Source of the DNA: an uncultured Eubacteriales bacterium
GTDB taxonomy: Bacteria; Bacillota; Clostridia; Oscillospirales; Oscillospiraceae
Length of the DNA stretch: 64,000 nt
Reading direction: 5' to 3'
Assembly: GCA_949283375.1 (NCBI GenBank)
Contig: CASDSM010000009.1
Coordinates: 43,034 to 107,033, forward strand
Of this stretch, positions 1 to 64,000 are shown one piece after another. Numbering within the stretch: position 1 is the first letter of the stretch; every line of letters starts with the position of its first letter. The position numbers and the translations under genes were made by a program. The notes beneath the pieces were generated by a model. It did no database searches and had not been told where the DNA came from. It saw nothing but the letters and a program-made list of their open reading frames with translations.

Positions 1-617
1 CGCACGATGTCCCGCAGGGCGCTGTCGCACTGGAGGGAGAGGAACTCCTTGTAGTTGTCCACCTGGAAGACCGCCTTCGCCGTGTCCACGATCCGCCAGG
101 TGACGGCGATGCCGATCTCGATGGGGTTGCCCAGGCAGTCGTTGATCTTCTGCTTGCTGTTGCTCAGGGTCTGGATCTTCAGCGAGAGCTTGTTGCCGCC
201 CTCCGGGCCGGAGGTGTCCACCGTGACCCCCTCCAGCTCCACCTTGAACGGGGCGTGGACGGCGGTCTTCACGTCGCCGCTCTGGCCCAGACGGGTCTTG
301 GCGGCGGGGTTGATCGCAGAGCAGAAGGGGTTCACCCAGTAAAAGCCCTCCCCCTTGAGCGTGCCGATGTAGTCGCCGAAGAGGGTGAGCACCAGCGCCT
401 CCTGCGGCTTGAGCACCTTCAGCCCGATCAGGGGGATCCACCCCACGCAGACGCCCACGATGCCGACCACCATGAGCGCCCTCCACGCCGCCCCGCCGTG
501 GCGGTCCAGCCCGATCGCCCCGAAGACGATCGCACAGATGAAGAGGACGATGAGCAGCAGATTGCCCAGCAGAACGGCCATGCCGTTCTTCCGGGTCTGG
601 AGGATTTTTTCTTTCAT
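1..617 (-). CDS. SPFH/band-7 domain membrane protein, N-terminal part (runs off window start)
   Basis: The reverse strand reads open from an ATG at 617 to the window edge, about 205 codons, with AGGAG seven bases upstream. The protein begins MKEKILQTRKNG, then has two hydrophobic stretches (about residues 14-33 and 46-62). A band-7 region follows (VLKPQEALVLTLFGDYIGTL, then an EGFYWVNPF segment and a later WRVVDTAKAVFQVDNY segment). SPFH proteins are membrane-anchored scaffolds that oligomerise in the inner membrane. The exact role of this clostridial subgroup is not known to me. The C-terminal half is missing, so length cannot be compared with the family. A promoter overlapping a palindrome lies directly upstream, so it is probably the first gene of its transcript. 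Confidence 0.8.
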   Translation of the reverse strand, partial: MKEKILQTRKNGMAVLLGNLLLIVLFICAIVFGAIGLDRHGGAAWRALMVVGIVGVCVGWIPLIGLKVLKPQEALVLTLFGDYIGTLKGEGFYWVNPFCSAINPAAKTRLGQSGDVKTAVHAPFKVELEGVTVDTSGPEGGNKLSLKIQTLSNSKQKINDCLGNPIEIGIAVTWRIVDTAKAVFQVDNYKEFLSLQCDSALRDIV

Positions 618-637
618 TTCAGTCACTCCTTGTGATT

Positions 638-675
638 TGATATCTATATGATATCACAAAGGATCGAAATGTCAA
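638..675 (-). promoter_or_regulatory. Promoter with overlapping palindrome for the SPFH gene
   Basis: On the minus strand TTGACA (plus 670-675) is followed after 16 bases by TATCAT (plus 648-653). The inverted repeat TGATATC-TATAT-GATATCA (638-656) covers the -10 box, a position suited to a repressor operator. The cognate regulator is not identifiable from this window. Confidence 0.6.
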
Positions 676-690
676 TAGGAGAGGCGCAGA

Positions 691-725
691 AAAGGGGCCC
701 GGAGTGATGTGCTCCGGGCCCCTTT
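691..725 (-). terminator. Terminator downstream of gltD
   Basis: A perfect 14-bp stem (691-704 with 712-725) closes a 7-base loop just beyond the gltD stop. On the minus strand the arm ends in a short T run. The stem is symmetrical and could stop transcription from both sides. Confidence 0.85.
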
Positions 726-746
726 GGCATGTCGATCTCGGATATG

Positions 747-2231
747 TTACAGGAAGGTATACCCCATCAGGTACTCATCCACCTCGCGCGCGCAGCCGCG
801 GCCCTCGGCCACGCCCCAGACGACGAGGGACTGGCCCCGGTGCATGTCGCCGGCGGTAAAGACCTTGTCCACATTGGTACGGTAGCCTCCCTCCGCCGTC
901 TTCACGTTGGTGCGCTCGTTCACCTCGACGCCGAAGGCGTCGGTCACATAGGACTGGCTGCCGAGGAAGCCGGCGGCGATGAGCAGGAGCTGGCAGGGGA
1001 GAGTCTCCTCGCTGCCCTCCACCGGGACCATCCGCATCCGCCCGGTCTGCTCGTCCTTTTGGCTCTCCAGGTGGACGATGGTCACGGCGCACAGCTTGCC
1101 GTTCTCGTCGGCATGGAACTCCTTCACCGTCGTCTGATACAGCCGGGGATCGTGGCCGAAGACGGCGATCGCCTCCTCATGGCCGTAATCCGTCTTGCAC
1201 ACCCGCGGCCACTGCGGCCAGGGGTTGTTCGCCGCCCGGGTGTCCGGGAGCTTCGGCATCATCTCCAGGGCGGTGATGCTCCGGCAGCCGTGGCGGATGC
1301 AGGTGCCGATGCAGTCGTTGCCGGTGTCGCCGCCGCCGACGACGATGACGTCCTTGTTCTTGGCGGAGATATAGTTCCCGTCCGCCAGGCCGGAGTCAAG
1401 CAGGCTCTTGGTGTTCGCGCGCAGGAAGTCCACCGCGAAGTGGATCCCCTCCGCCTCGCGGCCGGGGTTGTTCAGGTCGCGCGGGTTGGACGCGCCGCAG
1501 CAGAGCACCACCGCGTCAAACTCGTCCAGCAGCTCCTGGGCGGACTTGTCCACCCCGATGTTGCAGCCCGTGACGAAGGTGACCCCCTCCCGGGTCATCA
1601 GGTCCACCCGCCGCTGGACCACCTTCTTGTCCAGCTTCATATTGGGGATGCCGTACATCAGCAGGCCGCCGATGCGGTCGAAGCGCTCAAAGACGGTGAC
1701 CCAGTGGCCGCGGTGGTTGAGCTGGTCTGCCACGGCGAGGCCGGAGGGGCCGGAGCCCACCACCGCCACCCGCTTGCCGGAGCGGACCTTGGGGATCTGG
1801 GGCCGGATCAGCCCGTTGGCAAAGCCGTACTCGATCAGGGCGAGCTCGTTGTCGTGCACCGTGACCGGGTCGCCGTGCATCCCGCAGGTGCAGCCCGCCT
1901 CGCACAGGGCGGGACAGACGCGGCCGGTGAACTCGGGGAAGTTGCTCGTCTTGCACAGCCGGGAGAGCGCGTGCTCCCAGTTGCCGCGATAGATCATGTC
2001 GTTCCACTCGGGAATCAGATTGTGCAGCGGGCAGCCGGTGTACATGCCGCCCAGCATCACCCCCGACTGGCAGAAGGGAACGCCGCAGTCCATGCAGCGC
2101 GCGCCCTGGCGCTGCCGCTCCTCCTTGGCGAGGGGGGGATGAAATTCGTCGAAATTTTTGATCCGTTCCAGAGGCTCCACCGAGGGATTGCCCTGACGGT
2201 CGTAGTCCAGAAAGCCGGTCAGCTTACCCAT
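747..2231 (-). CDS. gltD: Glutamate synthase (NADPH) small subunit
   Basis: This 494-residue protein matches GltD, the FAD/NADPH subunit that passes electrons to the large subunit for reductive transfer of glutamine amide nitrogen to 2-oxoglutarate. N-terminal cysteines for iron-sulfur centres are visible (C46, C49, C54, C67, then C106, C110, C114 within [12 protein letters not shown]). They are followed by a FAD-binding glycine motif ([14 protein letters not shown], near 155) and a NADPH-binding motif ([13 protein letters not shown], near 300). It lies 15 bp downstream of gltB, so the two form one operon that ends at the hairpin at 691-725. The length is normal for the family. Confidence 0.97.
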
Positions 2232-2246
2232 GATGCGCTCCCTCCT

Positions 2247-5200
2247 TTACTGCTGGTTGACGACGGCGTAGAACGCGTCGATCTCCGCCTGCTCGCGGGT
2301 CATGCCCTTCTCCTCGCGCTGCGCGATCGCCTGGAGCATCCGGTTGTAGTCGCGCGGCATGATCTTCTTGAAGTTGGGCAGGTATTCGTCAAAGTGGTCC
2401 AGGATCTCCCGGCCCAGCGCGGAGCCGGTGGCCTTCACATGCCGGCCGATCAGCTCCTTGAGCTCGAGGATGTCGTGCTTCTCCGTCACCGTCTCCATCG
2501 AGACCATCGTCTTGTTCACGCGCATATACAGGTCGCGCTTGCGGTCGAGCACATAGGCGATGCCGCCGGACATGCCGGCCGCAAAGTTCTTGCCCGTCGG
2601 GCCGAGGATAACCGCCCGGCCGCCGGTCATATACTCGCAGCCGTGGTCGCCCACGCCCTCGACGACGGCGGTCGCGCCCGAGTTGCGCACGCAGAAGCGC
2701 TCGCCCGCCACGCCGGAGAGATATGCCTCACCGCCGGTCGCGCCGTAGAGGGCGACGTTGCCGATCAGGATGTTCTCCTCCGGGCGGAAGCGGCTCTCTT
2801 TGGGCGGATAGACGATGATCTTGCCACCGGAGAGGCCCTTGCCGAGATAGTCGTTCGAGTCGCCCTCCAGCTCCAGGGTCAGCCCCTTGGGGATGAACGC
2901 GCCGAAGGACTGTCCGCCGCCGCCATGGCACTTGACGACATAGGTGTCGTCTGGCAGATTGTTGTGGTGCAGCCGGGTGATCTCCGAGCCGAAGATGGTG
3001 CCCAGCGTCCGGTCGGTGGAGGTGACGTCGATCTCAATGCGCTGCGGCTTGCCCTTCTGGAGGTTCTTGCCCATCTTGGCCAGCAGGACGGACTCGTCCA
3101 GCGTCTTCTCCAGGGCGAAGTCGTAGAGGTTGGCGGGGTCAAAGTGCTGCGGCTGTCCGGTGTGCAGCCAGGGATTGTCCAGGATCTGGGAGAGGTCCAC
3201 GGTGGCGGCGCGGTCGGTGACCATGTGCTCGCGCACCTGGAGCAGGTCGGAGCGGCCCACCATCTCCTCGACGGTGCGGATGCCGAGCTTGGCCATGATC
3301 TCGCGCAGCTCCTGGGCGATGAAGCGCATGTAGTTCTCCACATACTCCGGCTTTCCGATGAAGCGCTTGCGCAGCTCGGGGTTCTGGGTGGCGATGCCCA
3401 TCGGGCAGGTGTCCAGGTTGCACACCCGCATCATCACGCAGCCCATGGCCACCATCGGGCCGGTGCCGAAGCCGAACTCCTCCGCGCCCAGCAGGCAGGC
3501 GATGGCGACATCCCGCCCGGTCATCAGCTTGGAGTCCGCCTCGATGACGATGCGCGAGCGCAGGTCGTTCTGGATGAGGGTCTGGTGCGTCTCCGCCACG
3601 CCCAGCTCCCAGGGGAGGCCGGCGTTGTGGATGGAACTCTTGGGGGCCGCGCCCGAGCCGCCGTCGTAGCCAGAGATGAGCACCACCTGCGCCCCCGCCT
3701 TGGCGACGCCTGCGGCGATGGTGCCCACGCCCGCCTCCGAGACCAGCTTGACGTTGATGCGGGCCTTGCGGTTGGCGTTCTTCAGGTCAAAGATGAGCTG
3801 GGCGAGGTCCTCGATGGAGTAGATGTCGTGATGCGGCGGGGGGGAGATCAGCGGCACGCCGGGGGTGGAGTAGCGCGTCTTGGCCACCCAGGGATAGACC
3901 TTCGCGCCGGGCAGGTGGCCGCCCTCGCCGGGCTTGGCGCCCTGTGCCATCTTGATCTGGATCTCGTTGGCGCTCATCAGGTATTCGCTCGTCACGCCGA
4001 AGCGGGCAGAGGCCACCTGCTTGATCTGGCTGTTGCGCTCGGTGCCATAGCGCTCGGCGGGCTCGCCGCCCTCGCCGGTGTTGGACTTGCCGCCCAGGCG
4101 GTTCATGGCGATGGCCATGCACTCATGCGCCTCGGCGGAGAGACACCCGTAGCTCATCGCCGCGGTCTTGAAGCGCTTGACGATGGACTCGACCGGCTCC
4201 ACCTCCTCGATCGGGATGCCGCCGTCCTCCGCCCAGTGGAAGGCCATCAGGCCGCGCAGGGTGTGCGGCTTGTTCTCGTCGTCCACGGCGGCGGAGTACT
4301 GCTTGAAGATGGAGTAGTCCGAATTCCAGAGCGACTGCTGCAGCAGGCTGATGGTCTTGGGGTTGTAGAGGTGGTCCTCCGCCTCCTCGCCGGCGCGGGC
4401 CTTGTGGATGCCGGTGGAGTCGAGCGAGGTATCCGTCGTCAGTCCGAGCGGGTCAAAGGCGTGGTTGTGCCGCCACTCCACCACGTCGTCGATCTCCTTG
4501 AGGCCGATACCGCCTACGCGGGAGATGGTGTTAGTGAAATACTTCTCGATCACGTCCGGATGGATGCCGACCGCCTCAAAAATCTGCGCCGACTGATAGG
4601 ACTGAAGGGTGGAGATGCCCATCTTGGAGGCGATCTTCACGATACCATTCAGGATCGCGCGGTTGTAGTCGTCCACAGCGGCGGAGTACTCCTTGTCGAG
4701 CAGATTTTTGTCGATCAGCTCGCCGATGCACTCCTGGGCGAGGTAGGGGTTGATCGCCGCCGCGCCGTAGCCGAGCAGGGTGGCGAAGTGGTGCACCTCG
4801 CGCGGCTCGGCCGACTCGAGGATGATGGAGATCGCCGTGCGCTTGCGCGTGCGAATCTGATACTGCTCCAGCGCGGAGACGGCGAGCAGGGAGGGGATGG
4901 CCACGTGGTTTTCATCCACACCGCGGTCGGAGAGGATGATGATATTCGCGCCATTGCGGTAGGCGCGGTCCACCGAGACGAACATCCGGTCGATTGCCCG
5001 CTCCAGCGAGGTGTTCTTGTAGTAGAGCAGGGAGACCGTCTCGCAGCGAAAGCCGGGAATTTTCATGTTCCGGATCTTCATCAGGTCGATGCTGGTGAGA
5101 ATGGGGTTGCGGATGTGCAGCACCTTGCAGTTCTCCGCCCGGTCCTCGAGCAGATTGCCCTCGCGGCCGAGGTAGACGGAGGTGTCGGTGACGATCTCCT

Positions 5201-6803
5201 CGCGGATCGCGTCGATCGGCGGGTTGGTCACCTGGGCAAAGAGCTGCTTAAAGTAGTTAAACAGCGGCTGATGCTTCTCCGAGAGCACGGCGAGCGGGAT
5301 GTCCACGCCCATGGCGGCGGTGGGCTCCGAGCCGGTCTGCGCCATCTGGAGGATGGAGTTCTTGACCTCCTCGTAGGTGTAGCCAAAGGCCTTGTAGAGC
5401 CTGTCGCGCTGCTCCTGGGTGTAGCTGTCCACCTTGTGGTTGGGAATCTTCAGGTCCTTGAGCTCCACCAGATTCATATCCAGCCACTCACCGTAAGGCT
5501 CGCGGGCCGCGTAGCCCTCCTTGAGCTCGTCGTCGGTGATCAGGCGGCCGGCGACAGTGTCCACCAGCAGCATCTTGCCCGGCTGCAGGCGGGACTTCTG
5601 GACGATTTTCTCCGGCGGGATATCGAGCACGCCCACCTCAGAGGCGAGGATGAGCTGGTCATCGTCGGTAATATAGTAGCGAGAGGGGCGCAGGCCGTTG
5701 CGGTCGAGCACGGCGCCCACGCAGTCGCCGTCAGAGAAGAGGATAGAGGCCGGGCCGTCCCACGGCTCCATCATGGTGGCGTAGTAGCGGTACATATCCC
5801 GCTTGGCGCGCGACATGTTCTTGTCGTTCATCCACGGCTCGGGGATGCAGAGCATCACCGCCATCGGCAGGTCGATGCCGTTCATCACGAGGAACTCCAG
5901 CGTGTTGTCCAGCCGGGCGGAGTCCGAGCCGGAGGGATTGATGACGGGATAGACCTTGTCCAGGTCATCTCCGCTCATGATCCGGGAGGTCATCGTCTCC
6001 TCGCGGGCGAGCATGCGGTCCACGTTGCCGCGGATGGTGTTGATCTCGCCATTGTGGAGGATGAAGCGGTTGGGGTGCGCGCGCTCCCAGCTCGGATTCG
6101 TGTTGGTGGAAAAGCGGGAGTGTACCATTGCGATGGCGGACTCATAGTCGTGATCCTGCAGGTCGCAGTAGAATTCGCGCAGCTCGGAGACGAGGAACAT
6201 GCCTTTGTAGACGATCGTCCGGCTGGAGCAGGAGGCGACATAGGTGTTGTCATTGGACTGCTCAAAGACCCGGCGGGCGATATAGAGCTTGCGGTCAAAG
6301 GGCAGTCCGCGCTCCACCTTTTCCGGGCGGCGGACAAAGGCCTGCTCGATATAGGGCATGCACGCGCGCGCCTTCTGCCCGAGAATCTCCGGCCGGACGG
6401 GTACCGTGCGCCAGCCGAGCAGCTCCATCCCTTCCTTTTCCACAATGATCTCGAACATCTTCTTGGCCTGCCCGCGGGCGAGCGTGTTCTGGGGGAAGAA
6501 GAACATGCCGATGCCGTAATCCCGCTCTCCGCCCAGCGCGATGCCGGCCTGAGCGGCCGCTTTGGAAAAGAATTTATGACTGATCTGCAGCATAATGCCC
6601 ACGCCGTCACCGGTCTTGCCCTCCGCGTCCTTGCCGGCGCGGTGCTCCAGCTTTTCGACGATCTTCAGCGCGTTGTCCACTGTGGCGTAGGTCTTGCGGC
6701 CCTTGATATCCACCACGCCGCCGATGCCGCAGGCATCATGCTCTAACCGGGGGTCATATAATCCCTGTGCAGGGATCGTGGTCTCAGTCCTGTTCGGTTG
6801 CAT
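2247..6803 (-). CDS. gltB: Glutamate synthase large subunit
   Basis: This 1518-residue protein has the full GltB architecture. A class II glutamine amidotransferase domain with nucleophile Cys25 (LEHDACGIGG) implies removal of a 24-residue propeptide. A linker and an FMN-binding synthase domain follow, with the 3Fe-4S cysteine cluster CVMMRVCNLDTCP near residue 1125. A C-terminal GXGXG beta-helix completes it. It produces two glutamates from glutamine and 2-oxoglutarate together with GltD. I chose the ATG at 6803 because AGGGGA precedes it at normal spacing and the N-terminus then matches the family. An in-frame extension to 6926 lies inside a structured leader and is unlikely to be translated. 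The leader may be a regulatory RNA. Confidence 0.97.
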   Translation of the reverse strand: MQPNRTETTIPAQGLYDPRLEHDACGIGGVVDIKGRKTYATVDNALKIVEKLEHRAGKDAEGKTGDGVGIMLQISHKFFSKAAAQAGIALGGERDYGIGMFFFPQNTLARGQAKKMFEIIVEKEGMELLGWRTVPVRPEILGQKARACMPYIEQAFVRRPEKVERGLPFDRKLYIARRVFEQSNDNTYVASCSSRTIVYKGMFLVSELREFYCDLQDHDYESAIAMVHSRFSTNTNPSWERAHPNRFILHNGEINTIRGNVDRMLAREETMTSRIMSGDDLDKVYPVINPSGSDSARLDNTLEFLVMNGIDLPMAVMLCIPEPWMNDKNMSRAKRDMYRYYATMMEPWDGPASILFSDGDCVGAVLDRNGLRPSRYYITDDDQLILASEVGVLDIPPEKIVQKSRLQPGKMLLVDTVAGRLITDDELKEGYAAREPYGEWLDMNLVELKDLKIPNHKVDSYTQEQRDRLYKAFGYTYEEVKNSILQMAQTGSEPTAAMGVDIPLAVLSEKHQPLFNYFKQLFAQVTNPPIDAIREEIVTDTSVYLGREGNLLEDRAENCKVLHIRNPILTSIDLMKIRNMKIPGFRCETVSLLYYKNTSLERAIDRMFVSVDRAYRNGANIIILSDRGVDENHVAIPSLLAVSALEQYQIRTRKRTAISIILESAEPREVHHFATLLGYGAAAINPYLAQECIGELIDKNLLDKEYSAAVDDYNRAILNGIVKIASKMGISTLQSYQSAQIFEAVGIHPDVIEKYFTNTISRVGGIGLKEIDDVVEWRHNHAFDPLGLTTDTSLDSTGIHKARAGEEAEDHLYNPKTISLLQQSLWNSDYSIFKQYSAAVDDENKPHTLRGLMAFHWAEDGGIPIEEVEPVESIVKRFKTAAMSYGCLSAEAHECMAIAMNRLGGKSNTGEGGEPAERYGTERNSQIKQVASARFGVTSEYLMSANEIQIKMAQGAKPGEGGHLPGAKVYPWVAKTRYSTPGVPLISPPPHHDIYSIEDLAQLIFDLKNANRKARINVKLVSEAGVGTIAAGVAKAGAQVVLISGYDGGSGAAPKSSIHNAGLPWELGVAETHQTLIQNDLRSRIVIEADSKLMTGRDVAIACLLGAEEFGFGTGPMVAMGCVMMRVCNLDTCPMGIATQNPELRKRFIGKPEYVENYMRFIAQELREIMAKLGIRTVEEMVGRSDLLQVREHMVTDRAATVDLSQILDNPWLHTGQPQHFDPANLYDFALEKTLDESVLLAKMGKNLQKGKPQRIEIDVTSTDRTLGTIFGSEITRLHHNNLPDDTYVVKCHGGGGQSFGAFIPKGLTLELEGDSNDYLGKGLSGGKIIVYPPKESRFRPEENILIGNVALYGATGGEAYLSGVAGERFCVRNSGATAVVEGVGDHGCEYMTGGRAVILGPTGKNFAAGMSGGIAYVLDRKRDLYMRVNKTMVSMETVTEKHDILELKELIGRHVKATGSALGREILDHFDEYLPNFKKIMPRDYNRMLQAIAQREEKGMTREQAEIDAFYAVVNQQ

Positions 6804-6960
6804 GTTAATTTTCCCCTTTCCGGTCCCGCTTCTGCGGGACGCTTGCGGTAATCGGACACCAGGTGCCCTGATAAGCACAAGACACCCCAATGGTTGCTGA
6901 AAATGTGCGCGAACAACCGCGCGCATTTCAGAGCAGTCTCCCCATTGAGGCGTCTCGTGA
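6804..6960 (-). promoter_or_regulatory. Structured 5' leader of gltB, candidate RNA regulator
   Basis: On the minus strand this untranslated stretch holds a strong hairpin (6897-6931, CTGAAA-TGCGCG paired with CGCGCA-cat-TTTCAG). A CTC-AATGGG-GAG hairpin (6938-6949) has a six-base loop of the A1/G4 type recognised by ANTAR proteins. A 7-bp stem with AGAA loop (6823-6840) lies just before the ribosome-binding site. CAATGG (6942-6947) could instead pair with CCATTG (6888-6893), so two exclusive folds are possible. No T-rich terminator is visible, so any control may act on translation. The function is inferred. Confidence 0.4.
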
Positions 6961-6986
6961 AATGAGTGTATGGATCTGTTTTATGG

Positions 6987-7012
6987 AAAAAAAGAGCCGG
7001 TGCCCCGCGCTC
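6987..7012 (-). terminator. Terminator at the end of dapL
   Basis: The stem GAGC-CGG / CCG-c-GCTC (6994-7012, one bulged base) overlaps the dapL stop codon. On the minus strand it is followed by seven T residues (plus 6987-6993). It separates the glnA-ANTAR-dapL transcript from gltB. Confidence 0.8.
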
Positions 7013-8237
7013 AGCCGCGCAGCAGCTTTTGGAGGCGCTCGACTGCCTCGCGGGTGTCCGCGGCGTCGCCGAAGGCGGTCAGCCGGATATAGCCCTCGCC
7101 GCTCGGACCAAAGCCGGCGCCCGGGGTGGTGACGACGCAGGCCTCGTGCAGGAGCTTATCAAAGAAGGACCAGGAGTCATATCCCTCCGGCGTGCGGAAC
7201 CAGATATACGGCGCGTTCACACCGCCGTAGACGGTCAACCCGGCCGCGGTGAGGCCCTCGCGGATCACCTTGGCATTGTTCATATAGTAGGCGATGGTCT
7301 CCTGAATCTGCCGCCGGCCCTCTTCCGTAAAGGTGGCCTCGGCGGCCCGCTGGATGACGTAGGCTACGCCGTTGAACTTGGTGCCCTGACGGCGGTTCCA
7401 CAGCGCGTTCAGGCTCACCCCGCCGCGCACCAACTCCTTGCTGATGACGGTGTAGGCGCAGCGGTTGCCGGTGAAGCCGGCGGTCTTGGAGAAGGAGCGG
7501 AACTCGATCGCGCAGGTCTTCGCGCCCGGAATCTCAAAGATGCTGTGCGGCAGCTCGGGCTGGGTGATGAAGGCCTCATAGGCCGAGTCAAAGAGGATGA
7601 CCGAGCCGTGCTCATTGGCGTAGTCCACCCACACCTGCAGCTGCTCGCGCGTGGCGGCGGTGCCGGTGGGGTTGTTCGGGGAGCAGATATAGATCATGTC
7701 CGGGACCTTGTCCCCCTCCGGCAGCTCCGGGAAGAAGCCGTTTTCCGCCGTGCAGGGCAGATAGACCAGATTGGTCCACTTCTCGCCGTCGTAGTCCCCG
7801 GCGCGGCCGGCCATGGCGTTGGTGTCCACATAGACCGGATAGACCGGGTCGCAGACGGCCACGACGTTGTCCACGTCGAAGATATCGCCGATGTTGCCGC
7901 AGTCGCTCTTGGCGCCGTCAGAGACAAAGATCTCGTCGTCGGCGATCTCCACGCCCCGGCGGCGGTAGTCGTCCTGAATGGCAAAGCGCAGGAAGTCATA
8001 GGCCGCGCACGTCTCCTCGCAGTAGCCGCGGAAGGTCTCCTTCCGGCCCATCTCCTCTGTGGCCTTGGCCATAGCGTCGATCACGGCGGGGGCCAGCGGC
8101 TGGGTTACGTCGCCGATCCCCAGACGGATGAGCGGCAGGGGGGGATTCTGCGCCGAGAAGGCGCGCACTCTCCGGCCGATCTCGGGGAACAGATAGCCGC
8201 CCGGCAGCTTTTGAAAGTTGGAATTGATCTTAACCAT
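7011..8237 (-). CDS. dapL: LL-diaminopimelate aminotransferase
   Basis: A 408-residue class I/II PLP aminotransferase matching DapL, which converts tetrahydrodipicolinate directly to LL-diaminopimelate for lysine and peptidoglycan synthesis. Family features seen are the N-terminal [20 protein letters not shown], the substrate loop [16 protein letters not shown], and the PLP lysine in [12 protein letters not shown] near residue 250. The start is the ATG at 8237, preceded by AGGAG. A longer in-frame extension has no support. It follows the ANTAR gene by 42 bp and may be in one transcript with glnA. DapL is the usual route in many clostridia. Confidence 0.95.
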
Positions 8238-8279
8238 ACCATAACTCCTCTTCTCGGATTTTAAAGCAACCGCCGGCAC

Positions 8280-8810
8280 TCAATAGTCGTCCAGAATGAG
8301 ACGGGCGGTCTGTATCATCTTTACACCGGTATCCATGCTCTTTTTTTGCAGATACCGATGGGCCTGTTCTTCCGTCAGACCGTTGCGGTCCATGAGCAGA
8401 TGCTTCGCCTGTTGGATGATCTCTTCCTCCTGATCGGTCCGCCGGGGGCGGATCAGGCGGTTGACCCGCCGGCTCATCTGCAGCACCATGCGCACCGAGG
8501 TGACCAGGTCGCTGCGGGAGATGGGGGCGGGCAGGCGGAGGATATCCTCCGAGACCATATCCAGATGGTGCTGGGCGGCGACCATCAGCAGGGAGGTGGT
8601 GGGGGGCAGGTCCTCATAAAGGGCCTCGCCCGTGCCGTCGCTGAGCCGAAAGCCGCAGACAACCAGGCTGACCTCGTGCTTGGCGGCCGCACGGCGCGCC
8701 TCAGCGCCGCTGCGGCAGGGCAGACAGGCGGCCAGACCGGCTGACTCAATCATCTCACAGATGCGCTGGGTACTTTTTTCACTGTCGAATACGACAATCA
8801 CTCTCTCCAC
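8280..8810 (-). CDS. ANTAR-domain RNA-binding regulator with degenerate receiver
   Basis: This 176-residue protein has a CheY-like N-terminal half (about 1-105) and a C-terminal ANTAR domain (about 115-172; EIIQQAKHLLMDRNGLTEEQAHRYLQKKSM). ANTAR proteins such as NasR, AmiR and EutV bind paired hexaloop hairpins and prevent transcription termination. The receiver looks non-phosphorylatable: the expected aspartate is Gly53 (LVVCGFRLSDG) and the usual Lys-Pro near the end is Ala-Pro (LPAPIS). It lies between glnA and dapL, 47 bp after glnA, and a fitting target lies in the leader of the type III glutamine synthetase. The start is GTG at 8810 with GGGAG upstream. The nitrogen-control role is inferred from neighbours and that leader. 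Confidence 0.85.
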   Translation of the reverse strand: MERVIVVFDSEKSTQRICEMIESAGLAACLPCRSGAEARRAAAKHEVSLVVCGFRLSDGTGEALYEDLPPTTSLLMVAAQHHLDMVSEDILRLPAPISRSDLVTSVRMVLQMSRRVNRLIRPRRTDQEEEIIQQAKHLLMDRNGLTEEQAHRYLQKKSMDTGVKMIQTARLILDDY

Positions 8811-8857
8811 ATAGATGCACTCCCGGTATGCTCACCCGTTCCTGACGGCGCGGGCGG

Positions 8858-10186
8858 TCAGTAACGGAGCAGATATTTGTCACGCTCCCACTGGGAGACC
8901 TGCGCGCAGTATTCCGCCCATTCGGCCTCCTTGCCGTTGATATAGGCCGCGGCGACGTGCGGGCCGAGGGTGTCGAGCAGGAGATGGTCGGCGCGCAGCG
9001 CCTCGAGCGCATCAAAGAGGCTGGCCGGCAGTGAGCGGATGCCTCGGGCCGCGAGCTGGCTCTGGGACATGTGGTAGAGATTTTCCGTGACCTCCGGCGG
9101 CGGCGTCAGGCCGCGGCGGATGCCGTCCAGACCGGCGGCCATGCAGACGGCAAAGGCCAGGTAGGGATTGCAGGAGGGGTCCGGGCTGCGCAGCTCGACG
9201 CGGGTGGCCTCGCCGCTGGCGGCTGGGATGCGGATGAGCGCGGAGCGGTTGGAGGCGGACCAGGCCACATGGCAGGGGGCGGAGTAGCCGGTGATCAGCC
9301 GCTTGTAGCTGTTGACGAGCGGGTTGGTGACCGCCGTCATCGCTCCGGCGTGCTCCATCAGGCCGGCGATGAAGCTCAGCGCCTCCCGCGACAGGCCGTG
9401 CAGGCCGTCGGGGTCATAGAAGATGTTCCTGCCGTTGTGGAAGAGGGACATATTGATGTGCATCCCCGAACCGCAGATGCCGTCCACCGGCTTGGGCATA
9501 AAGGTGGCGTGCAGGCCGTTGCGCTGGGCGATGGTCTTGACCGCCAGCTTGAAGGTCATCAGGTCGTCCGCCGCCTTGAGCGCGGGCTCATAGCGGAAGT
9601 CGATCTCGTGCTGGCCGGGGGCCATCTCGTGGTGGCTGGTCTCGATGGTGAAGCCCAGCTCCTCCAGACTGAGGGAGACCTCCCGCCGCGTCGCCTCGCC
9701 CTGGTCGAGCGGGCCGAGGTCAAAGTAGCCCGCCTGGTCGCTCGGGGAGAGGGAGGGCATCCCGCGGTCGTCCGTCTGGAAGAGGAAGAACTCGCACTCC
9801 GGGCCGATGTTCATCGTATAGCCCAGCTCCGCCGCCTGCTGGCAGACGCGCCGCAGCGCCTGGCGGCAGTCCCCGGAGAAGGGGGAGCCGTCCGGATTGT
9901 GCACGTCACAGAGAAAACGCGCCACCTTGCCGCGCGAGGGGCGCCAGGGGTAGATGGCGAAGCTGTCGAGATCGGGGTAGAGATACTGGTCAGACTCGTT
10001 GACCTCGGAAAAGCCGTTGATGGAGGACCCGTCGATCATCACCTGGTTGTCAAACACCCGGTTGATCTGCGAGGCGTTCACGGCCACGTTTTTCAGCGTG
10101 CCGAACACATCGGTAAACTGCATGCGGATGAATTTGATATCCTGTTCCTCGATGATGCGCAGGATATCCTCTCTGCTGTATCCCAT
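8858..10186 (-). CDS. glnA: Glutamine synthetase type I
   Basis: A 442-residue GSI of the shorter firmicute (GSI-alpha) size, which condenses ammonia and glutamate using ATP. Visible motifs are the N-terminal beta-Grasp region (IKFIRMQFTDVFGTLKNV), DGSSINGF, the metal-site segment IGPECEFFLF, the GSGMHINMS histidine region, and the ATP/glutamate segment NSYKRLITGYSAP. No adenylylation-type tyrosine insertion is obvious. An excellent promoter lies upstream, and GGGAGG precedes the ATG. It is divergent from a second, unrelated type III synthetase, so the organism carries two glutamine synthetases in one locus. Confidence 0.96.
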   Translation of the reverse strand: MGYSREDILRIIEEQDIKFIRMQFTDVFGTLKNVAVNASQINRVFDNQVMIDGSSINGFSEVNESDQYLYPDLDSFAIYPWRPSRGKVARFLCDVHNPDGSPFSGDCRQALRRVCQQAAELGYTMNIGPECEFFLFQTDDRGMPSLSPSDQAGYFDLGPLDQGEATRREVSLSLEELGFTIETSHHEMAPGQHEIDFRYEPALKAADDLMTFKLAVKTIAQRNGLHATFMPKPVDGICGSGMHINMSLFHNGRNIFYDPDGLHGLSREALSFIAGLMEHAGAMTAVTNPLVNSYKRLITGYSAPCHVAWSASNRSALIRIPAASGEATRVELRSPDPSCNPYLAFAVCMAAGLDGIRRGLTPPPEVTENLYHMSQSQLAARGIRSLPASLFDALEALRADHLLLDTLGPHVAAAYINGKEAEWAEYCAQVSQWERDKYLLRY

Positions 10187-10252
10187 CGTAAGCGTCCTCC
10201 CGGTTTGCGCCGCCCAAGAGCCGTCCTCCGGCCACAGGCGTCAGATAATATA

Positions 10253-10281
10253 ATAGTAAACATTTCGGCGGGGCCTGTCAA
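10253..10281 (-). promoter_or_regulatory. Promoter of glnA
   Basis: On the minus strand TTGACA (plus 10276-10281) and TACTAT (plus 10253-10258) are 17 bases apart. The 431-bp region between the two divergent synthetase genes holds this promoter, the glnN promoter and the glnN leader. Confidence 0.75.
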
Positions 10282-10392
10282 GGCGTAATGGCTGATTTTG
10301 AATTTTGTGCCCGGCGTTCCGTTAAAACTCCCTAAAATATGGGGGGAGGCGGCCCGCGCCTGACGGCGTTTTGAATGAATGTGAAAAAACGC

Positions 10393-10421
10393 TTGCAAAT
10401 TCCGCGGGAATAGTGTATGCT
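10393..10421 (+). promoter_or_regulatory. Promoter of type III glutamine synthetase
   Basis: TTGCAA (10393-10398) and TATGCT (10416-10421) are separated by 17 bases. Transcription would start near 10428, giving a leader of about 190 bases. Confidence 0.7.
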
Positions 10422-10463
10422 GGTCACGTCAAGAAACGCCGTGGGCGTGACTTCAAAACGGAA

Positions 10464-10534
10464 CAGTCAGAGATGGTAGAGGCGACAATGGAGTCCCCCT
10501 GGTAAGGCAGGTCGGGCGCATTGTCTCTTTTCGT
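10464..10534 (+). promoter_or_regulatory. ANTAR-type antitermination leader of glnN
   Basis: Two short hairpins with six-base loops are followed by an overlapping terminator. P2 (10481-10498) is GGCGAC-AATGGA-GTCCCC, and P1 (10464-10479) is a weaker stem around loop AGAGAT. Both loops have A at position 1 and G at position 4, the ANTAR signature. The terminator pairs GACAATG (10484-10490) with CATTGTC (10519-10525) and continues TCTTTTCGTTTT. Forming P2 uses up the 5' terminator arm, the standard antitermination geometry. The ANTAR protein is encoded 1.6 kb away. P1 relies on G-U pairs, so that part is less certain. Confidence 0.65.
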
Positions 10535-10617
10535 TTTCCGTCTGTTGCAAACCCGGGGAGCGCGGAGACGGCCGCCTTCCCACAGCCACACAGCCACAAG
10601 GAAAGGGTTGAGACAAG

Positions 10618-12711
<2,094 letters not shown>

Positions 12712-12754
12712 TTGCCCGCACAGCGCCGGAACACCAGACAAATACAGACAAAGC

Positions 12755-12782
12755 AAGCCCCGCCGGGATCCCGGCGGGGCTT
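12755..12782 (+). terminator. Terminator of glnN
   Basis: A perfect 28-base palindrome (AAGCCCCGCCGGGA and its complement) lies 43 bp after the glnN stop. Only a short T stretch follows, so efficiency is uncertain. Confidence 0.6.
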
Positions 12783-12826
12783 CTGCGTGTCTGCCGCTGG
12801 AGGCTCAGACCTGCCTTTTACCATCC

Positions 12827-12861
12827 GGGCCTCCGGGACAGCTCATCTGTCCCGGAGGCCC
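12827..12861 (-). terminator. Hairpin at the 3' end of leuB
   Basis: A 15-bp stem (12827-12841 with 12847-12861, 5-base loop) lies just beyond the leuB stop. Neither side has a strong T run, so it is a probable but unproven terminator. Confidence 0.5.
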
Positions 12862-12878
12862 GGGGCGTCTTATATGTC

Positions 12879-13958
12879 TCAGATCTCCGCGCAGATCAGG
12901 CGGCCCATCTCGCGCGTGCCGACGAGCTGGGCGGGGTCACCGGCGGTGTCGGCGGTGTGCCAGCCGGCAGCGAGGACGCGGTCCACCGCCGCCTCGATCG
13001 CCCCCGCCTCCTCCGGGAGCTGGAAGGAGTAGCGGAACATCATCGCCGCCGAGAGGATGGTCGCGATGGGGTTGGCCTTGTCCTGCCCGGCGATGTCGGG
13101 CGCGGAGCCGTGGATGGGCTCGTAGAGGCCGGGGGCGGTGTCGCCGATGGAGGCGGAGGGGAGCAGGCCGATGGAGCCGGTGATCATGGACGCCTCGTCC
13201 GAGAGGATATCGCCGAACATGTTCTCCGTCACCACCACGTCAAACTGGCCGGGATTGCGCACGAGCTGCATGGCGCAGTTGTCCACCAGCATGTCCTCAT
13301 AGGCCACGTCGGGGTGCTCCGCCGCCAGGCGGTGCATGGTGGCTCGCCAGAGGCGGCTGGTCTCCAGGACGTTGGCCTTGTCCACGCTGGTCACCTTGCC
13401 CCGGCGCAGGCGGGCCAGCTCAAAGGCGCGGCGGCCGATGCGCTCGATCTCCAGCTCGGAGTAGGCCATCAGGTCGGTCGCCTCCACGCCGCGGTCCTCC
13501 GTCTGATACTTGTCCCGCTTGCCGAAGTAGATGCCGCCGGTCAGCTCGCGGACCATCATCAGGTCGATGCCGGCCTCGGCGGTCTCCCGCTTGAGGGGAC
13601 AGGCGTCCGCCAGGGCCGGGCGCAGCGCCGCCGGGCGCAGGTTGGCGTACAGCCCCAGGTCCTTGCGGATGGCGAGCAGGGCGGTCTCCGGGCGCTCGTG
13701 CGCCGGGCGGTCGCTCCCCCACTTCGGGCCGCCCACCGCGCCGAGGAGAACGGCGTCGCAGGCGCGGCAGGTCTCCGCCGTGCCGTCCGGGTAGCTCTTG
13801 CCCACCGCGTCGGTGGCGCAGCCGCCCATCAGCACGTCCACCCAGGTGAAGCTGTGGCCGAACTTCTCCCCCACGCGCTCCATCACGCGCACGGTCTGCT
13901 CTACCACCTCGGGGCCGATGCCGTCGCCCCGGATCAGGGCAATTTTGAATGTACTCAT
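12879..13958 (-). CDS. leuB: 3-isopropylmalate dehydrogenase
   Basis: A 359-residue beta-decarboxylating dehydrogenase of leucine synthesis, which oxidises 3-isopropylmalate to 2-oxoisocaproate with NAD. Family motifs seen are [49 protein letters not shown], and the metal/substrate region DNCAMQL with [23 protein letters not shown]. The C-terminal nucleotide loop [12 protein letters not shown] suits NAD. The ATG at 13958 is preceded by GAGGTG at good spacing; a GTG three codons earlier is possible. leuA is about 6 kb away on the opposite strand, with a transporter operon and tandem repeats between. No clear own promoter was found. Confidence 0.95.
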
Positions 13959-14010
13959 GTTCAGCACCTCACTGATTGTGATATCCCGCGTTCGCGGGCA
14001 GTTGTTAGGG

Positions 14011-14470
14011 AAAGGCTTTTATGCTGGGCGCCGCGTTTGGCGGGCGCACGCGGTGCGCCCCTACGAGGTTTTGTTTCCTTGGTTGTCCCCTGCGTTGTGG
14101 GACGTGCGTGGCGGTGGCCCTCATCCGTCGCGGCTTGCGCCGCGCCACCTTCCCAGGGTGAAAGGCTTTTATGCCGGGGCGGGCCGTGTTTCGCGGGCGC
14201 ACGCGGTGCGCCCCTACGGGGTTTTGTCTCCTTGGTTGTCCCCCGTGTTGTGGGACGTGCGTGGCGGTGGCCCTCATCCGTCGCGGCTTGCGACGCGCCA
14301 CCTTCCCAGGGTGAAAGGCTTTTATGCCGGGGCGGGCCGTGTTTCGCGGGCGCACGCGGTGCGCCCCTACGGGGTTTTGTCTCCTTGGTTGTCCCCCGTG
14401 TTGTGGGATGTGCTGGGCGTGGCCCCTCATCCGTCGCGGCTTATGCCGCGCCACCTTCCCCCGGAGGGGG
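14011..14470. repeat. Three tandem copies of a 150-157 bp non-coding repeat
   Basis: Copies run 14011-14160, 14161-14313 and 14314-14470, each starting AAAGGCTTTTATG. The second and third are nearly identical and the first is more diverged. Each unit contains a hairpin GGGCGCAC-GCG-GTGCGCCC and a second palindromic part around TCGCGGC..GCCGCG. The third copy ends in a CCTTCCCCCGGAGGGGGAAGG inverted segment. The layout resembles the palindromic repeats dispersed in clostridial genomes. No transposase is present. Open frames across it are translations of the repeat, not genes. Confidence 0.85.
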
Positions 14471-14490
14471 AAGGCTTTTTTATGTTGCGC

Positions 14491-15330
14491 TTACTTCGTG
14501 CCTGTCGGGTCGGCCGCGTCGCGCAGGGCGTCGCCGACGAAGCTGATGGCCACCACCAGGACGATCACCATCACCCCCGGCGGCACCCAGAGCCAGGGCA
14601 TGCCGGTGAGCACGGTGAGCGACTGCGCCCCGCCGAGCATATTGCCGAGGCTGGCGTCCGGCGGCTGGACACCCATGGCGAGGAAGCTGAGGGCCGCCTC
14701 GTCGAGCATGGAGACCGCCATCACCGTGGTGGCGTAGACCAGGACGGGGGCGACGGTATTGGGCAGGATCTCGGAGAAGAGGAGATAGCGCCCCGGCATC
14801 CCCGCCGCCTCGCTGGCGCGGACAAAGCCGCTCTCGCGCAGGGCGAGGACGTTGCCGCGCACCAGCCGGGCCGCGCCCGGCCAGTCCACAAAGCCGAGGA
14901 TCAGGATGATATTCCACAGCCCCGGCTCAAAGATGGCCGCGGCCACCAGCACGAGCAGGAGATAGGGGAAGCTCATCACCATGTCGGTCACGCGCATGAT
15001 GACCATGTCCGCCACGCCGCCGAAGTAGCCCGAGATCAGCCCGAGCACCACGCCGAGGGCGGTGGAGAGCGCCGTCGCCAGCGCGCCCACCAGAAGAGAG
15101 GTCCGCGTGGCGTAGAGCAGGCGGGAGAGCACGTCCCGGCCGATCTGGTCCGTCCCGAGCGGGTGGGCCAGGCTGGGCGGGGCGGAAAACGCCGGGTGGA
15201 TGGCGGTCGGGTCATAGGGGGCGATCACCGGGGCGAGCACCGCCGCCAGGGTGATGAGCACCACCACCACGAGGCTCGCCACTCCCAATTTATGGCGCAG
15301 GAAGCGCGCCGTCAGTCCGTCTTTTCTCAT
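14491..15330 (-). CDS. ABC importer permease (DppC/NikC-like)
   Basis: A 279-residue inner-membrane permease of the peptide/nickel family. It has an N-terminal cytoplasmic stub, a first helix (LGVASLVVVVLITLAAVLAPVIA), the characteristic HPLGTDQIGRDVLSRLLYATR segment, and five further hydrophobic spans. The ABC-contacting EAA loop is FVRASEAAGMPGRYLLFSEILPN. The ATG at 15330 overlaps the preceding permease stop by four bases (ATGA), showing translational coupling. It is the last gene of the operon, and no clear terminator separates it from the tandem repeats downstream. The substrate is not decidable from sequence. Confidence 0.93.
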   Translation of the reverse strand: MRKDGLTARFLRHKLGVASLVVVVLITLAAVLAPVIAPYDPTAIHPAFSAPPSLAHPLGTDQIGRDVLSRLLYATRTSLLVGALATALSTALGVVLGLISGYFGGVADMVIMRVTDMVMSFPYLLLVLVAAAIFEPGLWNIILILGFVDWPGAARLVRGNVLALRESGFVRASEAAGMPGRYLLFSEILPNTVAPVLVYATTVMAVSMLDEAALSFLAMGVQPPDASLGNMLGGAQSLTVLTGMPWLWVPPGVMVIVLVVAISFVGDALRDAADPTGTK

Positions 15331-16274
15331 CGCAGGTTCACCGTCGGGTCGGCCAGGGCGTAGAGGATATCGGTGACGAGATTCACCAGCACGACCACCA
15401 CCGCCGTCATCAGGCAGACGCCCATGATGACAGGGTAATCCCGGCTGCTGATGGCGCTCATGGTCATCAGGCCCAGCCCCGGCCAGGAGAAGACCTGCTC
15501 GACCACCACGCTGCCGCCGAAGAGGGCGGGGAGCTGCACCCCCACCACCGTGATGACGGTGAGGAGAATATTGCGAAAGCCGTGCTTCCACACCACCCGG
15601 CGCTCCCCCAGGCCCTTGGCCCGGGCGGTGCGCAGGTAGTCCTGCCGGCCGATGTCCAGCATCGCCGAGCGGATATAGCGCAGGTTCACCCCCGTCTGGT
15701 AGACGGTGAGCACCGCCGCCGGCATGGCCAGGTGACGCAGCACGTCCAGCGCTCCGCCGCCCGTGCCCAGCGTGGTCATCCCGCTGGAGGGCAGCCAGCC
15801 GAGCCGGACGGTGAAGAGCCAGATGAACACCAGCGCGAGGAAGAAGCTCGGGATGCCGGTGCCCAGGAAGCTCAGCGCCACCATGCCGTAGTCTCCCTTC
15901 GTATAGGGATGGGTAGCCGACCAGATGCCGAGCGGCAGGGCGATGGCCATGCTGAGGACCAGGGCGGTGGTCATCAGCAGCAGGGTCGGCCCGAGGTGGG
16001 AGAGGATCATCTCCCCCACCGGCTGAAAGCTGCTCGTGGAATAGCCCAGGTTCCCGGTGAGCACCTGCTGGAGCCAGACGAAGTACTGGACATAGAAGGG
16101 CTGGTCCAGCCCCCAGGCGACCGCCCGGGCGGCCAGCGCCCCCTCGGACACGCGCGGGCCGGTGAGCATGTCCAGGGGACTGCCGGCCAGGCACATGAGG
16201 GCGTAGTCGATCACCGTGATGCCGAGGAGCACCGGGAGGGCGGCGGCAAGCCGCTTGAGGATATATTTTCCCAT
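15327..16274 (-). CDS. ABC importer permease (DppB/NikB-like)
   Basis: A 315-residue permease beginning MGKYILKRLAAALPVLLGITVIDY, typical of DppB/NikB. It has six predicted helices and the EAA loop DYLRTARAKGLGERRVVWKHGFRN. It pairs with the downstream permease to form the channel. It starts 10 bp after the second ATPase gene and overlaps the next gene by 4 bp. The length is normal for the family. Confidence 0.93.
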   Translation of the reverse strand: MGKYILKRLAAALPVLLGITVIDYALMCLAGSPLDMLTGPRVSEGALAARAVAWGLDQPFYVQYFVWLQQVLTGNLGYSTSSFQPVGEMILSHLGPTLLLMTTALVLSMAIALPLGIWSATHPYTKGDYGMVALSFLGTGIPSFFLALVFIWLFTVRLGWLPSSGMTTLGTGGGALDVLRHLAMPAAVLTVYQTGVNLRYIRSAMLDIGRQDYLRTARAKGLGERRVVWKHGFRNILLTVITVVGVQLPALFGGSVVVEQVFSWPGLGLMTMSAISSRDYPVIMGVCLMTAVVVVLVNLVTDILYALADPTVNLR

Positions 16275-16284
16275 CTCCGCCTCC

Positions 16285-17043
16285 TCAGTAGCGCGCGGCC
16301 CGGATGAGGGTCTGGGTGTATGCCTCGCGCGGGTGGTACAGGATCTGCTCGGTCGGGCCCTCCTCCACCAGGCGGCCCGCCTGCATCACGGCCAGACGGC
16401 CGCTCACATAGGCCACCGCGCCGATGCCGTGGCCGATGAAGACGCTGGTGAGCTTCAGCTCCCGCTGCAGGCGGCGCATCAGCTCCAGGATCTGGGCGGC
16501 CACCGTCACATCCAGCGCGGAGACCGGCTCGTCCCAGACGACGAATTTCGGGTTCAGCGCCAGGGCGCGGGCGATGCACACCCGCTGGCGCTGGCCGCCG
16601 GAGAGCTCGTGCGGATAGCGCCCGGCATAGGCCGCGGGCAGCTCCGCCATGTCCAGCAGCCGCTCCACCTTCTCCCTGCCGTCTCCGCGGTCCGCCAGAC
16701 GGTGGTAGGCCATCGGCTCATAGAGGGTCTGAAAGACCGTCTTGCGCGGGTTGAGGGAGGCATAGGTGTCCTGAAAGACCATCTGGATCTCACAGCGCAC
16801 CTGGCGCAGCCAGTCCCGCCCGGCGAGGTCCCGCCCGCGATAGAGCACGCGGCCCGCCGTCGGCTGCTCGAGCGCGACGATCTGGCGGCCGAGGGTGCTC
16901 TTGCCCGAGCCGGACTCCCCCACCAGGCCGAGGGTCTCCCCCTCGCAGAGGGTGAGGGAGACATCGCGCACCGCCTCCAGGGCGCGGCGGCCGGAGAGGC
17001 GGTAGGACTTGCTCACCCGTTCCAGTTGACAGATTTCATTCAT
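16285..17043 (-). CDS. ABC importer ATP-binding protein (DppF/NikE-like)
   Basis: A 252-residue ATPase with Walker [11 protein letters not shown]-loop MVFQDTYASLNP, signature [15 protein letters not shown] and Walker B FVVWDEPVSALD. The H-loop reads IGHGIG (family: THDL/SHDL), so the switch histidine is kept in an unusual context. The ATG at 17043 overlaps the oppD-like stop by four bases. An in-frame extension upstream reads across oppD in another frame and is not real. The short length, without a long C-terminal extension, is like NikE. Confidence 0.9.
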   Translation of the reverse strand: MNEICQLERVSKSYRLSGRRALEAVRDVSLTLCEGETLGLVGESGSGKSTLGRQIVALEQPTAGRVLYRGRDLAGRDWLRQVRCEIQMVFQDTYASLNPRKTVFQTLYEPMAYHRLADRGDGREKVERLLDMAELPAAYAGRYPHELSGGQRQRVCIARALALNPKFVVWDEPVSALDVTVAAQILELMRRLQRELKLTSVFIGHGIGAVAYVSGRLAVMQAGRLVEEGPTEQILYHPREAYTQTLIRAARY

Positions 17044-17819
17044 TGCAGTCTCAATTTCTCCGCCGCGGCGGCGAGGCGGCGGGTGTAGTCGTGTTGGGGA
17101 TGGGCGAGGACCTCCCCCGCCAGGCCGGTCTCCACCACGCGGCCCTCCCAGGCGACGGCGATCCGGTGCGCCTCGCGGGCGGCGAGGGCGATGTCGTGCG
17201 TGATGAAGAGCACCGCCATCCGCTCCTCCCGCTGGAGGCGGCCGAGCAGCTCCATGATCTGGGCCTGCACGGTGACGTCCAGGGCGGTGGTGGGCTCGTC
17301 GGCGATCAGCAGGCGGGGGCGGCAGGCGAGGGCCATGGCGATGCACACCCGCTGGCGCTGGCCGCCGGAGAGGGTGTGGGGATAGCGGCGGAGCATCGCG
17401 CGGTCCGCCGGGAGGCCCACCCGCCCGAGCAGCTCGAGCGCGCGCGCCCCGGCGGCGCGGCGGTCCAGCCCGAGGTGGACGCGCATCCCCTCGGTGAGCT
17501 GGTCGCCGATGGTGAGCACGGGATTCAGACTGGTGAGCGCGTCCTGGAAGACCATCGCCATCGCCGCGCCGCGCACCCGGTCGAGGGCGGGCCCGTCCAG
17601 GCCGGAGAGCTCCACCCCGTCAAAGCGGACGGAGCCGGCGGTGAGGCGCGCCTTCGGCGGGAGGAGCCCCATCACCGCCAGGGCGGTCATGCTCTTGCCC
17701 GAGCCGGACTCCCCCACCAGGGCGACAAACTCCCCCTCCGACACCTCCAGCGACATGCCGCGGAGGATCTCCTCTTCGCCGATGGAGAGGTGGAGGTCTT
17801 CGATCTCCAGCAGGCTCAT
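17040..17819 (-). CDS. ABC importer ATP-binding protein (DppD/NikD-like)
   Basis: A 259-residue ATPase with Walker [11 protein letters not shown]-loop [17 protein letters not shown], signature [15 protein letters not shown], Walker [13 protein letters not shown] and switch histidine FITHDI. It lacks the cysteine-containing C-terminal oligopeptide/iron-sulfur extension of many DppD proteins, a NikD-like size. It overlaps the binding-protein gene upstream and the second ATPase downstream by 4 bp each, so the five genes are tightly coupled. Confidence 0.92.
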
Positions 17820-19438
17820 CCGGCGAAGCTCCAGGTCTCAATGTGGTTGATGGAGCCGTACATGGTGGGCTCGGCGTTCTCCAGCCCCTCGCGCACCGCG
17901 CCGAGCGGGCCGTAGGCGTAGAGGCAGATCACCGGGACCTGCTCCTGCGCGATGGCGTCGATGGCGGCATACTGCCCGCGCAGCTCCGCCTCGTCGTTGC
18001 TCCCCCAGATGACGCCGAGGGCCTGCTGCGCCTCGTCCGGATAGAGGTGACACCAGGAGGAGAGGACATAGTCGATGTCCCAGCTCGGGTCGACGGCGGG
18101 ATAGGTGTACTGGACGGCGCTCATGTCGATCCCCTCGCCGCCCGCCTGGGCCATCAGGGTCTCCAGGTCCACCGTGCGCAGCTCCACCGTGATGCCCACT
18201 GCCGCCCAGTAGGACTGGCAGAGGGTGCAGGCGTTCACCAGCGTCTGGTCGGAGGAGTGGATGTAGAGGGTATAGCTCTCGCTGCCGTCCCAGCCCGCCT
18301 CGGCGAGCAGCTCTCTGGCCCGGTCGGGGTCATAGGCCACCGGCGCGAGGCCGGAGCCATAGGGGCCGTCCGGCACGCAGAAGCCGTCCATGATGTCCGC
18401 CCCGCCGGTGAGCAGGCCGTTCACAATGGTCTCGCGGTCGATCGCGCAGAGCATCGCCTGGCGCACCCGCTCGTCCGGGATGCTCCCGGCGTTCAGGAAG
18501 ATGGTCTCCGTCGCGGTGGCGGCGCCGTAGACGGAGCGCACGCCCTCCAGGGCCCGGACCGCCTCCTGGTCCTCCTCAGGGAAGTTGCCCAGCAGCGGGG
18601 GGACGATGTCGATCTCCCCCGCCTGCAGGGCGGCGAGCAGGCCGCTGCCCTCCACGATGCGGATGTTGCAGCGCTCGATCTGCACCTCGCCGCGCCAGTA
18701 GTTCTCGTTGGCGGTGTAGGAGATATAGTGATCCGCGTCGTAGTCCGTCACCCTGTACGGGCCGGAGACCACCGTGGGTGCGTCAAACCAGCTCGCGCTG
18801 GCGAGCTCCGCCTCCGGGATGGTCTCGAGCACATGCTTCGGCAGGGTGAGGATGTACTGGGCATAGCCGTTCAAAAAACTGACCATATTGAGCTCGTATT
18901 TGAAGGTGATGTTGAGCGTCTTATCGTCCACCACCTCGAGGCCCCCGATGGTCTCGGCCCCCTCTTCCACCCAGCCGGTCTCGTCATCCGTGCCGGCGAT
19001 GGCGGAGAACTGCATCGCGTAGTTCATCACCAGGGGGCTCGCGATCCGCGTCATGGTGTAGGCCAGGTCCTCCGCCGTGACCGGCTGCCCGTCCGACCAG
19101 GTGGCCGCCTCGTCGATGTGGACGGTGTAGGTACAGTTGTCCTCGGTGGTGATGGAGTCGGCGAGCATGTACTCAAACTCCATCTCCCCGTCCAGGCTCA
19201 CCAGAGGCAGAAATTCCAGGCTCATCGCGTACACGTTCACCCAGCTCCCGTCCATCAGCAACGGGTTGAGCGTGCCCAGGCGCGAGGTGCAGCCGATGTT
19301 CACCACGGAGACATCCTCCGTACCGGACGCGGCGCCGTCCTGCGCGCCGTCCGTATCCGCCGCGCTCTCCCCGCCGCCGCAGGCCGCCAGGGTGAGCAGC
19401 AGGGCGAGGGCCAGACACAGCGAGAGAAGTTTTTTCAT
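17816..19438 (-). CDS. Peptide/nickel-family solute-binding lipoprotein
   Basis: A 540-residue family 5 extracellular solute-binding protein. The signal peptide MKKLLSLCLALALLLTLAAC ends in a lipobox, so Cys20 would be lipidated after cleavage. A short acidic/serine linker follows, then the SBP_bac_5 fold (TLNPLLMDGSW, VHIDEAATWSDGQPVTAEDL, DERVRQAMLCAIDRE). It captures substrate outside the cell for the permeases. The ATG at 19438 has GGGAGGG upstream; an N-terminal extension to 19552 is not supported. It is the first gene of a five-gene operon. The substrate (peptide or metal chelate) is unknown. Confidence 0.93.
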   Translation of the reverse strand: MKKLLSLCLALALLLTLAACGGGESAADTDGAQDGAASGTEDVSVVNIGCTSRLGTLNPLLMDGSWVNVYAMSLEFLPLVSLDGEMEFEYMLADSITTEDNCTYTVHIDEAATWSDGQPVTAEDLAYTMTRIASPLVMNYAMQFSAIAGTDDETGWVEEGAETIGGLEVVDDKTLNITFKYELNMVSFLNGYAQYILTLPKHVLETIPEAELASASWFDAPTVVSGPYRVTDYDADHYISYTANENYWRGEVQIERCNIRIVEGSGLLAALQAGEIDIVPPLLGNFPEEDQEAVRALEGVRSVYGAATATETIFLNAGSIPDERVRQAMLCAIDRETIVNGLLTGGADIMDGFCVPDGPYGSGLAPVAYDPDRARELLAEAGWDGSESYTLYIHSSDQTLVNACTLCQSYWAAVGITVELRTVDLETLMAQAGGEGIDMSAVQYTYPAVDPSWDIDYVLSSWCHLYPDEAQQALGVIWGSNDEAELRGQYAAIDAIAQEQVPVICLYAYGPLGAVREGLENAEPTMYGSINHIETWSFAG

Positions 19439-19470
19439 AGGAAACCCTCCCTTTCCCAATAATCCCCAAT

Positions 19471-19500
19471 AGTATACAACACCTCCGGTCAAAAAGTCAA
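19471..19500 (-). promoter_or_regulatory. Promoter of the ABC importer operon
   Basis: On the minus strand TTGACT (plus 19495-19500) and TATACT (plus 19471-19476) are 18 bases apart, about 33 bp upstream of the lipoprotein start. Confidence 0.65.
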
Positions 19501-19545
19501 CGGATCGCCGCCGCAGGCCGGCATTCCGGCAACGAAAAAACAATG

Positions 19546-19574
19546 TTGACAAATCTCCCTTCTCCCGCTATAAT
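19546..19574 (+). promoter_or_regulatory. Consensus promoter of the leuA T-box transcript
   Basis: TTGACA (19546-19551) and TATAAT (19569-19574) with a 17-base spacer, a perfect sigma-A promoter. Confidence 0.85.
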
Positions 19575-19581
19575 ATTTTGT

Positions 19582-19860
19582 GCAAACAGACGCAGATGGG
19601 AAGAAAGACTGCGCGTATCCCTTTCAGAGAGCCGGTGGCTGCTGTGAACCGGCAGGCGGCGCGCGGTGGATAACTGTTCCCGGAGTCGTCGTCCCGAACC
19701 GCATGGCGCAGTAGGGGCGGCCGGCTGGCCCCGTTACCGGCCCAGGCCTTGTTGGAGGCCGCAGAGGGCACGGCGGGTGACCGCCGGCCGAACCAGGGTG
19801 GTACCGTGTAAATGTCTTTTTACACCCCTGACCGTAGCCGCGGTCAGGGGTGTTTTTCAC
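19582..19860 (+). promoter_or_regulatory. T-box riboswitch upstream of leuA
   Basis: The conserved T-box AGGGTGGTACCGTG lies at 19795-19808. Stem I runs from GGGAA (19598-19602) to TTCCC (19677-19681) and carries the typical apical loop CCGGTGGCTGCTGTGAACCGG. A terminator (12-bp stem 19822-19833 with 19842-19853, then TTTTT) follows. Uncharged tRNA would stabilise the antiterminator and allow leuA transcription. The specifier is ambiguous: ACT (19673-19675) sits one purine before the basal stem as in characterised T-boxes, whereas the overlapping CTG (19674-19676) would fit leucine and the gene. Confidence 0.92.
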
Positions 19861-19904
19861 TCTCCTGACGGGCAACCCCATCATTTTTTAGGAGGAAACC
19901 AGCG

Positions 19905-21632
19905 ATGACCGGATTTGAAAAGTACATCCCCTTCGTCCCCCAGCCGATCGAGGGCCGCACCTGGCCGGACAAGCAGATCACCCACGCGCCCACCTGGTGC
20001 TCCGTCGACCTGCGCGACGGCAATCAGGCCCTCATCGACCCGATGAACGTGGAGGAGAAGCTGGAGCTGTTCCACTGCCTGGTGGACATCGGCGTGAAGG
20101 AGATCGAGGTGGGCTTCCCCTCCGCCTCGGATACGGAGTATCTCTTCCTGCGCACCCTGATCGAGGACGGGCACATCCCGGACGACGTGACCATCCAGGT
20201 GCTGGTGCAGGCGCGGCCCCATCTGATCCGCCGCACCTTCCAGGCCATCCAGGGCTGCAAGCATGTGATCTTCCACTTCTACAACTCCACCTCCACCTTA
20301 CAGCGCAAGGTGGTCTTCCGCACCGACGTGGAGGGCGTGAAGAAGATCGCCGTGGACGCGGCGGAGATGATCTACGAGATGAGCCAGCCCTTCCTCGCCT
20401 CGGGGATGGACCTGCGCTATGAGTACTCCCCCGAGTCCTTCATGGGCACCGAGATGGACGCGGCGGACGAGATCTGCGCCGCCGTGCTCGACGCCCTGCA
20501 CGCCGACGAGGCGCACAAGGTCATCCTGAACCTCCCCACCACGGTGGAGAACTGCCTGCCCAACCAGTTCGCCGACGAGCTGGAATACTTCATCCGCAAC
20601 CTCCCCGGCCGGGAGCGGGCGATCATCTCGCTGCACCCGCACAACGACCGCGGCACCGGCGTGGCCACCGCCGAGCTCGGCCTGCTCGCCGGGGGCGAGC
20701 GGATCGAGGCCACCCTCTTCGGCAACGGCGAGCGGACGGGCAATGTGGACATGGTCACTCTGGCGATGAACATGTACACCCAGGGCATCGACCCCGAGCT
20801 GGACTTCTCCGACATCAACCATATCCGCGACATCTATGAGAAGGTCACCAAGATGCGCATCGGCGAGCGGCAGCCCTATGTCGGCAAACTGGTGTTCACC
20901 GCCTTCTCCGGCAGCCATCAGGACGCGATCAACAAGGGCGTGCAGTACATGGACGAGTCGGGCACCGACAAGTGGGAGGTCCCGTACCTCCCCATCGACC
21001 CGGCGGACGTGGGCCGCGCCTACGAGCCCATCATCCGCATCAACAGCCAGTCCGGCAAGGGCGGCACCGCCTTTGTCATGGCGCACAACTTCGGCTACAA
21101 CCTGCCCAAGGCGATGCATCCGGAGTTCGGCGCCATCGTCCAGCAGGAGACCGACCGCGTGGGCAAGGAGCTGCTGCCGGAGGCCATCTTCCAGCTCTTC
21201 CGCAGGGAGTACCTGAATGTGAACGGCCCCTATCAGCTCCTGCGCCACAGATTCCACGAGGAGATGGTGGACGGCAAGAGCCACGTCACCTTCGAGGGCA
21301 CGCTGCGGCACAAGGAGACCGTCTTCGAGGTCGCCGGCGAGGGTAACGGTCCGATCGACTCCTTCTTCAACGCCATCCACGGCCAGCGGATGGACAAATA
21401 CACCTTCGCCGACTACTCCGAGCACGCGATCAACACCGGCTCGGACTCCCAGGCGGTGGCCTATATCCACCTCAAGACGAAGGAGGATCAGGACATCTTC
21501 GGCGTCGGCATCGACCACAACATCTCTCTGGCCTCCATCAAGGGGGTGCTGTGCGCGATCAACCGCGCCTGGTGGAAGGAGAAGCAGCTCGAGCTCGCCG
21601 CCCAGGCACAGCAGGCGGCACAGCAGGCGTAA
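19905..21632 (+). CDS. leuA: 2-isopropylmalate synthase (long type)
   Basis: A 575-residue LeuA of the longer, actinobacterial/yeast-like subtype. It condenses acetyl-CoA with 2-oxoisovalerate, the first committed step of leucine synthesis. The HMGL-like TIM barrel begins WCSVDLRDGNQAL and includes LHPHNDRGTGVA (metal-binding His-x-Asn region) and LFGNGERTGNVDMVTLAMN. The C-terminal part (about 430-560) is the LeuA regulatory dimer domain, where leucine normally binds. AGGAGG precedes the ATG. It is transcribed alone after the T-box and stops at a strong hairpin. Confidence 0.94.
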   Translation: MTGFEKYIPFVPQPIEGRTWPDKQITHAPTWCSVDLRDGNQALIDPMNVEEKLELFHCLVDIGVKEIEVGFPSASDTEYLFLRTLIEDGHIPDDVTIQVLVQARPHLIRRTFQAIQGCKHVIFHFYNSTSTLQRKVVFRTDVEGVKKIAVDAAEMIYEMSQPFLASGMDLRYEYSPESFMGTEMDAADEICAAVLDALHADEAHKVILNLPTTVENCLPNQFADELEYFIRNLPGRERAIISLHPHNDRGTGVATAELGLLAGGERIEATLFGNGERTGNVDMVTLAMNMYTQGIDPELDFSDINHIRDIYEKVTKMRIGERQPYVGKLVFTAFSGSHQDAINKGVQYMDESGTDKWEVPYLPIDPADVGRAYEPIIRINSQSGKGGTAFVMAHNFGYNLPKAMHPEFGAIVQQETDRVGKELLPEAIFQLFRREYLNVNGPYQLLRHRFHEEMVDGKSHVTFEGTLRHKETVFEVAGEGNGPIDSFFNAIHGQRMDKYTFADYSEHAINTGSDSQAVAYIHLKTKEDQDIFGVGIDHNISLASIKGVLCAINRAWWKEKQLELAAQAQQAAQQA

Positions 21633-21661
21633 GCCGGTCCACACGTTCAAACAGCCAAAGC

Positions 21662-21699
21662 GCCCGGAACCGCACCTGCGGTTCCGGGCATTGCTTTTT
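21662..21699 (+). terminator. Terminator of leuA
   Basis: A 13-bp stem (GCCCGGAACCGCA with TGCGGTTCCGGGC, 21662-21689) is followed by ATTGCTTTTTG. Confidence 0.85.
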
Positions 21700-21812
21700 G
21701 CTCCGGGCAAATGTGCATGGACGGGGGTGAAAATTCCTGCTATAATTTTGTCAGATATACCGGCCGCCCGCAGGCGCACCGGATGGAGCTGATTTCACGA
21801 GGAGGTTTTCTT

Positions 21813-22913
21813 ATGTACTGCCCGCACTGCGGCGCATCCGCGCCGGACAACGCAAAATTCTGCACCCGCTGCGGCCGGCCGCTCGCCGCGCCGCAGGCGG
21901 CCCCGCCTGTTGTGCCCACTCCGCCGGAACAGCCCCAGCCGCCGAAAAAGCGTCCCCCGCTGCGCGCGCTCGCTGCCGTTCTCGCCGTCCTTATGGTCGC
22001 CCTCGGGGTGGTGATCGCACTGCTCGTCATCCGGCACAACGGCACGCAGGACTATGACGGCTGCATGGCCCTCGCCGCCCGCTATCTGGAGGAGCTGGAC
22101 TTTGAGCAGGCAGAGGCGATGTACCTCGAGGCCATCCAGCTCGACCCCAGTCAGGTGGATGCCTACCGCGCGCTCGCCGGGCTGTATATCGAACAGGAGC
22201 GCTTTGAAGACGCGCTCGATATTCTGGCGCGCGGCATTGCCGCCACCGGGAGCGGGGAGTTACAGCAGATGTACGATGCGCTGACGGCCCGCCTGACGCC
22301 GGAGGAGGAGAACGGCCCGGCAGAGGGCATAGAAGATCCGGCAGTTGATTCTGTGGATGAGACAAATGAGAATAACACGGCGTCCAACCTTGCAATTTCT
22401 GTAGATTTTGAATACATAATCGATGGTGGAAAGGAATATGCGGTGATTACCGGCCTGGATGAGGCAAATGGTGTTGTGTGGACATACCAGACGGATCAAT
22501 ATGAATGTGCACAGTTGGACAGGGTTTCCGAGCTTGGAAGCAGAAGTGGTTTATTTTACTATGTAGAGGACCGTACTGTTGTTGCATTGGACATTTCCAG
22601 CGGAAAAAAGGTATGGGAGAATGCCTCTTTTGGCGGTTCACCGTCTGCCTTTACTTTTGACGATGATGGAAATCTATACATCTGCGGCTACTTTGGACCT
22701 GACTTGTTTGTCATGAATGAAAATGGTGAGACAATACACAAAGTCGAGGCGTTCTCTTCTGATTATTATTGGCCAATTGAAATATCGTATTCCGAAGGAA
22801 TGGTCGCAATTACCTATGAAGGGACTCCATCCGGACCAGAAGAAACACTTATCATTCATCTGAATGATTATTCCTATACCCTTTCGGAGCATCCCTTAAC
22901 ATGGGATGAATAG
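21813..22913 (+). CDS. Zinc-ribbon/TPR membrane protein with AT-rich beta-propeller-like C-terminus
   Basis: A 366-residue protein starting at the ATG at 21813, with GAGGAGG upstream. The N-terminus is a zinc ribbon (CPHCG..CTRCG, residues 3-21). A proline-rich stretch, one transmembrane helix (about 52-73) and TPR-like helices (about 80-155; YLEELDFEQAEAMYLEAIQLDPSQ) follow. An acidic linker leads to a C-terminal part with PQQ-repeat character (DEANGVVWTYQT, YYVEDRTVVALDISSGKKVWE). From about 22330 the DNA becomes much more AT-rich and codon use changes. The stop TAG is followed at once, in the same frame, by a solute-binding-protein remnant. Function unknown; membrane-anchored sensor or scaffold is a guess. 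Confidence 0.7.
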   Translation: MYCPHCGASAPDNAKFCTRCGRPLAAPQAAPPVVPTPPEQPQPPKKRPPLRALAAVLAVLMVALGVVIALLVIRHNGTQDYDGCMALAARYLEELDFEQAEAMYLEAIQLDPSQVDAYRALAGLYIEQERFEDALDILARGIAATGSGELQQMYDALTARLTPEEENGPAEGIEDPAVDSVDETNENNTASNLAISVDFEYIIDGGKEYAVITGLDEANGVVWTYQTDQYECAQLDRVSELGSRSGLFYYVEDRTVVALDISSGKKVWENASFGGSPSAFTFDDDGNLYICGYFGPDLFVMNENGETIHKVEAFSSDYYWPIEISYSEGMVAITYEGTPSGPEETLIIHLNDYSYTLSEHPLTWDE

Positions 22914-23042
22914 GCAGAAGAGGAGTATTCCGTCGCTGTGGCCAAGGGCAACATTGAGCTGCTCGATGCGATCAATGCCGCCATTGCGGAGCTGATCGCG
23001 GACGGCGCCATTCAGGCGATCGTGGACAAGTACATATATTAA
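22914..23042 (+). pseudogene. C-terminal remnant of an amino-acid ABC substrate-binding protein
   Basis: Directly after the TAG at 22911-22913, 42 sense codons and a TAA encode a peptide containing EYSVAVAKGNIELLDAINAA and ending IQAIVDKYIY. This is the typical extreme C-terminus of family 3 (HisJ/ArtP-like) amino-acid binding proteins. No start or N-terminal domain is present. GC and codon use return to the high-GC norm here. It is a leftover of a gene replaced by the upstream AT-rich segment. The remaining bases to 23138 hold no recognisable feature except the ribosome-binding site of the next gene. Confidence 0.7.
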
Positions 23043-23138
23043 CTCAGAACTTATCATCCGCCATCCAACAGCGTCCCTGCAAAATGCAGCTGCATATCAC
23101 CTGTATCTGGGACATTTGACCCACAGGAGGACCACGCC

Positions 23139-23777
23139 ATGCCCCCGCTCCCCCCATCCTTTTATCTGGGCGACACCGTCGCCATCGCCCGCGCCATGGT
23201 GGGCAAGTACCTCGTCCGCGCCTCAGGCGGCGTGACCCTCGCCGTGCGCATCGCGGAGACGGAGGCCTATGCCGCCGCCGGAGACAGGGCGTGCCACGCC
23301 TACGGCGGCCGGCGCACGGCGCGCAACGAGGTGATGTTCGGCCCGCCCGGCCGGGCGTACATCTATTTCACCTACGGGACGCACCACTGCCTCAATCTGG
23401 TGACCGGGCCGGAGGGGGAGGCGGCCGCCGTGCTGGTGCGCGGGGCGCTCCCCGTCCTCGGCGGGGACGAGATGGCCCGCCGCCGCTTTGGCAGGCCGCT
23501 GGGGGAGCTGAGCGCCCGGCAGCGGCGTGACCTGCTCAACGGGCCGGGCAAGCTCTGCCAGGCTCTCGGCCTCACGCGCGCGGAGAACGGCCTGCCGCTG
23601 GACGGACCAGAACTCTGGGCGGCGGAGGATCTGACCGGTCTGGGCCTCCCGCCTCCGGAGCCGGTGGGAGAGGTCCGCACCGGGCGTCGGGTCGGCATCG
23701 CCTACGCCGGGGAGGCGGTGGAATTCCCCTGGCGCTTCTGGCTGGCGGAGGGATATACGGAGGTGAAGGTGAAATGA
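23139..23777 (+). CDS. DNA-3-methyladenine glycosylase (AAG/MPG family)
   Basis: A 212-residue monofunctional glycosylase that excises alkylated purines in base excision repair. It shows LVRASGGVTLAVRIAETEAY (catalytic Glu in ETEAY), DRACHAYGGRRTARNEVMFGPPGRAYIYFTYGTHHCLN (family core) and LLNGPGKLCQALGL. AGGAGG precedes the ATG. It overlaps the downstream phosphatase gene by 4 bp, so both are translated from one message. Confidence 0.93.
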   Translation: MPPLPPSFYLGDTVAIARAMVGKYLVRASGGVTLAVRIAETEAYAAAGDRACHAYGGRRTARNEVMFGPPGRAYIYFTYGTHHCLNLVTGPEGEAAAVLVRGALPVLGGDEMARRRFGRPLGELSARQRRDLLNGPGKLCQALGLTRAENGLPLDGPELWAAEDLTGLGLPPPEPVGEVRTGRRVGIAYAGEAVEFPWRFWLAEGYTEVKVK

Positions 23778-24400
23778 AGCTCTTTGATCTGGACGGGACC
23801 CTGCTCGACTCCAACGGCATCTGGGAGGAAATCGACCTGCGCTTTCTGGCCAGGCGCGGCATCCCCTGGTCGCGGGCGTACCACGAGGGGGTGATCCACG
23901 CCATCTTCCCGGTGGCGGCCCGGTTCACGAAGGAGTTCTGCCAGCTCGCCGAGAGCGAGGAGGAGATCATGGCCGAGTGGCTCGCCATGGCCCGGGACGC
24001 CTATGCCCACACTCTCCCGGCCAAGGAGGGGGCGGAGGACTATCTCGCCGCCTGCGCCGCGCGTGGGGAGCGGATGGCCCTCTACACCTCGGCGGAGCCG
24101 TCGCTGGCCAGGGCCGCCCTCGCCCGCTTCGGCTGGGACCGGCTGCTCTCCCCGCTCGTCTTCGCCCAGGAGCTGGGGATGCCGAAGGGGACGCCGGGGG
24201 CCTTTGCCGCCGCCGCGCGCGCGCTCGGCGTGCCGCCGGAGGAGATCGAGTTCTTTGACGATTCGCCGGTGGCCTGCCGCGCGGCGAAGGAGGCGGGCTG
24301 CCGCGTGACCGGCGTCCACGACCGCCTCTTTGCCGCGCAGGAGGAGGAGATGCGCGCCCTCTGCGACCGGTATATCTGTTCCTTCCGGGCGCTGCTGTGA
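23774..24400 (+). CDS. HAD-superfamily hydrolase
   Basis: A 208-residue phosphatase-like protein with HAD motif I FDLDGTLLDS at the N-terminus, a helical cap (about 15-85), motif II as YTSAEP, and the motif IV aspartates in EFFDDSPVACRAA. The motif III lysine is probably in GMPKGTP. It is beta-phosphoglucomutase/GPH-like in layout. The substrate cannot be told. It is coupled to the glycosylase gene by an ATGA overlap, which need not mean a shared pathway. Confidence 0.85.
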   Translation: MKLFDLDGTLLDSNGIWEEIDLRFLARRGIPWSRAYHEGVIHAIFPVAARFTKEFCQLAESEEEIMAEWLAMARDAYAHTLPAKEGAEDYLAACAARGERMALYTSAEPSLARAALARFGWDRLLSPLVFAQELGMPKGTPGAFAAAARALGVPPEEIEFFDDSPVACRAAKEAGCRVTGVHDRLFAAQEEEMRALCDRYICSFRALL

Positions 24401-24411
24401 CAGACAGAGAA

Positions 24412-24451
24412 CCGGACGGGGGCCTTTTACGGCTTCCCGTCCGGCTTTTTT
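24412..24451 (+). terminator. Terminator after the HAD gene
   Basis: Stem CCGGACGGG (24412-24420) with CCCGTCCGG (24436-24444) followed by CTTTTTT. Confidence 0.85.
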
Positions 24452-24473
24452 CCGCTGGCGCTCTGGCGCGCGC

Positions 24474-24842
24474 TCATACCTCTTTTTCCCGCGGCCGCAG
24501 GCCGAAGCTCACGGCGATGGCGGCGTCCACCTGGGCCATCATCCGCTCATCCAGGCGGCCCATCCGCTCGCGCAGGCGGCGCTTATCCAGCGTTCGGATC
24601 TGCTCGAGCAGGACGACTGAGTCCCGCGTGAGTCCGCAGTGCTGGTTGATCAGTTCGATATGGGTGGGCAGCTTGGCCTTGTTGAGCTGCGAGGTGATGG
24701 CCGCGGCGATCACCGTCGGGCTGTGCCGGTTGCCCATGTCGTTCTGGATGATGAGCACCGGCCGCACGCCGCCCTGCTCGCTGCCCACCACCGGGCTGAG
24801 GTCGGCGTAAAAGATGTCTCCTCTTCTGACACTGGTATCCAC
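24474..24842 (-). CDS. MazF/PemK-family endoribonuclease toxin, no antitoxin gene seen
   Basis: A 122-residue protein from the GTG at 24842, with GGAG nine bases upstream. An in-frame GTG at 24881 would add 13 residues. Family motifs are [42 protein letters not shown] and [13 protein letters not shown]. The closest known relative by pattern is the firmicute MazF/NdoA, which cuts mRNA at short motifs. Usually a small MazE-like antitoxin gene precedes it. The gap to the next gene upstream (24843-25004) has no such frame, so the antitoxin is absent, distant or the gene is used alone. Confidence 0.9.
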
Positions 24843-25004
24843 GTTTTCACACTCCGCCGCATGGTATCGTTCTCCCGCCACACCGCTATGTAACGGGGTA
24901 CTCTCATTGTCCCACTGCCGCGGCCGGTTTATACCTGCCGGGTTGGGGCGCGGCGAAATCTCCCTCCAGGCCAGCCTATGCGCCGGGAGGGGACGCGGTG
25001 CGCG

Positions 25005-25580
25005 TCAGTCCGACCCGAATTCCTCCGGGCAGACCTCACGGAGCTTGTCCCGAATGGAGATGAGGTCGTCAAAGGTCTCCGGCCGCCGGGTGGGGTCGCG
25101 CAGGAGGGCGGAGGGGTGGTAGATCGCCGTCATCCACACCCGTCCCTTCTGCACCCACTGGCCGTGCTCGCGCGTGATGCGATAGTCAGAGCGGATCAGC
25201 CGTCCGGCGGCGATGCGGCCCAGGCAGACGATGATGCGCGGGTCGATCAGCCGTGTCTGCGCGCGCAGGTAACCGATGCACGCCTCCTGCTCCTCGCGCA
25301 GCGGGTCGCGGTTGTGCGGCGGGCGGCACTTGACGATGTTGGTGATGTAGTATTGGCTCCGGTCCAGGTCGATGATCTCCAGCATCTGGTCGAGCAGGCG
25401 CCCCGCCGGTCCAACGAAGGGCACGCCGGTGAGGTCCTCCTGCTCCCCCGGCCCCTCGCCGACGAACAGGATCCGGGCGGACGGATTGCCGTCGCCAAAG
25501 ACCAGATGGGTGCGCGTGGCCCCCAGCGAGCACCCGCGGCACTGCTCGCACGCACTGCGCAGCGTCTCCCACGTTGTCAT
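25005..25580 (-). CDS. Uracil-DNA glycosylase, family 4
   Basis: A 191-residue family 4 UDG that removes uracil from DNA. It has the N-terminal iron-sulfur cysteines CEQCRGC, motif I LFVGEGPGEQEDLTGVPFVG, the third cysteine in IVKCRPPHNRDP with a further cysteine in EEQEACIGYL, and motif II YHPSALLR. The ATG at 25580 has a GGGGGG ribosome-binding site. A longer upstream frame would run through the tRNA gene and is rejected. It is transcribed away from the tRNA. Confidence 0.93.
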   Translation of the reverse strand: MTTWETLRSACEQCRGCSLGATRTHLVFGDGNPSARILFVGEGPGEQEDLTGVPFVGPAGRLLDQMLEIIDLDRSQYYITNIVKCRPPHNRDPLREEQEACIGYLRAQTRLIDPRIIVCLGRIAAGRLIRSDYRITREHGQWVQKGRVWMTAIYHPSALLRDPTRRPETFDDLISIRDKLREVCPEEFGSD

Positions 25581-25666
25581 CCCGCGTTCCCCCCTTCTCA
25601 AGCTGCGTCCATTGTACCACAGATTCCCCGGCCGGAAAACAGCGGAAGAAAAAAGAAAATTGGGGG

Positions 25667-25694
25667 TTGACATCGCCGGGAAAATGATTATAAT
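25667..25694 (+). promoter_or_regulatory. Promoter of tRNA-Gln
   Basis: TTGACA (25667-25672) and TATAAT (25689-25694) are 16 bases apart, about 42 bp before the tRNA. Confidence 0.8.
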
Positions 25695-25735
25695 AGTAAA
25701 AGTCGCGAGGGTCGAACGCCCCGCGCGAACGAAAT

Positions 25736-25806
25736 AGCGGGATTGTGTAAGGGTAGCACAGCAGACTCTGACTCTGTATGTGAGGGTTCGAATCCTTCTC
25801 CCGCTG
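25736..25806 (+). tRNA. tRNA-Gln (anticodon CTG)
   Basis: A 71-base cloverleaf: acceptor AGCGGGA (25736-25742) pairs with TCCCGCT (25799-25805), discriminator G. The D arm contains GGGTAGCAC. The anticodon stem GCAGA/TCTGT encloses CTCTGAC, giving anticodon CTG, and the T arm has GGTTCGAATCC. CCA is not encoded. It has its own promoter and terminator. Confidence 0.95.
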
Positions 25807-25812
25807 CTCGGA

Positions 25813-25852
25813 GACCACCTGAGACCGTGAGGTTTTGGGTGGTCCTTTTTTT
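25813..25852 (+). terminator. Terminator of tRNA-Gln
   Basis: Stem GACCACC (25813-25819) with GGTGGTC (25838-25844), followed by CTTTTTTT. Confidence 0.85.
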
Positions 25853-25895
25853 GCCTCCCCCTCTGCAGGAGGGCGCAGGCTGCGCCGGGCGGCCT

Positions 25896-25925
25896 TTGAC
25901 AGACCGGCCTCACCTGTGATAGAAT
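25896..25925 (+). promoter_or_regulatory. Promoter of the candidate RNA
   Basis: TTGACA (25896-25901), an 18-base spacer and TAGAAT (25920-25925), pointing into a 270-bp stretch without a convincing gene. Confidence 0.6.
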
Positions 25926-25931
25926 CATACA

Positions 25932-26198
25932 AAGACCCTTCGCTGTCCCCATGTGCCTCCCACAGTTGGAGGAGCGGACGGATGAAGGGCCATTTCCCTG
26001 GACAAACTGCCGCTGAAGCTGAGAATATTGCCAACAGTTTCCTTGAGGCGCTGACTGGCAATGATATGAAGCTGCAATGCCAGGGCGTTCAACAGCCATT
26101 TGCATTTCCCCCCCCTCCCCGTCCCGGCCGCGCGGACCGGGCGCAAAAATCGTCTGTGCCCGGCAGAAGCGGTTGCTTTTGCCGGGCACAGTGTTTTT
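25932..26198 (+). ncRNA. Candidate structured non-coding RNA
   Basis: About 267 bases lie between a good promoter and a strong terminator hairpin (26154-26191, then TGTTTTTG). Near the 5' end CCCTTC..GAAGGG encloses CCTCC-CACAGTT-GGAGG. In the middle CCCTGG..CCAGGG encloses ATATTGCCA paired with TGGCAATgAT. This gives a long imperfect hairpin with internal loops, loosely like 6S RNA. The plus frame from 25982 has a Shine-Dalgarno-like GGAGGAG but runs through the terminator without a stop, so a protein is less likely. The 140-bp stretch to 26336 has nothing else recognisable. Identity unknown. Confidence 0.45.
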
Positions 26199-26336
26199 GA
26201 GAGAAGAGAGAGGATGGTTTGCGTCGACGGTCGGTTTGCCTCCTGACACTTAGGATTATAGCAGGGCCGGCGGGCGAATCGGTGAAGTTTTTGCGGATAC
26301 TTTGTGAATGTTTTGTGAACCATCTTTCCAAATCCG

Positions 26337-27701
26337 TCAGAATGCGAGGGTCCCGTGCCCGTCCTCCAGCAGGAGGAGGATGCGCTCCTCCGCGCCGGTG
26401 GCGGCGTTGTGATAGACCAGCACCCGCTGCCCCTCCTCCGTGCGGCAGGACAGCTCCCAGCAGAGGACCTCGTCTCCCCCGGCGGTGGGGATGAGGGCGA
26501 GGGCGGCGGACTCCGCCTCCAGCTCATCGGAGAGGCGGGAGACCGCCTCCTCCCGGCCAAAGGAGGGCGCTGAGAGCGTCCGGACGCGGTGGTTGGAGAG
26601 GTAGCCCCGCCCCTCATAGCTCACCGGGCTGCCGTCGGCGAGGGAGATGCCCACCTTCACCAAGTCGGCATAGCAGCGCACCCCGTCCTGCACGGCGCAG
26701 AAGTTGACGGTGAGCACACCGCCCTGCTCGGTGTAATAGGTCTCCTCCAGCCCCTCGAGGCCCAGGCGGCGGAGCAGGCCGCGGGCGGCGGCGACCCCTT
26801 CCTCCTCCGTCAGCTCCATCGCAAGGCCGGAGGGCTGGCAGAGGAAGGAGAGCACCTCGCCCCCCTGCCGCGTCAGCTCCAGCCAGGCGGTCCCCGTCTC
26901 CGTCTGGCAGGAGAAGGTATAGGAGGGGATCTCCCCGTCCGACCGGCCGGAGAGGGTCACGTCGTCCCGCTCCATCAGGCGCGCGGCGATCTCCCACGCC
27001 TCCGCCTCGCTCAGCTCCTCCGCCCCGGCCAGCAGGGCGGGCTCCCGCCCCTCCAGGTGCTGGGAGAAGGGCCCGTCGTAGATCAGGGTGGGCAGCTCGG
27101 GAAACTCCGCCTCGATTGCCTGAAAGCCCTCCGGCCCCTCCTCGCCGGGGAGGTCCCCCACGGCATCCGAGAGGCGGCGCTCCGCCTCCGCCACGCCGGC
27201 GATGGCGTCCGACCCGTCCACCAGCGACAGCTCCAGCTCGTCCAGCCGGCCGGAGAGGGTCTCCGCCGCCGCGGCGAGGGATTTCCACGTCTCATGCTCC
27301 CGCTCCACCGCCGCGCTGTCCCGGGCGGCGGCGCGGGAGAGGGCCTGCGCCCAGTCCCCTACCTGTGCGGCAAAGGCGGCGGTCTGCTCCAGCTCCGCGT
27401 GCGCCAGCGGGAGCTGGCCGATCGCCATCTGCGCCGTCATCGCCTGGGCGAAGACCTCGCTGCACAGGGAGCAGAGCATGGGCGCGGTGGTGACGTAAAC
27501 CCCCTTTTGCAGGGCGGCGCTCATCCGGTCCAGGCTGGCGGTCGCCTCGGAGAAGGCGTGGAGATAGCTGTTGCGCACCGCCCGCTCGAGCTGGCGGGCC
27601 TCGCGGTACTGGTACACGGCGGCCCCGGCGCAGGCCACGAGCAGGGCGAGGGCATAGCTCACCAGACGCACCCGCCCCCTCCGGCTGAAGATCGCTGACA
27701 T
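26337..27701 (-). CDS. ypeB: Spore germination protein YpeB
   Basis: A 454-residue protein with one N-terminal transmembrane helix (about 10-28), a long alpha-helical YpeB region (about 35-220) and C-terminal PepSY-like repeats. YpeB lies in the spore inner membrane/cortex and is needed for stability and function of the cortex-lytic enzyme SleB. Its presence implies spore formation. The ATG at 27701 is chosen because the protein then begins directly before the membrane helix. The sleB gene usually next to it is not here. The upstream neighbour is the divergent thioredoxin reductase-like gene. Confidence 0.85.
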   Translation of the reverse strand: MSAIFSRRGRVRLVSYALALLVACAGAAVYQYREARQLERAVRNSYLHAFSEATASLDRMSAALQKGVYVTTAPMLCSLCSEVFAQAMTAQMAIGQLPLAHAELEQTAAFAAQVGDWAQALSRAAARDSAAVEREHETWKSLAAAAETLSGRLDELELSLVDGSDAIAGVAEAERRLSDAVGDLPGEEGPEGFQAIEAEFPELPTLIYDGPFSQHLEGREPALLAGAEELSEAEAWEIAARLMERDDVTLSGRSDGEIPSYTFSCQTETGTAWLELTRQGGEVLSFLCQPSGLAMELTEEEGVAAARGLLRRLGLEGLEETYYTEQGGVLTVNFCAVQDGVRCYADLVKVGISLADGSPVSYEGRGYLSNHRVRTLSAPSFGREEAVSRLSDELEAESAALALIPTAGGDEVLCWELSCRTEEGQRVLVYHNAATGAEERILLLLEDGHGTLAF

Positions 27702-27797
27702 AGAGAAGACCCCTTTCTCATCGCTTTCTTCCGGTAGGGTGCGCGGCAGGGGCGGAAACCATGCTGGCAAGTTCCGGGAGGAGAGGAAAATGCACCG

Positions 27798-27826
27798 TTG
27801 CCTTTTCGGGCGTTTCTGGCTATAAT
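27798..27826 (+). promoter_or_regulatory. Promoter of the thioredoxin genes
   Basis: TTGCCT (27798-27803) and TATAAT (27821-27826) with 17-base spacing, 37 bp before the reductase start. Confidence 0.7.
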
Positions 27827-27862
27827 GATATTTATCAAAGTTTTGGCGCGGGAGGTGCACCC

Positions 27863-28738
27863 ATGTACGACATTCTCATCATCGGCGGCGGGCCGGCGGG
27901 GCTCTCCGCGGCGGTGGCCGCCCAGGGCAGGGGGAGGCAGTGCCTCATCCTCTCCAATCCGGGCGCGCAGAACCCGCTCGCCAAGGCCCCCGCCATCCAC
28001 AACTATCTCGGCCTGACCGGGATGGACGGACAGACCATGATGGACACCTTCCTCGACCACGCCCTCCAGATGGGCGCGGAGCTGCGGGTGGGCCGGGTGC
28101 TCAGCGCGATGGCGCTGGACGGCGCCTTTTATCTCACCGTGGGCTCAGAGGTGTACGAGGGGCGCAAGCTCATCCTCGCCACCGGCGTGCAGCGCGCGCA
28201 GAAGTATCCCGGTGAGGACCGCCTGCTCGGCCGCGGGGTGAGCTACTGCGCCACCTGCGACGGGATGCTCTTCCGGAAAAAGCCGGTCGTGGTGATCGGC
28301 CGGGCCAAGGACGCGCCGCAGGAGGCCGCCTATCTCCGGCAGATCGGCTGCGAGGTCACCTACGTCAGCCCCGCCGTGCCGGAGGGACTGGCGAACGGCA
28401 TCCCCTTCGTGCGCGCGCACCGGCTGGAGATCCTGGGGGAGGACCGCGTGACCGGCGTGCAGGCGGACGGGGCGATGCTGCCGTGCGAGGGGGTTTTCAT
28501 CCTGCGCGACACGGTGGCCCCGGCGGACCTCTTCCCGGAGCTCGCCTGGTCGGAGGGATACATCAGGGTCAACCGCCAGATGGAGACCAATCTCCCCGGC
28601 GTCTATGCCGCCGGAGACTGCACCGGCAAGCCCCTGCAGATCGCCAAGGCGGTGGGCGAGGGTCTGATCGCCGGAGAGGCGGCGGCGGAGGCGCTGGAGG
28701 CGGAGGAGGCCGCGGCGCAGAGACAGAACACGTTTTGA
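27863..28738 (+). CDS. Thioredoxin reductase-like flavoprotein
   Basis: A 291-residue two-dinucleotide-binding-domain flavoprotein. The FAD motif GGGPAGLSAAVAA is at the N-terminus, the redox pair lies in SYCATCDGMLF (CxxC), the pyridine-nucleotide region is VVVIGRAKDAPQEAAYL, and the C-terminal FAD motif is GVYAAGDCTGKPLQ. The nucleotide motif reads IGRAKDA rather than the standard GGGDSA, so NADPH use is uncertain. Some clostridial relatives are ferredoxin-dependent or use flavins. It lies 21 bp upstream of a thioredoxin gene, its likely partner. GGGAGGTG precedes the ATG. Confidence 0.88.
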   Translation: MYDILIIGGGPAGLSAAVAAQGRGRQCLILSNPGAQNPLAKAPAIHNYLGLTGMDGQTMMDTFLDHALQMGAELRVGRVLSAMALDGAFYLTVGSEVYEGRKLILATGVQRAQKYPGEDRLLGRGVSYCATCDGMLFRKKPVVVIGRAKDAPQEAAYLRQIGCEVTYVSPAVPEGLANGIPFVRAHRLEILGEDRVTGVQADGAMLPCEGVFILRDTVAPADLFPELAWSEGYIRVNRQMETNLPGVYAAGDCTGKPLQIAKAVGEGLIAGEAAAEALEAEEAAAQRQNTF

Positions 28739-28759
28739 CAACAGAAAGGACGGAGCGAC

Positions 28760-29083
28760 ATGTCACAGGTCATTCATTTCAGCAAGGCCGGCTTTGAGCA
28801 GGCGGTGGAGAGCGGCACGCCCGTGCTGGTGGACTTCTGGGCCACCTGGTGCGGCCCCTGCCGGATGATCGCCCCGGCGATCGAGAAGCTGGCGGAGGCG
28901 TTTGACGGCAAGGCCATCGTCGGCAAGGTGGACGTGGACCAGGAGGACGAGCTGGCCATGCAGTTCGGCGTGATGAGCATCCCCTGCGTCGTCCTGCTCC
29001 AGGACGGGCGGGAGACCGGCCGCCTGGTGGGCGCGCAGCCCTACAGCGCCTATGAGAGCCTGCTCCGTCAGGCCCTCGGCTGA
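28760..29083 (+). CDS. trxA: Thioredoxin
   Basis: A 107-residue cytoplasmic thioredoxin with active site WCGPC (DFWATWCGPCRMIAP) and the cis-proline segment MSIPCVVLLQDG. An additional cysteine follows the cis-proline. It reduces protein disulfides with electrons from the reductase encoded just upstream in the same transcript. Length and fold order are standard. Confidence 0.95.
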   Translation: MSQVIHFSKAGFEQAVESGTPVLVDFWATWCGPCRMIAPAIEKLAEAFDGKAIVGKVDVDQEDELAMQFGVMSIPCVVLLQDGRETGRLVGAQPYSAYESLLRQALG

Positions 29084-29100
29084 GAGGGGCGTGACCGGGA

Positions 29101-29622
29101 ATGGAACAGAGCAGCTACTGTGAGGTGCTCGTCAAAGTCGTCCCCACCAGGCTGGACCGGGCGGTGCAGCGCCTGCTCTGGTCGCTCTTCGTCTTCTTCC
29201 TGCTGGCGGGCATGGTCTTCTTCCTCCCGCTGCTGCTGGGGGCGCTGGCCTGCCTGATCGGGGCGCTGGTGCGCGGGCGCGGGCTGAAGCTGGAGTATGA
29301 GTATCAGTATCTGGACGGCTCGCTGCGCATCGACCGCATCATCGCCATGACCAAGCGCAAGAAGGCCGGGCGGTATGAGCTGGAGAACCTCGCCGTGATG
29401 GCCCCGGAGGGCCACGAGCGCCTCCAGGAGTACCTCAAGCGCCCTGACCTCAAGCGGGTGGACTACTCCTCCCGCGTGCCGGAGGCGGAGGACCGCTATG
29501 TGATGGTCTTCCACGGCGGCGGCACGCAGTACCTCACCCTCAACCCCACGCCGGAGATGGTCCAGCTCATCTGGCGCGCCGCGCCGGGCAAGGTGGTCCG
29601 GCGGAAAACACAGGCCATCTGA
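29101..29622 (+). CDS. Uncharacterised membrane protein
   Basis: A 173-residue protein with a long hydrophobic segment or helical hairpin at about 25-58 (LLWSLFVFFLLAGMVFFLPL and onward). A cytoplasmic domain rich in beta-type and charged sequence follows (GLKLEYEYQYLDGSLRIDRI). Similar short proteins occur in clostridia next to redox genes and may be annotated as a DUF6106-type family; I cannot confirm this. It starts 17 bp after trxA and is probably co-transcribed. No catalytic motif is visible. Confidence 0.75.
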   Translation: MEQSSYCEVLVKVVPTRLDRAVQRLLWSLFVFFLLAGMVFFLPLLLGALACLIGALVRGRGLKLEYEYQYLDGSLRIDRIIAMTKRKKAGRYELENLAVMAPEGHERLQEYLKRPDLKRVDYSSRVPEAEDRYVMVFHGGGTQYLTLNPTPEMVQLIWRAAPGKVVRRKTQAI

Positions 29623-29646
29623 TCGCAGCACACAGTCAGCACACAG

Positions 29647-29684
29647 AGCCAGACCGTATTTTAATACATGCGGTCTGGCTGTTT
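29647..29684 (+). terminator. Terminator after the trx operon
   Basis: Stem AGCCAGACCG (29647-29656) with CGGTCTGGCT (29671-29680), then GTTTTG. Beyond it about 200 bp are unusually AT-rich and hold no gene. Confidence 0.75.
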
Positions 29685-29885
29685 TGCCTCCTTCTGAGCG
29701 GTTCGGGGGACGCATTTCTTGCGAAACTGTGCGAAATCTTTTGGCGTGATTTTTCCGCTTTTCCTTTGCTTTGGAGGCGTTTTTATGTCGTTTCCGTCTT
29801 TTTCTCCATTTATCCTCCAATTTTCGCCCTTTCGTTTGTGGCAATACGCCAAAAAACGCCCGCCTCCTTTTGTTCAAAATATCAA

Positions 29886-29946
29886 TTGCCGCAAAATGTT
29901 CGATATGATATGATTTGATTGCTTACAATTGTAAGCGGATTACAAA
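29886..29946 (+). promoter_or_regulatory. Promoter and 16-bp palindromic operator of the small lipoprotein gene
   Basis: TTGCCG (29886-29891) and TATGAT (29909-29914) are 17 bases apart. The perfect palindrome GCTTACAATTGTAAGC (29931-29946) lies just after the expected start point and contains TACAATTGTA. This matches the TACANNTGTA core bound by BlaI/MecI/CopY-family repressors. The regulator is not in this window. Confidence 0.55.
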
Positions 29947-29961
29947 AAGGAGGAAACAAAA

Positions 29962-30267
29962 ATGAAAACTCTCAAGAAGCTGCTTGCCCTGCTGATGGCT
30001 CTGGCCATGGTGTTCTGCCTGGTCGCCTGCGGTCCCACCGAGGACAACAGCGCCGACACCGGCGACAGCGCCAGCACTTCCGACACCACGGATGACGCCG
30101 CCACTGAGGACGACGCCGCCACGGAGGATGACGCCGCCGCTGAGGATGACGCCGCCACGGAGGATCCCTATGCTGCCGGTGCTGAGACGGAAGATCCCTA
30201 CACCTCCGGCGCCGCCACGGAAGATCCTTACACCGCTGGCACCGCTGATCCCTACACTGCCGGCTAA
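29962..30267 (+). CDS. Small disordered lipoprotein with DPYTAG repeats
   Basis: A 101-residue protein. A lipoprotein signal (MKTLKKLLALLMALAMVFCLVAC) is followed by only low-complexity sequence. First comes an Asp/Glu/Thr/Ala stretch with repeated AATEDD, then four EDPY(A/T)xG-like units (EDPYAAG, EDPYTSG, EDPYTAG, ADPYTAG) up to the stop. No folded domain is predicted by eye. AGGAGG precedes the ATG. The signal peptide and acidic linker resemble those of the next lipoprotein, a glycoside hydrolase. Its role is unknown; a surface spacer or a decayed lipoprotein are both possible. Confidence 0.7.
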   Translation: MKTLKKLLALLMALAMVFCLVACGPTEDNSADTGDSASTSDTTDDAATEDDAATEDDAAAEDDAATEDPYAAGAETEDPYTSGAATEDPYTAGTADPYTAG

Positions 30268-30463
30268 GCTGCTCTCCGACGGCCTTGATTGGCCTCAATC
30301 CCTGACACAGATGCGCGGCCCGCTTGCGGCGGCGCGCAGAACCGCAGCTGCGGCTGGACGGGAACTTTCCCGCCCGGCGGCAGGCTGTGGGACTGCCTGG
30401 TCATAGGAATGGACGCGTCATTCCCTGGCGCGTTTATTTTTAAGAAAAAAGGAGGAAAAGCAC

Positions 30464-33139
30464 ATGAAGAAAAGTAACCGGATTCTGGCGCTTCTGCTCG
30501 CTCTGATGATGGTGCTCAGCCTGGCCGCCTGCGGCGGCGGTGACACCAGCAGCGACGGCGGATCGGGCGACAGCGCCACCACCGACGACAGCGCCACCAC
30601 CGACGATGCCGAGACCCCTGACGACTCCGCCACCGAAGATGGCGGCGAGGAGGCCACCGCCGGCCCCGCCCTCACCGCAGAGACCTACATCCCGGAGCCC
30701 GGCGACGGCGCCCTGTACACCGTCACCGAGACCGCCGACGGCTGGATCATGATTGAGAACCAGGACGGCGAGACCCTGGGCCTGTCCCCCAACTCCGGCG
30801 TCCATGTCGTCGAGGCGGACGGCTACGCCTTCAAGGACCTGAACCAGAACGGCGAGCTGGACCCCTATGAGGACTGGCGTCTGTCCAGCGAGGAGCGCAC
30901 GGAGAACCTGATCAGCCTGATGCAGGGCTCCGAGATGGCCGCGATCCTGGCCCACGGCGGATGGGGCAACTTCACCACTGAGCCCCTCACCGCTGATGAC
31001 GGCTCCGCCACCTATCTGCAGGCCGGCGGCCGCGGCGGCGTCACCCGTAACATCAGCCTGGGCGGCGGCGACCACGCCAAGTGGGCCAACGCGATTCAGG
31101 CCGTGGCCGAGAGCTGCTATTACGGCATCCCCGCGATGATCTCCATCGACCCCGCCAATATCTCCGGCATGATCGAGACCGTCTCTCTGGCCTCCACCAT
31201 GGACCCCGAGCTGGCCGCGGAGATCGGCAATGAGACCGCCAAGCAGTACCGCGCGGCCGGCGTCACCGCCCTGCTCGGTCCCCAGGTGGACATCGCCTCC
31301 CCGACCATGAGCCGCGCGGGCGGCACCTATGGCGAGGACACCAAGCTCACCCTGGACATCGCCACCGCCTATGTCAACGCGATGCAGTCCACCTATGCCG
31401 AGGACGGCACCGATCTGGGCTGGGGCGATGAGTCTGTTTACTGCTTCACCAAGCACTACGCCGGCGCCGGCGCGACCGAGGGCGGCCGCGATGACCACCA
31501 TGTCACCGCCCGCTATGCCGTGTTCCCGGGCGACAACCTGGAAGCGCACCTGATCACCTACTTTGACGGCGTGTTCTCCCTGCCCGGCCTGACCGGCACC
31601 TCCGGCATCATGACCCAGTACTCCATCAACGTCGACGGCGAAGGCAACCCCTACGGCGGCGAGGAGATCTCCGGCGCTTACAACAGCTACATGTACGGCA
31701 TGCTCGACGAGTTCGGCTATGACGGCCTGACCATCACCGACTGGGGCGTCTACACCTTCGCCGGCGTGTGGGGCGCTGAGGACTTCTACGGTCCCGAGAC
31801 CACTGAGCCTCAGCGTATCGCGCTCGGCTGGGAGCGCGGCGCGATGCTGCTCGGCGGCTACGGCACCATGGAGAACGTGACCGCTGCCTATGACGTGCTC
31901 GTGGAGAACAACGGTGAGGAAGCCGCGCTCGAGATCATCAGCAACGCCGCCTCCCACTACATCAAGGTCATGATGGACCTGAACATGTTCGACCAGCCCT
32001 ACAACGACTCCGCCTATGCCGATGAGATCATCTCCACCGGCGAGGCCAGCGAGTTCGGCCTGGAGACTCAGCGTCAGAGCGTCGTCATGCTGAAGAACGA
32101 CGGCACCATCGCCGCTGCCGAGGGCGAGTCCACCGAGAAGCCCACCGTCTATGTCCCCTACGTCTACAACACCGGCTTCTCCGTGAGCTGGATGGGCGGC
32201 GTGAACCCCGGCACTCCCTCCTGGACGCCCGGCATGGATCTTGACGTCCTGGGCCAGTACTTCGAAGTTGTCACCGACACCCTGGGCGATCCCACCGGTG
32301 AGGCGGATGCCGACGGCAACCCCACCTACACCAAGGACGACCTCACCCGCGCGACTGCTGAGGAGATCGCCACCTGCGATTACATCCTCGTCGGCATGTC
32401 CAACCCCTACAGCATGTCCTACTATGACGGCTATGTCAACGCCTGGGGCTACATGGAGGGCTATCTGAACGGCACTCTGTTCACCGGCGACGACTACTGG
32501 TATCCCGTCTCCCTGCAGTATGCCGAGTACACCGCTGACACCGCCCGTGATCCCTCCATCTCCGGCATGATCATTGACGGCGAGAAGCAGAACCGCTCCT
32601 ATAAGGGCAACACCGCCCCCGCCGCCGCCAACTACGGCGATCTGGAGGCCCTGCAGTATGCCGCTGAGAACGCCGGCGACATCCCGGTGATCGTCTCCAT
32701 GAAGATGGACCGCGGCATGGTCTGGACTGAGGTCGAGCCGCTGGCCGACGTCATCCTGGTCTCCTACAACAGCCAGCGCACCGACGTCGTGGCTGAGATC
32801 ATCCTGGGTCAGACCGAGCCCTCCGGCCTGCTGGTCTTCCAGCAGCCTGCCTCCATGGAGGCTGTCGAGGCGCAGCTCGAGGACGTGCCGCGTGACATGG
32901 AGTGCCATGTGGACGCCAACGGCAACACCTATGACTTCGCCTTCGGCATGAACTGGTCCGGCGTGATCAACGACGAGCGCGTCGCCACCTACTCCGCCGC
33001 CCCGATTTCCGACCTCCAGAACTTCGACTACGACGCCTACGCTGCCAACTATGTGGCCCCCGCCACTGAGGAGGCCGCTGAGGAGCCCGTTGCCGAGGAG
33101 GCCGCTGAGGAAGAGGCCACCGAGGAGCCCGCTGAGTAA
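30464..33139 (+). CDS. Family 3 glycoside hydrolase lipoprotein
   Basis: An 891-residue secreted lipoprotein (signal ending LSLAACGGG) with an acidic Ser/Thr/Asp linker. An EF-hand-like calcium motif (DLNQNGELDPYED) lies near residue 127. The GH3 TIM barrel contains KHYAGAGATEGGRDDHH and the nucleophile aspartate in GLTITDWGVY, and a C-terminal alpha/beta sandwich (about 540-810) follows. The end is a Glu/Ala-rich tail. GH3 enzymes release terminal beta-linked sugars. The exact substrate is not inferable. GGAGG precedes the ATG. The 196-bp gap to the small lipoprotein gene contains hairpins but no clear promoter. Confidence 0.88.
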   Translation: MKKSNRILALLLALMMVLSLAACGGGDTSSDGGSGDSATTDDSATTDDAETPDDSATEDGGEEATAGPALTAETYIPEPGDGALYTVTETADGWIMIENQDGETLGLSPNSGVHVVEADGYAFKDLNQNGELDPYEDWRLSSEERTENLISLMQGSEMAAILAHGGWGNFTTEPLTADDGSATYLQAGGRGGVTRNISLGGGDHAKWANAIQAVAESCYYGIPAMISIDPANISGMIETVSLASTMDPELAAEIGNETAKQYRAAGVTALLGPQVDIASPTMSRAGGTYGEDTKLTLDIATAYVNAMQSTYAEDGTDLGWGDESVYCFTKHYAGAGATEGGRDDHHVTARYAVFPGDNLEAHLITYFDGVFSLPGLTGTSGIMTQYSINVDGEGNPYGGEEISGAYNSYMYGMLDEFGYDGLTITDWGVYTFAGVWGAEDFYGPETTEPQRIALGWERGAMLLGGYGTMENVTAAYDVLVENNGEEAALEIISNAASHYIKVMMDLNMFDQPYNDSAYADEIISTGEASEFGLETQRQSVVMLKNDGTIAAAEGESTEKPTVYVPYVYNTGFSVSWMGGVNPGTPSWTPGMDLDVLGQYFEVVTDTLGDPTGEADADGNPTYTKDDLTRATAEEIATCDYILVGMSNPYSMSYYDGYVNAWGYMEGYLNGTLFTGDDYWYPVSLQYAEYTADTARDPSISGMIIDGEKQNRSYKGNTAPAAANYGDLEALQYAAENAGDIPVIVSMKMDRGMVWTEVEPLADVILVSYNSQRTDVVAEIILGQTEPSGLLVFQQPASMEAVEAQLEDVPRDMECHVDANGNTYDFAFGMNWSGVINDERVATYSAAPISDLQNFDYDAYAANYVAPATEEAAEEPVAEEAAEEEATEEPAE

Positions 33140-33161
33140 TCATCCACCCATAACTTTCCCC

Positions 33162-33245
33162 GTGCGGAGCAGCTTCGGCTGCTCCGCACGCACATCCGGA
33201 CACAAGAGCGCCCCTTCCGGCATGATACCGGAAGGGGCCTTTGTT
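33162..33245 (+). terminator. Hairpin pair after the GH3 gene
   Basis: A 12-bp stem with TTCG tetraloop (33162-33189) is followed by a second 11-bp stem (33210-33220 with 33228-33238) and CTTTGTT. The second probably terminates the GH3 transcript and may also serve the opposing anti-sigma gene. Confidence 0.7.
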
Positions 33246-33255
33246 ATCTGTCAGT

Positions 33256-34191
33256 TCATCTGTCGCGCAGGGTGTAGGCCGTCTCCGGGATGGTGAATTC
33301 CGGGCAGCCCATATAGCCGGGGGCGACGGCGTACTCGTCAAAGATGATGACCAGGTCTCCGTCCTCATTCCAGTAGAAGCTCTGATCCTCTGCGATGCCG
33401 GTGAAGTCCCACTCCGGCACATCGGAGTCCAGCCAGTAGACCACGTCCTCATCCTCCGCCATCTGCTCGCGCATCTGGCGTATGATCTCTTCGCTCACCG
33501 TCTCATAGCTCTCCGGCTCGAGCAGGTCCGCGAGGGTGACCGTCTCGCCGGTCCGCTTGTCGATGTGATAGCACCGGAACTGCACGCTGCCGCTGCCGCC
33601 GAGGGTGTAGAGCGTCAGGCGGAGGGTGAACCAGTCCTCCGTATCGGCGAGCACCTCATAGTCCATCTCGATGGTGGTCTTGGTGGCCTGCTCGGCACGT
33701 TCCTGGAGGTCCTCCGCCAGCTCCTCCGGCGTAGAGGTGGCGTAGTCCTCCGCCACCGTCTCCCCCATCTCGTCGAGCAGATTGCTCACAATGGCGTCCA
33801 CGCTCTGGTTGATCTCCTCCGTGGCGGAGGTCAGGCCGGGCTCCTCCGAGACGACCTGGGGCACCGCAAGGTCCAGCCGCTGGTCCTCCCCCTCCAGATG
33901 GTATTCCCGGATGGTAACCACGCGCACCAGCGCGCCGAGGATGGGGATCTCCTGCATCGCGTAGGCCGCCTGCCAGCTCACATTGGGCAGGATGACGAGG
34001 ACGGCGAGGGCCGCGGCGGCGGCCATCCGGGCCGCGCGCAGCCAGAGCACGCGCCTGCTGGAAGGTTGACGGGCGGCCTCCGGCAGGCCTGCGAGCACCC
34101 CATCCAGCCGGGCGGACATCTCCTCCGGCATGTGCAGCCGCTCCCGCTCCGACTGCGCCATCCGGCGCAGCTCGCTCTCCCATGTGTTCAT
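33256..34191 (-). CDS. RsiV-like anti-sigma factor
   Basis: A 311-residue single-pass membrane protein. A cytoplasmic N-terminus (1-50; sigma-binding) is followed by one helix (about 51-70), then an extracytoplasmic part. It ends in a DUF3298 domain (FYWNEDGDLVIIFDEYAVAPGYMGCPEFTIP), the lysozyme-binding domain of RsiV in Bacillus. RsiV sequesters SigV until lysozyme triggers site-1 and site-2 proteolysis. The gene overlaps the sigma gene stop by 4 bp, the usual sigma/anti-sigma arrangement. Lysozyme recognition here is inference from the family. Confidence 0.88.
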   Translation of the reverse strand: MNTWESELRRMAQSERERLHMPEEMSARLDGVLAGLPEAARQPSSRRVLWLRAARMAAAAALAVLVILPNVSWQAAYAMQEIPILGALVRVVTIREYHLEGEDQRLDLAVPQVVSEEPGLTSATEEINQSVDAIVSNLLDEMGETVAEDYATSTPEELAEDLQERAEQATKTTIEMDYEVLADTEDWFTLRLTLYTLGGSGSVQFRCYHIDKRTGETVTLADLLEPESYETVSEEIIRQMREQMAEDEDVVYWLDSDVPEWDFTGIAEDQSFYWNEDGDLVIIFDEYAVAPGYMGCPEFTIPETAYTLRDR

Positions 34192-34685
34192 GTCATCACC
34201 TCCTGGGGGTCCAGCATCTCCCGCAGCCTGGCACGGGCGCGGGAGAGCCGTTTTTTTACGGTGTCCAAACTGAGGTCCAGCGTCCGGGCGATCGTGCGGA
34301 TCTCCATCTGTTCATAGTAGTACAGGAGCACCACCGTGCGGTACTCCAGCGGGAGCGCCTGGACCGCCGCATACAGGGTGAGCGACCGGTCCACATCGCG
34401 CTCCGGCCCGGCGAGCTGGCCGGAGACCTCCTCCAGCTCCACCGACGGCTCCCGCTCACGGGCCATCCGATAGCAGACGCGGGTGAGGATCTTCAGCAGC
34501 CAGGCGCGAAAGGCCTCCGGCGAGCGGAGCAGGGGCAGATTCCGATAGGCCTGAAGGACCGCCTCCGAGATGGCGTCCTGGGCGTCGGCGTCGCTGCGCA
34601 GCATACCGCGGGCCACAGCATACATGCTGTCGCGGCACAGCTCGACCTGCCGGCAAAACCATTCTTTTTTCTGCTCACTCCACAC
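34188..34685 (-). CDS. ECF RNA polymerase sigma factor (SigV-like)
   Basis: A 165-residue group 4 sigma factor with region 2 (MYAVARGMLRSDADAQDAISEAVLQAYRNL) for core and -10 binding. Region 4 (LPLEYRTVVLLYYYEQMEIRTIARTLDLSLDTVKKRLSRAR) has a helix-turn-helix for -35 recognition. The start is GTG at 34685 with GGGAG upstream. It is followed by its probable anti-sigma factor and preceded, 39 bp away without a terminator, by acyl-transfer genes that may be its regulon. Confidence 0.93.
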   Translation of the reverse strand: MWSEQKKEWFCRQVELCRDSMYAVARGMLRSDADAQDAISEAVLQAYRNLPLLRSPEAFRAWLLKILTRVCYRMAREREPSVELEEVSGQLAGPERDVDRSLTLYAAVQALPLEYRTVVLLYYYEQMEIRTIARTLDLSLDTVKKRLSRARARLREMLDPQEVMT

Positions 34686-34724
34686 TCAGACCGCTCCCTC
34701 ATGCGCCCGCCTCCGGCAGCGCGC

Positions 34725-35645
34725 TCAGCCGTTCTCCCGGAGCCACTGGCACCAGGTATCGCCATAGCGGGCCAGCAGATGGACGCCGTCCGACGTATAC
34801 TGGCCATCCAGCGCGCCGCTCTCATCGTCAAAGACCGGGTTGACATCCAGATAGGTCAGCTCCCGCTCCTGGGCAAGCTGGGCGATCCGGCCGTTGAGCG
34901 CGTCCAGGTTCTCATTGTTGTAGACCCGGTCCCCCGCCGCGCGGCGCTGCGAGACGTGCAGATTCGCCATCAGGCAGATGCGCGCCTCCGGCTGGAGCCC
35001 GGCGATCCGCTCCACCGTGTCCGCATAGGTGCGGATCGTCTGGTCCTGATCGTAGCCCAGCTCGTTGATGCCCAGCATCAGGTAGATTGTATCGTAGCTC
35101 TGAGCGGAGAGCAAGTCCTCCAGGGTGGTTTTTCCCCGCTCGCCCACCGCGATCTCCTTCTTCCAGACGGAGTAGACGCTCATCCCCACGTCGGCGAAGA
35201 AGTCGGTGTCCTCCAGGTCGCCGTACTCCGCGAGGCCGACGCCGCGCGAGTCGCCGATGAGCAGGGCCATGCCGGCGGACTGCTCCTCCTCCGGCAGGTC
35301 TGCGGTCTCCTCCGGAGCGTCCGCGGCCCCCTTCTGAGCGTCCGTGGTCTCCTCCGGGGCGGCGGGCTGGGTGTGCGTCTCCGCCTTCTGCCCCTCGCCG
35401 CCGGGGGCGGCGAGGGCCTCCCCCATGGCCGGGGCGGAGGGCTGCGGCGCCTTCTCCCCGCCCGCCGGGGCGCTCTCCGCCGCACTGTGCTGGACCGAGA
35501 GGACCGTCTGATGCGGGCGCTCGCGCTCATCCGGCGGCAGCACCCAGTTGTCCGTGCAGAACATCTGCCAGACGGTGAGGGAGAAGACGGCGACAATGGA
35601 GCAGATCAGGGCGGCGGACGCCAGATATTCCATCCATTTTTTCAT
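34725..35645 (-). CDS. SGNH/GDSL hydrolase-type membrane protein
   Basis: A 306-residue protein with an N-terminal membrane anchor (about 5-27) and a long disordered Pro/Ala/Glu linker (about 40-125). An SGNH domain follows: block I LLIGDSRGVGLAEYG with the serine, block III as GINELGYDQ, and the C-terminal Asp-His pair in SDGVHLLARYG. Such domains accept or hydrolyse acyl groups outside the membrane. It starts 26 bp after the MBOAT gene, the classical pairing seen in PatA/PatB-type O-acetylation systems. GGAGG precedes the ATG at 35645. Confidence 0.87.
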   Translation of the reverse strand: MKKWMEYLASAALICSIVAVFSLTVWQMFCTDNWVLPPDERERPHQTVLSVQHSAAESAPAGGEKAPQPSAPAMGEALAAPGGEGQKAETHTQPAAPEETTDAQKGAADAPEETADLPEEEQSAGMALLIGDSRGVGLAEYGDLEDTDFFADVGMSVYSVWKKEIAVGERGKTTLEDLLSAQSYDTIYLMLGINELGYDQDQTIRTYADTVERIAGLQPEARICLMANLHVSQRRAAGDRVYNNENLDALNGRIAQLAQERELTYLDVNPVFDDESGALDGQYTSDGVHLLARYGDTWCQWLRENG

Positions 35646-35671
35646 TGCAGATACCTCCTGATGGGATCGGA

Positions 35672-37069
35672 TCAGAACTGAGCGTAGAGGAAGGGGTCGT
35701 TTCCGGCGCGGAGCAGCCGCCAGAGGCAGAGGGCCAGCAGAGCCAGCAGCAGAGGCAGCATCCATGGCCGGGCGCGATAGCGGCGGTAGAACCGTTCTGG
35801 GAGGCGGGTGGCGCAGAGCAGGCCCGCCAGCAGGAGCAGGCCATAGCTCTGGCCGTATTTCACCCAGTCCCCCGGAAACGGTCCGGCGGCGGAGCCTCCG
35901 AGGGGAAAGAGACGGCCGAGATAGACTGCCGCGCCGCCGAGGCTGCTGGCGGCAAACGGGAGCCAGGAGAGCGGGATGGCGAGCGTCATATAGACCCGCG
36001 CCAGGTGGGGATGGGCGGCAAGCAGGCGGCCAAACGCCCCCTTCTCCGCCCAGATCAGCAGAAAGAGGAGGATGCCCCAGGCGAGATAAGTCCAGCCGGT
36101 GCCGTGCCAGATGCCGGTGAGGAGCCAGACGGTCAGCAGGTTGCGTGCCGTGACCGCCCTGCCCCGCCGGCTGCCGCCGAGGGGGATGTAGACATAGTCC
36201 CGGAACCACGCGCCGAGCGTGATGTGCCAGCGCCGCCAGAAGTCTGTCATCGAGCGGGCGAGATAGGGGCAGTCGAAATTGCGCGGCAGGCCGAAGCCGA
36301 GCATCTGTCCCAGCCCCTGCGCCATGAGGGAGTAGCCCCAGAAGTCGAAGTAGAGCTGGAGGCTGAAGCCCACCAGCGCCATCCACGCCAGCGGGGTGGA
36401 GAGGCTGTCATAGCCGATCGTCTCCGCCGCGCGCCAGAGGCCGCCGAGCGGGTCGGCCAGCAGCGTCTTGGCCGCGAGGCCGAGGATCAGGCGGCGCAGG
36501 CCGAGACCGATCTCCTCCCCCGTCACCCGGCAGGCGTCCAGCTGCGGGGCGATGCCGCCATAGCGGACGAGCGGCCCGGAGACCAGCTTGGGGAACATGG
36601 CCAGGAAGGTCCCGTAGCGGAGGAGGGAGGTCGAAGCGGGGACGGTCCCCCGGCGGACATCGGTGAGGTAGGAGATCGTCTGAAAGGTGTAGAAGCTCAG
36701 ACCCACCGGAAAGGCCCAGTCCGGCGCGGGGACGGAAAGCCCCGGCAGGGCGGCATCCAGGGTGGAGAGCGCCGCCCCCGCGTACTTGAACAGCAGGAGC
36801 CAGCCCAGCGTGCCGGCGACGGCGATGCGGTAGTAGAGCCCGGCCCGGCTGCGCTGGTGCTGCATCAGCAGCGCCATATAGTAGGAGAAGAGAATTTGCA
36901 GCAGCAGAAGCAGGATGGGCAGCGCGCTCCCCCGCGTGGCCCAGGCATAGCCGCCCAGACTGACCGCCAGCAGCCAGAGCATCCGCAGCTGCGCGAGCGG
37001 GAGGAGATAGTAGATCAGCAGCGCGGCGGGCAGGATGCCCACCAGAACGCTCGGGTCGGTCAATGACAT
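35672..37069 (-). CDS. MBOAT-family membrane O-acyltransferase
   Basis: A 465-residue polytopic membrane protein of the AlgI/DltB/PatA type, with about ten hydrophobic spans. The family core is GLSFYTFQTISYLTDV, FDFWGYSLMAQGLGQMLGF and SMTDFWRRWHITLGAWFRDYVYIPLGG, and the catalytic histidine lies in LLTGIWHGTGWTYLAWG. It would carry acetyl groups across the membrane to the SGNH partner for transfer to a cell-wall polymer. The start is the ATG at 37069 with GGAG upstream. The target polymer is not determined by sequence. Confidence 0.92.
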   Translation of the reverse strand: MSLTDPSVLVGILPAALLIYYLLPLAQLRMLWLLAVSLGGYAWATRGSALPILLLLLQILFSYYMALLMQHQRSRAGLYYRIAVAGTLGWLLLFKYAGAALSTLDAALPGLSVPAPDWAFPVGLSFYTFQTISYLTDVRRGTVPASTSLLRYGTFLAMFPKLVSGPLVRYGGIAPQLDACRVTGEEIGLGLRRLILGLAAKTLLADPLGGLWRAAETIGYDSLSTPLAWMALVGFSLQLYFDFWGYSLMAQGLGQMLGFGLPRNFDCPYLARSMTDFWRRWHITLGAWFRDYVYIPLGGSRRGRAVTARNLLTVWLLTGIWHGTGWTYLAWGILLFLLIWAEKGAFGRLLAAHPHLARVYMTLAIPLSWLPFAASSLGGAAVYLGRLFPLGGSAAGPFPGDWVKYGQSYGLLLLAGLLCATRLPERFYRRYRARPWMLPLLLALLALCLWRLLRAGNDPFLYAQF

Positions 37070-37283
37070 ATGGCAGCTCCTTCTGCCCCGGCCTCTCTGC
37101 CGGAGCGTTGTCCCTTTGCTTCTATAGAGCGCCGGCGGCGGCAAAAGGTGACCGTCTCCGGCCTTAAAACATCTTAACAGCGCGTCTCCTCTGCCACCGG
37201 CATCAGATTATCCTCCCCCGGCATCCAAAAGGCATCCGGCCCCGCCGGCGGCGGAAGAGAATCTCCGGCACAAAAGGGCGCAA

Positions 37284-37328
37284 AAAAGCTGCCGAGATCC
37301 CCTCACAGAGAGATTCTCAGCAGCTTTT
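37284..37328. terminator. Bidirectional terminator 3' of the nucleotidyltransferase gene
   Basis: AAAAGCTGC (37284-37292) pairs with GCAGCTTTT (37320-37328), with an inner GAGA/CTC extension. A runs on one side and T runs on the other make it usable in both directions. The 215 bp between it and the MBOAT start show no clear promoter. Confidence 0.75.
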
Positions 37329-37401
37329 GTCTGCCTGTTCCCGCCCGGGGCCGGAGGCCCTGCGGTCTGCTTCATTTCTTCTTTTGCCCGTCTGCGTCCG
37401 G

Positions 37402-38310
37402 TCACTTCCAGAGCTGTTCGGGATAGCGCCCCTCCGCCTTCATCTGCGCGATGGCGGCCCGGACGGCGCCGAGGTCCTCCCGATAGGTCACGCCGTGCCA
37501 GCTGTCCGGCGTGGTGAAGACGCGCACGGTCCCCCTCCCCTCCTGGATCTGCGCTCCGGCGACCGAGGGGAGATAATACTCACAGCGCAGCGGGTTGCGC
37601 GGGAGCTGCTCGTCCAGGAAGGCGGAAAAGCGGCCGGTGAACTCCGCCAGCATCCCGCGCTGGAAGCCCCAGAGATTCATGGACACCACGGTGTCCTCCG
37701 GCAGGGGGTGGAAGGTCTCCCCGTCCTCTGTATAGGCGATGCCGCCGTCCCGGCGCTCGATGCGGGTGCGCTCCACGATGCCGGTCAGATAGCCGCCCTC
37801 CACCTGGCAGACGCCGCGGGTGACATAGCCGTGCTCGGTCACGGTGTTGCGCAGCAGGTAGCCCACCATCGCCTGTTCCCCCGGACTGTGATCCCCGGCG
37901 AGGAAATCGTAGATCTCCTGGAAGGCAGTGCGCCCATAGAAGTCGTCGGCGTTGATGACAGCGAAGGGGCCATCGATCTGCTCTGCCGCGCAGGCAATGG
38001 CGTGGCCGGTGCCCCACGGCTTGACGCGCCCCTCCGGGACGGAGTAGCCCGCCGGGAGGCGGTCAAGCTCCTGAAAGGCATAGCGCACGTCAAAGTGGCG
38101 CGCCACCCGGTCCCCCACTCTGGCGCGGAAGTCCGCCTCGATGGCCTCCTTGATGACGAAGACCACCGTCTCAAACCCCGTCTGCCGGGCGTCGTAGAGG
38201 GAGAAATCCATCAGGCTGTCGCCCTGCTCGTCCACGGGGGTGATCTGCTTCAGGCCGCCAAAGCGGCTGCCCATTCCGGCCGCCATGACCACCAGTACCG
38301 GTTTATCCAT
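37402..38310 (-). CDS. NTP-transferase family protein (sugar nucleotidyltransferase-like)
   Basis: A 302-residue protein with the nucleotidyltransferase signature MAAGMGSRFGGLKQITPVDEQG at the N-terminus, WGTGHAIACAAEQIDGPFAVINADDFYG (metal-binding Asp-Asp) near 100-125, and SMNLWGFQ further on. It resembles glucose-1-phosphate uridylyl/thymidylyltransferases, which make NDP-sugars. The substrate base and sugar are undecided. Monocistronic by context, with a terminator downstream. Confidence 0.85.
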   Translation of the reverse strand: MDKPVLVVMAAGMGSRFGGLKQITPVDEQGDSLMDFSLYDARQTGFETVVFVIKEAIEADFRARVGDRVARHFDVRYAFQELDRLPAGYSVPEGRVKPWGTGHAIACAAEQIDGPFAVINADDFYGRTAFQEIYDFLAGDHSPGEQAMVGYLLRNTVTEHGYVTRGVCQVEGGYLTGIVERTRIERRDGGIAYTEDGETFHPLPEDTVVSMNLWGFQRGMLAEFTGRFSAFLDEQLPRNPLRCEYYLPSVAGAQIQEGRGTVRVFTTPDSWHGVTYREDLGAVRAAIAQMKAEGRYPEQLWK

Positions 38311-38459
38311 CTGAATACCGCCTCCCTGTGATTGCCCGCCGCCGCAATGCGGGGGCCTGTCTCTGTGCGCTCCGGCGGCCTCTGCCGCGGATGTTCACAA
38401 AGCGTTTTCATTTCCGCCGCATTTTCTTCAAGAATCGGCGGCGCTGATCTGGTATGATA

Positions 38460-38574
38460 TCCGTGTCAGGAGGGAACGACCACCTCCCCTGACCCTCTCT
38501 TTCTTTTCTCTTCTTTCTCTTCCCAAAGGCCGTGTCCGGCGGAGCGCTCTGTCTCTGCCGGGCACGGTCTTTTT
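38460..38574 (+). other. Short hairpin-rich intergenic segment, possible small transcript
   Basis: Downstream of a TATGAT box (about 38453) lie a GTCAGG..CCTGAC inverted repeat and a pyrimidine-rich run. A terminator follows (CCGTGTCCGGC at 38530-38540 with GCCGGGCACGG at 38557-38567, then TCTTTTT). No good -35 box matches the -10, so the promoter is weak. The hairpin may simply terminate the AraC gene from the other side. Confidence 0.3.
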
Positions 38575-38594
38575 CTGCCGTGCCGTTGCTGGCC

Positions 38595-39581
38595 CTATGC
38601 CTCCGGCAGCGTCTGCGCGCCGGGCTGCGGGCGGTGCGTGTTGAGCCAGGCGAGGGACTGTTCCACGCTCCAGAGCCGCTCCGTCGCCACCGGCGGGGCG
38701 GCGGGGCGCTCCATCTCCCCGCCGGACGGTCCGCCCTCCCCCTGCACCGCCCGGCTGCGGTACTCCTTCGCCGTGCAGCCAAAGCGCTGGAGAAAGAGCT
38801 TGTTGAGATAGCGGCTGTCGGAAAAGCCGCACTCCATGCAGATGTCCAGCAGGCTCAGGCCGGGGACCTCGATGAACTGGAGGGCCTTCTCAAAGCGGGT
38901 GGTGTTGAGGTATTCCTGGAAGGTGATGTTCAGGTTGTCGCGCAGGAAATGGGAGAGATAGGCGGTGGTGACCCCCTCCTCCCGGGCGATCTGGCTCAGG
39001 CGGAGCGGCTCGCTGTAGTGCTCCTCGATATAGCCGGTCACGCGGGCCAGACGGTCCGCCTTTTTCGTGCGCGAGGCGTACTCCGCATCGCTGATCATCC
39101 TGTGCGGGAGCCAGCGCAGCAGGTCGCGCAGGAGGAGGCAGTACTGGGCCACGCAATAGAGCTGGCTGTACGGCTCCCCCTCCCAGTAGGCGCGGGCGGT
39201 CTGCTCCATCCGCGCGCCGGTCTCGCGGCGCTGCTCCTCCGTCAGGCAGTCGGACAGGCACAGGCAGTCAAACTCCACCCGGCGCAGCGCGGGCATGTAC
39301 TCCTCGCAGAAGTGGACGGAGGTCTGTAAGATCAGGATCTGCACCGCCCCCGGGCCGAGGCTGGTGATCTCATGGGACTGGTTGGGGTTGAGCAGCAGCA
39401 GCTCCCCGGGGCCGATCTCCACCGAGCGGTCCCGCAGGCGCACGCAGGCACGCCCCTCCAGCACCAGGCCCAGCTCCCAGGCCCGGTGGATGTGGGCGTT
39501 GCGGAAGCTGATGGAGACGATGAAGAGGTGCAGGTGCGGGATCCTCTCATACCGTATCAGCTCATACTCGCTCTTTTCCAT
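38595..39581 (-). CDS. AraC-family transcriptional regulator
   Basis: A 328-residue regulator with an N-terminal cupin-like sensing half (about 10-95; HIHRAWELGLVLEGRACVRL, then LLLLNPNQSHEI). A C-terminal AraC double helix-turn-helix follows (about 195-295; LRLSQIAREEGVTTAYLSHF, then ICMECGFSDSRYLNKLFLQRFGCTAKEYR). The start is the ATG at 39581 with GGGAGGTG. A GTG at 39623 overlapping the helicase stop would add 14 residues. The ligand and target genes are unknown; the nearby genes do not suggest a sugar pathway. It directly follows pcrA and may be read from the same transcript. Confidence 0.9.
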   Translation of the reverse strand: MEKSEYELIRYERIPHLHLFIVSISFRNAHIHRAWELGLVLEGRACVRLRDRSVEIGPGELLLLNPNQSHEITSLGPGAVQILILQTSVHFCEEYMPALRRVEFDCLCLSDCLTEEQRRETGARMEQTARAYWEGEPYSQLYCVAQYCLLLRDLLRWLPHRMISDAEYASRTKKADRLARVTGYIEEHYSEPLRLSQIAREEGVTTAYLSHFLRDNLNITFQEYLNTTRFEKALQFIEVPGLSLLDICMECGFSDSRYLNKLFLQRFGCTAKEYRSRAVQGEGGPSGGEMERPAAPPVATERLWSVEQSLAWLNTHRPQPGAQTLPEA

Positions 39582-39619
39582 GCCTCGCACCTCCCGGCCG
39601 CCGTCTTCTCCGCCGGCGC

Positions 39620-42139
39620 TCACCTGTCCTGCGGCTTCATGTGCTGAGAGGCCGAGTTGAGCATCAGCCGCTTGGTGCCCACGCGGTCAAAGGCGATCTC
39701 GATCAGGGCGTCTCCCCCCATCGGGGTGACGGAGACGATCATGCCGCGTCCAAAGGCGGCGTGCTCCACCATGCCGCCGCGCTTGTACTGGGCCAGCAGG
39801 CTGGCCGAGCGGACGGCGGTGTCGGCGTCCAGCTTCCTGCCGGTGCCGGTGTGGCTGATGGAGCTGCCGCCGCCCACCGGACCCGGCTTGCGGGGCGGGC
39901 GTCCGCGGCGCTGGCTCCAGCCGGAGCTCTGGGCGCGCGGCGCGCTCTCCCCCTCCCCCGGCGCGGCGGAGGGCACGGCATCCGTCCAGTGGCCGCCGTA
40001 CTCCCGCTGGCGGTCCAGCTCGGAGCGGCCGCTGCGCGCGAGGCACTCGTCCGGGATCTCGCGGGTGAAGCGGGAGGGGCGGTTGCTCGTGGTGTGGCCG
40101 AAGATCATGCGGTGGGCGGCACAGGTGAGGTGGAGCCGCTCGCGCGCGCGGGTCATCGCCACATAGCACAGGCGGCGCTCCTCCTCCATCTCCTCCACCT
40201 CGCCGATCACGCGCATCCCGGGGAAGATGCCCTCCTCCATCCCGGCGACAAAGACCACGGGGAACTCCAGGCCCTTGGCCGCGTGCATCGTCATCATCAT
40301 CACGCAGTCGTCCCCCTGGTTGGCCGAGTCGAGGTCGGTATAGAGGGCGACCTCGTCCAGGAAGCCGGCCAGCGACGGCTCCACGGCGTTTTCCAGATAG
40401 CCCTGGATGGAGGAGCGCAGCTCGCGCACGTTCTCGATCCGGGTCTGATTCTCCTGGCTGTGCCTGGCCTCCAGGGCGGCGACATAGCCGGTGGTCTCCA
40501 GGAGATGGTCGTAAAAGGCGGCGAGGTCCTCTGTCTGCCGGACCTGTCCGAGCAGCTCCTCCAGCATCCGGACAAAGTCGGAGAGCTTGCCCGCAGCCCG
40601 GGCGAGGGCGGGATAATCCGCGGCGTGGGAGATCACCTCATAGAGGCTGCGCCCCTCTCCGGCGGCGAGGGAGGCGGCGGTCTCCACCGTCTTGCTGCCG
40701 ATGCCGCGGGCGGGGACGTTGATGATCCGGCGCAGGCGCAGGTCGTCCGCCGGGTTATGGAGGACGCAGAGGTAGGATAGCACGTCCTTCACCTCCGCCC
40801 GGTCAAAGAAGCGGGTGCCGCCAAAGACGCGGTAGGGGATTCCGTTGCGGCGGAAGGCGTACTCAAAGGCGTTGGATTGGGCGTTCATCCGGTAGAGGAC
40901 GGCGTGGTCCCTCCAGCTCCGTCCGCCGCTGTAGCCGGCAAGGATCTGGGCGGCGACATACTGGGCCTCGTCGCTCTCGCTGGAGGCGGTGTAGAGGTGG
41001 ATCTTCTCCCCCTCCCCCGCGTCCGTCCAGAGGCGCTTGCCCTTTCGTCCGTGGTTGTTGCTGATGACGGCGTTCGCCCCGTTGAGGATATGCTGGGTGG
41101 AGCGGTAGTTCTGCTCCAGGCGGACGGTGCGCGCGCCCTCATACTGCTCCTCGAAGGAGAGGATGTTCTCGATCGTCGCGCCGCGGAAGCGGTAGATGGA
41201 CTGGTCGTCATCGCCCACCACGCAGATATTTTCCCACTTCCCCGCCAGGGTGGAGGCGAGGAGGTATTGCAGGTGATTCGTGTCCTGATACTCGTCGATG
41301 AGGACGTAGCGGAAGCGGTTCTGCCAGTAGGCGCGCACCTCTCCGTTCGTGAGCAGGAGCCGGACGGTGTGGAAGATGAGGTCGTCAAAGTCGAGGGCGT
41401 CCGCCTCCTGCAGGCGGGCCTCATAGGCTTCGTAGATCTCCGCCATCTTGATCAGCCGCAGGTCGCCCGCCGCGCGGCACTCGCGCATCCAGTCCTCCGC
41501 CAGGAGCATCTTGTCCTTCGCGCGGGAGATGTAGCCGAGCACGGTGCGGGGGGGATACTGCTTCTCATCCAGGTTCTTCTCGCGCAGGATGGCGCGCACG
41601 ACGCCGCGGGCGTCGTCGGTGTCGTAGATGGTAAAGGACCGGGAGAAGCCGAGCGCCTCGATGTCCCGCCGGAGGATGCGCACGCAGGCGGAGTGGAAGG
41701 TCTGCGCCCAGATGTCGTCCGCGGTCTCCCCCAGCGCACGCGCCAGACGCTCCTTGAGCTCCCCGGCCGCCTTGTTCGTGAAGGTGATGGCGAGGATGGT
41801 CCAGGGGGGCGCGGGGTCGAGCTGGCAGAGGCGAAGGCGGCGCTCCGGGTCCTCCTCCGTCCCGGCAAGGCAGCCCTCCAGAAAGGCGAGGTCCTCCGGC
41901 CCCACCCAGCCGGGCACGTCCTCCACCTGCGGATCGGAGGCGCGGCCATAGCGGATGATGTTTGCGATCCGGTGGATCAGGACGGTGGTCTTGCCGCTCC
42001 CGGCGCCCGCCAGCAGGAGCAGGGGACCCTGAGTGGTCAGGACGCCTTCGCGCTGCTGGGGGTTGAGCTGTTCAAATTCCCGGGCGATCAGCGCGCGGCG
42101 CAGCTGGCAAAAGCGCCGGGCCTGGACTTCATTGAGCAT
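39620..42139 (-). CDS. pcrA: ATP-dependent DNA helicase PcrA/UvrD
   Basis: An 839-residue superfamily 1 3'-5' helicase. Motifs in order are Q-motif LNPQQREGV, Walker A LLAGAGSGKTTVL, motif Ia ITFTNKAAGELKERL, Walker B VLIDEYQDTNHLQY, motif III VVGDDDQSIYRFRGA, motif IV RLEQNYRST, motif V TMHAAKGLEFPVVFV and motif VI CYVAMTRARERL. The C-terminal tail ends in the PcrA-type small domain (AFGRGMIVSVTPMGGDALIEIAF). It acts in excision repair and plasmid replication. I prefer the ATG at 42139 (GGAG five bases upstream) over an ATG at 42160. Confidence 0.93.
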   Translation of the reverse strand: MLNEVQARRFCQLRRALIAREFEQLNPQQREGVLTTQGPLLLLAGAGSGKTTVLIHRIANIIRYGRASDPQVEDVPGWVGPEDLAFLEGCLAGTEEDPERRLRLCQLDPAPPWTILAITFTNKAAGELKERLARALGETADDIWAQTFHSACVRILRRDIEALGFSRSFTIYDTDDARGVVRAILREKNLDEKQYPPRTVLGYISRAKDKMLLAEDWMRECRAAGDLRLIKMAEIYEAYEARLQEADALDFDDLIFHTVRLLLTNGEVRAYWQNRFRYVLIDEYQDTNHLQYLLASTLAGKWENICVVGDDDQSIYRFRGATIENILSFEEQYEGARTVRLEQNYRSTQHILNGANAVISNNHGRKGKRLWTDAGEGEKIHLYTASSESDEAQYVAAQILAGYSGGRSWRDHAVLYRMNAQSNAFEYAFRRNGIPYRVFGGTRFFDRAEVKDVLSYLCVLHNPADDLRLRRIINVPARGIGSKTVETAASLAAGEGRSLYEVISHAADYPALARAAGKLSDFVRMLEELLGQVRQTEDLAAFYDHLLETTGYVAALEARHSQENQTRIENVRELRSSIQGYLENAVEPSLAGFLDEVALYTDLDSANQGDDCVMMMTMHAAKGLEFPVVFVAGMEEGIFPGMRVIGEVEEMEEERRLCYVAMTRARERLHLTCAAHRMIFGHTTSNRPSRFTREIPDECLARSGRSELDRQREYGGHWTDAVPSAAPGEGESAPRAQSSGWSQRRGRPPRKPGPVGGGSSISHTGTGRKLDADTAVRSASLLAQYKRGGMVEHAAFGRGMIVSVTPMGGDALIEIAFDRVGTKRLMLNSASQHMKPQDR

Positions 42140-42231
42140 AGATTCTCCATTCTCCGCCATCCTGCGCCTGGCAGTTCTGCGGTCCGCGGGCCGTGACGGC
42201 AGCCGCTCTGTCTCTTGTCTGATTTGCTTCT

Positions 42232-42260
42232 ATTGTACGATAAATTTCCCGCCCGGTCAA
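42232..42260 (-). promoter_or_regulatory. Promoter of pcrA
   Basis: On the minus strand TTGACC (plus 42255-42260) and TACAAT (plus 42232-42237) are 17 bases apart. The -35 lies inside the terminator hairpin and stop codon region of the upstream hydrolase gene. Confidence 0.6.
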
Positions 42261-42277
42261 CCGAAAGACCGGGCGGG
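42248..42277 (-). terminator. Hairpin at the end of the alpha/beta hydrolase gene
   Basis: CCCGCCCGGTC (42248-42258) pairs with GACCGGGCGGG (42267-42277). It overlaps the stop codon and is followed on the minus strand by AAATTTAT, a weak tail. Confidence 0.55.
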
Positions 42278-43141
42278 TGCGTTCTCCCCGGGCGGGGGCG
42301 GCCCCTGCTGCCCGCCGGGCTGCGGGGCGATGCAGCGCTCTGCCGCGAGGCGGTATTCCCGCTCGAACGCGGCGATCGCGCGGCGGCTGACGGGCCGGAA
42401 GGGGAGCAGCATATCAAAGGCGTGAAAGCCGGTGGAATACACGTCCACCCGGGCGGGCACCCCGGCCTCGCGCAGGCGGCGGATATAGGTCATCGTCTCG
42501 CAGTAAAACGCCTCCCGGTCGCCGACGAAGGTATAGGCCGGCGGCAGGCCGTCATAGCTCTCTGCGCGGGCGGGGACGGCATAGGCGGGCGGCGCGCCGG
42601 TCATGCCGCAGAGATAGCGCTTCCAGGCCGCGTGATTGCGCCGGGTGTTCCAGGAGATCCCGTGGTTGTCCCGCGAGGAGGGCGTGTCCCGGTCGTCCAG
42701 CATGGGGTAGAGCGGCATCTGAAAGGCGATGCGGATCTCCCCCCGGTCCCTCGCCAGGAGACAGAGCGCCGCCGTCAGGCCGCCGCCCGCGCTCTCCCCG
42801 CCCACCATGAGCCGGTCCGGGCTGCAGCCCAGGCCGGCGGCCTCCTCCCTGAGATAGCGCAGGGCGGCATAGCAGTCCTCCAGCGCGGCGGGGTAGGGGG
42901 CCTGCCCGGACAGGCGGTATTCCGGGGCCACCACCACCGCCCCGTACCGTCTGACCAGCGGCAGCGCCCGGGAGAGATAGACCATGGCGGCCATGCCGGT
43001 GGCGTATCCGCCGCCGTGGAGCCAGAGGATCCCCGGCGTCCGCTCCCGCGGGACCGCGCTGGCGGCGGGGCGCAGGATGAGCAGCCGCATCCGCCCGCCG
43101 GGGGATGGGATCGTGCGTTTTTCCGTTCGAATCCCTCTCAT
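42257..43141 (-). CDS. Alpha/beta hydrolase, hormone-sensitive-lipase type
   Basis: A 294-residue esterase-like enzyme. The oxyanion motif LWLHGGGYATG is near residue 40, the nucleophile elbow is VGGESAGGGLTAAL, and the acid and base are probably in GDREAFYCE and TGFHAFD. No signal peptide, so it is cytoplasmic. The ATG at 43141 follows AGGA; an in-frame extension to 43192 lacks support. The C-terminal tail is Pro/Gly-rich. Physiological substrate unknown. Confidence 0.87.
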   Translation of the reverse strand: MRGIRTEKRTIPSPGGRMRLLILRPAASAVPRERTPGILWLHGGGYATGMAAMVYLSRALPLVRRYGAVVVAPEYRLSGQAPYPAALEDCYAALRYLREEAAGLGCSPDRLMVGGESAGGGLTAALCLLARDRGEIRIAFQMPLYPMLDDRDTPSSRDNHGISWNTRRNHAAWKRYLCGMTGAPPAYAVPARAESYDGLPPAYTFVGDREAFYCETMTYIRRLREAGVPARVDVYSTGFHAFDMLLPFRPVSRRAIAAFEREYRLAAERCIAPQPGGQQGPPPPGENAPARSFG

Positions 43142-43296
43142 AACAGTCCTTCCTGTGTCCGTCTGCGCACGGGACGGCAACGGGCTGCGCAAGGCCGCCT
43201 GCCGGCGGCTTCATACAGCCCTTGTGGCTTTGCTTTCGCCCCCATTGCTCTGTCTCGGAGGTCTCAGCGTCGTTTTCGACCGTCTGCGCCGCGCTG

Positions 43297-44028
43297 TCAG
43301 CGGCGGCGCGGCTCCAGCATGCCGGACTGGACCATAGAGATATAGTCGTTGTCGGCAAAGACGAGGTGGTCGGTCAGCCGGATGCCGATCTGGTTCAGGG
43401 TCCGCACCATCTGCTGCGTGGCCCAGACATCCTCTGAGGAGGGGATGGCCAGCCCGCCGGTATGGCAGTGGGCGAGGTAGACCTGGCTGGCACGGCGGCG
43501 GATGGCCAGCTCCACCACGCGGCGCTGGTCGAGCAGGACGGCAGTTGCCGCGCCGCGGCCGATCAGATCGCAGCCGAGCAGCTTCCCCTTGGCGTCTGCC
43601 GTGAGCAGATAGGCCAGCTCCACCTTTGAGCCGATGAAATAGGGGCGCAGGAATTCACCCACGTCGGCGGTGCTCTGGAAAATCGTTGTCGGGGCGTTGA
43701 TACTGCGCTGGTAGCGCAGCATCACCTCAAAAAAGAGTTTGAAGAGGGCGGCGGTGTTGTCGCTCACGCCGATCACCTGCTCCAGCTCCTGCGTTGAGGC
43801 GTCCAGGATCCCCTTCAGGCTGCCGAAGCGGGCCATCAGCTCGTGGGCGAGGGGATTCACGTCCCCCTGCGCGCGGGAGTAGAACAGGATGAGCTCCACG
43901 ATCTGATAGTCGTCCCACTGCTCCGCCCCGTAGCGGAGGAAGCGGTCGCGCACCCGCTTGCGGTGGCCGCTGTGGATGTTCGCAGCCCGCTTTGGCCCTG
44001 TGCCGCGCTCCGGCTTATCGGGCTCCAT
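43297..44028 (-). CDS. radC: RadC-family protein (JAB/MPN domain)
   Basis: A 243-residue RadC homologue with an N-terminal helix-hairpin-helix part (DYQIVELILFYSRAQGDVNPLAHELMARFGSLKGIL, then ELEQVIGVSDNTAALFK). A C-terminal JAMM domain follows, with metal ligands in VYLAHCHTGGLAIPSSED (HxH and distal Asp). Most RadC proteins read HNHPSGDP here. The cysteine and TGGLA spacing is a variation of the usual metal site. The gene overlaps the pyrE stop by 14 bp. The role in repair is unproven in the family. Confidence 0.88.
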   Translation of the reverse strand: MEPDKPERGTGPKRAANIHSGHRKRVRDRFLRYGAEQWDDYQIVELILFYSRAQGDVNPLAHELMARFGSLKGILDASTQELEQVIGVSDNTAALFKLFFEVMLRYQRSINAPTTIFQSTADVGEFLRPYFIGSKVELAYLLTADAKGKLLGCDLIGRGAATAVLLDQRRVVELAIRRRASQVYLAHCHTGGLAIPSSEDVWATQQMVRTLNQIGIRLTDHLVFADNDYISMVQSGMLEPRRR

Positions 44029-44686
44029 AGGTGGCGAGATACGCCTCCATCCGCCCCTTCATCTCGCCGTCGATCAGCACCTTTCCATCTACGGGGCGCT
44101 GATAGAGATAGTCGATGATCTCGCGGACAGTGACGATGGGGAAGACCTGAATGCCGTAGTCCTGGCGCAGCTCGTCCAGGGTGGAGCAGTCGCGCGTACC
44201 GCGCTCCATCCGGTCCACCGAGACAAAGAGGGCGCGGATGTCCACCTTGGCCACATGCTCAAACAGGGCGATGGACTCGCGCACGGCGGTGCCGGCGGTG
44301 ACGACGTCCTCGATGATGGCGATCTTGTCGCCATCCTGCGGCTTGTAGCCCACCATGGAGCCGCCCTCGCCGTGGTCCTTCGCCTCCTTGCGGTTGAAAC
44401 AGTAGGGCAGGTCGCGGTCATAGTTGCGGTAGAGGGAGGCGGCGGTGGTCACGGCCAGGGGAATGCCCTTGTAGGCCGGGCCGAAGAGGGCGGTGATGCC
44501 GTCGGGCAGGTTCTCCTGGACGCAGGCTGCGTAGTAGTCGCCCAGCCGGGCAGCCTGCGCGCCCGTCTTATAGTTGCCGGTGTTGACGAAATAGGGGGTC
44601 TTCCGGCCGCTCTTGGTGGTGAAGTCTCCAAAGGTGAGCACGCCGGAGCGCACCATAAAGGTGATGAATTCCTCTTTGTAGGTCAA
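44015..44686 (-). CDS. pyrE: Orotate phosphoribosyltransferase
   Basis: A 223-residue enzyme converting orotate and PRPP to OMP in pyrimidine synthesis. The PRPP-binding motif is DKIAIIEDVVTAGTAVRES (near 120-140), with YFVNTGNYKTG near the N-terminus and FGPAYKGIPLAV in between. The C-terminal extension (about 180-223) is longer than in E. coli PyrE. It is the first gene of a pyrE-radC pair. No other pyr genes are near. Confidence 0.93.
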   Translation of the reverse strand: MTYKEEFITFMVRSGVLTFGDFTTKSGRKTPYFVNTGNYKTGAQAARLGDYYAACVQENLPDGITALFGPAYKGIPLAVTTAASLYRNYDRDLPYCFNRKEAKDHGEGGSMVGYKPQDGDKIAIIEDVVTAGTAVRESIALFEHVAKVDIRALFVSVDRMERGTRDCSTLDELRQDYGIQVFPIVTVREIIDYLYQRPVDGKVLIDGEMKGRMEAYLATYGAR

Positions 44687-44726
44687 AGCGGTTCCCTCCT
44701 GTCAGATTCAGGTGATTTGCAAAAAT

Positions 44727-44755
44727 ATTATATCATCCGGGAGAGGGGCTGACAA
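44727..44755 (-). promoter_or_regulatory. Promoter of pyrE
   Basis: On the minus strand TTGTCA (plus 44750-44755) and TATAAT (plus 44727-44732) with 17-base spacing, about 40 bp before the start codon. Confidence 0.7.
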
Positions 44756-44865
44756 GCGCGCGGGGCAAAAACGGAGAAAATCACGTCCCACACAGAGTGG
44801 AACAGGCTGTCAAAAACCACGCTGAGACTTCCGCGAGAGAGCAGCGGGGCGCCCAGGAGGGGGAT

Positions 44866-44894
44866 TGACATCCCGCCTCCTGTCCGGCATGATA
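44866..44894 (+). promoter_or_regulatory. Promoter of the nrdG-like gene
   Basis: TTGACA (44866-44871), 17 bases, CATGAT (44889-44894), 33 bp before the ATG. Confidence 0.5.
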
Positions 44895-44926
44895 GAGGCA
44901 GAACACACGGAGAGGAGCGAGCTCAC

Positions 44927-45625
44927 ATGACCATTGCCGGACTGCAAAAGACCACCCTGCTGGATTTCCCGGGAAAAGTGGCCTGCACCGTCTTTCTGGC
45001 CGGGTGCAATCTGCGCTGTCCCTTCTGCCACAACCGGGAGCTGGTGCTGCCGGAGGGGCAGGGGGCGCTCACGCCGCTCACGGAGGAGGAGCTGCTCGCC
45101 TTTCTCCGGCGGCGTCGCGGCCTGCTCGACGGGGTGTGCGTCACCGGCGGGGAGCCGCTGCGCTCGGACGGGGTCTTCGGCCTGCTGCGGGAGATCAAGG
45201 CGTTGGGCTACGCCGTGAAACTGGACACGAACGGCGGCTTTCCCGCCCGGCTGCGCCGGGCGGTGGAGGAGGGGCTGGCAGACTATGTCGCGATGGACGT
45301 CAAGAACTGCCCGGCGCGCTATGCGGAGACGGCGGGCGTCCCCGCCCTCTCCCTCGCCCCCTTCTGCGAGAGCATCGGCTATCTGATGGGCGGGGCGGTC
45401 CCCTTTGAGTTTCGCACCACCGTGGTGCGCGAGCTGCACACGGAGGCGGACCTGCTCGCCCTCGCCCGGTGGATCGCCGGGCCGGAGCGGTGGTTCCTCC
45501 AGTCCTTTGTGGACGGGCCGGGCGTCCTGCGCGGCGGCCTGCACCCCTGGGCGGCGGACGCGCTGCGCGCCATGCCGGCCCGTCTGGCGGCGTTTGTGCC
45601 GCAGACCGAGGTGCGCGGCGTCTGA
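44927..45625 (+). CDS. nrdG: Anaerobic ribonucleotide reductase-activating protein (radical SAM)
   Basis: A 232-residue radical SAM enzyme with the cluster motif CNLRCPFCHN (residues 26-35) and the SAM-binding GGEP motif (VTGGEPLRSDG). It would cut SAM to place a glycyl radical on the reductase encoded next. The NrdG assignment rests on the downstream gene and an N-terminus (MTIAGLQKTTLLDFPGKVAC) typical of the NrdG2 subgroup. GGAG precedes the ATG. It lies 130 bp upstream of nrdD, which has its own promoter. Confidence 0.88.
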   Translation: MTIAGLQKTTLLDFPGKVACTVFLAGCNLRCPFCHNRELVLPEGQGALTPLTEEELLAFLRRRRGLLDGVCVTGGEPLRSDGVFGLLREIKALGYAVKLDTNGGFPARLRRAVEEGLADYVAMDVKNCPARYAETAGVPALSLAPFCESIGYLMGGAVPFEFRTTVVRELHTEADLLALARWIAGPERWFLQSFVDGPGVLRGGLHPWAADALRAMPARLAAFVPQTEVRGV

Positions 45626-45626
45626 C

Positions 45627-45673
45627 CCTCTATATCTTGTGTCGCCGAACGCAAGTCACACCAGATATTGACT
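45627..45673 (+). promoter_or_regulatory. Two NrdR boxes upstream of nrdD
   Basis: CCTCTATATCTTGTGT (45627-45642) and ACACCAGATATTGACT (45658-45673) both resemble the NrdR consensus ACACWATATATWGTGT. They start 31 bp apart, three helical turns, the spacing typical of NrdR operators. The second overlaps the -35 box of the nrdD promoter, suitable for repression. The nrdR gene is not in this window. Confidence 0.6.
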
Positions 45674-45696
45674 TCTCTCTTCAAAAGGGCTATACT
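45668..45696 (+). promoter_or_regulatory. Promoter of nrdD
   Basis: TTGACT (45668-45673), 17 bases, TATACT (45691-45696), 59 bp before the start codon. Confidence 0.75.
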
Positions 45697-45754
45697 GGTG
45701 CCGATGGGTCCTGCCGCCGGCGGGGCCGCGAGCGCAAAAGAGGAGGAGCAGCCC

Positions 45755-48133
45755 ATGTATCAGGTATTGAAGCGCGACGGGGTGTTGGCGGAATTTGACA
45801 TCGCCAAGATCCGCGCCGCGATGGAAAAGGCGTTTGACGCCATTGGAAAGCAGCGGCACCCCAGCGTGATGGACATGCTCGCCCTGCGGGTGACGGCGGA
45901 CTTCAGCGATAAGATCCGGGACGGCAAGATCGCCGTGGAGGACATTCAGGACAGCGTGGAGCGCGTGCTCAGCGAGGCGGGCTATGGGGACGTCGCCAAG
46001 GCGTACATCCTCTACCGCAAGCAGCGCGAGCGCCTGCGCAATATGAAGTCCACCCTCCTGGACTACAGGGAGACGGTGAACCAGTACCTCAACATCAGCG
46101 ACTGGCGGGTGAAGGAGAACTCCACCGTCACCTACTCCGTGGGCGGGCTGATTTTGAGCAACAGCGGGGCGATCACCGCCAACTACTGGCTCTCGGAGAT
46201 CTACGACGACGAGATCGCACAGGCCCACCGCAGCGGTGACCTGCACCTGCACGACCTGTCCATGCTCACCGGCTACTGCGCCGGCTGGTCCCTCCGTCAG
46301 CTCATCGAGCAGGGGCTCGGCGGCGTGACCGGCAAGATCACCTCCGCCCCGGCCAAGCACCTGTCCTCGCTGTGCAACCAGATGGTCAACTTCCTCGGCA
46401 TCATGCAGAACGAGTGGGCGGGCGCGCAGGCGTTCTCCTCGTTTGACACCTATCTCGCCCCCTTCGTGCGCAGCGACCGTCTGACCTATGAGCAGACGAA
46501 GAAGTGCGTCGAGTCCTTTATCTACGGGGTGAACACCCCCAGCCGCTGGGGCACGCAGGCCCCGTTCTCCAACATCACGCTGGACTGGCGGGTGCCGGAG
46601 GACCTGGCCGGGCAGCGCGCCATCGTCGGCGGGCGGGAGATGGACTTCACCTACGGCGACTGTCAGGCGGAGATGGACATGGTGAACAAGGCGTTCATCG
46701 AGGTCATGATCGAGGGGGACGCAAACGGCCGCGGGTTCCAGTATCCCATCCCCACCTACTCCATCACGAAGGACTTTGACTGGTCGGATACGGAGAACAA
46801 CCGCCTGCTGTTCACCATGACGAGCAAGTACGGCACCCCCTACTTCTCCAACTACGTCAACAGCGACATGCAGCCGAGCGACGTGCGCAGCATGTGCTGC
46901 CGCCTGCGGCTGGACCTGCGCGAGCTGCGCAAGAAGTCGGGCGGCTACTTCGGCAGCGGCGAGAGCACCGGGAGCGTCGGCGTGGTGACCATCAACCTGC
47001 CGCGCATCGCCTATCTGGCCGCGGACAGAGAGGACTTCTACCGCCGCCTGGACAAAATGATGGACATCGCCGCCCGCTCCCTCAAGACCAAGCGCACCGT
47101 GCTCACCCGTCTGCTGGACGAGGGGCTCTACCCCTATACGAAGCACTATCTCGGCTCGTTTGACAACCACTTCTCCACCATCGGACTGGTCGGTATGAAC
47201 GAGGCCTGCCGGAACGCGAAGTGGCTGCGCGAGGACCTCACCCACCCGGCGGCGCAGGACTTCGCCGTGGAGGTGCTGAACCACATGCGCGAGCGCCTGT
47301 CGGACTACCAGGAGCAGTACGGCGACCTCTATAACCTGGAGGCCACCCCGGCGGAGTCCACCGCCTACCGCCTGGCCAAGCACGACCGGGAGCGCTATCC
47401 CGACATCATCACCGCCACAGAGAACTGCGACCGCCCGTATTACACCAACAGCTCCCACCTGCCGGTGGGCTACACGGAGGACATCTTCGAGGCGCTGGAC
47501 ATCCAGGACCGGCTCCAGACGCTCTACACCTCCGGCACGGTGTTCCACGCCTTTCTGGGCGAGCGGCTGCCGGACTGGAAGGCGGCCGCCGCGCTGGTGT
47601 GCAAGATCGCAGAGCACTATCAGCTCCCGTACTACACCCTCTCCCCCACCTATTCCATCTGCGCCGAACACGGGTATCTCGCCGGGGAGCAGTACACCTG
47701 CCCGCACTGCGGCAAGAGGACGGAGGTCTACAGCCGCATCACCGGCTATTACCGCCCGGTGCAGAACTGGAACGACGGCAAGGTGCAGGAGTTCCAGGAG
47801 CGCAGGGTGTATGACATCGGAAAGTCCCGCCTCCGCCGGCAGGGGGCGGGGGCCGCGCAGAGCGCCGCCCCGCAGGCAGCCGCCGCGCCGGCCGGGGGCC
47901 TCGCCGACGGGCTCTATCTCTTCACCACCGCCACCTGCCCGAACTGCCGCGTGGCCCGGGCGGTGCTGGGGACGGCGGAGTACACCGTGATCGACGCCGG
48001 GGCGCAGCCGGAGCTGGCGCAGGCCTATGGCATCGTCTCCGCCCCCACGCTGGTCGCCGTGCGCGGCGGCGCGGCGGAGACCTACGCCGGTCTCGCGGCG
48101 ATTGGGCGCTTTGCCCGCGCGCAGGCGGTGTAA
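45755..48133 (+). CDS. nrdD: Anaerobic ribonucleoside-triphosphate reductase with C-terminal thioredoxin-like domain
   Basis: A 792-residue class III reductase. An ATP-cone (about 1-95; YQVLKRDGVLAEFDIAKIRAAMEKAF) is followed by the ten-strand catalytic barrel. A zinc site lies in CAEHGYLAGEQYTCPHCGK, and the glycyl-radical loop SRITGYYRPVQNWNDGK is near residue 660. After an Ala/Pro linker a thioredoxin/glutaredoxin-like domain (about 705-792) carries CPNC near 727 (TATCPNCRVARAVLG). It may supply reducing equivalents in cis. The start is the ATG at 45755 with AGGAGGAG. An extension to 45668 would cross the promoter. Confidence 0.93.
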   Translation: MYQVLKRDGVLAEFDIAKIRAAMEKAFDAIGKQRHPSVMDMLALRVTADFSDKIRDGKIAVEDIQDSVERVLSEAGYGDVAKAYILYRKQRERLRNMKSTLLDYRETVNQYLNISDWRVKENSTVTYSVGGLILSNSGAITANYWLSEIYDDEIAQAHRSGDLHLHDLSMLTGYCAGWSLRQLIEQGLGGVTGKITSAPAKHLSSLCNQMVNFLGIMQNEWAGAQAFSSFDTYLAPFVRSDRLTYEQTKKCVESFIYGVNTPSRWGTQAPFSNITLDWRVPEDLAGQRAIVGGREMDFTYGDCQAEMDMVNKAFIEVMIEGDANGRGFQYPIPTYSITKDFDWSDTENNRLLFTMTSKYGTPYFSNYVNSDMQPSDVRSMCCRLRLDLRELRKKSGGYFGSGESTGSVGVVTINLPRIAYLAADREDFYRRLDKMMDIAARSLKTKRTVLTRLLDEGLYPYTKHYLGSFDNHFSTIGLVGMNEACRNAKWLREDLTHPAAQDFAVEVLNHMRERLSDYQEQYGDLYNLEATPAESTAYRLAKHDRERYPDIITATENCDRPYYTNSSHLPVGYTEDIFEALDIQDRLQTLYTSGTVFHAFLGERLPDWKAAAALVCKIAEHYQLPYYTLSPTYSICAEHGYLAGEQYTCPHCGKRTEVYSRITGYYRPVQNWNDGKVQEFQERRVYDIGKSRLRRQGAGAAQSAAPQAAAAPAGGLADGLYLFTTATCPNCRVARAVLGTAEYTVIDAGAQPELAQAYGIVSAPTLVAVRGGAAETYAGLAAIGRFARAQAV

Positions 48134-48157
48134 TTCCAACCTCACAGACAGAAACCG

Positions 48158-48187
48158 GGGCATGCGGAGCTTTTGCACCGCATGCCC
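48158..48187 (+). terminator. Hairpin after nrdD
   Basis: GGGCATGCGG (48158-48167) pairs with CCGCATGCCC (48178-48187), with a short TTG tail. A weak terminator. Confidence 0.5.
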
Positions 48188-48268
48188 TTGCGTGTCGGCA
48201 AAGGTCGACACGCTCGAACAAAATATACTTTTTCGATAGACTGGCCCCAGCCCTTGTCCCCCCCTCCC

Positions 48269-48297
48269 TTGACGGGAGGACGGAGGTGTTCTAGAAT
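48269..48297 (+). promoter_or_regulatory. Promoter of the ABC exporter pair
   Basis: TTGACG (48269-48274) and TAGAAT (48292-48297), 17-base spacing. Confidence 0.65.
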
Positions 48298-48348
48298 AGG
48301 TCCAGCTCGGGGCAATGGGGCCCTATGGACGATATGGAGGGAGCAAAC

Positions 48349-50094
48349 GTGAACGATCTGGCCTGTCTGTGGCCCTATCTGCGGCGGCACGGGCGCGATC
48401 TGGCGCTCGCGGTCGGCCTGATTTTGATCGAGACCGTCTTTGAGATGGTGATCCCCCTGCTGATGACCGGCATTGTGGACTACGGCGTGCCCAGCCGGGA
48501 CACCGGCTATCTGCTGCGCCAGGGCGGGTGGATGGTGCTGTGCGCCCTGCTGGCCCTCGTGACCGGCCTGCTCTATGCGCGCTATGCCGCGCGCGCGGCC
48601 TACGGCTTTGGCGCGGACCTGCGCAGGGCGCAGTTTGAGCAGATGCAGGCGTATGACTTTGCCAACCTCGACCGCTTCTCCTCCGCCTCCCTGGTCACGC
48701 GGATGACGGCGGATGTGACGGTGATGCAGAACGCGGTGAGCGGCGGGCTGCGCCCCCTCGTGCGCGCGCCGGTCATGTTCGCGCTGGGCATCGCCCTCTC
48801 CTTCTGGCTCAATCCGGGCCTGTCCGCCGTCTTTCTGGTCAGCTCGCCCATTCTGGGGGTGATCCTCGCGCTGATCGTCCGGAAGGTCGGGCCGCTCTAC
48901 AGCCGCCAGCAGCGGGCGGTAGACGCGCTCAACAGCCGGGTGCGCGAGTGCCTGACCGCCATTCGGGCGGTCAAGGCCTTTGTGCGCGGGGCGTATGAGC
49001 AGGAGCAGTTTGACGCGGTGAACCGCGAGCTGACCGGCGTGAGCCGTGAGACCTTCCGCCATGCGGTGCTCAATATGCCCGCCTTTCATCTGGTGATGTA
49101 CGCCGTGGTGGTCTCCATCCTCTGGCAGGGCGGCAGGATGATTTTGATCGGCGGCATGACGGTGGGCGATCTGACCGCCTTTCTCAGCTATGTCTTGCAG
49201 GTGATGAACTCCCTCATGCTGATCTCCGGCGTTTTCCTGATGCTCACCCGGTCGCTGGCGAGCGCGCGGCGCATCCGCGAGGTGCTGGAGGAGCGGCCGG
49301 AGCTGGCCGACCCGGCCGAGCCGGTGGAGGAGGTCCCGGACGGACGGGTGGAGCTGCGCGACGTCTCCTTCCGCTATCATCAGGGGGCGGAGCGCGACGC
49401 GCTCTCCCACGTCAGCCTCACCATCCCCACCGGGCAGACGGTGGGGATCATCGGCGGCACCGGCTCTGCCAAAACGACGCTGGTCCAGCTCATCCCGCGC
49501 CTGTATGAGGCAACGGAGGGGACGGTGCTGGTGGGCGGCCATCCGGTGGGGGAATACCGCCTGTCCACCCTGCGCGGCGCGGTGGGCATCGTGCTGCAAA
49601 AGAACGTCCTCTTCGCCGGCACCGTCCGGGAAAACCTCCGCTGGGGGGACCCGGAGGCGGACGACGGGGCGCTCTGGGCGGCCTGCCGTCAGGCGGGGGC
49701 GGAGGAGTTTCTCCGCCGTATGCCGGAGGGGCTGGACACCCATCTGGAGCAGGGCGGGGTGAATCTCTCCGGCGGCCAGCGGCAGCGGCTGTGCATCGCG
49801 CGCACCCTGCTCCAGCGGCCCCGCGTGCTCATCTTTGACGACTCCACCAGCGCGGTGGACACAGCCACCGCCGCGCGCATCCGCCAGGCCCTGCGCGCGC
49901 TGGAGGACGTGACCAAGATCATCATCTCCCAGCGCATCGTCTCGGTAATGGAGGCGGACCAGATCGTCATCCTGGAGGACGGCAGGGTGCACGCCGTGGG
50001 CACGCACGAGAGCCTGCTCGCCTCCGCCCCCATCTATCAGGAGATTTATCACTCCCAGCAGAGAGGAGGGCTGGAAGATGGCCAAGCCGGTTAA
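48349..50094 (+). CDS. ABC exporter half-transporter with degenerate ATP site
   Basis: A 581-residue fusion of six transmembrane helices (about 1-310) and an ATPase domain (about 330-575). Motifs are Walker A GGTGSAKTT, signature [15 protein letters not shown] and Walker B LIFDDSTSAVD. The catalytic glutamate after Walker B is aspartate and the switch-region histidine is glutamine (IISQRI). Both changes mark the non-canonical partner of heterodimeric exporters such as TM287/288 and BmrCD. I prefer the GTG at 48349 (GGAGGGAG just upstream) over ATGs at 48325 and 48334. The end overlaps the second subunit by 17 bp. Drug, lipid or peptide export is possible. Confidence 0.9.
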   Translation: MNDLACLWPYLRRHGRDLALAVGLILIETVFEMVIPLLMTGIVDYGVPSRDTGYLLRQGGWMVLCALLALVTGLLYARYAARAAYGFGADLRRAQFEQMQAYDFANLDRFSSASLVTRMTADVTVMQNAVSGGLRPLVRAPVMFALGIALSFWLNPGLSAVFLVSSPILGVILALIVRKVGPLYSRQQRAVDALNSRVRECLTAIRAVKAFVRGAYEQEQFDAVNRELTGVSRETFRHAVLNMPAFHLVMYAVVVSILWQGGRMILIGGMTVGDLTAFLSYVLQVMNSLMLISGVFLMLTRSLASARRIREVLEERPELADPAEPVEEVPDGRVELRDVSFRYHQGAERDALSHVSLTIPTGQTVGIIGGTGSAKTTLVQLIPRLYEATEGTVLVGGHPVGEYRLSTLRGAVGIVLQKNVLFAGTVRENLRWGDPEADDGALWAACRQAGAEEFLRRMPEGLDTHLEQGGVNLSGGQRQRLCIARTLLQRPRVLIFDDSTSAVDTATAARIRQALRALEDVTKIIISQRIVSVMEADQIVILEDGRVHAVGTHESLLASAPIYQEIYHSQQRGGLEDGQAG

Positions 50095-51934
50095 CGCCAA
50101 GCGCCCGAAGGACCTCGGCCGGACGGTGCGCAGCCTGCTGGCCTATCTCGGGCATCACAAGCTTCTCTTTGCCCTGGTGGGCGCGCTGGCCGCGGCGAGC
50201 GCGCTGGCCAATCTGCTCGGCACCTACCGGATCAAGACGGTGGTGAACCAGGTGATGGAGGACGGCTCGACCGCCGCCCTGGTGCGCGCCGTGGCGGTCA
50301 CCGCCGCGATCTACCTCGTGGGCGCGCTCGCCACGCTGGGCTACACCCAGGTGATGGTCCGCGCGGCGCAGAAGGTGCTCTCCGAGATCCGGCGGGACCT
50401 CTACGCCCATCTGCAGACCCTCCCCCTCTCCTTCTTTGACGCCCAGCGGCGGGGCGACCTGATGAGCCTGTTCACCAACGACGTGGACACCATCTCGGAC
50501 GCGCTCAACAACAGCTTCTCCTCCCTCATCCAGAGCTTTATCCAGCTCGTGGGGACGCTGGTCCTCCTCTTCGCGCTCAACTGGCGGCTCTCCCTCGTGG
50601 TGGCTGCGGGCTATCTGGCGATGTTCCTCTACATCCGCTACAGCGGGCGGCGGAGCAAGTTCTACTTTCAGCGCCAGCAGGCCCACCTCGGCGAGCTGGA
50701 CGCCTATATTGAGGAGATGACTGCCGGGCAGAAGGTGGTCAAGGTGTTCAACCACCAGCAGGCCAGCCTGGATGGCTTCCTCCGGCGCAACGACGCCCTG
50801 CGCGAGGCGGGGACCCGAGCGCAGGCCTACGCCTCCACCATGATCCCCGCTGTGGTCAGCATCTCCTACGTCAACTACGCCGTCATCGCCGTGCTCGGCG
50901 CGCTGATGGTGATCTGGGGCTGGTCGGACGTGGGGAGCCTCGCGAGCTACCTCGTCTTCGTGCGCCAGTCCGCCATGCCGATCAATCAGTTCACCCAGCA
51001 GGGCAACTTCCTCCTCGCCGCCCTCGCGGGCGCGGAGCGCATCTTCGGCGTGATGGAGGAGCCGCCGGAGCGGGATGAGGGGACGGTCGTCCTCGTCAAC
51101 GTCTGCCGGGCGGAGGACGGGTCTCTGCGCCCCTGCCGGGAGAAGACGGGCCGGTGGGCCTGGCAGGACACCGCCCACCCCGACGCCCCCCTCGTCCCCC
51201 TGCGGGGAGACGTGCGCTTCCACGACGTCACCTTTGGCTACCGTCCGGGGCAGACGGTGCTGCACGACGTCTCCTTCTACGCAAAGCCCGGGCAGAAGAT
51301 CGCCTTTGTCGGCTCCACCGGGGCGGGGAAGACCACCATCACCAACCTCATCAACCGCTTTTACGACATCTCAGGCGGCCAGATCACCTACGACGGCATC
51401 GACATCGGCCGCATCTGCAAGGAGGACCTGCGCCGCAGCCTGGGGATGGTGCTCCAGGACGCGCACCTGTTCACCGGCACGGTGGCGGAGAACATCCGCT
51501 TCGGCAAGCTGGACGCCACGCGGGAGGAGATCGAGCGGGCGGCGGAGATCGCCAACGCGGACTCCTTCATCCGCCGCCTGCCGCAGGGCTATGACACCAT
51601 GGTGACCGGAGACGGGGCCAACCTCTCCCAGGGACAGCGGCAGCTGCTCACCATCGCGCGGGCGGCGGTGGCCGACCCGCCGGTGCTCATTCTGGACGAG
51701 GCGACCAGCTCGGTGGACACGCGCACCGAGGCCCTCATCGAGCGCGGGATGGACCGGCTGATGGAGGGGCGGACCGTCTTTGTCATCGCCCACCGGCTCT
51801 CCACCGTGCGCAACGCCAACGCCATCCTCGTGCTCGAGCACGGCGAGGTGGCAGAGCGCGGCGACCACGAGGACCTGCTCCGCCAGAGAGGGCGCTACTG
51901 GCAGCTCTACCATGGGATGAGCGAGCTGTCCTGA
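50078..51934 (+). CDS. ABC exporter half-transporter with intact ATP site
   Basis: A 618-residue partner of the preceding protein. It has six transmembrane helices (about 1-330), then an ATPase with Walker A GSTGAGKTT, signature LSQGQRQLLTIARAA, Walker B VLILDEATSSVD with catalytic Glu, and switch FVIAHRLSTV. A 40-residue insertion before the ATPase domain (about 345-385) is rich in charged residues. GGAGGG within the upstream gene precedes the ATG. Together they form a heterodimeric exporter. Confidence 0.93.
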   Translation: MAKPVNAKRPKDLGRTVRSLLAYLGHHKLLFALVGALAAASALANLLGTYRIKTVVNQVMEDGSTAALVRAVAVTAAIYLVGALATLGYTQVMVRAAQKVLSEIRRDLYAHLQTLPLSFFDAQRRGDLMSLFTNDVDTISDALNNSFSSLIQSFIQLVGTLVLLFALNWRLSLVVAAGYLAMFLYIRYSGRRSKFYFQRQQAHLGELDAYIEEMTAGQKVVKVFNHQQASLDGFLRRNDALREAGTRAQAYASTMIPAVVSISYVNYAVIAVLGALMVIWGWSDVGSLASYLVFVRQSAMPINQFTQQGNFLLAALAGAERIFGVMEEPPERDEGTVVLVNVCRAEDGSLRPCREKTGRWAWQDTAHPDAPLVPLRGDVRFHDVTFGYRPGQTVLHDVSFYAKPGQKIAFVGSTGAGKTTITNLINRFYDISGGQITYDGIDIGRICKEDLRRSLGMVLQDAHLFTGTVAENIRFGKLDATREEIERAAEIANADSFIRRLPQGYDTMVTGDGANLSQGQRQLLTIARAAVADPPVLILDEATSSVDTRTEALIERGMDRLMEGRTVFVIAHRLSTVRNANAILVLEHGEVAERGDHEDLLRQRGRYWQLYHGMSELS

Positions 51935-51985
51935 GGAGGCTCTTCCGCCCGGAACATCAATCAACGTAGTTTTGACAACCTGTCC

Positions 51986-52022
51986 GCCCCGGTGCGTCCA
52001 GCGCGCCGGGGCGGCGCTTTTC
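51986..52022 (+). terminator. Terminator of the exporter operon
   Basis: An 11-bp stem (51986-51996 with 52002-52012, one G-T pair) followed by GGCGCTTTT. Confidence 0.65.
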
Positions 52023-52080
52023 GCTCTGCCCTCTTCTGCCGGCGGAGGTTTTGTGGTATACTGTCTCCGACAGACGAACA

Positions 52081-52098
52081 GGCCCGGCGCGCCGGGCC
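52081..52098. promoter_or_regulatory. 18-bp perfect palindrome in the pepF leader
   Basis: GGCCCGGCGCGCCGGGCC lies between a TATACT box (52057-52062) and the pepF ribosome-binding site. It could be an operator or an RNA hairpin. No matching regulator is known here. Confidence 0.35.
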
Positions 52099-52121
52099 GG
52101 ACAGAAAGGAAGCTTCCCGAT

Positions 52122-53921
52122 ATGGAACACAAAGTATTGCCCCGCAGCGAGAGGGACCCCCGCGACACCTGGGCGACCGGCGACCTCTTTTCCACCGACG
52201 ACGCCTGGCGCGCGGCGTATGCGCAGGCGGAGGAGATCGTGCGCGCGCTCGGCGGCTATCAGGGCCGTCTGGGCGAGAGCGGCCCCGTCCTGCTGGCCTA
52301 TCTGGAGCGGTCGGACGACCTCTCCCGCGCGCTCTCCCCGCTGGTGAACTACGCCTTCCGCCGCAGCGATGAGGACACACGCGACCCCGTCTATCAGGAG
52401 ATGAGCGCACGCGCGCAGAATCTGATGGTCGCCGCCGGAGAGGCCACGGCGTTTGAGACGCCGGAGATCCTCGCCATCCCGGAGGAGCGGATGGACGCCT
52501 TCTATCAGGAGGCCCCCGGGCTGGAGCACTACCGCCTTGCTCTGACGCGCATTCGCCGCCAGCGGGAGCACACCCTCTCCCCCGAGGGGGAGGCCCTGCT
52601 CGCCTCCGCCGGGAAGCTGGCGCAGTCGGCGGACGACATCTTCGGCTTTCTCAACGACGCCGACCTCCGCTTCCCCGATGCGGCGGACTGCGCGGGGCAG
52701 CTGCACCCCGTCACCCACGGGTCCTATCTCGCCCTGATGCGCTCGGAGGACCGGACCCTGCGCGAAAACGCCTTCCGCTCGCTCTACGGGGCGTACCGGC
52801 AGTTTCGCAACACCCTGGCAGCCACGCTGAGCGCGCAGATGAATCAGCTCCAGTTCTTCGCCAACGCGCGGCGCTATCCCTCCGCCCTGCACGCCTCCCT
52901 GGACCGGACGGAGGTGCCGGTGGAGATCTATCACAACCTGATCGACACCGTCCACCGGCATTTCCCCACCATGCACCGCTATATCCGCCTGCGCAAGCGG
53001 CTGCTCGGCGTGGAGGAGCTGCACCACTACGACCTCTACACCCCCATCGTCGCCGGGGAGGACAGCGCCGTGCCCTTTGAGGAGGCCAAGCGCCTCGCCC
53101 TGGAGGCCCTGCGGCCGCTGGGGGAGGACTACTGCGCTACGGTGCGCGCGGCCTTTGACAGCCGCTGGATCGACGTCTATGAGAACGAGGGCAAGCGCTC
53201 CGGGGCCTACTCCGCCGGGGTGTACGGCGCGCACCCCTTTGTGCTGCTCAACTACAACGACACCATCCGCAGCGTCTTCACGCTGGTGCACGAGATGGGC
53301 CACGCGATGCACTCCCACCTCTCCAACCGGACCCAGCCGGTGACTTACGCCAGCTACGTCATCTTTGTCGCGGAGGTGGCCTCCACCTGCAACGAGGCGC
53401 TGCTGATGCAGTACCTGCTCGGCGGGGCGGGAAGCCGGAAGCGCCGGGCCTACCTCATCAACTACTTCCTCGAGCAGTTCCGCACCACGCTCTACCGGCA
53501 GACGATGTTCGCCGAGTTCGAGCTGTGGTGCAGCGAGCAGACCCGCGCGGGCCAGGTGCTCACGGCGGAGGCGATGAGCCGGAAGTATGCCGCGCTCAAC
53601 CGCGCCTACTACGGCGAGGACCTCGCGGCGGATGAGGAGATCTCGCTGGAGTGGTCGCGCATCCCGCACTTCTACTACAACTTCTATGTCTATCAGTACG
53701 CCACCGGCTTTGCCTGCGCGATCGCCCTCTCCCAGCGCATCCTGCGCGGCGAGCCGGGCGCGGTGGAGGACTACCTCCGCTTCCTCGGCGGCGGGAGTTC
53801 GGCCGACCCCGTCTCCCTGCTGCGTGGGGCGGGCGTGGACATCGCCACCCCCCAGCCGGTCGAGGACGCCCTCGCCCTCTTTGACCGGCTCATCTCCGAG
53901 TTGGAGGAGCTGACGGCTTGA
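52122..53921 (+). CDS. pepF: Oligoendopeptidase F
   Basis: A 599-residue M3B metallopeptidase that cuts oligopeptides in the cytoplasm. The zinc motif HEMGHAMHSH is near residue 390, and the third ligand glutamate lies in the following helix (VAEVASTCNEALL). YYNFYVYQYATGFACAIALS near the C-terminus is typical of PepF. AAGGAAG precedes the ATG at 52122. The frame extends upstream to 51972, but that part lies across the exporter terminator and is not coding. It is 32 bp from another peptidase gene. Confidence 0.95.
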   Translation: MEHKVLPRSERDPRDTWATGDLFSTDDAWRAAYAQAEEIVRALGGYQGRLGESGPVLLAYLERSDDLSRALSPLVNYAFRRSDEDTRDPVYQEMSARAQNLMVAAGEATAFETPEILAIPEERMDAFYQEAPGLEHYRLALTRIRRQREHTLSPEGEALLASAGKLAQSADDIFGFLNDADLRFPDAADCAGQLHPVTHGSYLALMRSEDRTLRENAFRSLYGAYRQFRNTLAATLSAQMNQLQFFANARRYPSALHASLDRTEVPVEIYHNLIDTVHRHFPTMHRYIRLRKRLLGVEELHHYDLYTPIVAGEDSAVPFEEAKRLALEALRPLGEDYCATVRAAFDSRWIDVYENEGKRSGAYSAGVYGAHPFVLLNYNDTIRSVFTLVHEMGHAMHSHLSNRTQPVTYASYVIFVAEVASTCNEALLMQYLLGGAGSRKRRAYLINYFLEQFRTTLYRQTMFAEFELWCSEQTRAGQVLTAEAMSRKYAALNRAYYGEDLAADEEISLEWSRIPHFYYNFYVYQYATGFACAIALSQRILRGEPGAVEDYLRFLGGGSSADPVSLLRGAGVDIATPQPVEDALALFDRLISELEELTA

Positions 53922-53953
53922 ACGGGATTTCCCCTGAAAGGATGGAGCATACG

Positions 53954-56833
53954 ATGACAGATTTCAACCACGGCTTTGCACCCGTGCGCCCCGCCCTGCC
54001 TCTGGCGGAGCTGGACGCCACCCTGCACGAGCTGGAGCACCGGAGGACCGGGGCGCGCCTGGTCTGGCTGGATCGGGACGAGGAGAACAAGACCTTCGGC
54101 ATCGCCTTTCCCACCCTGCCGTTTGACGACACCGGCGTCTTTCACATTCTGGAGCACTCGGTGCTCTGCGGGTCGGACCGCTATCCGGTCAAGGAGCCCT
54201 TTGTCGAGCTGCTCAAGCACTCGATGAACACCTTCCTCAACGCGATGACCTTCCCGGACAAGACGCTCTACCCCATCTCCAGCCGGAACGGCAAGGACTT
54301 TCTCAACCTGATGCGGGTGTATCTGGACGCCGTCTTCCACCCGGCGATCTACCACAGGCCGGAGATCTTCGCACAGGAGGGCTGGCACTACGAGCTGGAT
54401 GAGGCGGGACGCGCAAGCTACAAGGGCGTCGTCTTCAATGAGATGAAGGGGGCCTTCGCCGACGCGGACGAGCTGATGGAGTCGGCGATGAACCGCGCCC
54501 TCTTCCCCGACACCCCCTACCGCTATGTCTCCGGCGGCGACCCGGAGGCCATCCCCGACCTCACCTATGAGCGCTTCCTGGAGAGTCACCGGACCTTCTA
54601 CGCCCCGTCCAACAGCCTGATCTTCCTGGATGGGGCGGTGGACCTGGAGACCGTGCTGCGCGTGCTCGACGAGGAGTATCTGAGCGGCTTTGACCGCACC
54701 GCGCGCACCGCAGTGCCCGCGCCGCAGGCGGCGGTGGACGGCGGCGAGGAGACCGTCCTCTACGAGGTCGGCTCCGAGGCGGAGGAGCAGGGGCGCACCC
54801 GGATCGCCTGGGGGCGCGTGATCGGCTCCTTCTCCGGGCGGGAGCGGCTGATCGCCGCCCAAGTGCTCGCCGATGTGCTCTGCGGGAGCAATCAGGCCCC
54901 GCTCAGCCGCGCCATCCTCAGCCGCGGGCTGGCGGAAAACGTGCTGCTCCAGGTGGTGGACGGCGTCGCGCAGCCCTGGCTGCGTCTGGAGGCGCGCAAC
55001 CTCAAGACGGAGGACGCCGCCGAAGTCGAGCGCGTCCTCTTTGACGAGCTGCGCCGCCTCGCCGCAGAGGGGATCGACCGCGTCAAGCTGGAGGCCTCCA
55101 TGGCACGGCTGGAGTTCCAGCTCCGGGAGCGGGACTTCGGCTCTCTCCCGCAGGGGCTGGTCTTCTGCATCCAGGCGCTGGAGAGCTGGCTCTACGGCGG
55201 CGCACCGGAGGCAAATCTGGAGGTCGGGGACCTCTTCGACCGCCTGCGCGCCAAAATTTCGGAGGGCTATTTTGAGCAGCTGCTGCGCGGGCTGCTGCTG
55301 GAGAACCCCCACCGCTGCCGGGTGACCCTCATCCCGTCGCGCACGGCGGGAGAGGCGCGCCGCCAGCGGGAGGAGGACCGGCTCTCTCGCGCGCAGGCGG
55401 GCTGGTCGGAGGAGGACCGCGCCGCCGTCCGCAGCCGCCAGGCCGCCCTGCTCGCCTGGCAGGAGCAGGAGGACACGCCGGAGCAGCTGGCGACCCTCCC
55501 CTGCCTGACGCTGGAGGACGTCGATCCCGAGCCGGAGCAGCTGCCGCTGCGGCAGGCGCAGCTCGCCGGGCTGCCGGTGCTGCTGCACCCGGTGAACGCC
55601 GGCGGCATCGTCTATCTGCGGCTCTACTTTGACGCGGACGGCTGCTCGGAGGAGGAGCTGTCCCAGCTCTCCTTCCTCTGCCGCCTGCTCGGCCATATGG
55701 CGACCACGGCCCGCAGCGCCGGGGAGGTGGACGACCTCGTCCGCCTGCGCTGCGGCAGCCTGCACTGCTATGTCGCCAACTTCGCCGTCCCGGACGGCCG
55801 GACGGCCTGCCGGACGCGGCTGTGCGTCTCTCTCAGCGCGCTGGAGGACCGACTGGAGGACGCGCTCGCGCTGGTGGGAGAGATCCTGACCGGGACCGTC
55901 CTCTCGGACGAGGATGCGGCGCGCGACCTGCTGCGCCAGGCCCGGATGAAGGGGATGCAGCAGGTCATCATGTCCGGCCATGCGGCGGCCTTTGGCCGTC
56001 TGGCGGCCCAGTTCTCCGCCTGCGGCGTGGCCGACGAGTGCGCCAACGGCTTTGCCGCCTATCAGTGGCTCAAGCGGCAGGAGGAGCGCTGGGACTGGAG
56101 CGCCCTCCGTCCCGCGCTGGAGGAGCTGCTCAGCCGGATCGTCTGCCGGAGCCGCCTGACCCTCAGCGTGACCGGCGAGGCAGACGGCATCGCCCCCGCG
56201 GCGGCGGAGGCCCTCGCCTCCGTCCTCCCGGAGGGGACCGCATGCGGCGGCTGCGCGCTCGTCCCGTGGGGCGTGCGCCGCGAGGGAATCGTCATCCCGG
56301 CAGATATCGCCTTTGCCTGCCGCGGCGGGGACCGGGGGGCCGGTGAGGCCGGCCTCTGGAAGCTCGCGGGGCACATTGTCAGTCTGGACTATCTCTGGAA
56401 CACCATTCGCGTTCGGGGCGGGGCCTACGGGGCTGGTCTTGTGGTGCGCGAGGGGGGTCTGCTCTCCTGCTACTCCTACCGTGACCCGTCCGGCGCGCGC
56501 TCGCTGGAGCGCTATCTCGGCTGCGCGGACTTCCTGCGGCAATATTGCGCCGCCGGGCCCGACCTCACCGGCGCGATCATCGGGACCATCTCGGACGGAG
56601 AGCCGCTTCTCACCGCGCGCGGCAAGGGGCAGATGGCGGACGCCCTCTACTGGCAGGGCATCTCCTACGCCGAGCGCTGCCGCCGCCGGAAGGAGATCCT
56701 GGAGGCCACGCCGGAGGCCCTCGCAGCCCTCGCCGCGCGTCTGGAGGAGACGCTGGCCTCGGGCGGCGTCTGCATCATCGGGGGCCAGGCGCAGGTGGAC
56801 GCCTGCGCGCCGGAGCACGTCCTCTCCATCTGA
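53954..56833 (+). CDS. M16C-family metallopeptidase (PreP/insulinase-like)
   Basis: A 959-residue peptidase of the presequence-protease type. The inverted zinc motif HILEH lies near residue 62 (DDTGVFHILEHSVLCGSDRYPVKEPF), with the downstream glutamate in FNEMKGAFADADELM (about 170). A second M16 half, the M16C-associated domain (about 470-715) and a C-terminal non-catalytic half complete the clamshell. It degrades peptides, not folded proteins. The start is the ATG at 53954 with GGAG upstream; the longer frame from 53918 overlaps pepF. The pairing with PepF suggests a common peptide-turnover role. Confidence 0.93.
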   Translation: MTDFNHGFAPVRPALPLAELDATLHELEHRRTGARLVWLDRDEENKTFGIAFPTLPFDDTGVFHILEHSVLCGSDRYPVKEPFVELLKHSMNTFLNAMTFPDKTLYPISSRNGKDFLNLMRVYLDAVFHPAIYHRPEIFAQEGWHYELDEAGRASYKGVVFNEMKGAFADADELMESAMNRALFPDTPYRYVSGGDPEAIPDLTYERFLESHRTFYAPSNSLIFLDGAVDLETVLRVLDEEYLSGFDRTARTAVPAPQAAVDGGEETVLYEVGSEAEEQGRTRIAWGRVIGSFSGRERLIAAQVLADVLCGSNQAPLSRAILSRGLAENVLLQVVDGVAQPWLRLEARNLKTEDAAEVERVLFDELRRLAAEGIDRVKLEASMARLEFQLRERDFGSLPQGLVFCIQALESWLYGGAPEANLEVGDLFDRLRAKISEGYFEQLLRGLLLENPHRCRVTLIPSRTAGEARRQREEDRLSRAQAGWSEEDRAAVRSRQAALLAWQEQEDTPEQLATLPCLTLEDVDPEPEQLPLRQAQLAGLPVLLHPVNAGGIVYLRLYFDADGCSEEELSQLSFLCRLLGHMATTARSAGEVDDLVRLRCGSLHCYVANFAVPDGRTACRTRLCVSLSALEDRLEDALALVGEILTGTVLSDEDAARDLLRQARMKGMQQVIMSGHAAAFGRLAAQFSACGVADECANGFAAYQWLKRQEERWDWSALRPALEELLSRIVCRSRLTLSVTGEADGIAPAAAEALASVLPEGTACGGCALVPWGVRREGIVIPADIAFACRGGDRGAGEAGLWKLAGHIVSLDYLWNTIRVRGGAYGAGLVVREGGLLSCYSYRDPSGARSLERYLGCADFLRQYCAAGPDLTGAIIGTISDGEPLLTARGKGQMADALYWQGISYAERCRRRKEILEATPEALAALAARLEETLASGGVCIIGGQAQVDACAPEHVLSI

Positions 56834-56911
56834 GGGCGCGCCCGGCCCTCTCCGCTTGCCGCGCAGCCCCCTGTTTTCCCCAAATTGGTCTCTTTTTTGC
56901 CCTTTTCCCGC

Positions 56912-56940
56912 TTGACGGGACGGCATGCAGATGATAAGAT
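56912..56940 (+). promoter_or_regulatory. Promoter of the flavodoxin/ferredoxin gene
   Basis: TTGACG (56912-56917), 17 bases, TAAGAT (56935-56940), about 97 bp before the start codon. Confidence 0.55.
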
Positions 56941-57036
56941 GGGCAGGAATCTTTGCACTGCAAATTCGCTCCGGATGCCGCCGATGCAGGCGGCCCCCGC
57001 CCGCGCGGCGCCGGAAGCACAGGAGGAAACGGCCGG

Positions 57037-57798
57037 ATGAAGGTCTATGAAATTCTGTTCAGCCCCACAGGCGGGACCCGCAAGGTGGCAGACGTGCTGG
57101 CGGAGGTGCTCTCAGACAACCCGCTCACGCTGGATCTGATGGACGGCAGGGAGGATTTTGCCGCCGTCACCTTCTCTCCCGACGCGGTGGCGATCATCGC
57201 CGTCCCCGCCTTCGGCGGGCGGGTGCCCGTGCCCGCGGTGGAGCGGATGGGACAGCTGGTGGGCAACGGGGCGCGCGCCATTCTGGTCTGCGTCTACGGC
57301 AACCGCGCCTATGAGGACACCCTGATCGAGCTGGAAGACATCGCGCGGCAGGCGGGTTTTCAGGTCACAGCCGCCGTGGCCGCCGTGGCGGAGCACTCCA
57401 TTCTGCGCCAGTACGCGGCCGGACGTCCGGACGCGCAGGACCGGGAGCGCCTGCAGGACTTCGCCCATCAGATCCAGGAGAAGCTGCTGAGCGGGAACTG
57501 GTCTGAGCCGGACATTCCGGGGAACCATCCCTACCGCAAGCCGGGCGTGCTCAGCCTGGTCCCCAAGCCGGGGCGCAGCTGCATGGGCTGCGGGCTCTGC
57601 GCCTCCCGCTGCCCGGTGCAGGCGATCGACCCCGCCGACCCGAAAAAGGTGGACGCATCGCGCTGCATCTCCTGCATGCGCTGCGTCGCCATCTGCCCCC
57701 AGTCGGCGCGTCAGGTGAGCGCCGCCGTCTCCGCCGGCCTCGCGCTGAAGCTGAAAATGGCCTGCTCATCGCGCAAGGAGTGCGAGCTGTTCCTGTAA
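57037..57798 (+). CDS. Flavodoxin-ferredoxin fusion (EFR1-type electron-transfer protein)
   Basis: A 253-residue protein. The N-terminal flavodoxin-like domain (about 1-155) has FMN phosphate loop SPTGGTRKVADVL and later VPAFGGRVP and VYGNRAYEDT. Two [4Fe-4S] clusters are formed by CMGCGLCASRCP (near 182) and CISCMRCVAICP (near 210). The protein ends with a short helical tail. Such EFR1-type proteins carry electrons in anaerobes; the partner is unknown. AGGAGG precedes the ATG by ten bases. It is monocistronic with a strong terminator. Confidence 0.9.
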   Translation: MKVYEILFSPTGGTRKVADVLAEVLSDNPLTLDLMDGREDFAAVTFSPDAVAIIAVPAFGGRVPVPAVERMGQLVGNGARAILVCVYGNRAYEDTLIELEDIARQAGFQVTAAVAAVAEHSILRQYAAGRPDAQDRERLQDFAHQIQEKLLSGNWSEPDIPGNHPYRKPGVLSLVPKPGRSCMGCGLCASRCPVQAIDPADPKKVDASRCISCMRCVAICPQSARQVSAAVSAGLALKLKMACSSRKECELFL

Positions 57799-57810
57799 GC
57801 GGCCATCTGC

Positions 57811-57868
57811 AAAAAGCCGCCATCCCCTCCGCCGGTCCTCAGAACTGGCAGGGAATGGCGGCTTTTTT
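57811..57868. terminator. Bidirectional terminator after the flavodoxin/ferredoxin gene
   Basis: AAAAAGCCGCCAT (57811-57823) pairs with ATGGCGGCTTTTTT (57855-57868). Confidence 0.85.
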
Positions 57869-57885
57869 CTGTCTGGCTTCCAGGC

Positions 57886-57931
57886 AAAAGCTGCAGAGAA
57901 CCGTGTATTTCGGCTCTCTGCAGCTTTTTTT
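57886..57931. terminator. Second bidirectional terminator, 3' of the unknown minus-strand gene
   Basis: AAAAGCTGCAGAGA (57886-57899) pairs with TCTCTGCAGCTTTT (57915-57928), with T runs on both strands. It mainly serves the gene ending at 57949. Confidence 0.85.
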
Positions 57932-57948
57932 GCGCGGACCCTCCGGGT

Positions 57949-58449
57949 CTAGTCTTTCGATATCAGCGCTCTGAATTCTCTCAAGGTCGGGTCTGCGCCA
58001 AACCACGTCTGACTATCATTCGTCTCTGTCACCGGCCTGATCCAGGCGATGCCAAAGAGAAAGGTCGCAGTCCTGGTGAACGGCAGCAGGCAATACTGCA
58101 CGCCGTCCGGCAGATACTCGGTGTCATAATCGTAATCTGACACCCGATCTCCCGTCACCAGATAACCCGTGTCGCCCTCCATGCCGATCGACAGCTTCGC
58201 ATCGTCTCGATAGAAGCTGTACAGCTCCAGATTCTCGCCGCTTTCCGGCCCGTCTTGGGGCGAGCCCGTGTAATCGCGGAGCCTGCAGCTGATCGTATGC
58301 GCCCGCCAGTCTGGGCGGATGGACACGATGATCGCGTAACGGCCATTCAAGCCGCCACAACATTTCTCATTGGGGACGGGAAAATGCGCATACTCTATCT
58401 GCTCGCCGTCTATTCTGACTTCCAGAGAACCCAGCGGAGTCTGAAGCAT
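57949..58449 (-). CDS. Uncharacterised protein
   Basis: I do not recognise this 166-residue protein. No signal peptide or membrane segment is visible. The start is taken as the ATG at 58449 because GGAGGTG lies six bases before it; an ATG at 58464 would remove that site. The sequence is rich in beta-type patches (LGSLEVRIDGEQIEYAHFPV, then YAIIVSIRPDW) and aromatic residues, with a Cys-Cys pair (EKCCGGLNG). Base composition is less GC-rich than its neighbours, which may mean recent arrival. It lies between two terminators and rqcH, oriented the same way as rqcH and 36 bp after it. Confidence 0.6.
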   Translation of the reverse strand: MLQTPLGSLEVRIDGEQIEYAHFPVPNEKCCGGLNGRYAIIVSIRPDWRAHTISCRLRDYTGSPQDGPESGENLELYSFYRDDAKLSIGMEGDTGYLVTGDRVSDYDYDTEYLPDGVQYCLLPFTRTATFLFGIAWIRPVTETNDSQTWFGADPTLREFRALISKD

Positions 58450-58485
58450 TGTCCGCACCTCCATCCAGAAAATTCGTCCCGCCCC

Positions 58486-60255
58486 TCACTTTTTCACCGC
58501 CAGCCGCGCGGCGAGGCCGCGGTCCGGGGTGACATAGAGGGTGCGGTAGGTGGTGTAGATCACCATGCCCGGGCGGGCGCCGTTGGGCTTCTTCACATAT
58601 TTCACCGGGGTGTAGTCCACCGGCACTTTGCCGCTCTCGCGGCCCTGGGAGTACCAGGCGGCGAGCATGGCCGCCTCGCGGACGCTCTCCTCATCCGGCT
58701 CCCCGCCCTCCGTCCAGAGGATGACGTGCGCGCCGTGGATGCCCTGGGTGTGGAGCCAGAGGTCTCCCTTTCCCGCGCTCTTACAGGTGAGCTGGTCGTT
58801 CTGCGTGTTGTTGCGCCCGACTGAGATGCGCAGTCCCGCGCTGGAGCGGAACTCCATCGGCTGCGGGCGCTGGCGCTTGGGCTGCTTTTTGCCGTCCCTC
58901 CGGCGGCGGAGGTAGCCGGTATCCTCCAGCTCCTGGCGGATCTCGTTCAGGTCACGCTCCCCCTCCGCGCGGCCCACCGCCTCGAGCACGCTCTCGAGGT
59001 AGTCCAGCTCCGCGCGGCCCTGCGCGAGCTGCCGGGTGAGCACGGCGTCCGCCGTCTTGGCCTTGGTATAGCGCCTGTAGTATTTCGCCGCGTTCTGCTG
59101 GGGGGTGAGCAGGGGGTCGAGGGAGAGGATGATCTCCCCGCCGGCCGGGTCGTAATAGTTCTGGCAGGTGAGCTTGTCCATCCCCCGCTCCATCCGGTAG
59201 AGGTTGGAGGTGATGAGGTCGCCCGCGATGCGGTAGCGCTCGCGCCCCTGCGCCTCGGCCAGCTCCTTCTCTTGCACCTGTAGCTTGCGCGCGGTGCGGT
59301 TGCGGGCGCTTGTGAGGGCGCGCAGGAGCTCCTGTCCCCGCTGGCGTACCCGCTCCCCCGTCTCCCGCGCGGCATAGAAGTCGTCCAGGAGCAGGGAGAG
59401 GGTGTCGTACCGGCGGCGCTCAAAGTGGTCCCCGTACTGGCGGATGGGCAGGAGCGAGAAGTCCTTCGGCGTCCCGTCCTTCAAAAGGGCCGTGGGCTCG
59501 GCCGGGCCGGTGCGCGCCGATGCGCAGAGGGACTCAAAGGCGTCCAGAAAGCGCACGCGCGTCTCGCCGGTGAGGGCGGCGAGGGGCAGGTCGGTCGCGC
59601 CGCCCGCCCGCCAGGCCAGCTCCCGGCAGAGCAGCGGGGAGAGGCCGGCAAACTGGTCGAGCAGCCAATCCGCCGCAGTCTGCTCCCGCGCCGCGCCGTC
59701 GAGGAGGGCGTCGAGGGCCTCCCGCCCCGTCTCCAGCGGGTCGCGCTTGCCCTCTCGCATGGGGGGCAGGCGGTAGAACAGACCGGGCAGGACGGGGCGC
59801 AGGGAGGAAAGCCCGGCGTCCACCCTGCGCATGCAGTCGGTGATCCGTCCCGCCTCATCGGTGAGGATCAGGTTGGAGCGGCGGCCCATCGCCTCAAGGA
59901 TCAGATGGCGGCAGACCAGATCGCCCATCTCATTGCGGGTCTCCAGTGCCAGGTCCACCACCCGCTCCGCCGGCGGCTGGGTGACGGAGAGGATGCGCGC
60001 GCCGGTCAGGTGCTTGCGCAGGAGCATGCAGAACACCGGCGGGGCGGCGGGATTCTCCCGGCCAAGCTCGGTAAATTGCAGGCGCGGGTGGGAGGGATTC
60101 GCCGTCAGCAGCAGCTTGCGGCTCCCCTCCGGCCCGCGCAGGTGGAGGAGGACCTCCTCCCGGCCAGGCTGAAATATCTTGTCCACCCGCGCCCCCTCCA
60201 GCGCGGGGCGCAGCTCGCGGACCAGTGCGGTCAGGCATACGGCGTCCAGCGGCAT
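58486..60255 (-). CDS. rqcH: Ribosome quality control protein RqcH (NFACT family)
   Basis: A 589-residue NFACT protein. NFACT-N (about 1-200; MPLDAVCLTALVRELRPALEGARVDKIFQPGREEVLLHLRG) is followed by HhH and coiled-coil parts (about 200-440). The NFACT-R domain (about 460-575; FRSSAGLRISVGRNNTQNDQLTCK, DLWLHTQGIHGAHVIL) completes it. RqcH binds stalled 50S subunits with peptidyl-tRNA and adds alanine tails for degradation. Older annotations call it fibronectin-binding protein. The ATG at 60255 follows GGGGGGAG and lies 2 bp after the mrnC stop. Confidence 0.93.
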   Translation of the reverse strand: MPLDAVCLTALVRELRPALEGARVDKIFQPGREEVLLHLRGPEGSRKLLLTANPSHPRLQFTELGRENPAAPPVFCMLLRKHLTGARILSVTQPPAERVVDLALETRNEMGDLVCRHLILEAMGRRSNLILTDEAGRITDCMRRVDAGLSSLRPVLPGLFYRLPPMREGKRDPLETGREALDALLDGAAREQTAADWLLDQFAGLSPLLCRELAWRAGGATDLPLAALTGETRVRFLDAFESLCASARTGPAEPTALLKDGTPKDFSLLPIRQYGDHFERRRYDTLSLLLDDFYAARETGERVRQRGQELLRALTSARNRTARKLQVQEKELAEAQGRERYRIAGDLITSNLYRMERGMDKLTCQNYYDPAGGEIILSLDPLLTPQQNAAKYYRRYTKAKTADAVLTRQLAQGRAELDYLESVLEAVGRAEGERDLNEIRQELEDTGYLRRRRDGKKQPKRQRPQPMEFRSSAGLRISVGRNNTQNDQLTCKSAGKGDLWLHTQGIHGAHVILWTEGGEPDEESVREAAMLAAWYSQGRESGKVPVDYTPVKYVKKPNGARPGMVIYTTYRTLYVTPDRGLAARLAVKK

Positions 60256-60257
60256 GG

Positions 60258-60692
60258 TCACTCCCCCCTTCCCTGCTCCGGCGGCAGCTCCTCCGCCTCC
60301 ATGATGATGGCAAAGAGCTGGTTGATGCGCTCCTTGCGGTCCTGCAGATAGAGCCAGCCAAACAGGGCCTCCAGCGCGGTGGCGCGCAGGTACTCCCCCC
60401 GGCTGGCCGCCCGGGGGATGGTGTGGACGTGGGCGTTGCGTCCGCGGTGGACCACCGCCACCTCCTCCGGCGTGAGATGGGACGTGATGCGGCCGAGGGC
60501 CTGGGCCTGCGCCGAGGCGCGCACCAGCGCCACCGTCCGGCGGTGCAGGTTCTCGTTGACCTGCAGGCCCCCGCTGCACAGCCAGCCGCGCACGAGCAGC
60601 TCATACACCCCGTCGCCCACATGGGCCAGGGCGAGCGAGCTCATGGCGGCCAGCTGCGTCTGATTCAGATGCAGGGAAAAATAGTCCTTCAT
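60258..60692 (-). CDS. mrnC: Mini-ribonuclease III
   Basis: A 144-residue protein made of a single RNase III catalytic domain without a double-stranded RNA-binding domain. Motifs are LALAHVGDGVYELLVRGWL (catalytic Asp in VGDG), RGRNAHVHTIPRAAS and YLRATALEALFGWLYL with the metal-binding Glu. In Bacillus it matures 23S rRNA ends. The ATG at 60692 follows a G-rich site and a good promoter. It forms an operon with rqcH. Confidence 0.93.
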   Translation of the reverse strand: MKDYFSLHLNQTQLAAMSSLALAHVGDGVYELLVRGWLCSGGLQVNENLHRRTVALVRASAQAQALGRITSHLTPEEVAVVHRGRNAHVHTIPRAASRGEYLRATALEALFGWLYLQDRKERINQLFAIIMEAEELPPEQGRGE

Positions 60693-60717
60693 ACGCGCAT
60701 GTCCCCCCGGCGATGCA

Positions 60718-60747
60718 ATCATAACTCATGCGTCGCAAAATCGTCAA
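60718..60747 (-). promoter_or_regulatory. Promoter of mrnC-rqcH
   Basis: On the minus strand TTGACG (plus 60742-60747) and TATGAT (plus 60718-60723), 18-base spacing, giving a leader of about 20 bases. Confidence 0.65.
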
Positions 60748-60785
60748 AAAGAGCGGCTGTGCGGCGCATTGCGCGGCACAGCCGC
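60746..60785 (-). terminator. Terminator hairpin upstream of mrnC
   Basis: A long stem (60753-60785, GCGGCTGTGC with its complement and an inner GCGC pair) is followed on the minus strand by TCTTTTT. It would stop transcription coming from the metal ATPase or from the nearby TTGCAT/TATACT promoter at 60799-60827. Confidence 0.8.
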
Positions 60786-60798
60786 ACGAATGAATAAC

Positions 60799-60827
60799 AG
60801 TATAACAACTTTTCCCTGTCAATGCAA
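60799..60827 (-). promoter_or_regulatory. Possible promoter of a very short transcript
   Basis: On the minus strand TTGCAT (plus 60822-60827) and TATACT (plus 60799-60804) are 17 bases apart. The product would meet the strong terminator after about 45 bases, so it may be a tiny RNA or an unused site. Confidence 0.4.
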
Positions 60828-60889
60828 GGGAGTCCCGGGCAAACCGGCGGGACCGGAGCGGTCTTTCCGCCCTCCACGGACAGGCCGAA

Positions 60890-60924
60890 GGCCCCGGCTG
60901 CGGAAAGAGACCGCTGCCGGGGCC
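60890..60924 (-). terminator. Hairpin after the metal ATPase gene
   Basis: GGCCCCGGCTGCGG (60890-60903) pairs with CCGCTGCCGGGGCC (60911-60924) with one T-T mismatch. Only a weak T tail follows. Confidence 0.5.
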
Positions 60925-60945
60925 ATATGTTATGACGTTGGACGC

Positions 60946-62943
60946 TCAACCCTTCGGGACAAAGAGGGCCCGGATGGCGTTGAGCACGGCGAGGATCATC
61001 ACGCCCACATCGGCGAAGACCGCCAGCCACATATTGGCAAAGCCGAGGGCGACGAGGGCGAGGCAGATCAGCTTGATGCCGATGGCGACCACGATATTCT
61101 GGTAGACGATGCCGAGGCACTTGCGGCTGATGCGAATCGCCCTGGCGATCTGCATCGGGTCGTCGTCCATCAGCACCACGTCGGCGGCCTCGATGGCGGC
61201 GTCCGAACCCATGGCCCCCATCGCGATGCCGATGTCCGCCCGGCCGAGCACCGGGGCGTCGTTGATGCCGTCACCCACGAAGGCCAGCTTGGCCCGGTCA
61301 GGCTTCATCCGGAGGAGCTCCTCCACCTTCTCCACCTTGCCGGCGGGGAGCAGTTCGCTGTAGACCTGGTCCAGACCCAGCGCCTGGCCGACGCTGTCAG
61401 CCACCCGCTTCGCATCGCCGGTCAGCATGACGGTCTTCTGCACGCCAGCAGCCTTCAGCGCCTCGATCGCCTGCCGGGAGCGCGGCTTGACGATGTCGGA
61501 GATGACGATATGTCCGGCATACTTACCGCCCACCGCCATGTGGATGATGGTGCCCACCGCGTGGCATCTGTGGTAGGGGATGCCGAGGTGGTCCATTAGC
61601 TTGTCGTTGCCGGCGGCCACCGCCACACCGTCCACCACGGCGGTCACGCCGTTGCCGCTGATCTCCTGAATCTCGCTGACGCGGGTGCGGTCGATCTCCC
61701 TGCCGTAGGCCCGCTGGAGGCTCTTGCTGATGGGATGGGAGGAGGCGCTCTCCGCTAGGGCGGCATATTCGATGAGCTGCGCGTCGGAATAGGGGCTGTG
61801 GTGGACGCCGTTGACCTCAAAGACGCCCTGCGTCAGGGTCCCGGTCTTGTCAAAGACCACGATCTTCGTCTGCGACAGCGTCTCCAGATAGTTCGAGCCC
61901 TTGACCAGCACGCCCGCCTTGCTCGCCCCGCCGATGCCGGCAAAGAAGCTGAGGGGGATGGAGATCACCAGCGCACAGGGGCAGCTGGCCACCAGGAAGG
62001 TGAGGGCGCGGTAGACCCAGGTCTCCCAGCCGGGGGCCTGGCCCATCAGCAGCAGGGCCAGCGGGGGCAGGATGGCCAGGGCCAGGGCGGCGTAGCATAC
62101 TGCCGGGGTGTAGACCTTGGCAAAGCGGGAGATGAAGTCCTCCGAGCGCGACTTGCGGGAGGAGGCGTTCTCCACCAGATCGAGGATCTTGGAGACGGTG
62201 GACTCGCCGAACTCCTTTGTGGTCTGGATCTTGAGCAGGCCGGTCATATTGATGCAGCCGCTGACGATCTCGTCCCCCGTCCGGACCTCGCGGGGGAGGC
62301 TCTCGCCGGTGAGTGCGGCGGTATTCAGGGTGGAGGCGCCCTCCACCACCGTGCCGTCGATGGGCACCTTCTCGCCCGGCTGAACCACGATGATGGTGCC
62401 AATGCCCACCTCGTCCGGGTCCACCTGCTCCAGCTTGCCGCCCCGCTCCACATTGGCGTAGTCCGGGCGGATATCCATCAGGTCGCTGATATTGCGGCGG
62501 CTCCTGCCGACCGCGTAGCTCTGGAACCACTCACCCACCTGATAGAACAGCATGACGGCGATGGACTCCAGATAGTCCCCGTTCTCATAGACCGCCAGGG
62601 CGAGCGCGCCCAGCGTGGCGACCGCCATGAGGAAGTTCTCGTCAAAGACACGCCCGTTGCGGATGCCCTGAAACGCCTTCTTCAGGATATCATAGCCGAT
62701 CACCAGATAGTCCGCGAGGTAGCAGGCCAGACGGACCCAGCGCCCCGCAACGCCCATCCGTTCAAATGCGGCGGCGCCCAGACCCTGGAGGACCAGCAGC
62801 AGCACGGTGGCCGCCAGGATGCGCCGGAGCATGACCTTCTGTTTTCTCGTCATACCCGCCGAGGGCCGCAGGCCGATGAGCTGTAAGCTCACCGCCAGCA
62901 GGGCCACCACCACCAGCAGGCCGTTGACGATCATTTCCTGCAT
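60946..62943 (-). CDS. P1B-type heavy-metal-transporting ATPase (Zn/Cd/Pb class)
   Basis: A 665-residue metal pump. It begins directly with membrane helices; no N-terminal HMA domain is present. Motifs are TGES in ALTGESLPREV, the metal-site CPC in VASCPCALVISIP, the phosphorylation site VFDKTGTLTQG, the SHP motif in SASSHPISKSL, and GDGINDAPVL with MGAMGSDAA. The pattern matches CadA/ZntA, which export zinc, cadmium or lead. The start is ATG at 62943 with AAGGTG upstream. It lies 86 bp after a separate HMA protein gene, which may act as its metal chaperone. Confidence 0.92.
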   Translation of the reverse strand: MQEMIVNGLLVVVALLAVSLQLIGLRPSAGMTRKQKVMLRRILAATVLLLVLQGLGAAAFERMGVAGRWVRLACYLADYLVIGYDILKKAFQGIRNGRVFDENFLMAVATLGALALAVYENGDYLESIAVMLFYQVGEWFQSYAVGRSRRNISDLMDIRPDYANVERGGKLEQVDPDEVGIGTIIVVQPGEKVPIDGTVVEGASTLNTAALTGESLPREVRTGDEIVSGCINMTGLLKIQTTKEFGESTVSKILDLVENASSRKSRSEDFISRFAKVYTPAVCYAALALAILPPLALLLMGQAPGWETWVYRALTFLVASCPCALVISIPLSFFAGIGGASKAGVLVKGSNYLETLSQTKIVVFDKTGTLTQGVFEVNGVHHSPYSDAQLIEYAALAESASSHPISKSLQRAYGREIDRTRVSEIQEISGNGVTAVVDGVAVAAGNDKLMDHLGIPYHRCHAVGTIIHMAVGGKYAGHIVISDIVKPRSRQAIEALKAAGVQKTVMLTGDAKRVADSVGQALGLDQVYSELLPAGKVEKVEELLRMKPDRAKLAFVGDGINDAPVLGRADIGIAMGAMGSDAAIEAADVVLMDDDPMQIARAIRISRKCLGIVYQNIVVAIGIKLICLALVALGFANMWLAVFADVGVMILAVLNAIRALFVPKG

Positions 62944-63029
62944 CGGAATCACCTTCTAAATTGAAATGTTGGGACTGCGATGAACCCGGGGCGCAGGTAT
63001 CCCGCGCCCCGGTCTGTCACTCAAATCGC

Positions 63030-63248
63030 TCAGAGATAGATCTCGCAGTCCGGCTCCACCTTTTTACACGCCTTGAGGACGCAGGACATGACCGCCTTGG
63101 CATCCTGCCCTTCGGCAAACTCGACGATCATCTTCTGGGTCATAAAGTTGACGGTGGCAGACTGGACGCCGGCGGTCTTGCGGGCGGCATCTTCCATCAG
63201 GTTGGCGCAGTTGGCGCAGTCCACTTCGATCTTATAGGTCTTTTTCAC
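63030..63248 (-). CDS. Heavy-metal-associated domain protein
   Basis: A 72-residue stand-alone HMA (ferredoxin-like) domain with metal-binding CxxC as CANC (residues 11-14: DCANCANLMEDAA) and additional C-terminal cysteines (SCVLKACKKVEPDC). It resembles the detached N-terminal domain of P1B ATPases. It is the first gene of the metal operon. The motif DCANCA is of the zinc/cadmium type more than the copper GMxCxxC type. Confidence 0.9.
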   Translation of the reverse strand: MKKTYKIEVDCANCANLMEDAARKTAGVQSATVNFMTQKMIVEFAEGQDAKAVMSCVLKACKKVEPDCEIYL

Positions 63249-63270
63249 GGGGATCCTCTCCTTTTACTGT

Positions 63271-63288
63271 ATTGTTCATTTGAACAAT
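63271..63288. promoter_or_regulatory. ArsR/SmtB-type operator
   Basis: ATTGTTCATTTGAACAAT has 8-bp inverted arms around two bases, similar to SmtB/CadC-like sites (TGAACA cores). It lies downstream of the start point of the HMA gene promoter, where binding would block transcription. The divergent ArsR protein is the likely ligand-sensing repressor. Confidence 0.7.
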
Positions 63289-63313
63289 TAAACAATCGCT
63301 TAACTGTAAGGCT

Positions 63314-63342
63314 ATTATATGCCTCTCTCTTCCGTCTGTCAA
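63314..63342 (-). promoter_or_regulatory. Promoter of the metal-efflux operon
   Basis: On the minus strand TTGACA (plus 63337-63342) and TATAAT (plus 63314-63319), 17-base spacing, a consensus promoter. Confidence 0.85.
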
Positions 63343-63418
63343 CCCCTCCGTGCAAAATATTTTGCTTTCTTCCGGATACAGATCTGTGGTACACTATGGA
63401 GAAAAGGAGTGAGTGCAG

Positions 63419-63784
63419 ATGGAGGAAAAGAGACTGCCGCACGACCACGGTCAACGGATTGAGCGTGAGGCGGGGCACATGCCGAGCGCGGCCGGCTTTC
63501 AGGCGGCCGCGGACCTCTTCCGGCAGCTGGGCGACGGGAGCCGCATCCGCATCTTCTGGATCCTCTGCCACGGGGAGGAGTGTGTGGTCAATCTCTCCAG
63601 CCTGATGGAGATGAGCAGTCCCGCCGTCTCCCATCACCTCAAGCAGCTGCGCGCCGCGGAGCTGATCGTCAGCCGGCGGGATGGAAAAGAGGTCTACTAC
63701 CGCGCCGCGGACACGGCGGCGGCGAAGCTGCTGCATCAGATGATCGAGGCGCTGGCGGAGATCGTCTGCCCGGACGAGGGCTGA
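63419..63784 (+). CDS. ArsR/SmtB-family metal-sensing repressor
   Basis: A 121-residue winged-helix repressor. A His-containing N-terminus (LPHDHG) and the helix 3 segment EECVVNLSSLMEM resemble the metal site of CadC (ELCVCDL), but only one of the two cysteines is kept. The recognition helix is SSPAVSHHLKQLRAAELI, the wing is RRDGKEVYYRA, and a C-terminal helix has a His (LLHQMIEALAE). It probably represses the divergent HMA-ATPase operon and releases DNA on binding zinc or cadmium. AAGGAG precedes the ATG. A good promoter of its own was not found. Confidence 0.88.
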   Translation: MEEKRLPHDHGQRIEREAGHMPSAAGFQAAADLFRQLGDGSRIRIFWILCHGEECVVNLSSLMEMSSPAVSHHLKQLRAAELIVSRRDGKEVYYRAADTAAAKLLHQMIEALAEIVCPDEG

Positions 63785-63811
63785 GGCGCACCGCCTCCCA
63801 GAGCGGCAAAA

Positions 63812-63840
63812 GACGGCAGGGAAAATCCCTGCCGTCAAAA
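63812..63840. terminator. Terminator between arsR and the rRNA operon
   Basis: An 11-bp stem (GACGGCAGGGA, 63812-63822, with 63826-63836) has A/T tails on both sides. It ends the arsR transcript and, on the minus strand, the rRNA operon. Confidence 0.8.
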
Positions 63841-63936
63841 TTTTACCGTATTGGCTGCCCCCTGAAAACTGAACAGAGAAACCTCCTGTGAACTCCTCCG
63901 CGCTCTCTTGCAGCTCTGAGCCTGCTTCCTTCTGTA

Positions 63937-64000
63937 GGTCAAGCCCTCGACTGATTAGTACCAGTCAGCTTCACGCCTCGCAGCGCTTCCACCTCTGGCC
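63937..64000 (-). rRNA. 23S ribosomal RNA, 3' end (partial)
   Basis: Read on the minus strand, the last 64 bases end in GGTACTAATCAGTCGAGGGC followed by TTGACC, the conserved 3' terminus of bacterial 23S rRNA. The gene continues beyond the window. The approximately 100 bases between its end and the terminator contain a TTCAGTTTTCAGGGGGC processing-type segment and no 5S rRNA. Confidence 0.92.

Follow-up and report, generated by a model that had tools for sequence, protein, structure and literature searches.

In the 64,000-nucleotide stretch of DNA analysed here (the window), the leader of the type III glutamine synthetase (GSIII) gene glnN carries a conserved hairpin with one A1/G4 hexaloop that shares bases with a terminator; the ANTAR-domain protein encoded next to the type I glutamine synthetase (GSI) gene glnA very probably acts on this hexaloop and its counterparts. 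This RNA element together with some control by the adjacent GSI is the reading favored here (probability roughly 0.6); its RNA part is likely, and its sensor part is what we infer. An ANTAR-type attenuator before glnN had already been proposed in a preliminary description of the sequence, and the loop, the overlapping terminator and a GS-linked ANTAR gene were indeed found together. The leader comprises the following features:

10393..10421, (+) strand: predicted glnN promoter (TTGCAA, 17 nt, TATGCT), read from the sequence and by script
10481..10498, (+) strand: glnN hairpin P2, a putative antiterminator, with AATGGA as its loop (10487-10492; sequence, alignment, folding)
10484..10537, (+) strand: glnN terminator with arms at 10484-10490 and 10519-10525 and a T-rich tract over 10526-10537, mutually exclusive with P2 (sequence, folding)
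10618..12711, (+) strand: glnN, type III glutamine synthetase, the target gene (GSIII_N, Gln-synt_C-ter)

The stretch GACAATG (10484-10490), which contributes to P2 (GAC[AATGGA]GTC), also pairs with CATTGTC (10519-10525), followed by TCTTTTCGTTTT; the predicted folding energies are -4.3 kcal/mol for the P2 hairpin and -20.3 kcal/mol for the terminator. The previously noted A1/G4 loop AATGGA (10487-10492), with a terminator using the 5' arm of its hairpin, was therewith recovered and is conserved. A generic promoter/terminator scan reported no terminator in 8200-10700, as its pattern (loop of 3-8) is unsuited to this element. At the gathering score, Rfam yielded one tRNA and nothing else in the whole window; on the glnN leader at a permissive E-value it gave one chance match to a CRISPR repeat, and no family fitted the leader. 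A long stem between the stretch preceding P2 and sequence past the T tract was attractive in single folds; its mean z over 26 genus leaders was -1.03, with values below -2 in four of them.

Comparison of relatives revealed an excess of single A1/G4 hexaloops above chance. In non-coding DNA at most 350 nt before a gene start, A1/G4 hexaloops overlapping a terminator accounted for 149 rows versus 11-38 (mean 23.6) for each of the 15 other position-1/position-4 types. These rows are not independent, since a site may appear more than once and the loci include many closely related ones. Without the non-coding filter the excess was smaller, at 381 versus 152-281 (172 loci, 3965 candidate terminators). 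The scanner accepts permissive terminators and repeated rows and uses simple ORF calls that overlook genes; seven GSIs skipped by these calls were later recovered by tblastn. Stem pairs were formed in 81.7% of cells (72.5% in shuffles) and changed on both sides in 17 cells (7.5 in shuffles), values reached by 0/500 shuffles in either case; two of the five stem-pair measures were not above the shuffles (427/500 and 268/500). The leader motif is furthermore tied to the ANTAR gene: model R1, itself built from these leaders, matched (E < 0.01) in 33/40 genomes with and 1/19 without an ANTAR gene, and the strict hexaloop was present in 31/48 versus 1/13 of their GSIII leaders. R1 matches were followed up in 20 stretches around some of the weaker ones and around other GSIII copies. 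Genome G006 (93% complete) possesses the motif with no ANTAR gene detected, for the ANTAR-containing G036, G042 and G054 the inspected GSIII leaders were without the motif, and G011-G013 (G011 80% complete) lack GSI, ANTAR gene and motif together.

The regulator gene lies in a series of genes on the opposite strand; its position between glnA (8858-10186) and dapL (7011-8279), all on the (-) strand, was confirmed by Pfam and gene calls as previously described:

7011..8279, (-) strand: dapL, between the ANTAR gene and gltB, same direction
8280..8810, (-) strand: ANTAR protein with pseudo-receiver, candidate antiterminator (Pfam, alignments, AlphaFold2 model, PDB matches)
8858..10186, (-) strand: glnA, type I glutamine synthetase carrying Ser in place of the flap Glu, candidate sensor (TIGR00653, residue table, tree)

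The C-terminal ANTAR domain of the 8280..8810 product scored 59.5 bits (E 2.8e-16; cut-off 27.3), and the Response_reg score of 20.7 bits stayed under its cut-off of 30.2. In the AlphaFold2 model (pLDDT 91.4), a receiver-like domain, a long helix and a three-helix ANTAR domain follow the fold of the ANTAR regulator family, the top PDB matches being 1s8n, 6ww6, 6wsh and 1qo0 (proteins Rv1626, EutV and AmiR). Alignment to Rv1626 and EutV placed a Gly at the phospho-Asp position (VVCGF), and neither the phosphorylatable Asp nor the acid pair of an EutV-type response regulator was found in the window protein; among 119 aligned ANTAR proteins the phospho-Asp is present in 5 and missing in 114, and the first Asp of the acid pair in none is retained (0/119). 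Judged by these residues, the domain is a phosphorylation-dead receiver. The invariance in alignment A4 of the ANTAR-domain His and Met-Asp is uninformative, as the scan pattern itself prescribes them; alignment A3 is independent of this pattern. According to our own residue mapping on a pairwise alignment (EutV numbering from the accessible text of PMC8934654), the RNA-contact residues Lys149, Glu160 and Met172 are retained, and Tyr164, which in EutV is described there as stacking on G4, is replaced by His; Arg142, Lys143, Lys147, Arg168 and Arg175 have non-basic counterparts, which counts against the favored reading.

The glnA product matched TIGR00653 with 522 bits, above the cut-off. The checked metal-ligand positions are retained, the catalytic flap Glu of active type I enzymes is replaced by Ser (GYSAP), and Glu occupies the Arg62 position; the GSI of the window lineage is probably catalytically impaired. 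Both the pairing of ANTAR genes with GSI and the frequent flap Glu loss emerge from comparison of the relatives: the residue is absent in 23/41 linked GSIs of relatives (kept in 18/41) and, among the best 80 of 477 relatives, in 49/64 named linked GSIs (kept in 15/64). The unlinked GSIs retain it in 13/13 cases, most of these belonging to another subfamily of 458-474 aa. On the GSI tree the flap Glu changed at least seven times, and dN/dS values of 0-0.16 over ten pairs indicate purifying selection. A GSI-ANTAR fusion suspected from a 628-aa frame at locus L152 proved to be two separate genes.

A second candidate attenuator was located before gltB:

2247..6926, (-) strand: gltB, glutamate synthase large subunit, second candidate target
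6936..6951, (-) strand: hexaloop hairpin before gltB, CTC[AATGGG]GAG, loop 6941-6946 (hexaloop scan)
6876..6959, (-) strand: 18-pair terminator-like hairpin containing the gltB hexaloop (folding; window copy without a clear T tract)

The true gltB start is probably near 6818, since genus homologues align from about residue 37. The motif is present in 22/24 gltB leaders of the genus, six of these 22 giving no fold into a terminator that uses the hexaloop arm; the hexaloop scanner found the window site, and model R1 (derived from GSIII leaders) did not report it. In relatives the motif precedes many nitrogen genes, including ammonium transporter/PII genes, as judged by Pfam on 20 motif-bearing genes hand-picked from the scanner output. 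The earlier notion of a self-contained circuit is too narrow in view of gltB and these further genes, and the input probably comes from the glnA product; the ANTAR-type attenuator of glnN itself is supported.

In the proposed mechanism, the glnA-ANTAR pair would constitute a nitrogen sensor plus antiterminator: the ANTAR protein would bind a single A1/G4 hexaloop ahead of each of glnN and gltB, and since in both cases the terminator draws on bases of the hexaloop hairpin, binding would favor the hairpin and let RNA polymerase read through. By analogy with the ANTAR family, the protein may thus switch GSIII on. The ligand state of GSI would determine whether the ANTAR protein is held or released, with AmiC/AmiR, NasS/NasT and feedback-inhibited GS with TnrA or GlnR as analogues; binding to the loops, activation by binding and a signal from GSI are presumed steps of this scheme. 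An impaired GSI would leave GSIII as the working and regulated synthetase of the window lineage. That GSI acts as nitrogen sensor for the ANTAR protein is about an even proposition, and the joint reading, in which clostridial GSI repeatedly turned into a sensor that controls a dead-receiver ANTAR protein by contact within a single-hexaloop nitrogen regulon, is held tentatively, at slightly less than even odds. The regulon of that joint reading covers GSIII, GOGAT, ammonium transport/PII, asparagine synthesis and glutamate dehydrogenase genes.

An ordinary dual-hexaloop attenuator of the EutV/NasR type, with a P1 that is degenerate or differently shaped, is an unlikely explanation, although the ANTAR targets described in the accessible literature carry two hexaloops, the predicted transcript ahead of P2 (43-69 nt in most genus leaders, 53 nt in the window) leaves room for such an element, and a GAACAG-like stretch in this region is kept across the genus leaders (alignment A1). 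"Paired" hexaloops had been claimed previously, with a P1 of loop AGAGAT (10469-10474) at 10466..10477 on the (+) strand. This candidate was rejected on energy, chance and conservation: two of its three pairs are G-U, the 18-nt segment folds into no structure (forced hairpin +3.2 kcal/mol), an A1/G4 hexaloop with at least three pairs arose in 351/2000 dinucleotide shuffles of the 61-nt leader, and the sequence is common only to the window and one sister species (G010) among the 26 genus leaders. No A1/G4 P1 hexaloop of a dual-hexaloop target was found in the window leader; what is conserved upstream of glnN in relatives is the single hexaloop with its terminator. A further A1/G4 hexaloop lay just upstream at 1/69 strict sites of the named relatives (best 80 of 477), and the upstream counts of 3/17, 0/21 and 3/84 sites did not exceed those of the other position-1/position-4 hexaloop types, the P1 tests covering hexaloop shapes; among these six, L037, L159 and L174 represent P2 itself recounted, the two in L074 come from a genome without ANTAR gene and lie outside GSIII leaders, and the remaining one is L195. 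In six relatives the P2 stem begins 3-7 nt downstream of the predicted transcript start, which leaves no room for a P1. With loops, terminator overlap, conservation and lack of a second hexaloop all read from the aligned leaders, these attenuators appear to use one hexaloop, and we are fairly confident that one is enough. That the hexaloop merely belongs to a constitutive or otherwise controlled terminator, the ANTAR protein acting elsewhere, is very improbable: the missing Rfam family would agree with it, whereas the A1/G4 enrichment, the tie to the ANTAR gene, the stem covariation and the reappearance of the motif ahead of gltB and further nitrogen genes argue against it.

A more serious competitor, which still seems less probable than the favored reading, accepts the RNA part and regards GSI as a mere enzyme of the operon, another protein (such as PII) or a small molecule controlling the ANTAR protein. 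The metal ligands are mostly retained across the linked GSIs, the flap Glu is kept in 33/105 of them (non-Glu in 72/105; named part from the best 80 of 477 relatives), and ammonium transporter/PII genes are among the motif carriers. Against this stand the repeated flap Glu loss under purifying selection, the joint absence in G011-G013 mentioned above and the constancy of the pairing, GSI lying directly before ANTAR at 41/43 places in relatives (window included) and ANTAR directly behind GSI at 73/76 testable named loci (best 80 of 477 relatives with 79 loci, which is no census and has C. thermocellum outside the set).

The favored reading, GSI control of single-hexaloop antitermination, resembles known systems in part. 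The ANTAR domain, the A1/G4 hexaloop and a P2 exclusive with the terminator are shared with the dual-hexaloop antitermination described for EutV/EutW in the eut leaders of E. faecalis and for NasR in the nasF leader (accessible parts of PMC3369931, PMC8934654, PMC3369936); unlike these, the present system has one hexaloop instead of two and neither a phosphorylatable receiver nor a NIT domain. Structural work concluded that termination is prevented only if an ANTAR dimer contacts both of two hexaloops, although a single hexaloop is the binding unit; why both would be required is discussed there at length (PMC8934654, in part). Ramesh 2012, as far as accessible, predicted ANTAR targets before glutamine/glutamate synthase, PII and ammonium transporter genes, the same gene classes and hexaloop logic as here; that search modelled two hairpins and would miss most of the present sites. 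For C. acetobutylicum glnA-nitR and C. thermocellum Clo1313_2030 (numbered next to glnA, Clo1313_2031), an ANTAR-type antiterminator near glnA, as in the window, was proposed to respond to ammonia; the accessible part of that account (PMC4676874) does not take up leader structure, single hexaloop or GSI flap changes. ANTAR proteins under a ligand-binding partner are described for AmiC-AmiR, where AmiR likewise has a pseudo-receiver, and NasS-NasT (PMC3369936, PMC3795266, in part); in the present proposal this role falls to a glutamine synthetase. Feedback-inhibited GS of Bacilli likewise serves as a nitrogen sensor that binds a regulator, its E flap and D50 (Arg62) loop forming the docking site of GlnR and TnrA (PMC9249791, in part); here, in contrast, the regulator would be an RNA-binding ANTAR protein, and the two residues involved in Bacilli, the flap Glu and Arg62, are frequently missing. 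No description of a single-hexaloop GS attenuator, or of GSI sensing on behalf of an ANTAR protein, was found in the open-licence papers searched.

These leaders have the appearance of naturally occurring attenuators with one hexaloop, in some cases beginning nearly at the first transcribed base, which renders the two-hexaloop requirement directly testable. The GSI part would provide a concrete nitrogen sensor for Clostridia and a GS-regulator pairing beyond the GlnR/TnrA scheme. After deletion of its type I glutamine synthetase, C. thermocellum reportedly showed deregulated nitrogen metabolism (work by Rydzak from 2017); if true, the reading of GSI as a sensor would offer a candidate explanation for this glnA-deletion phenotype.

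The preliminary description had placed an ANTAR gene between glnA, encoding a type I glutamine synthetase (GSI), and dapL, and the coordinates bear this out; together with gltB, these genes lie opposite to glnN. The features are:

2247-6926, minus strand, gltB (glutamate synthase large subunit)
6876-6959, minus strand, 18-pair terminator-like hairpin enclosing the gltB hexaloop (fold)
6941-6946, minus strand, loop of hexaloop hairpin CTC[AATGGG]GAG before gltB (sequence scan)
7011-8279, minus strand, dapL
8280-8810, minus strand, ANTAR gene
8858-10186, minus strand, glnA
10484-10490 (GACAATG) with 10519-10525 (CATTGTC), then TCTTTTCGTTTT, plus strand, terminator before glnN (sequence; fold)
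10487-10492, plus strand, loop of hairpin P2, GAC[AATGGA]GTC, before glnN (sequence; fold)
10618-12711, plus strand, glnN (type III glutamine synthetase, GSIII)

This ANTAR gene is the sole match to the domain in its genome (98.64% complete; window, G000:C9). Compared with the corresponding locus of sister species G010 (L032), identity is 71-92% over glnA and its leader (8800-10600) versus 95-99% in the flank (6800-8800), and dS is 0.46 for GSI versus 0.09-0.11 for ANTAR, dapL and gltB; judged from these divergences, a recombined tract likely covers glnA and leader.

In the glnN leader, the AATGGA loop and the terminator sharing its 5′ arm are both present as originally described (folding energies −4.3 and −20.3 kcal/mol, respectively). 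Loop position 1 is A and position 4 is G (A1/G4) in 26/26 genus leaders, whose selection pattern already required both. Across 31 order-level sequences, the six stem pairs were formed in 81.7% of cells, compared with a mean of 72.5 after shuffling; 17 stem cells were changed on both sides (shuffled mean 7.5) and the covariation score was 0.313 (0.187), with 0/500 shuffles as high on any of the three. No excess was seen for stem pairs with a double change (3; 427/500 shuffles as high) or for additional pair types (9; 268/500); two of the six pairs were invariant and one was unpaired in 20/31 sequences. A GAACAG-like conserved stretch 5′ of P2 (window 10423-10480 and genus leaders) could pair with sequence past the T tract, a pairing that was statistically weak (mean z −1.03).

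The second A1/G4 hexaloop that had been proposed, AGAGAT, was not supported: two of its three pairs are G-U, the forced fold costs +3.2 kcal/mol, 351/2000 shuffles contained a comparable loop, and among the 26 genus leaders it is common only to the window and G010. A search for paired hexaloops before glnN in relatives had likewise been suggested; what is kept in the 26 genus leaders is the single P2 hexaloop, and an A1/G4 hexaloop 5′ of it was found at 3/17 genus, 0/21 order and 3/84 other distinct sites, no commoner than other loop types, and at 1/69 strict sites (closing C-G pair, loop A[AG]NG[GA]N) from 45 of the 79 named loci, which derive from the best 80 of 477 ANTAR-protein relatives. 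In six order relatives the stem starts 3-7 nt past the predicted transcript start (TTGACA-17-TATAAT-like promoters), and four of the six carry a tandem pair of such attenuators. Two hexaloops and their spacing are both required in E. faecalis (Ramesh 2012; PMC8934654), Walshe et al. assign binding to one hexaloop and antitermination to two (PMC8934654), and a summary model gives response-regulator ANTARs low affinity for single hairpins; in contrast to the E. faecalis system, the leaders studied here appear to carry a single hexaloop.

Independently of motif selection, candidate terminators were listed in 172 loci (3965, both strands) together with all hexaloop hairpins that overlap the 5′ arm of one of them, and rows in non-coding DNA at most 350 nt 5′ of a gene were counted. 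A1/G4 loops accounted for 149 rows versus 11 to 38 for each of the 15 other position-1/4 types; their downstream genes were GSIII (54), GSI (15), gltB (14), ANTAR (1) and others (65). By Pfam, 15 of 20 such other genes fell within the metabolism of ammonia, glutamate or asparagine, namely six genes for ammonium transporters (four of them PII fusions), three genes with an amidotransferase domain known from glutamate synthase, and two each of AsnA, AsnB and glutamate dehydrogenase. The remaining five comprised two CTP synthases and one adenylosuccinate synthetase (L146, L165, L177), one AAA ATPase and one gene without family.

The hexaloop before gltB occurs in 22/24 genus gltB leaders, with stems of at least four pairs in 19 and of three pairs plus a mismatch in three, including the window; its core CTCAATGGGGAG is unvarying across the 22, nine of the twelve letters having been preset by the search string. 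Because a clear T tract was not found in the window's copy and a terminator using the hexaloop arm does not fold in 6/22 leaders (G015, G020, G023, G026, G027, G031), this candidate switch is less certain than that of glnN.

ANTAR domains were detected in 40/59 related genomes at 43 places (one a sub-cut-off remnant), with GSI directly upstream at 41; of the other two, L056 is a true receiver-ANTAR and L076 sits at the end of its contig. Among the named loci (best 80 of 477 relatives, mostly labelled Clostridia), GSI lies directly ahead at 73/76 (64 by gene calls, 9 by tblastn, two partial at contig ends; three further loci were cut too close), elsewhere on the locus in L162, and was not found in L143 and L195. 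Contigs with the labels Spirochaetaceae and Spirochaetales (L206, L212) carry a GSI-ANTAR pair as well. The model R1, trained on these same GSIII leaders, matched at E < 0.01 in 33/40 genomes with versus 1/19 without a detected ANTAR domain; the strict scanner found the hexaloop in 31/48 versus 1/13 GSIII leaders, respectively (a few of the 31 weak: L231, ACCGAG loops of G025), and seven further leaders of the former group fit a looser pattern only. No motif was found in the examined GSIII leaders of the ANTAR-containing G036, G042 and G054, nor before additional GSIII copies of such genomes (L028, L226-L230, L232). ANTAR, GSI and motif are jointly absent from G011-G013 of the same genus, and in G006 (L077; 93% complete) the GSIII leader has hexaloop AGTGGA and terminator, with neither ANTAR nor GSI found. 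In G014 (L075), an apparently broken ANTAR gene (36-aa frame with domain remnant) adjoins an intact GSI, and the GSIII leader retains loop AAAGGG.

The structure model of the ANTAR protein (pLDDT 91.4, pTM 0.70) best matched Rv1626, EutV and AmiR in the PDB. Of 119 aligned GS-type ANTAR proteins, 5 retain the receiver phospho-Asp, none has the first Asp of the acid pair, and 81 have the Lys. Where EutV stacks Tyr on G4 (PMC8934654), His stands instead in 23/23 sequences of an alignment including relatives.

The window's GSI has Ser at the flap glutamate position, which is not Glu in 23/41 ANTAR-linked GSIs of relatives (11 Ser, 11 Lys, 1 Ala) and 49/64 named linked GSIs (40 Lys, two of the rest Asp; best 80 of 477 relatives), combined 72/105 versus 0/13 unlinked, an imperfect control since most of the 13 belong to another subfamily. 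A tree of 115 GSIs required 7 Glu/not-Glu changes, with one large, mostly Lys clade and a Ser clade of 11 including the window. The dN/dS of 0-0.16 (10 pairs) shows that GSI is maintained. In Bacilli, the E flap and the loop of Arg62, the feedback residue of the B. subtilis enzyme, form the docking sites of GlnR and TnrA (PMC9249791); Arg62 occurs in 0/64 named linked GSIs (two gaps; best 80 of 477 relatives). The GSI of L103 (G033, no ANTAR gene detected) has lost metal and substrate positions E189, E196, H245, R321 and R335.

The general kind of system is already known, since earlier work describes a nitR-type gene with glnA (PMC4676874) as well as targets of ANTAR proteins in front of genes for glutamine synthetase (Ramesh 2012). 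The observed elements, their conservation and their associations are consistent with a circuit in which GSI would act as the sensor gating the ANTAR protein, which in turn would bind the hexaloops and open the attenuators. Within the literature searched, two points are new to us: GSIs next to an ANTAR protein with a dead receiver have repeatedly lost their flap glutamate, and the leaders follow a single-hexaloop rule; such leaders, if functional, would work otherwise than dual-hexaloop systems.
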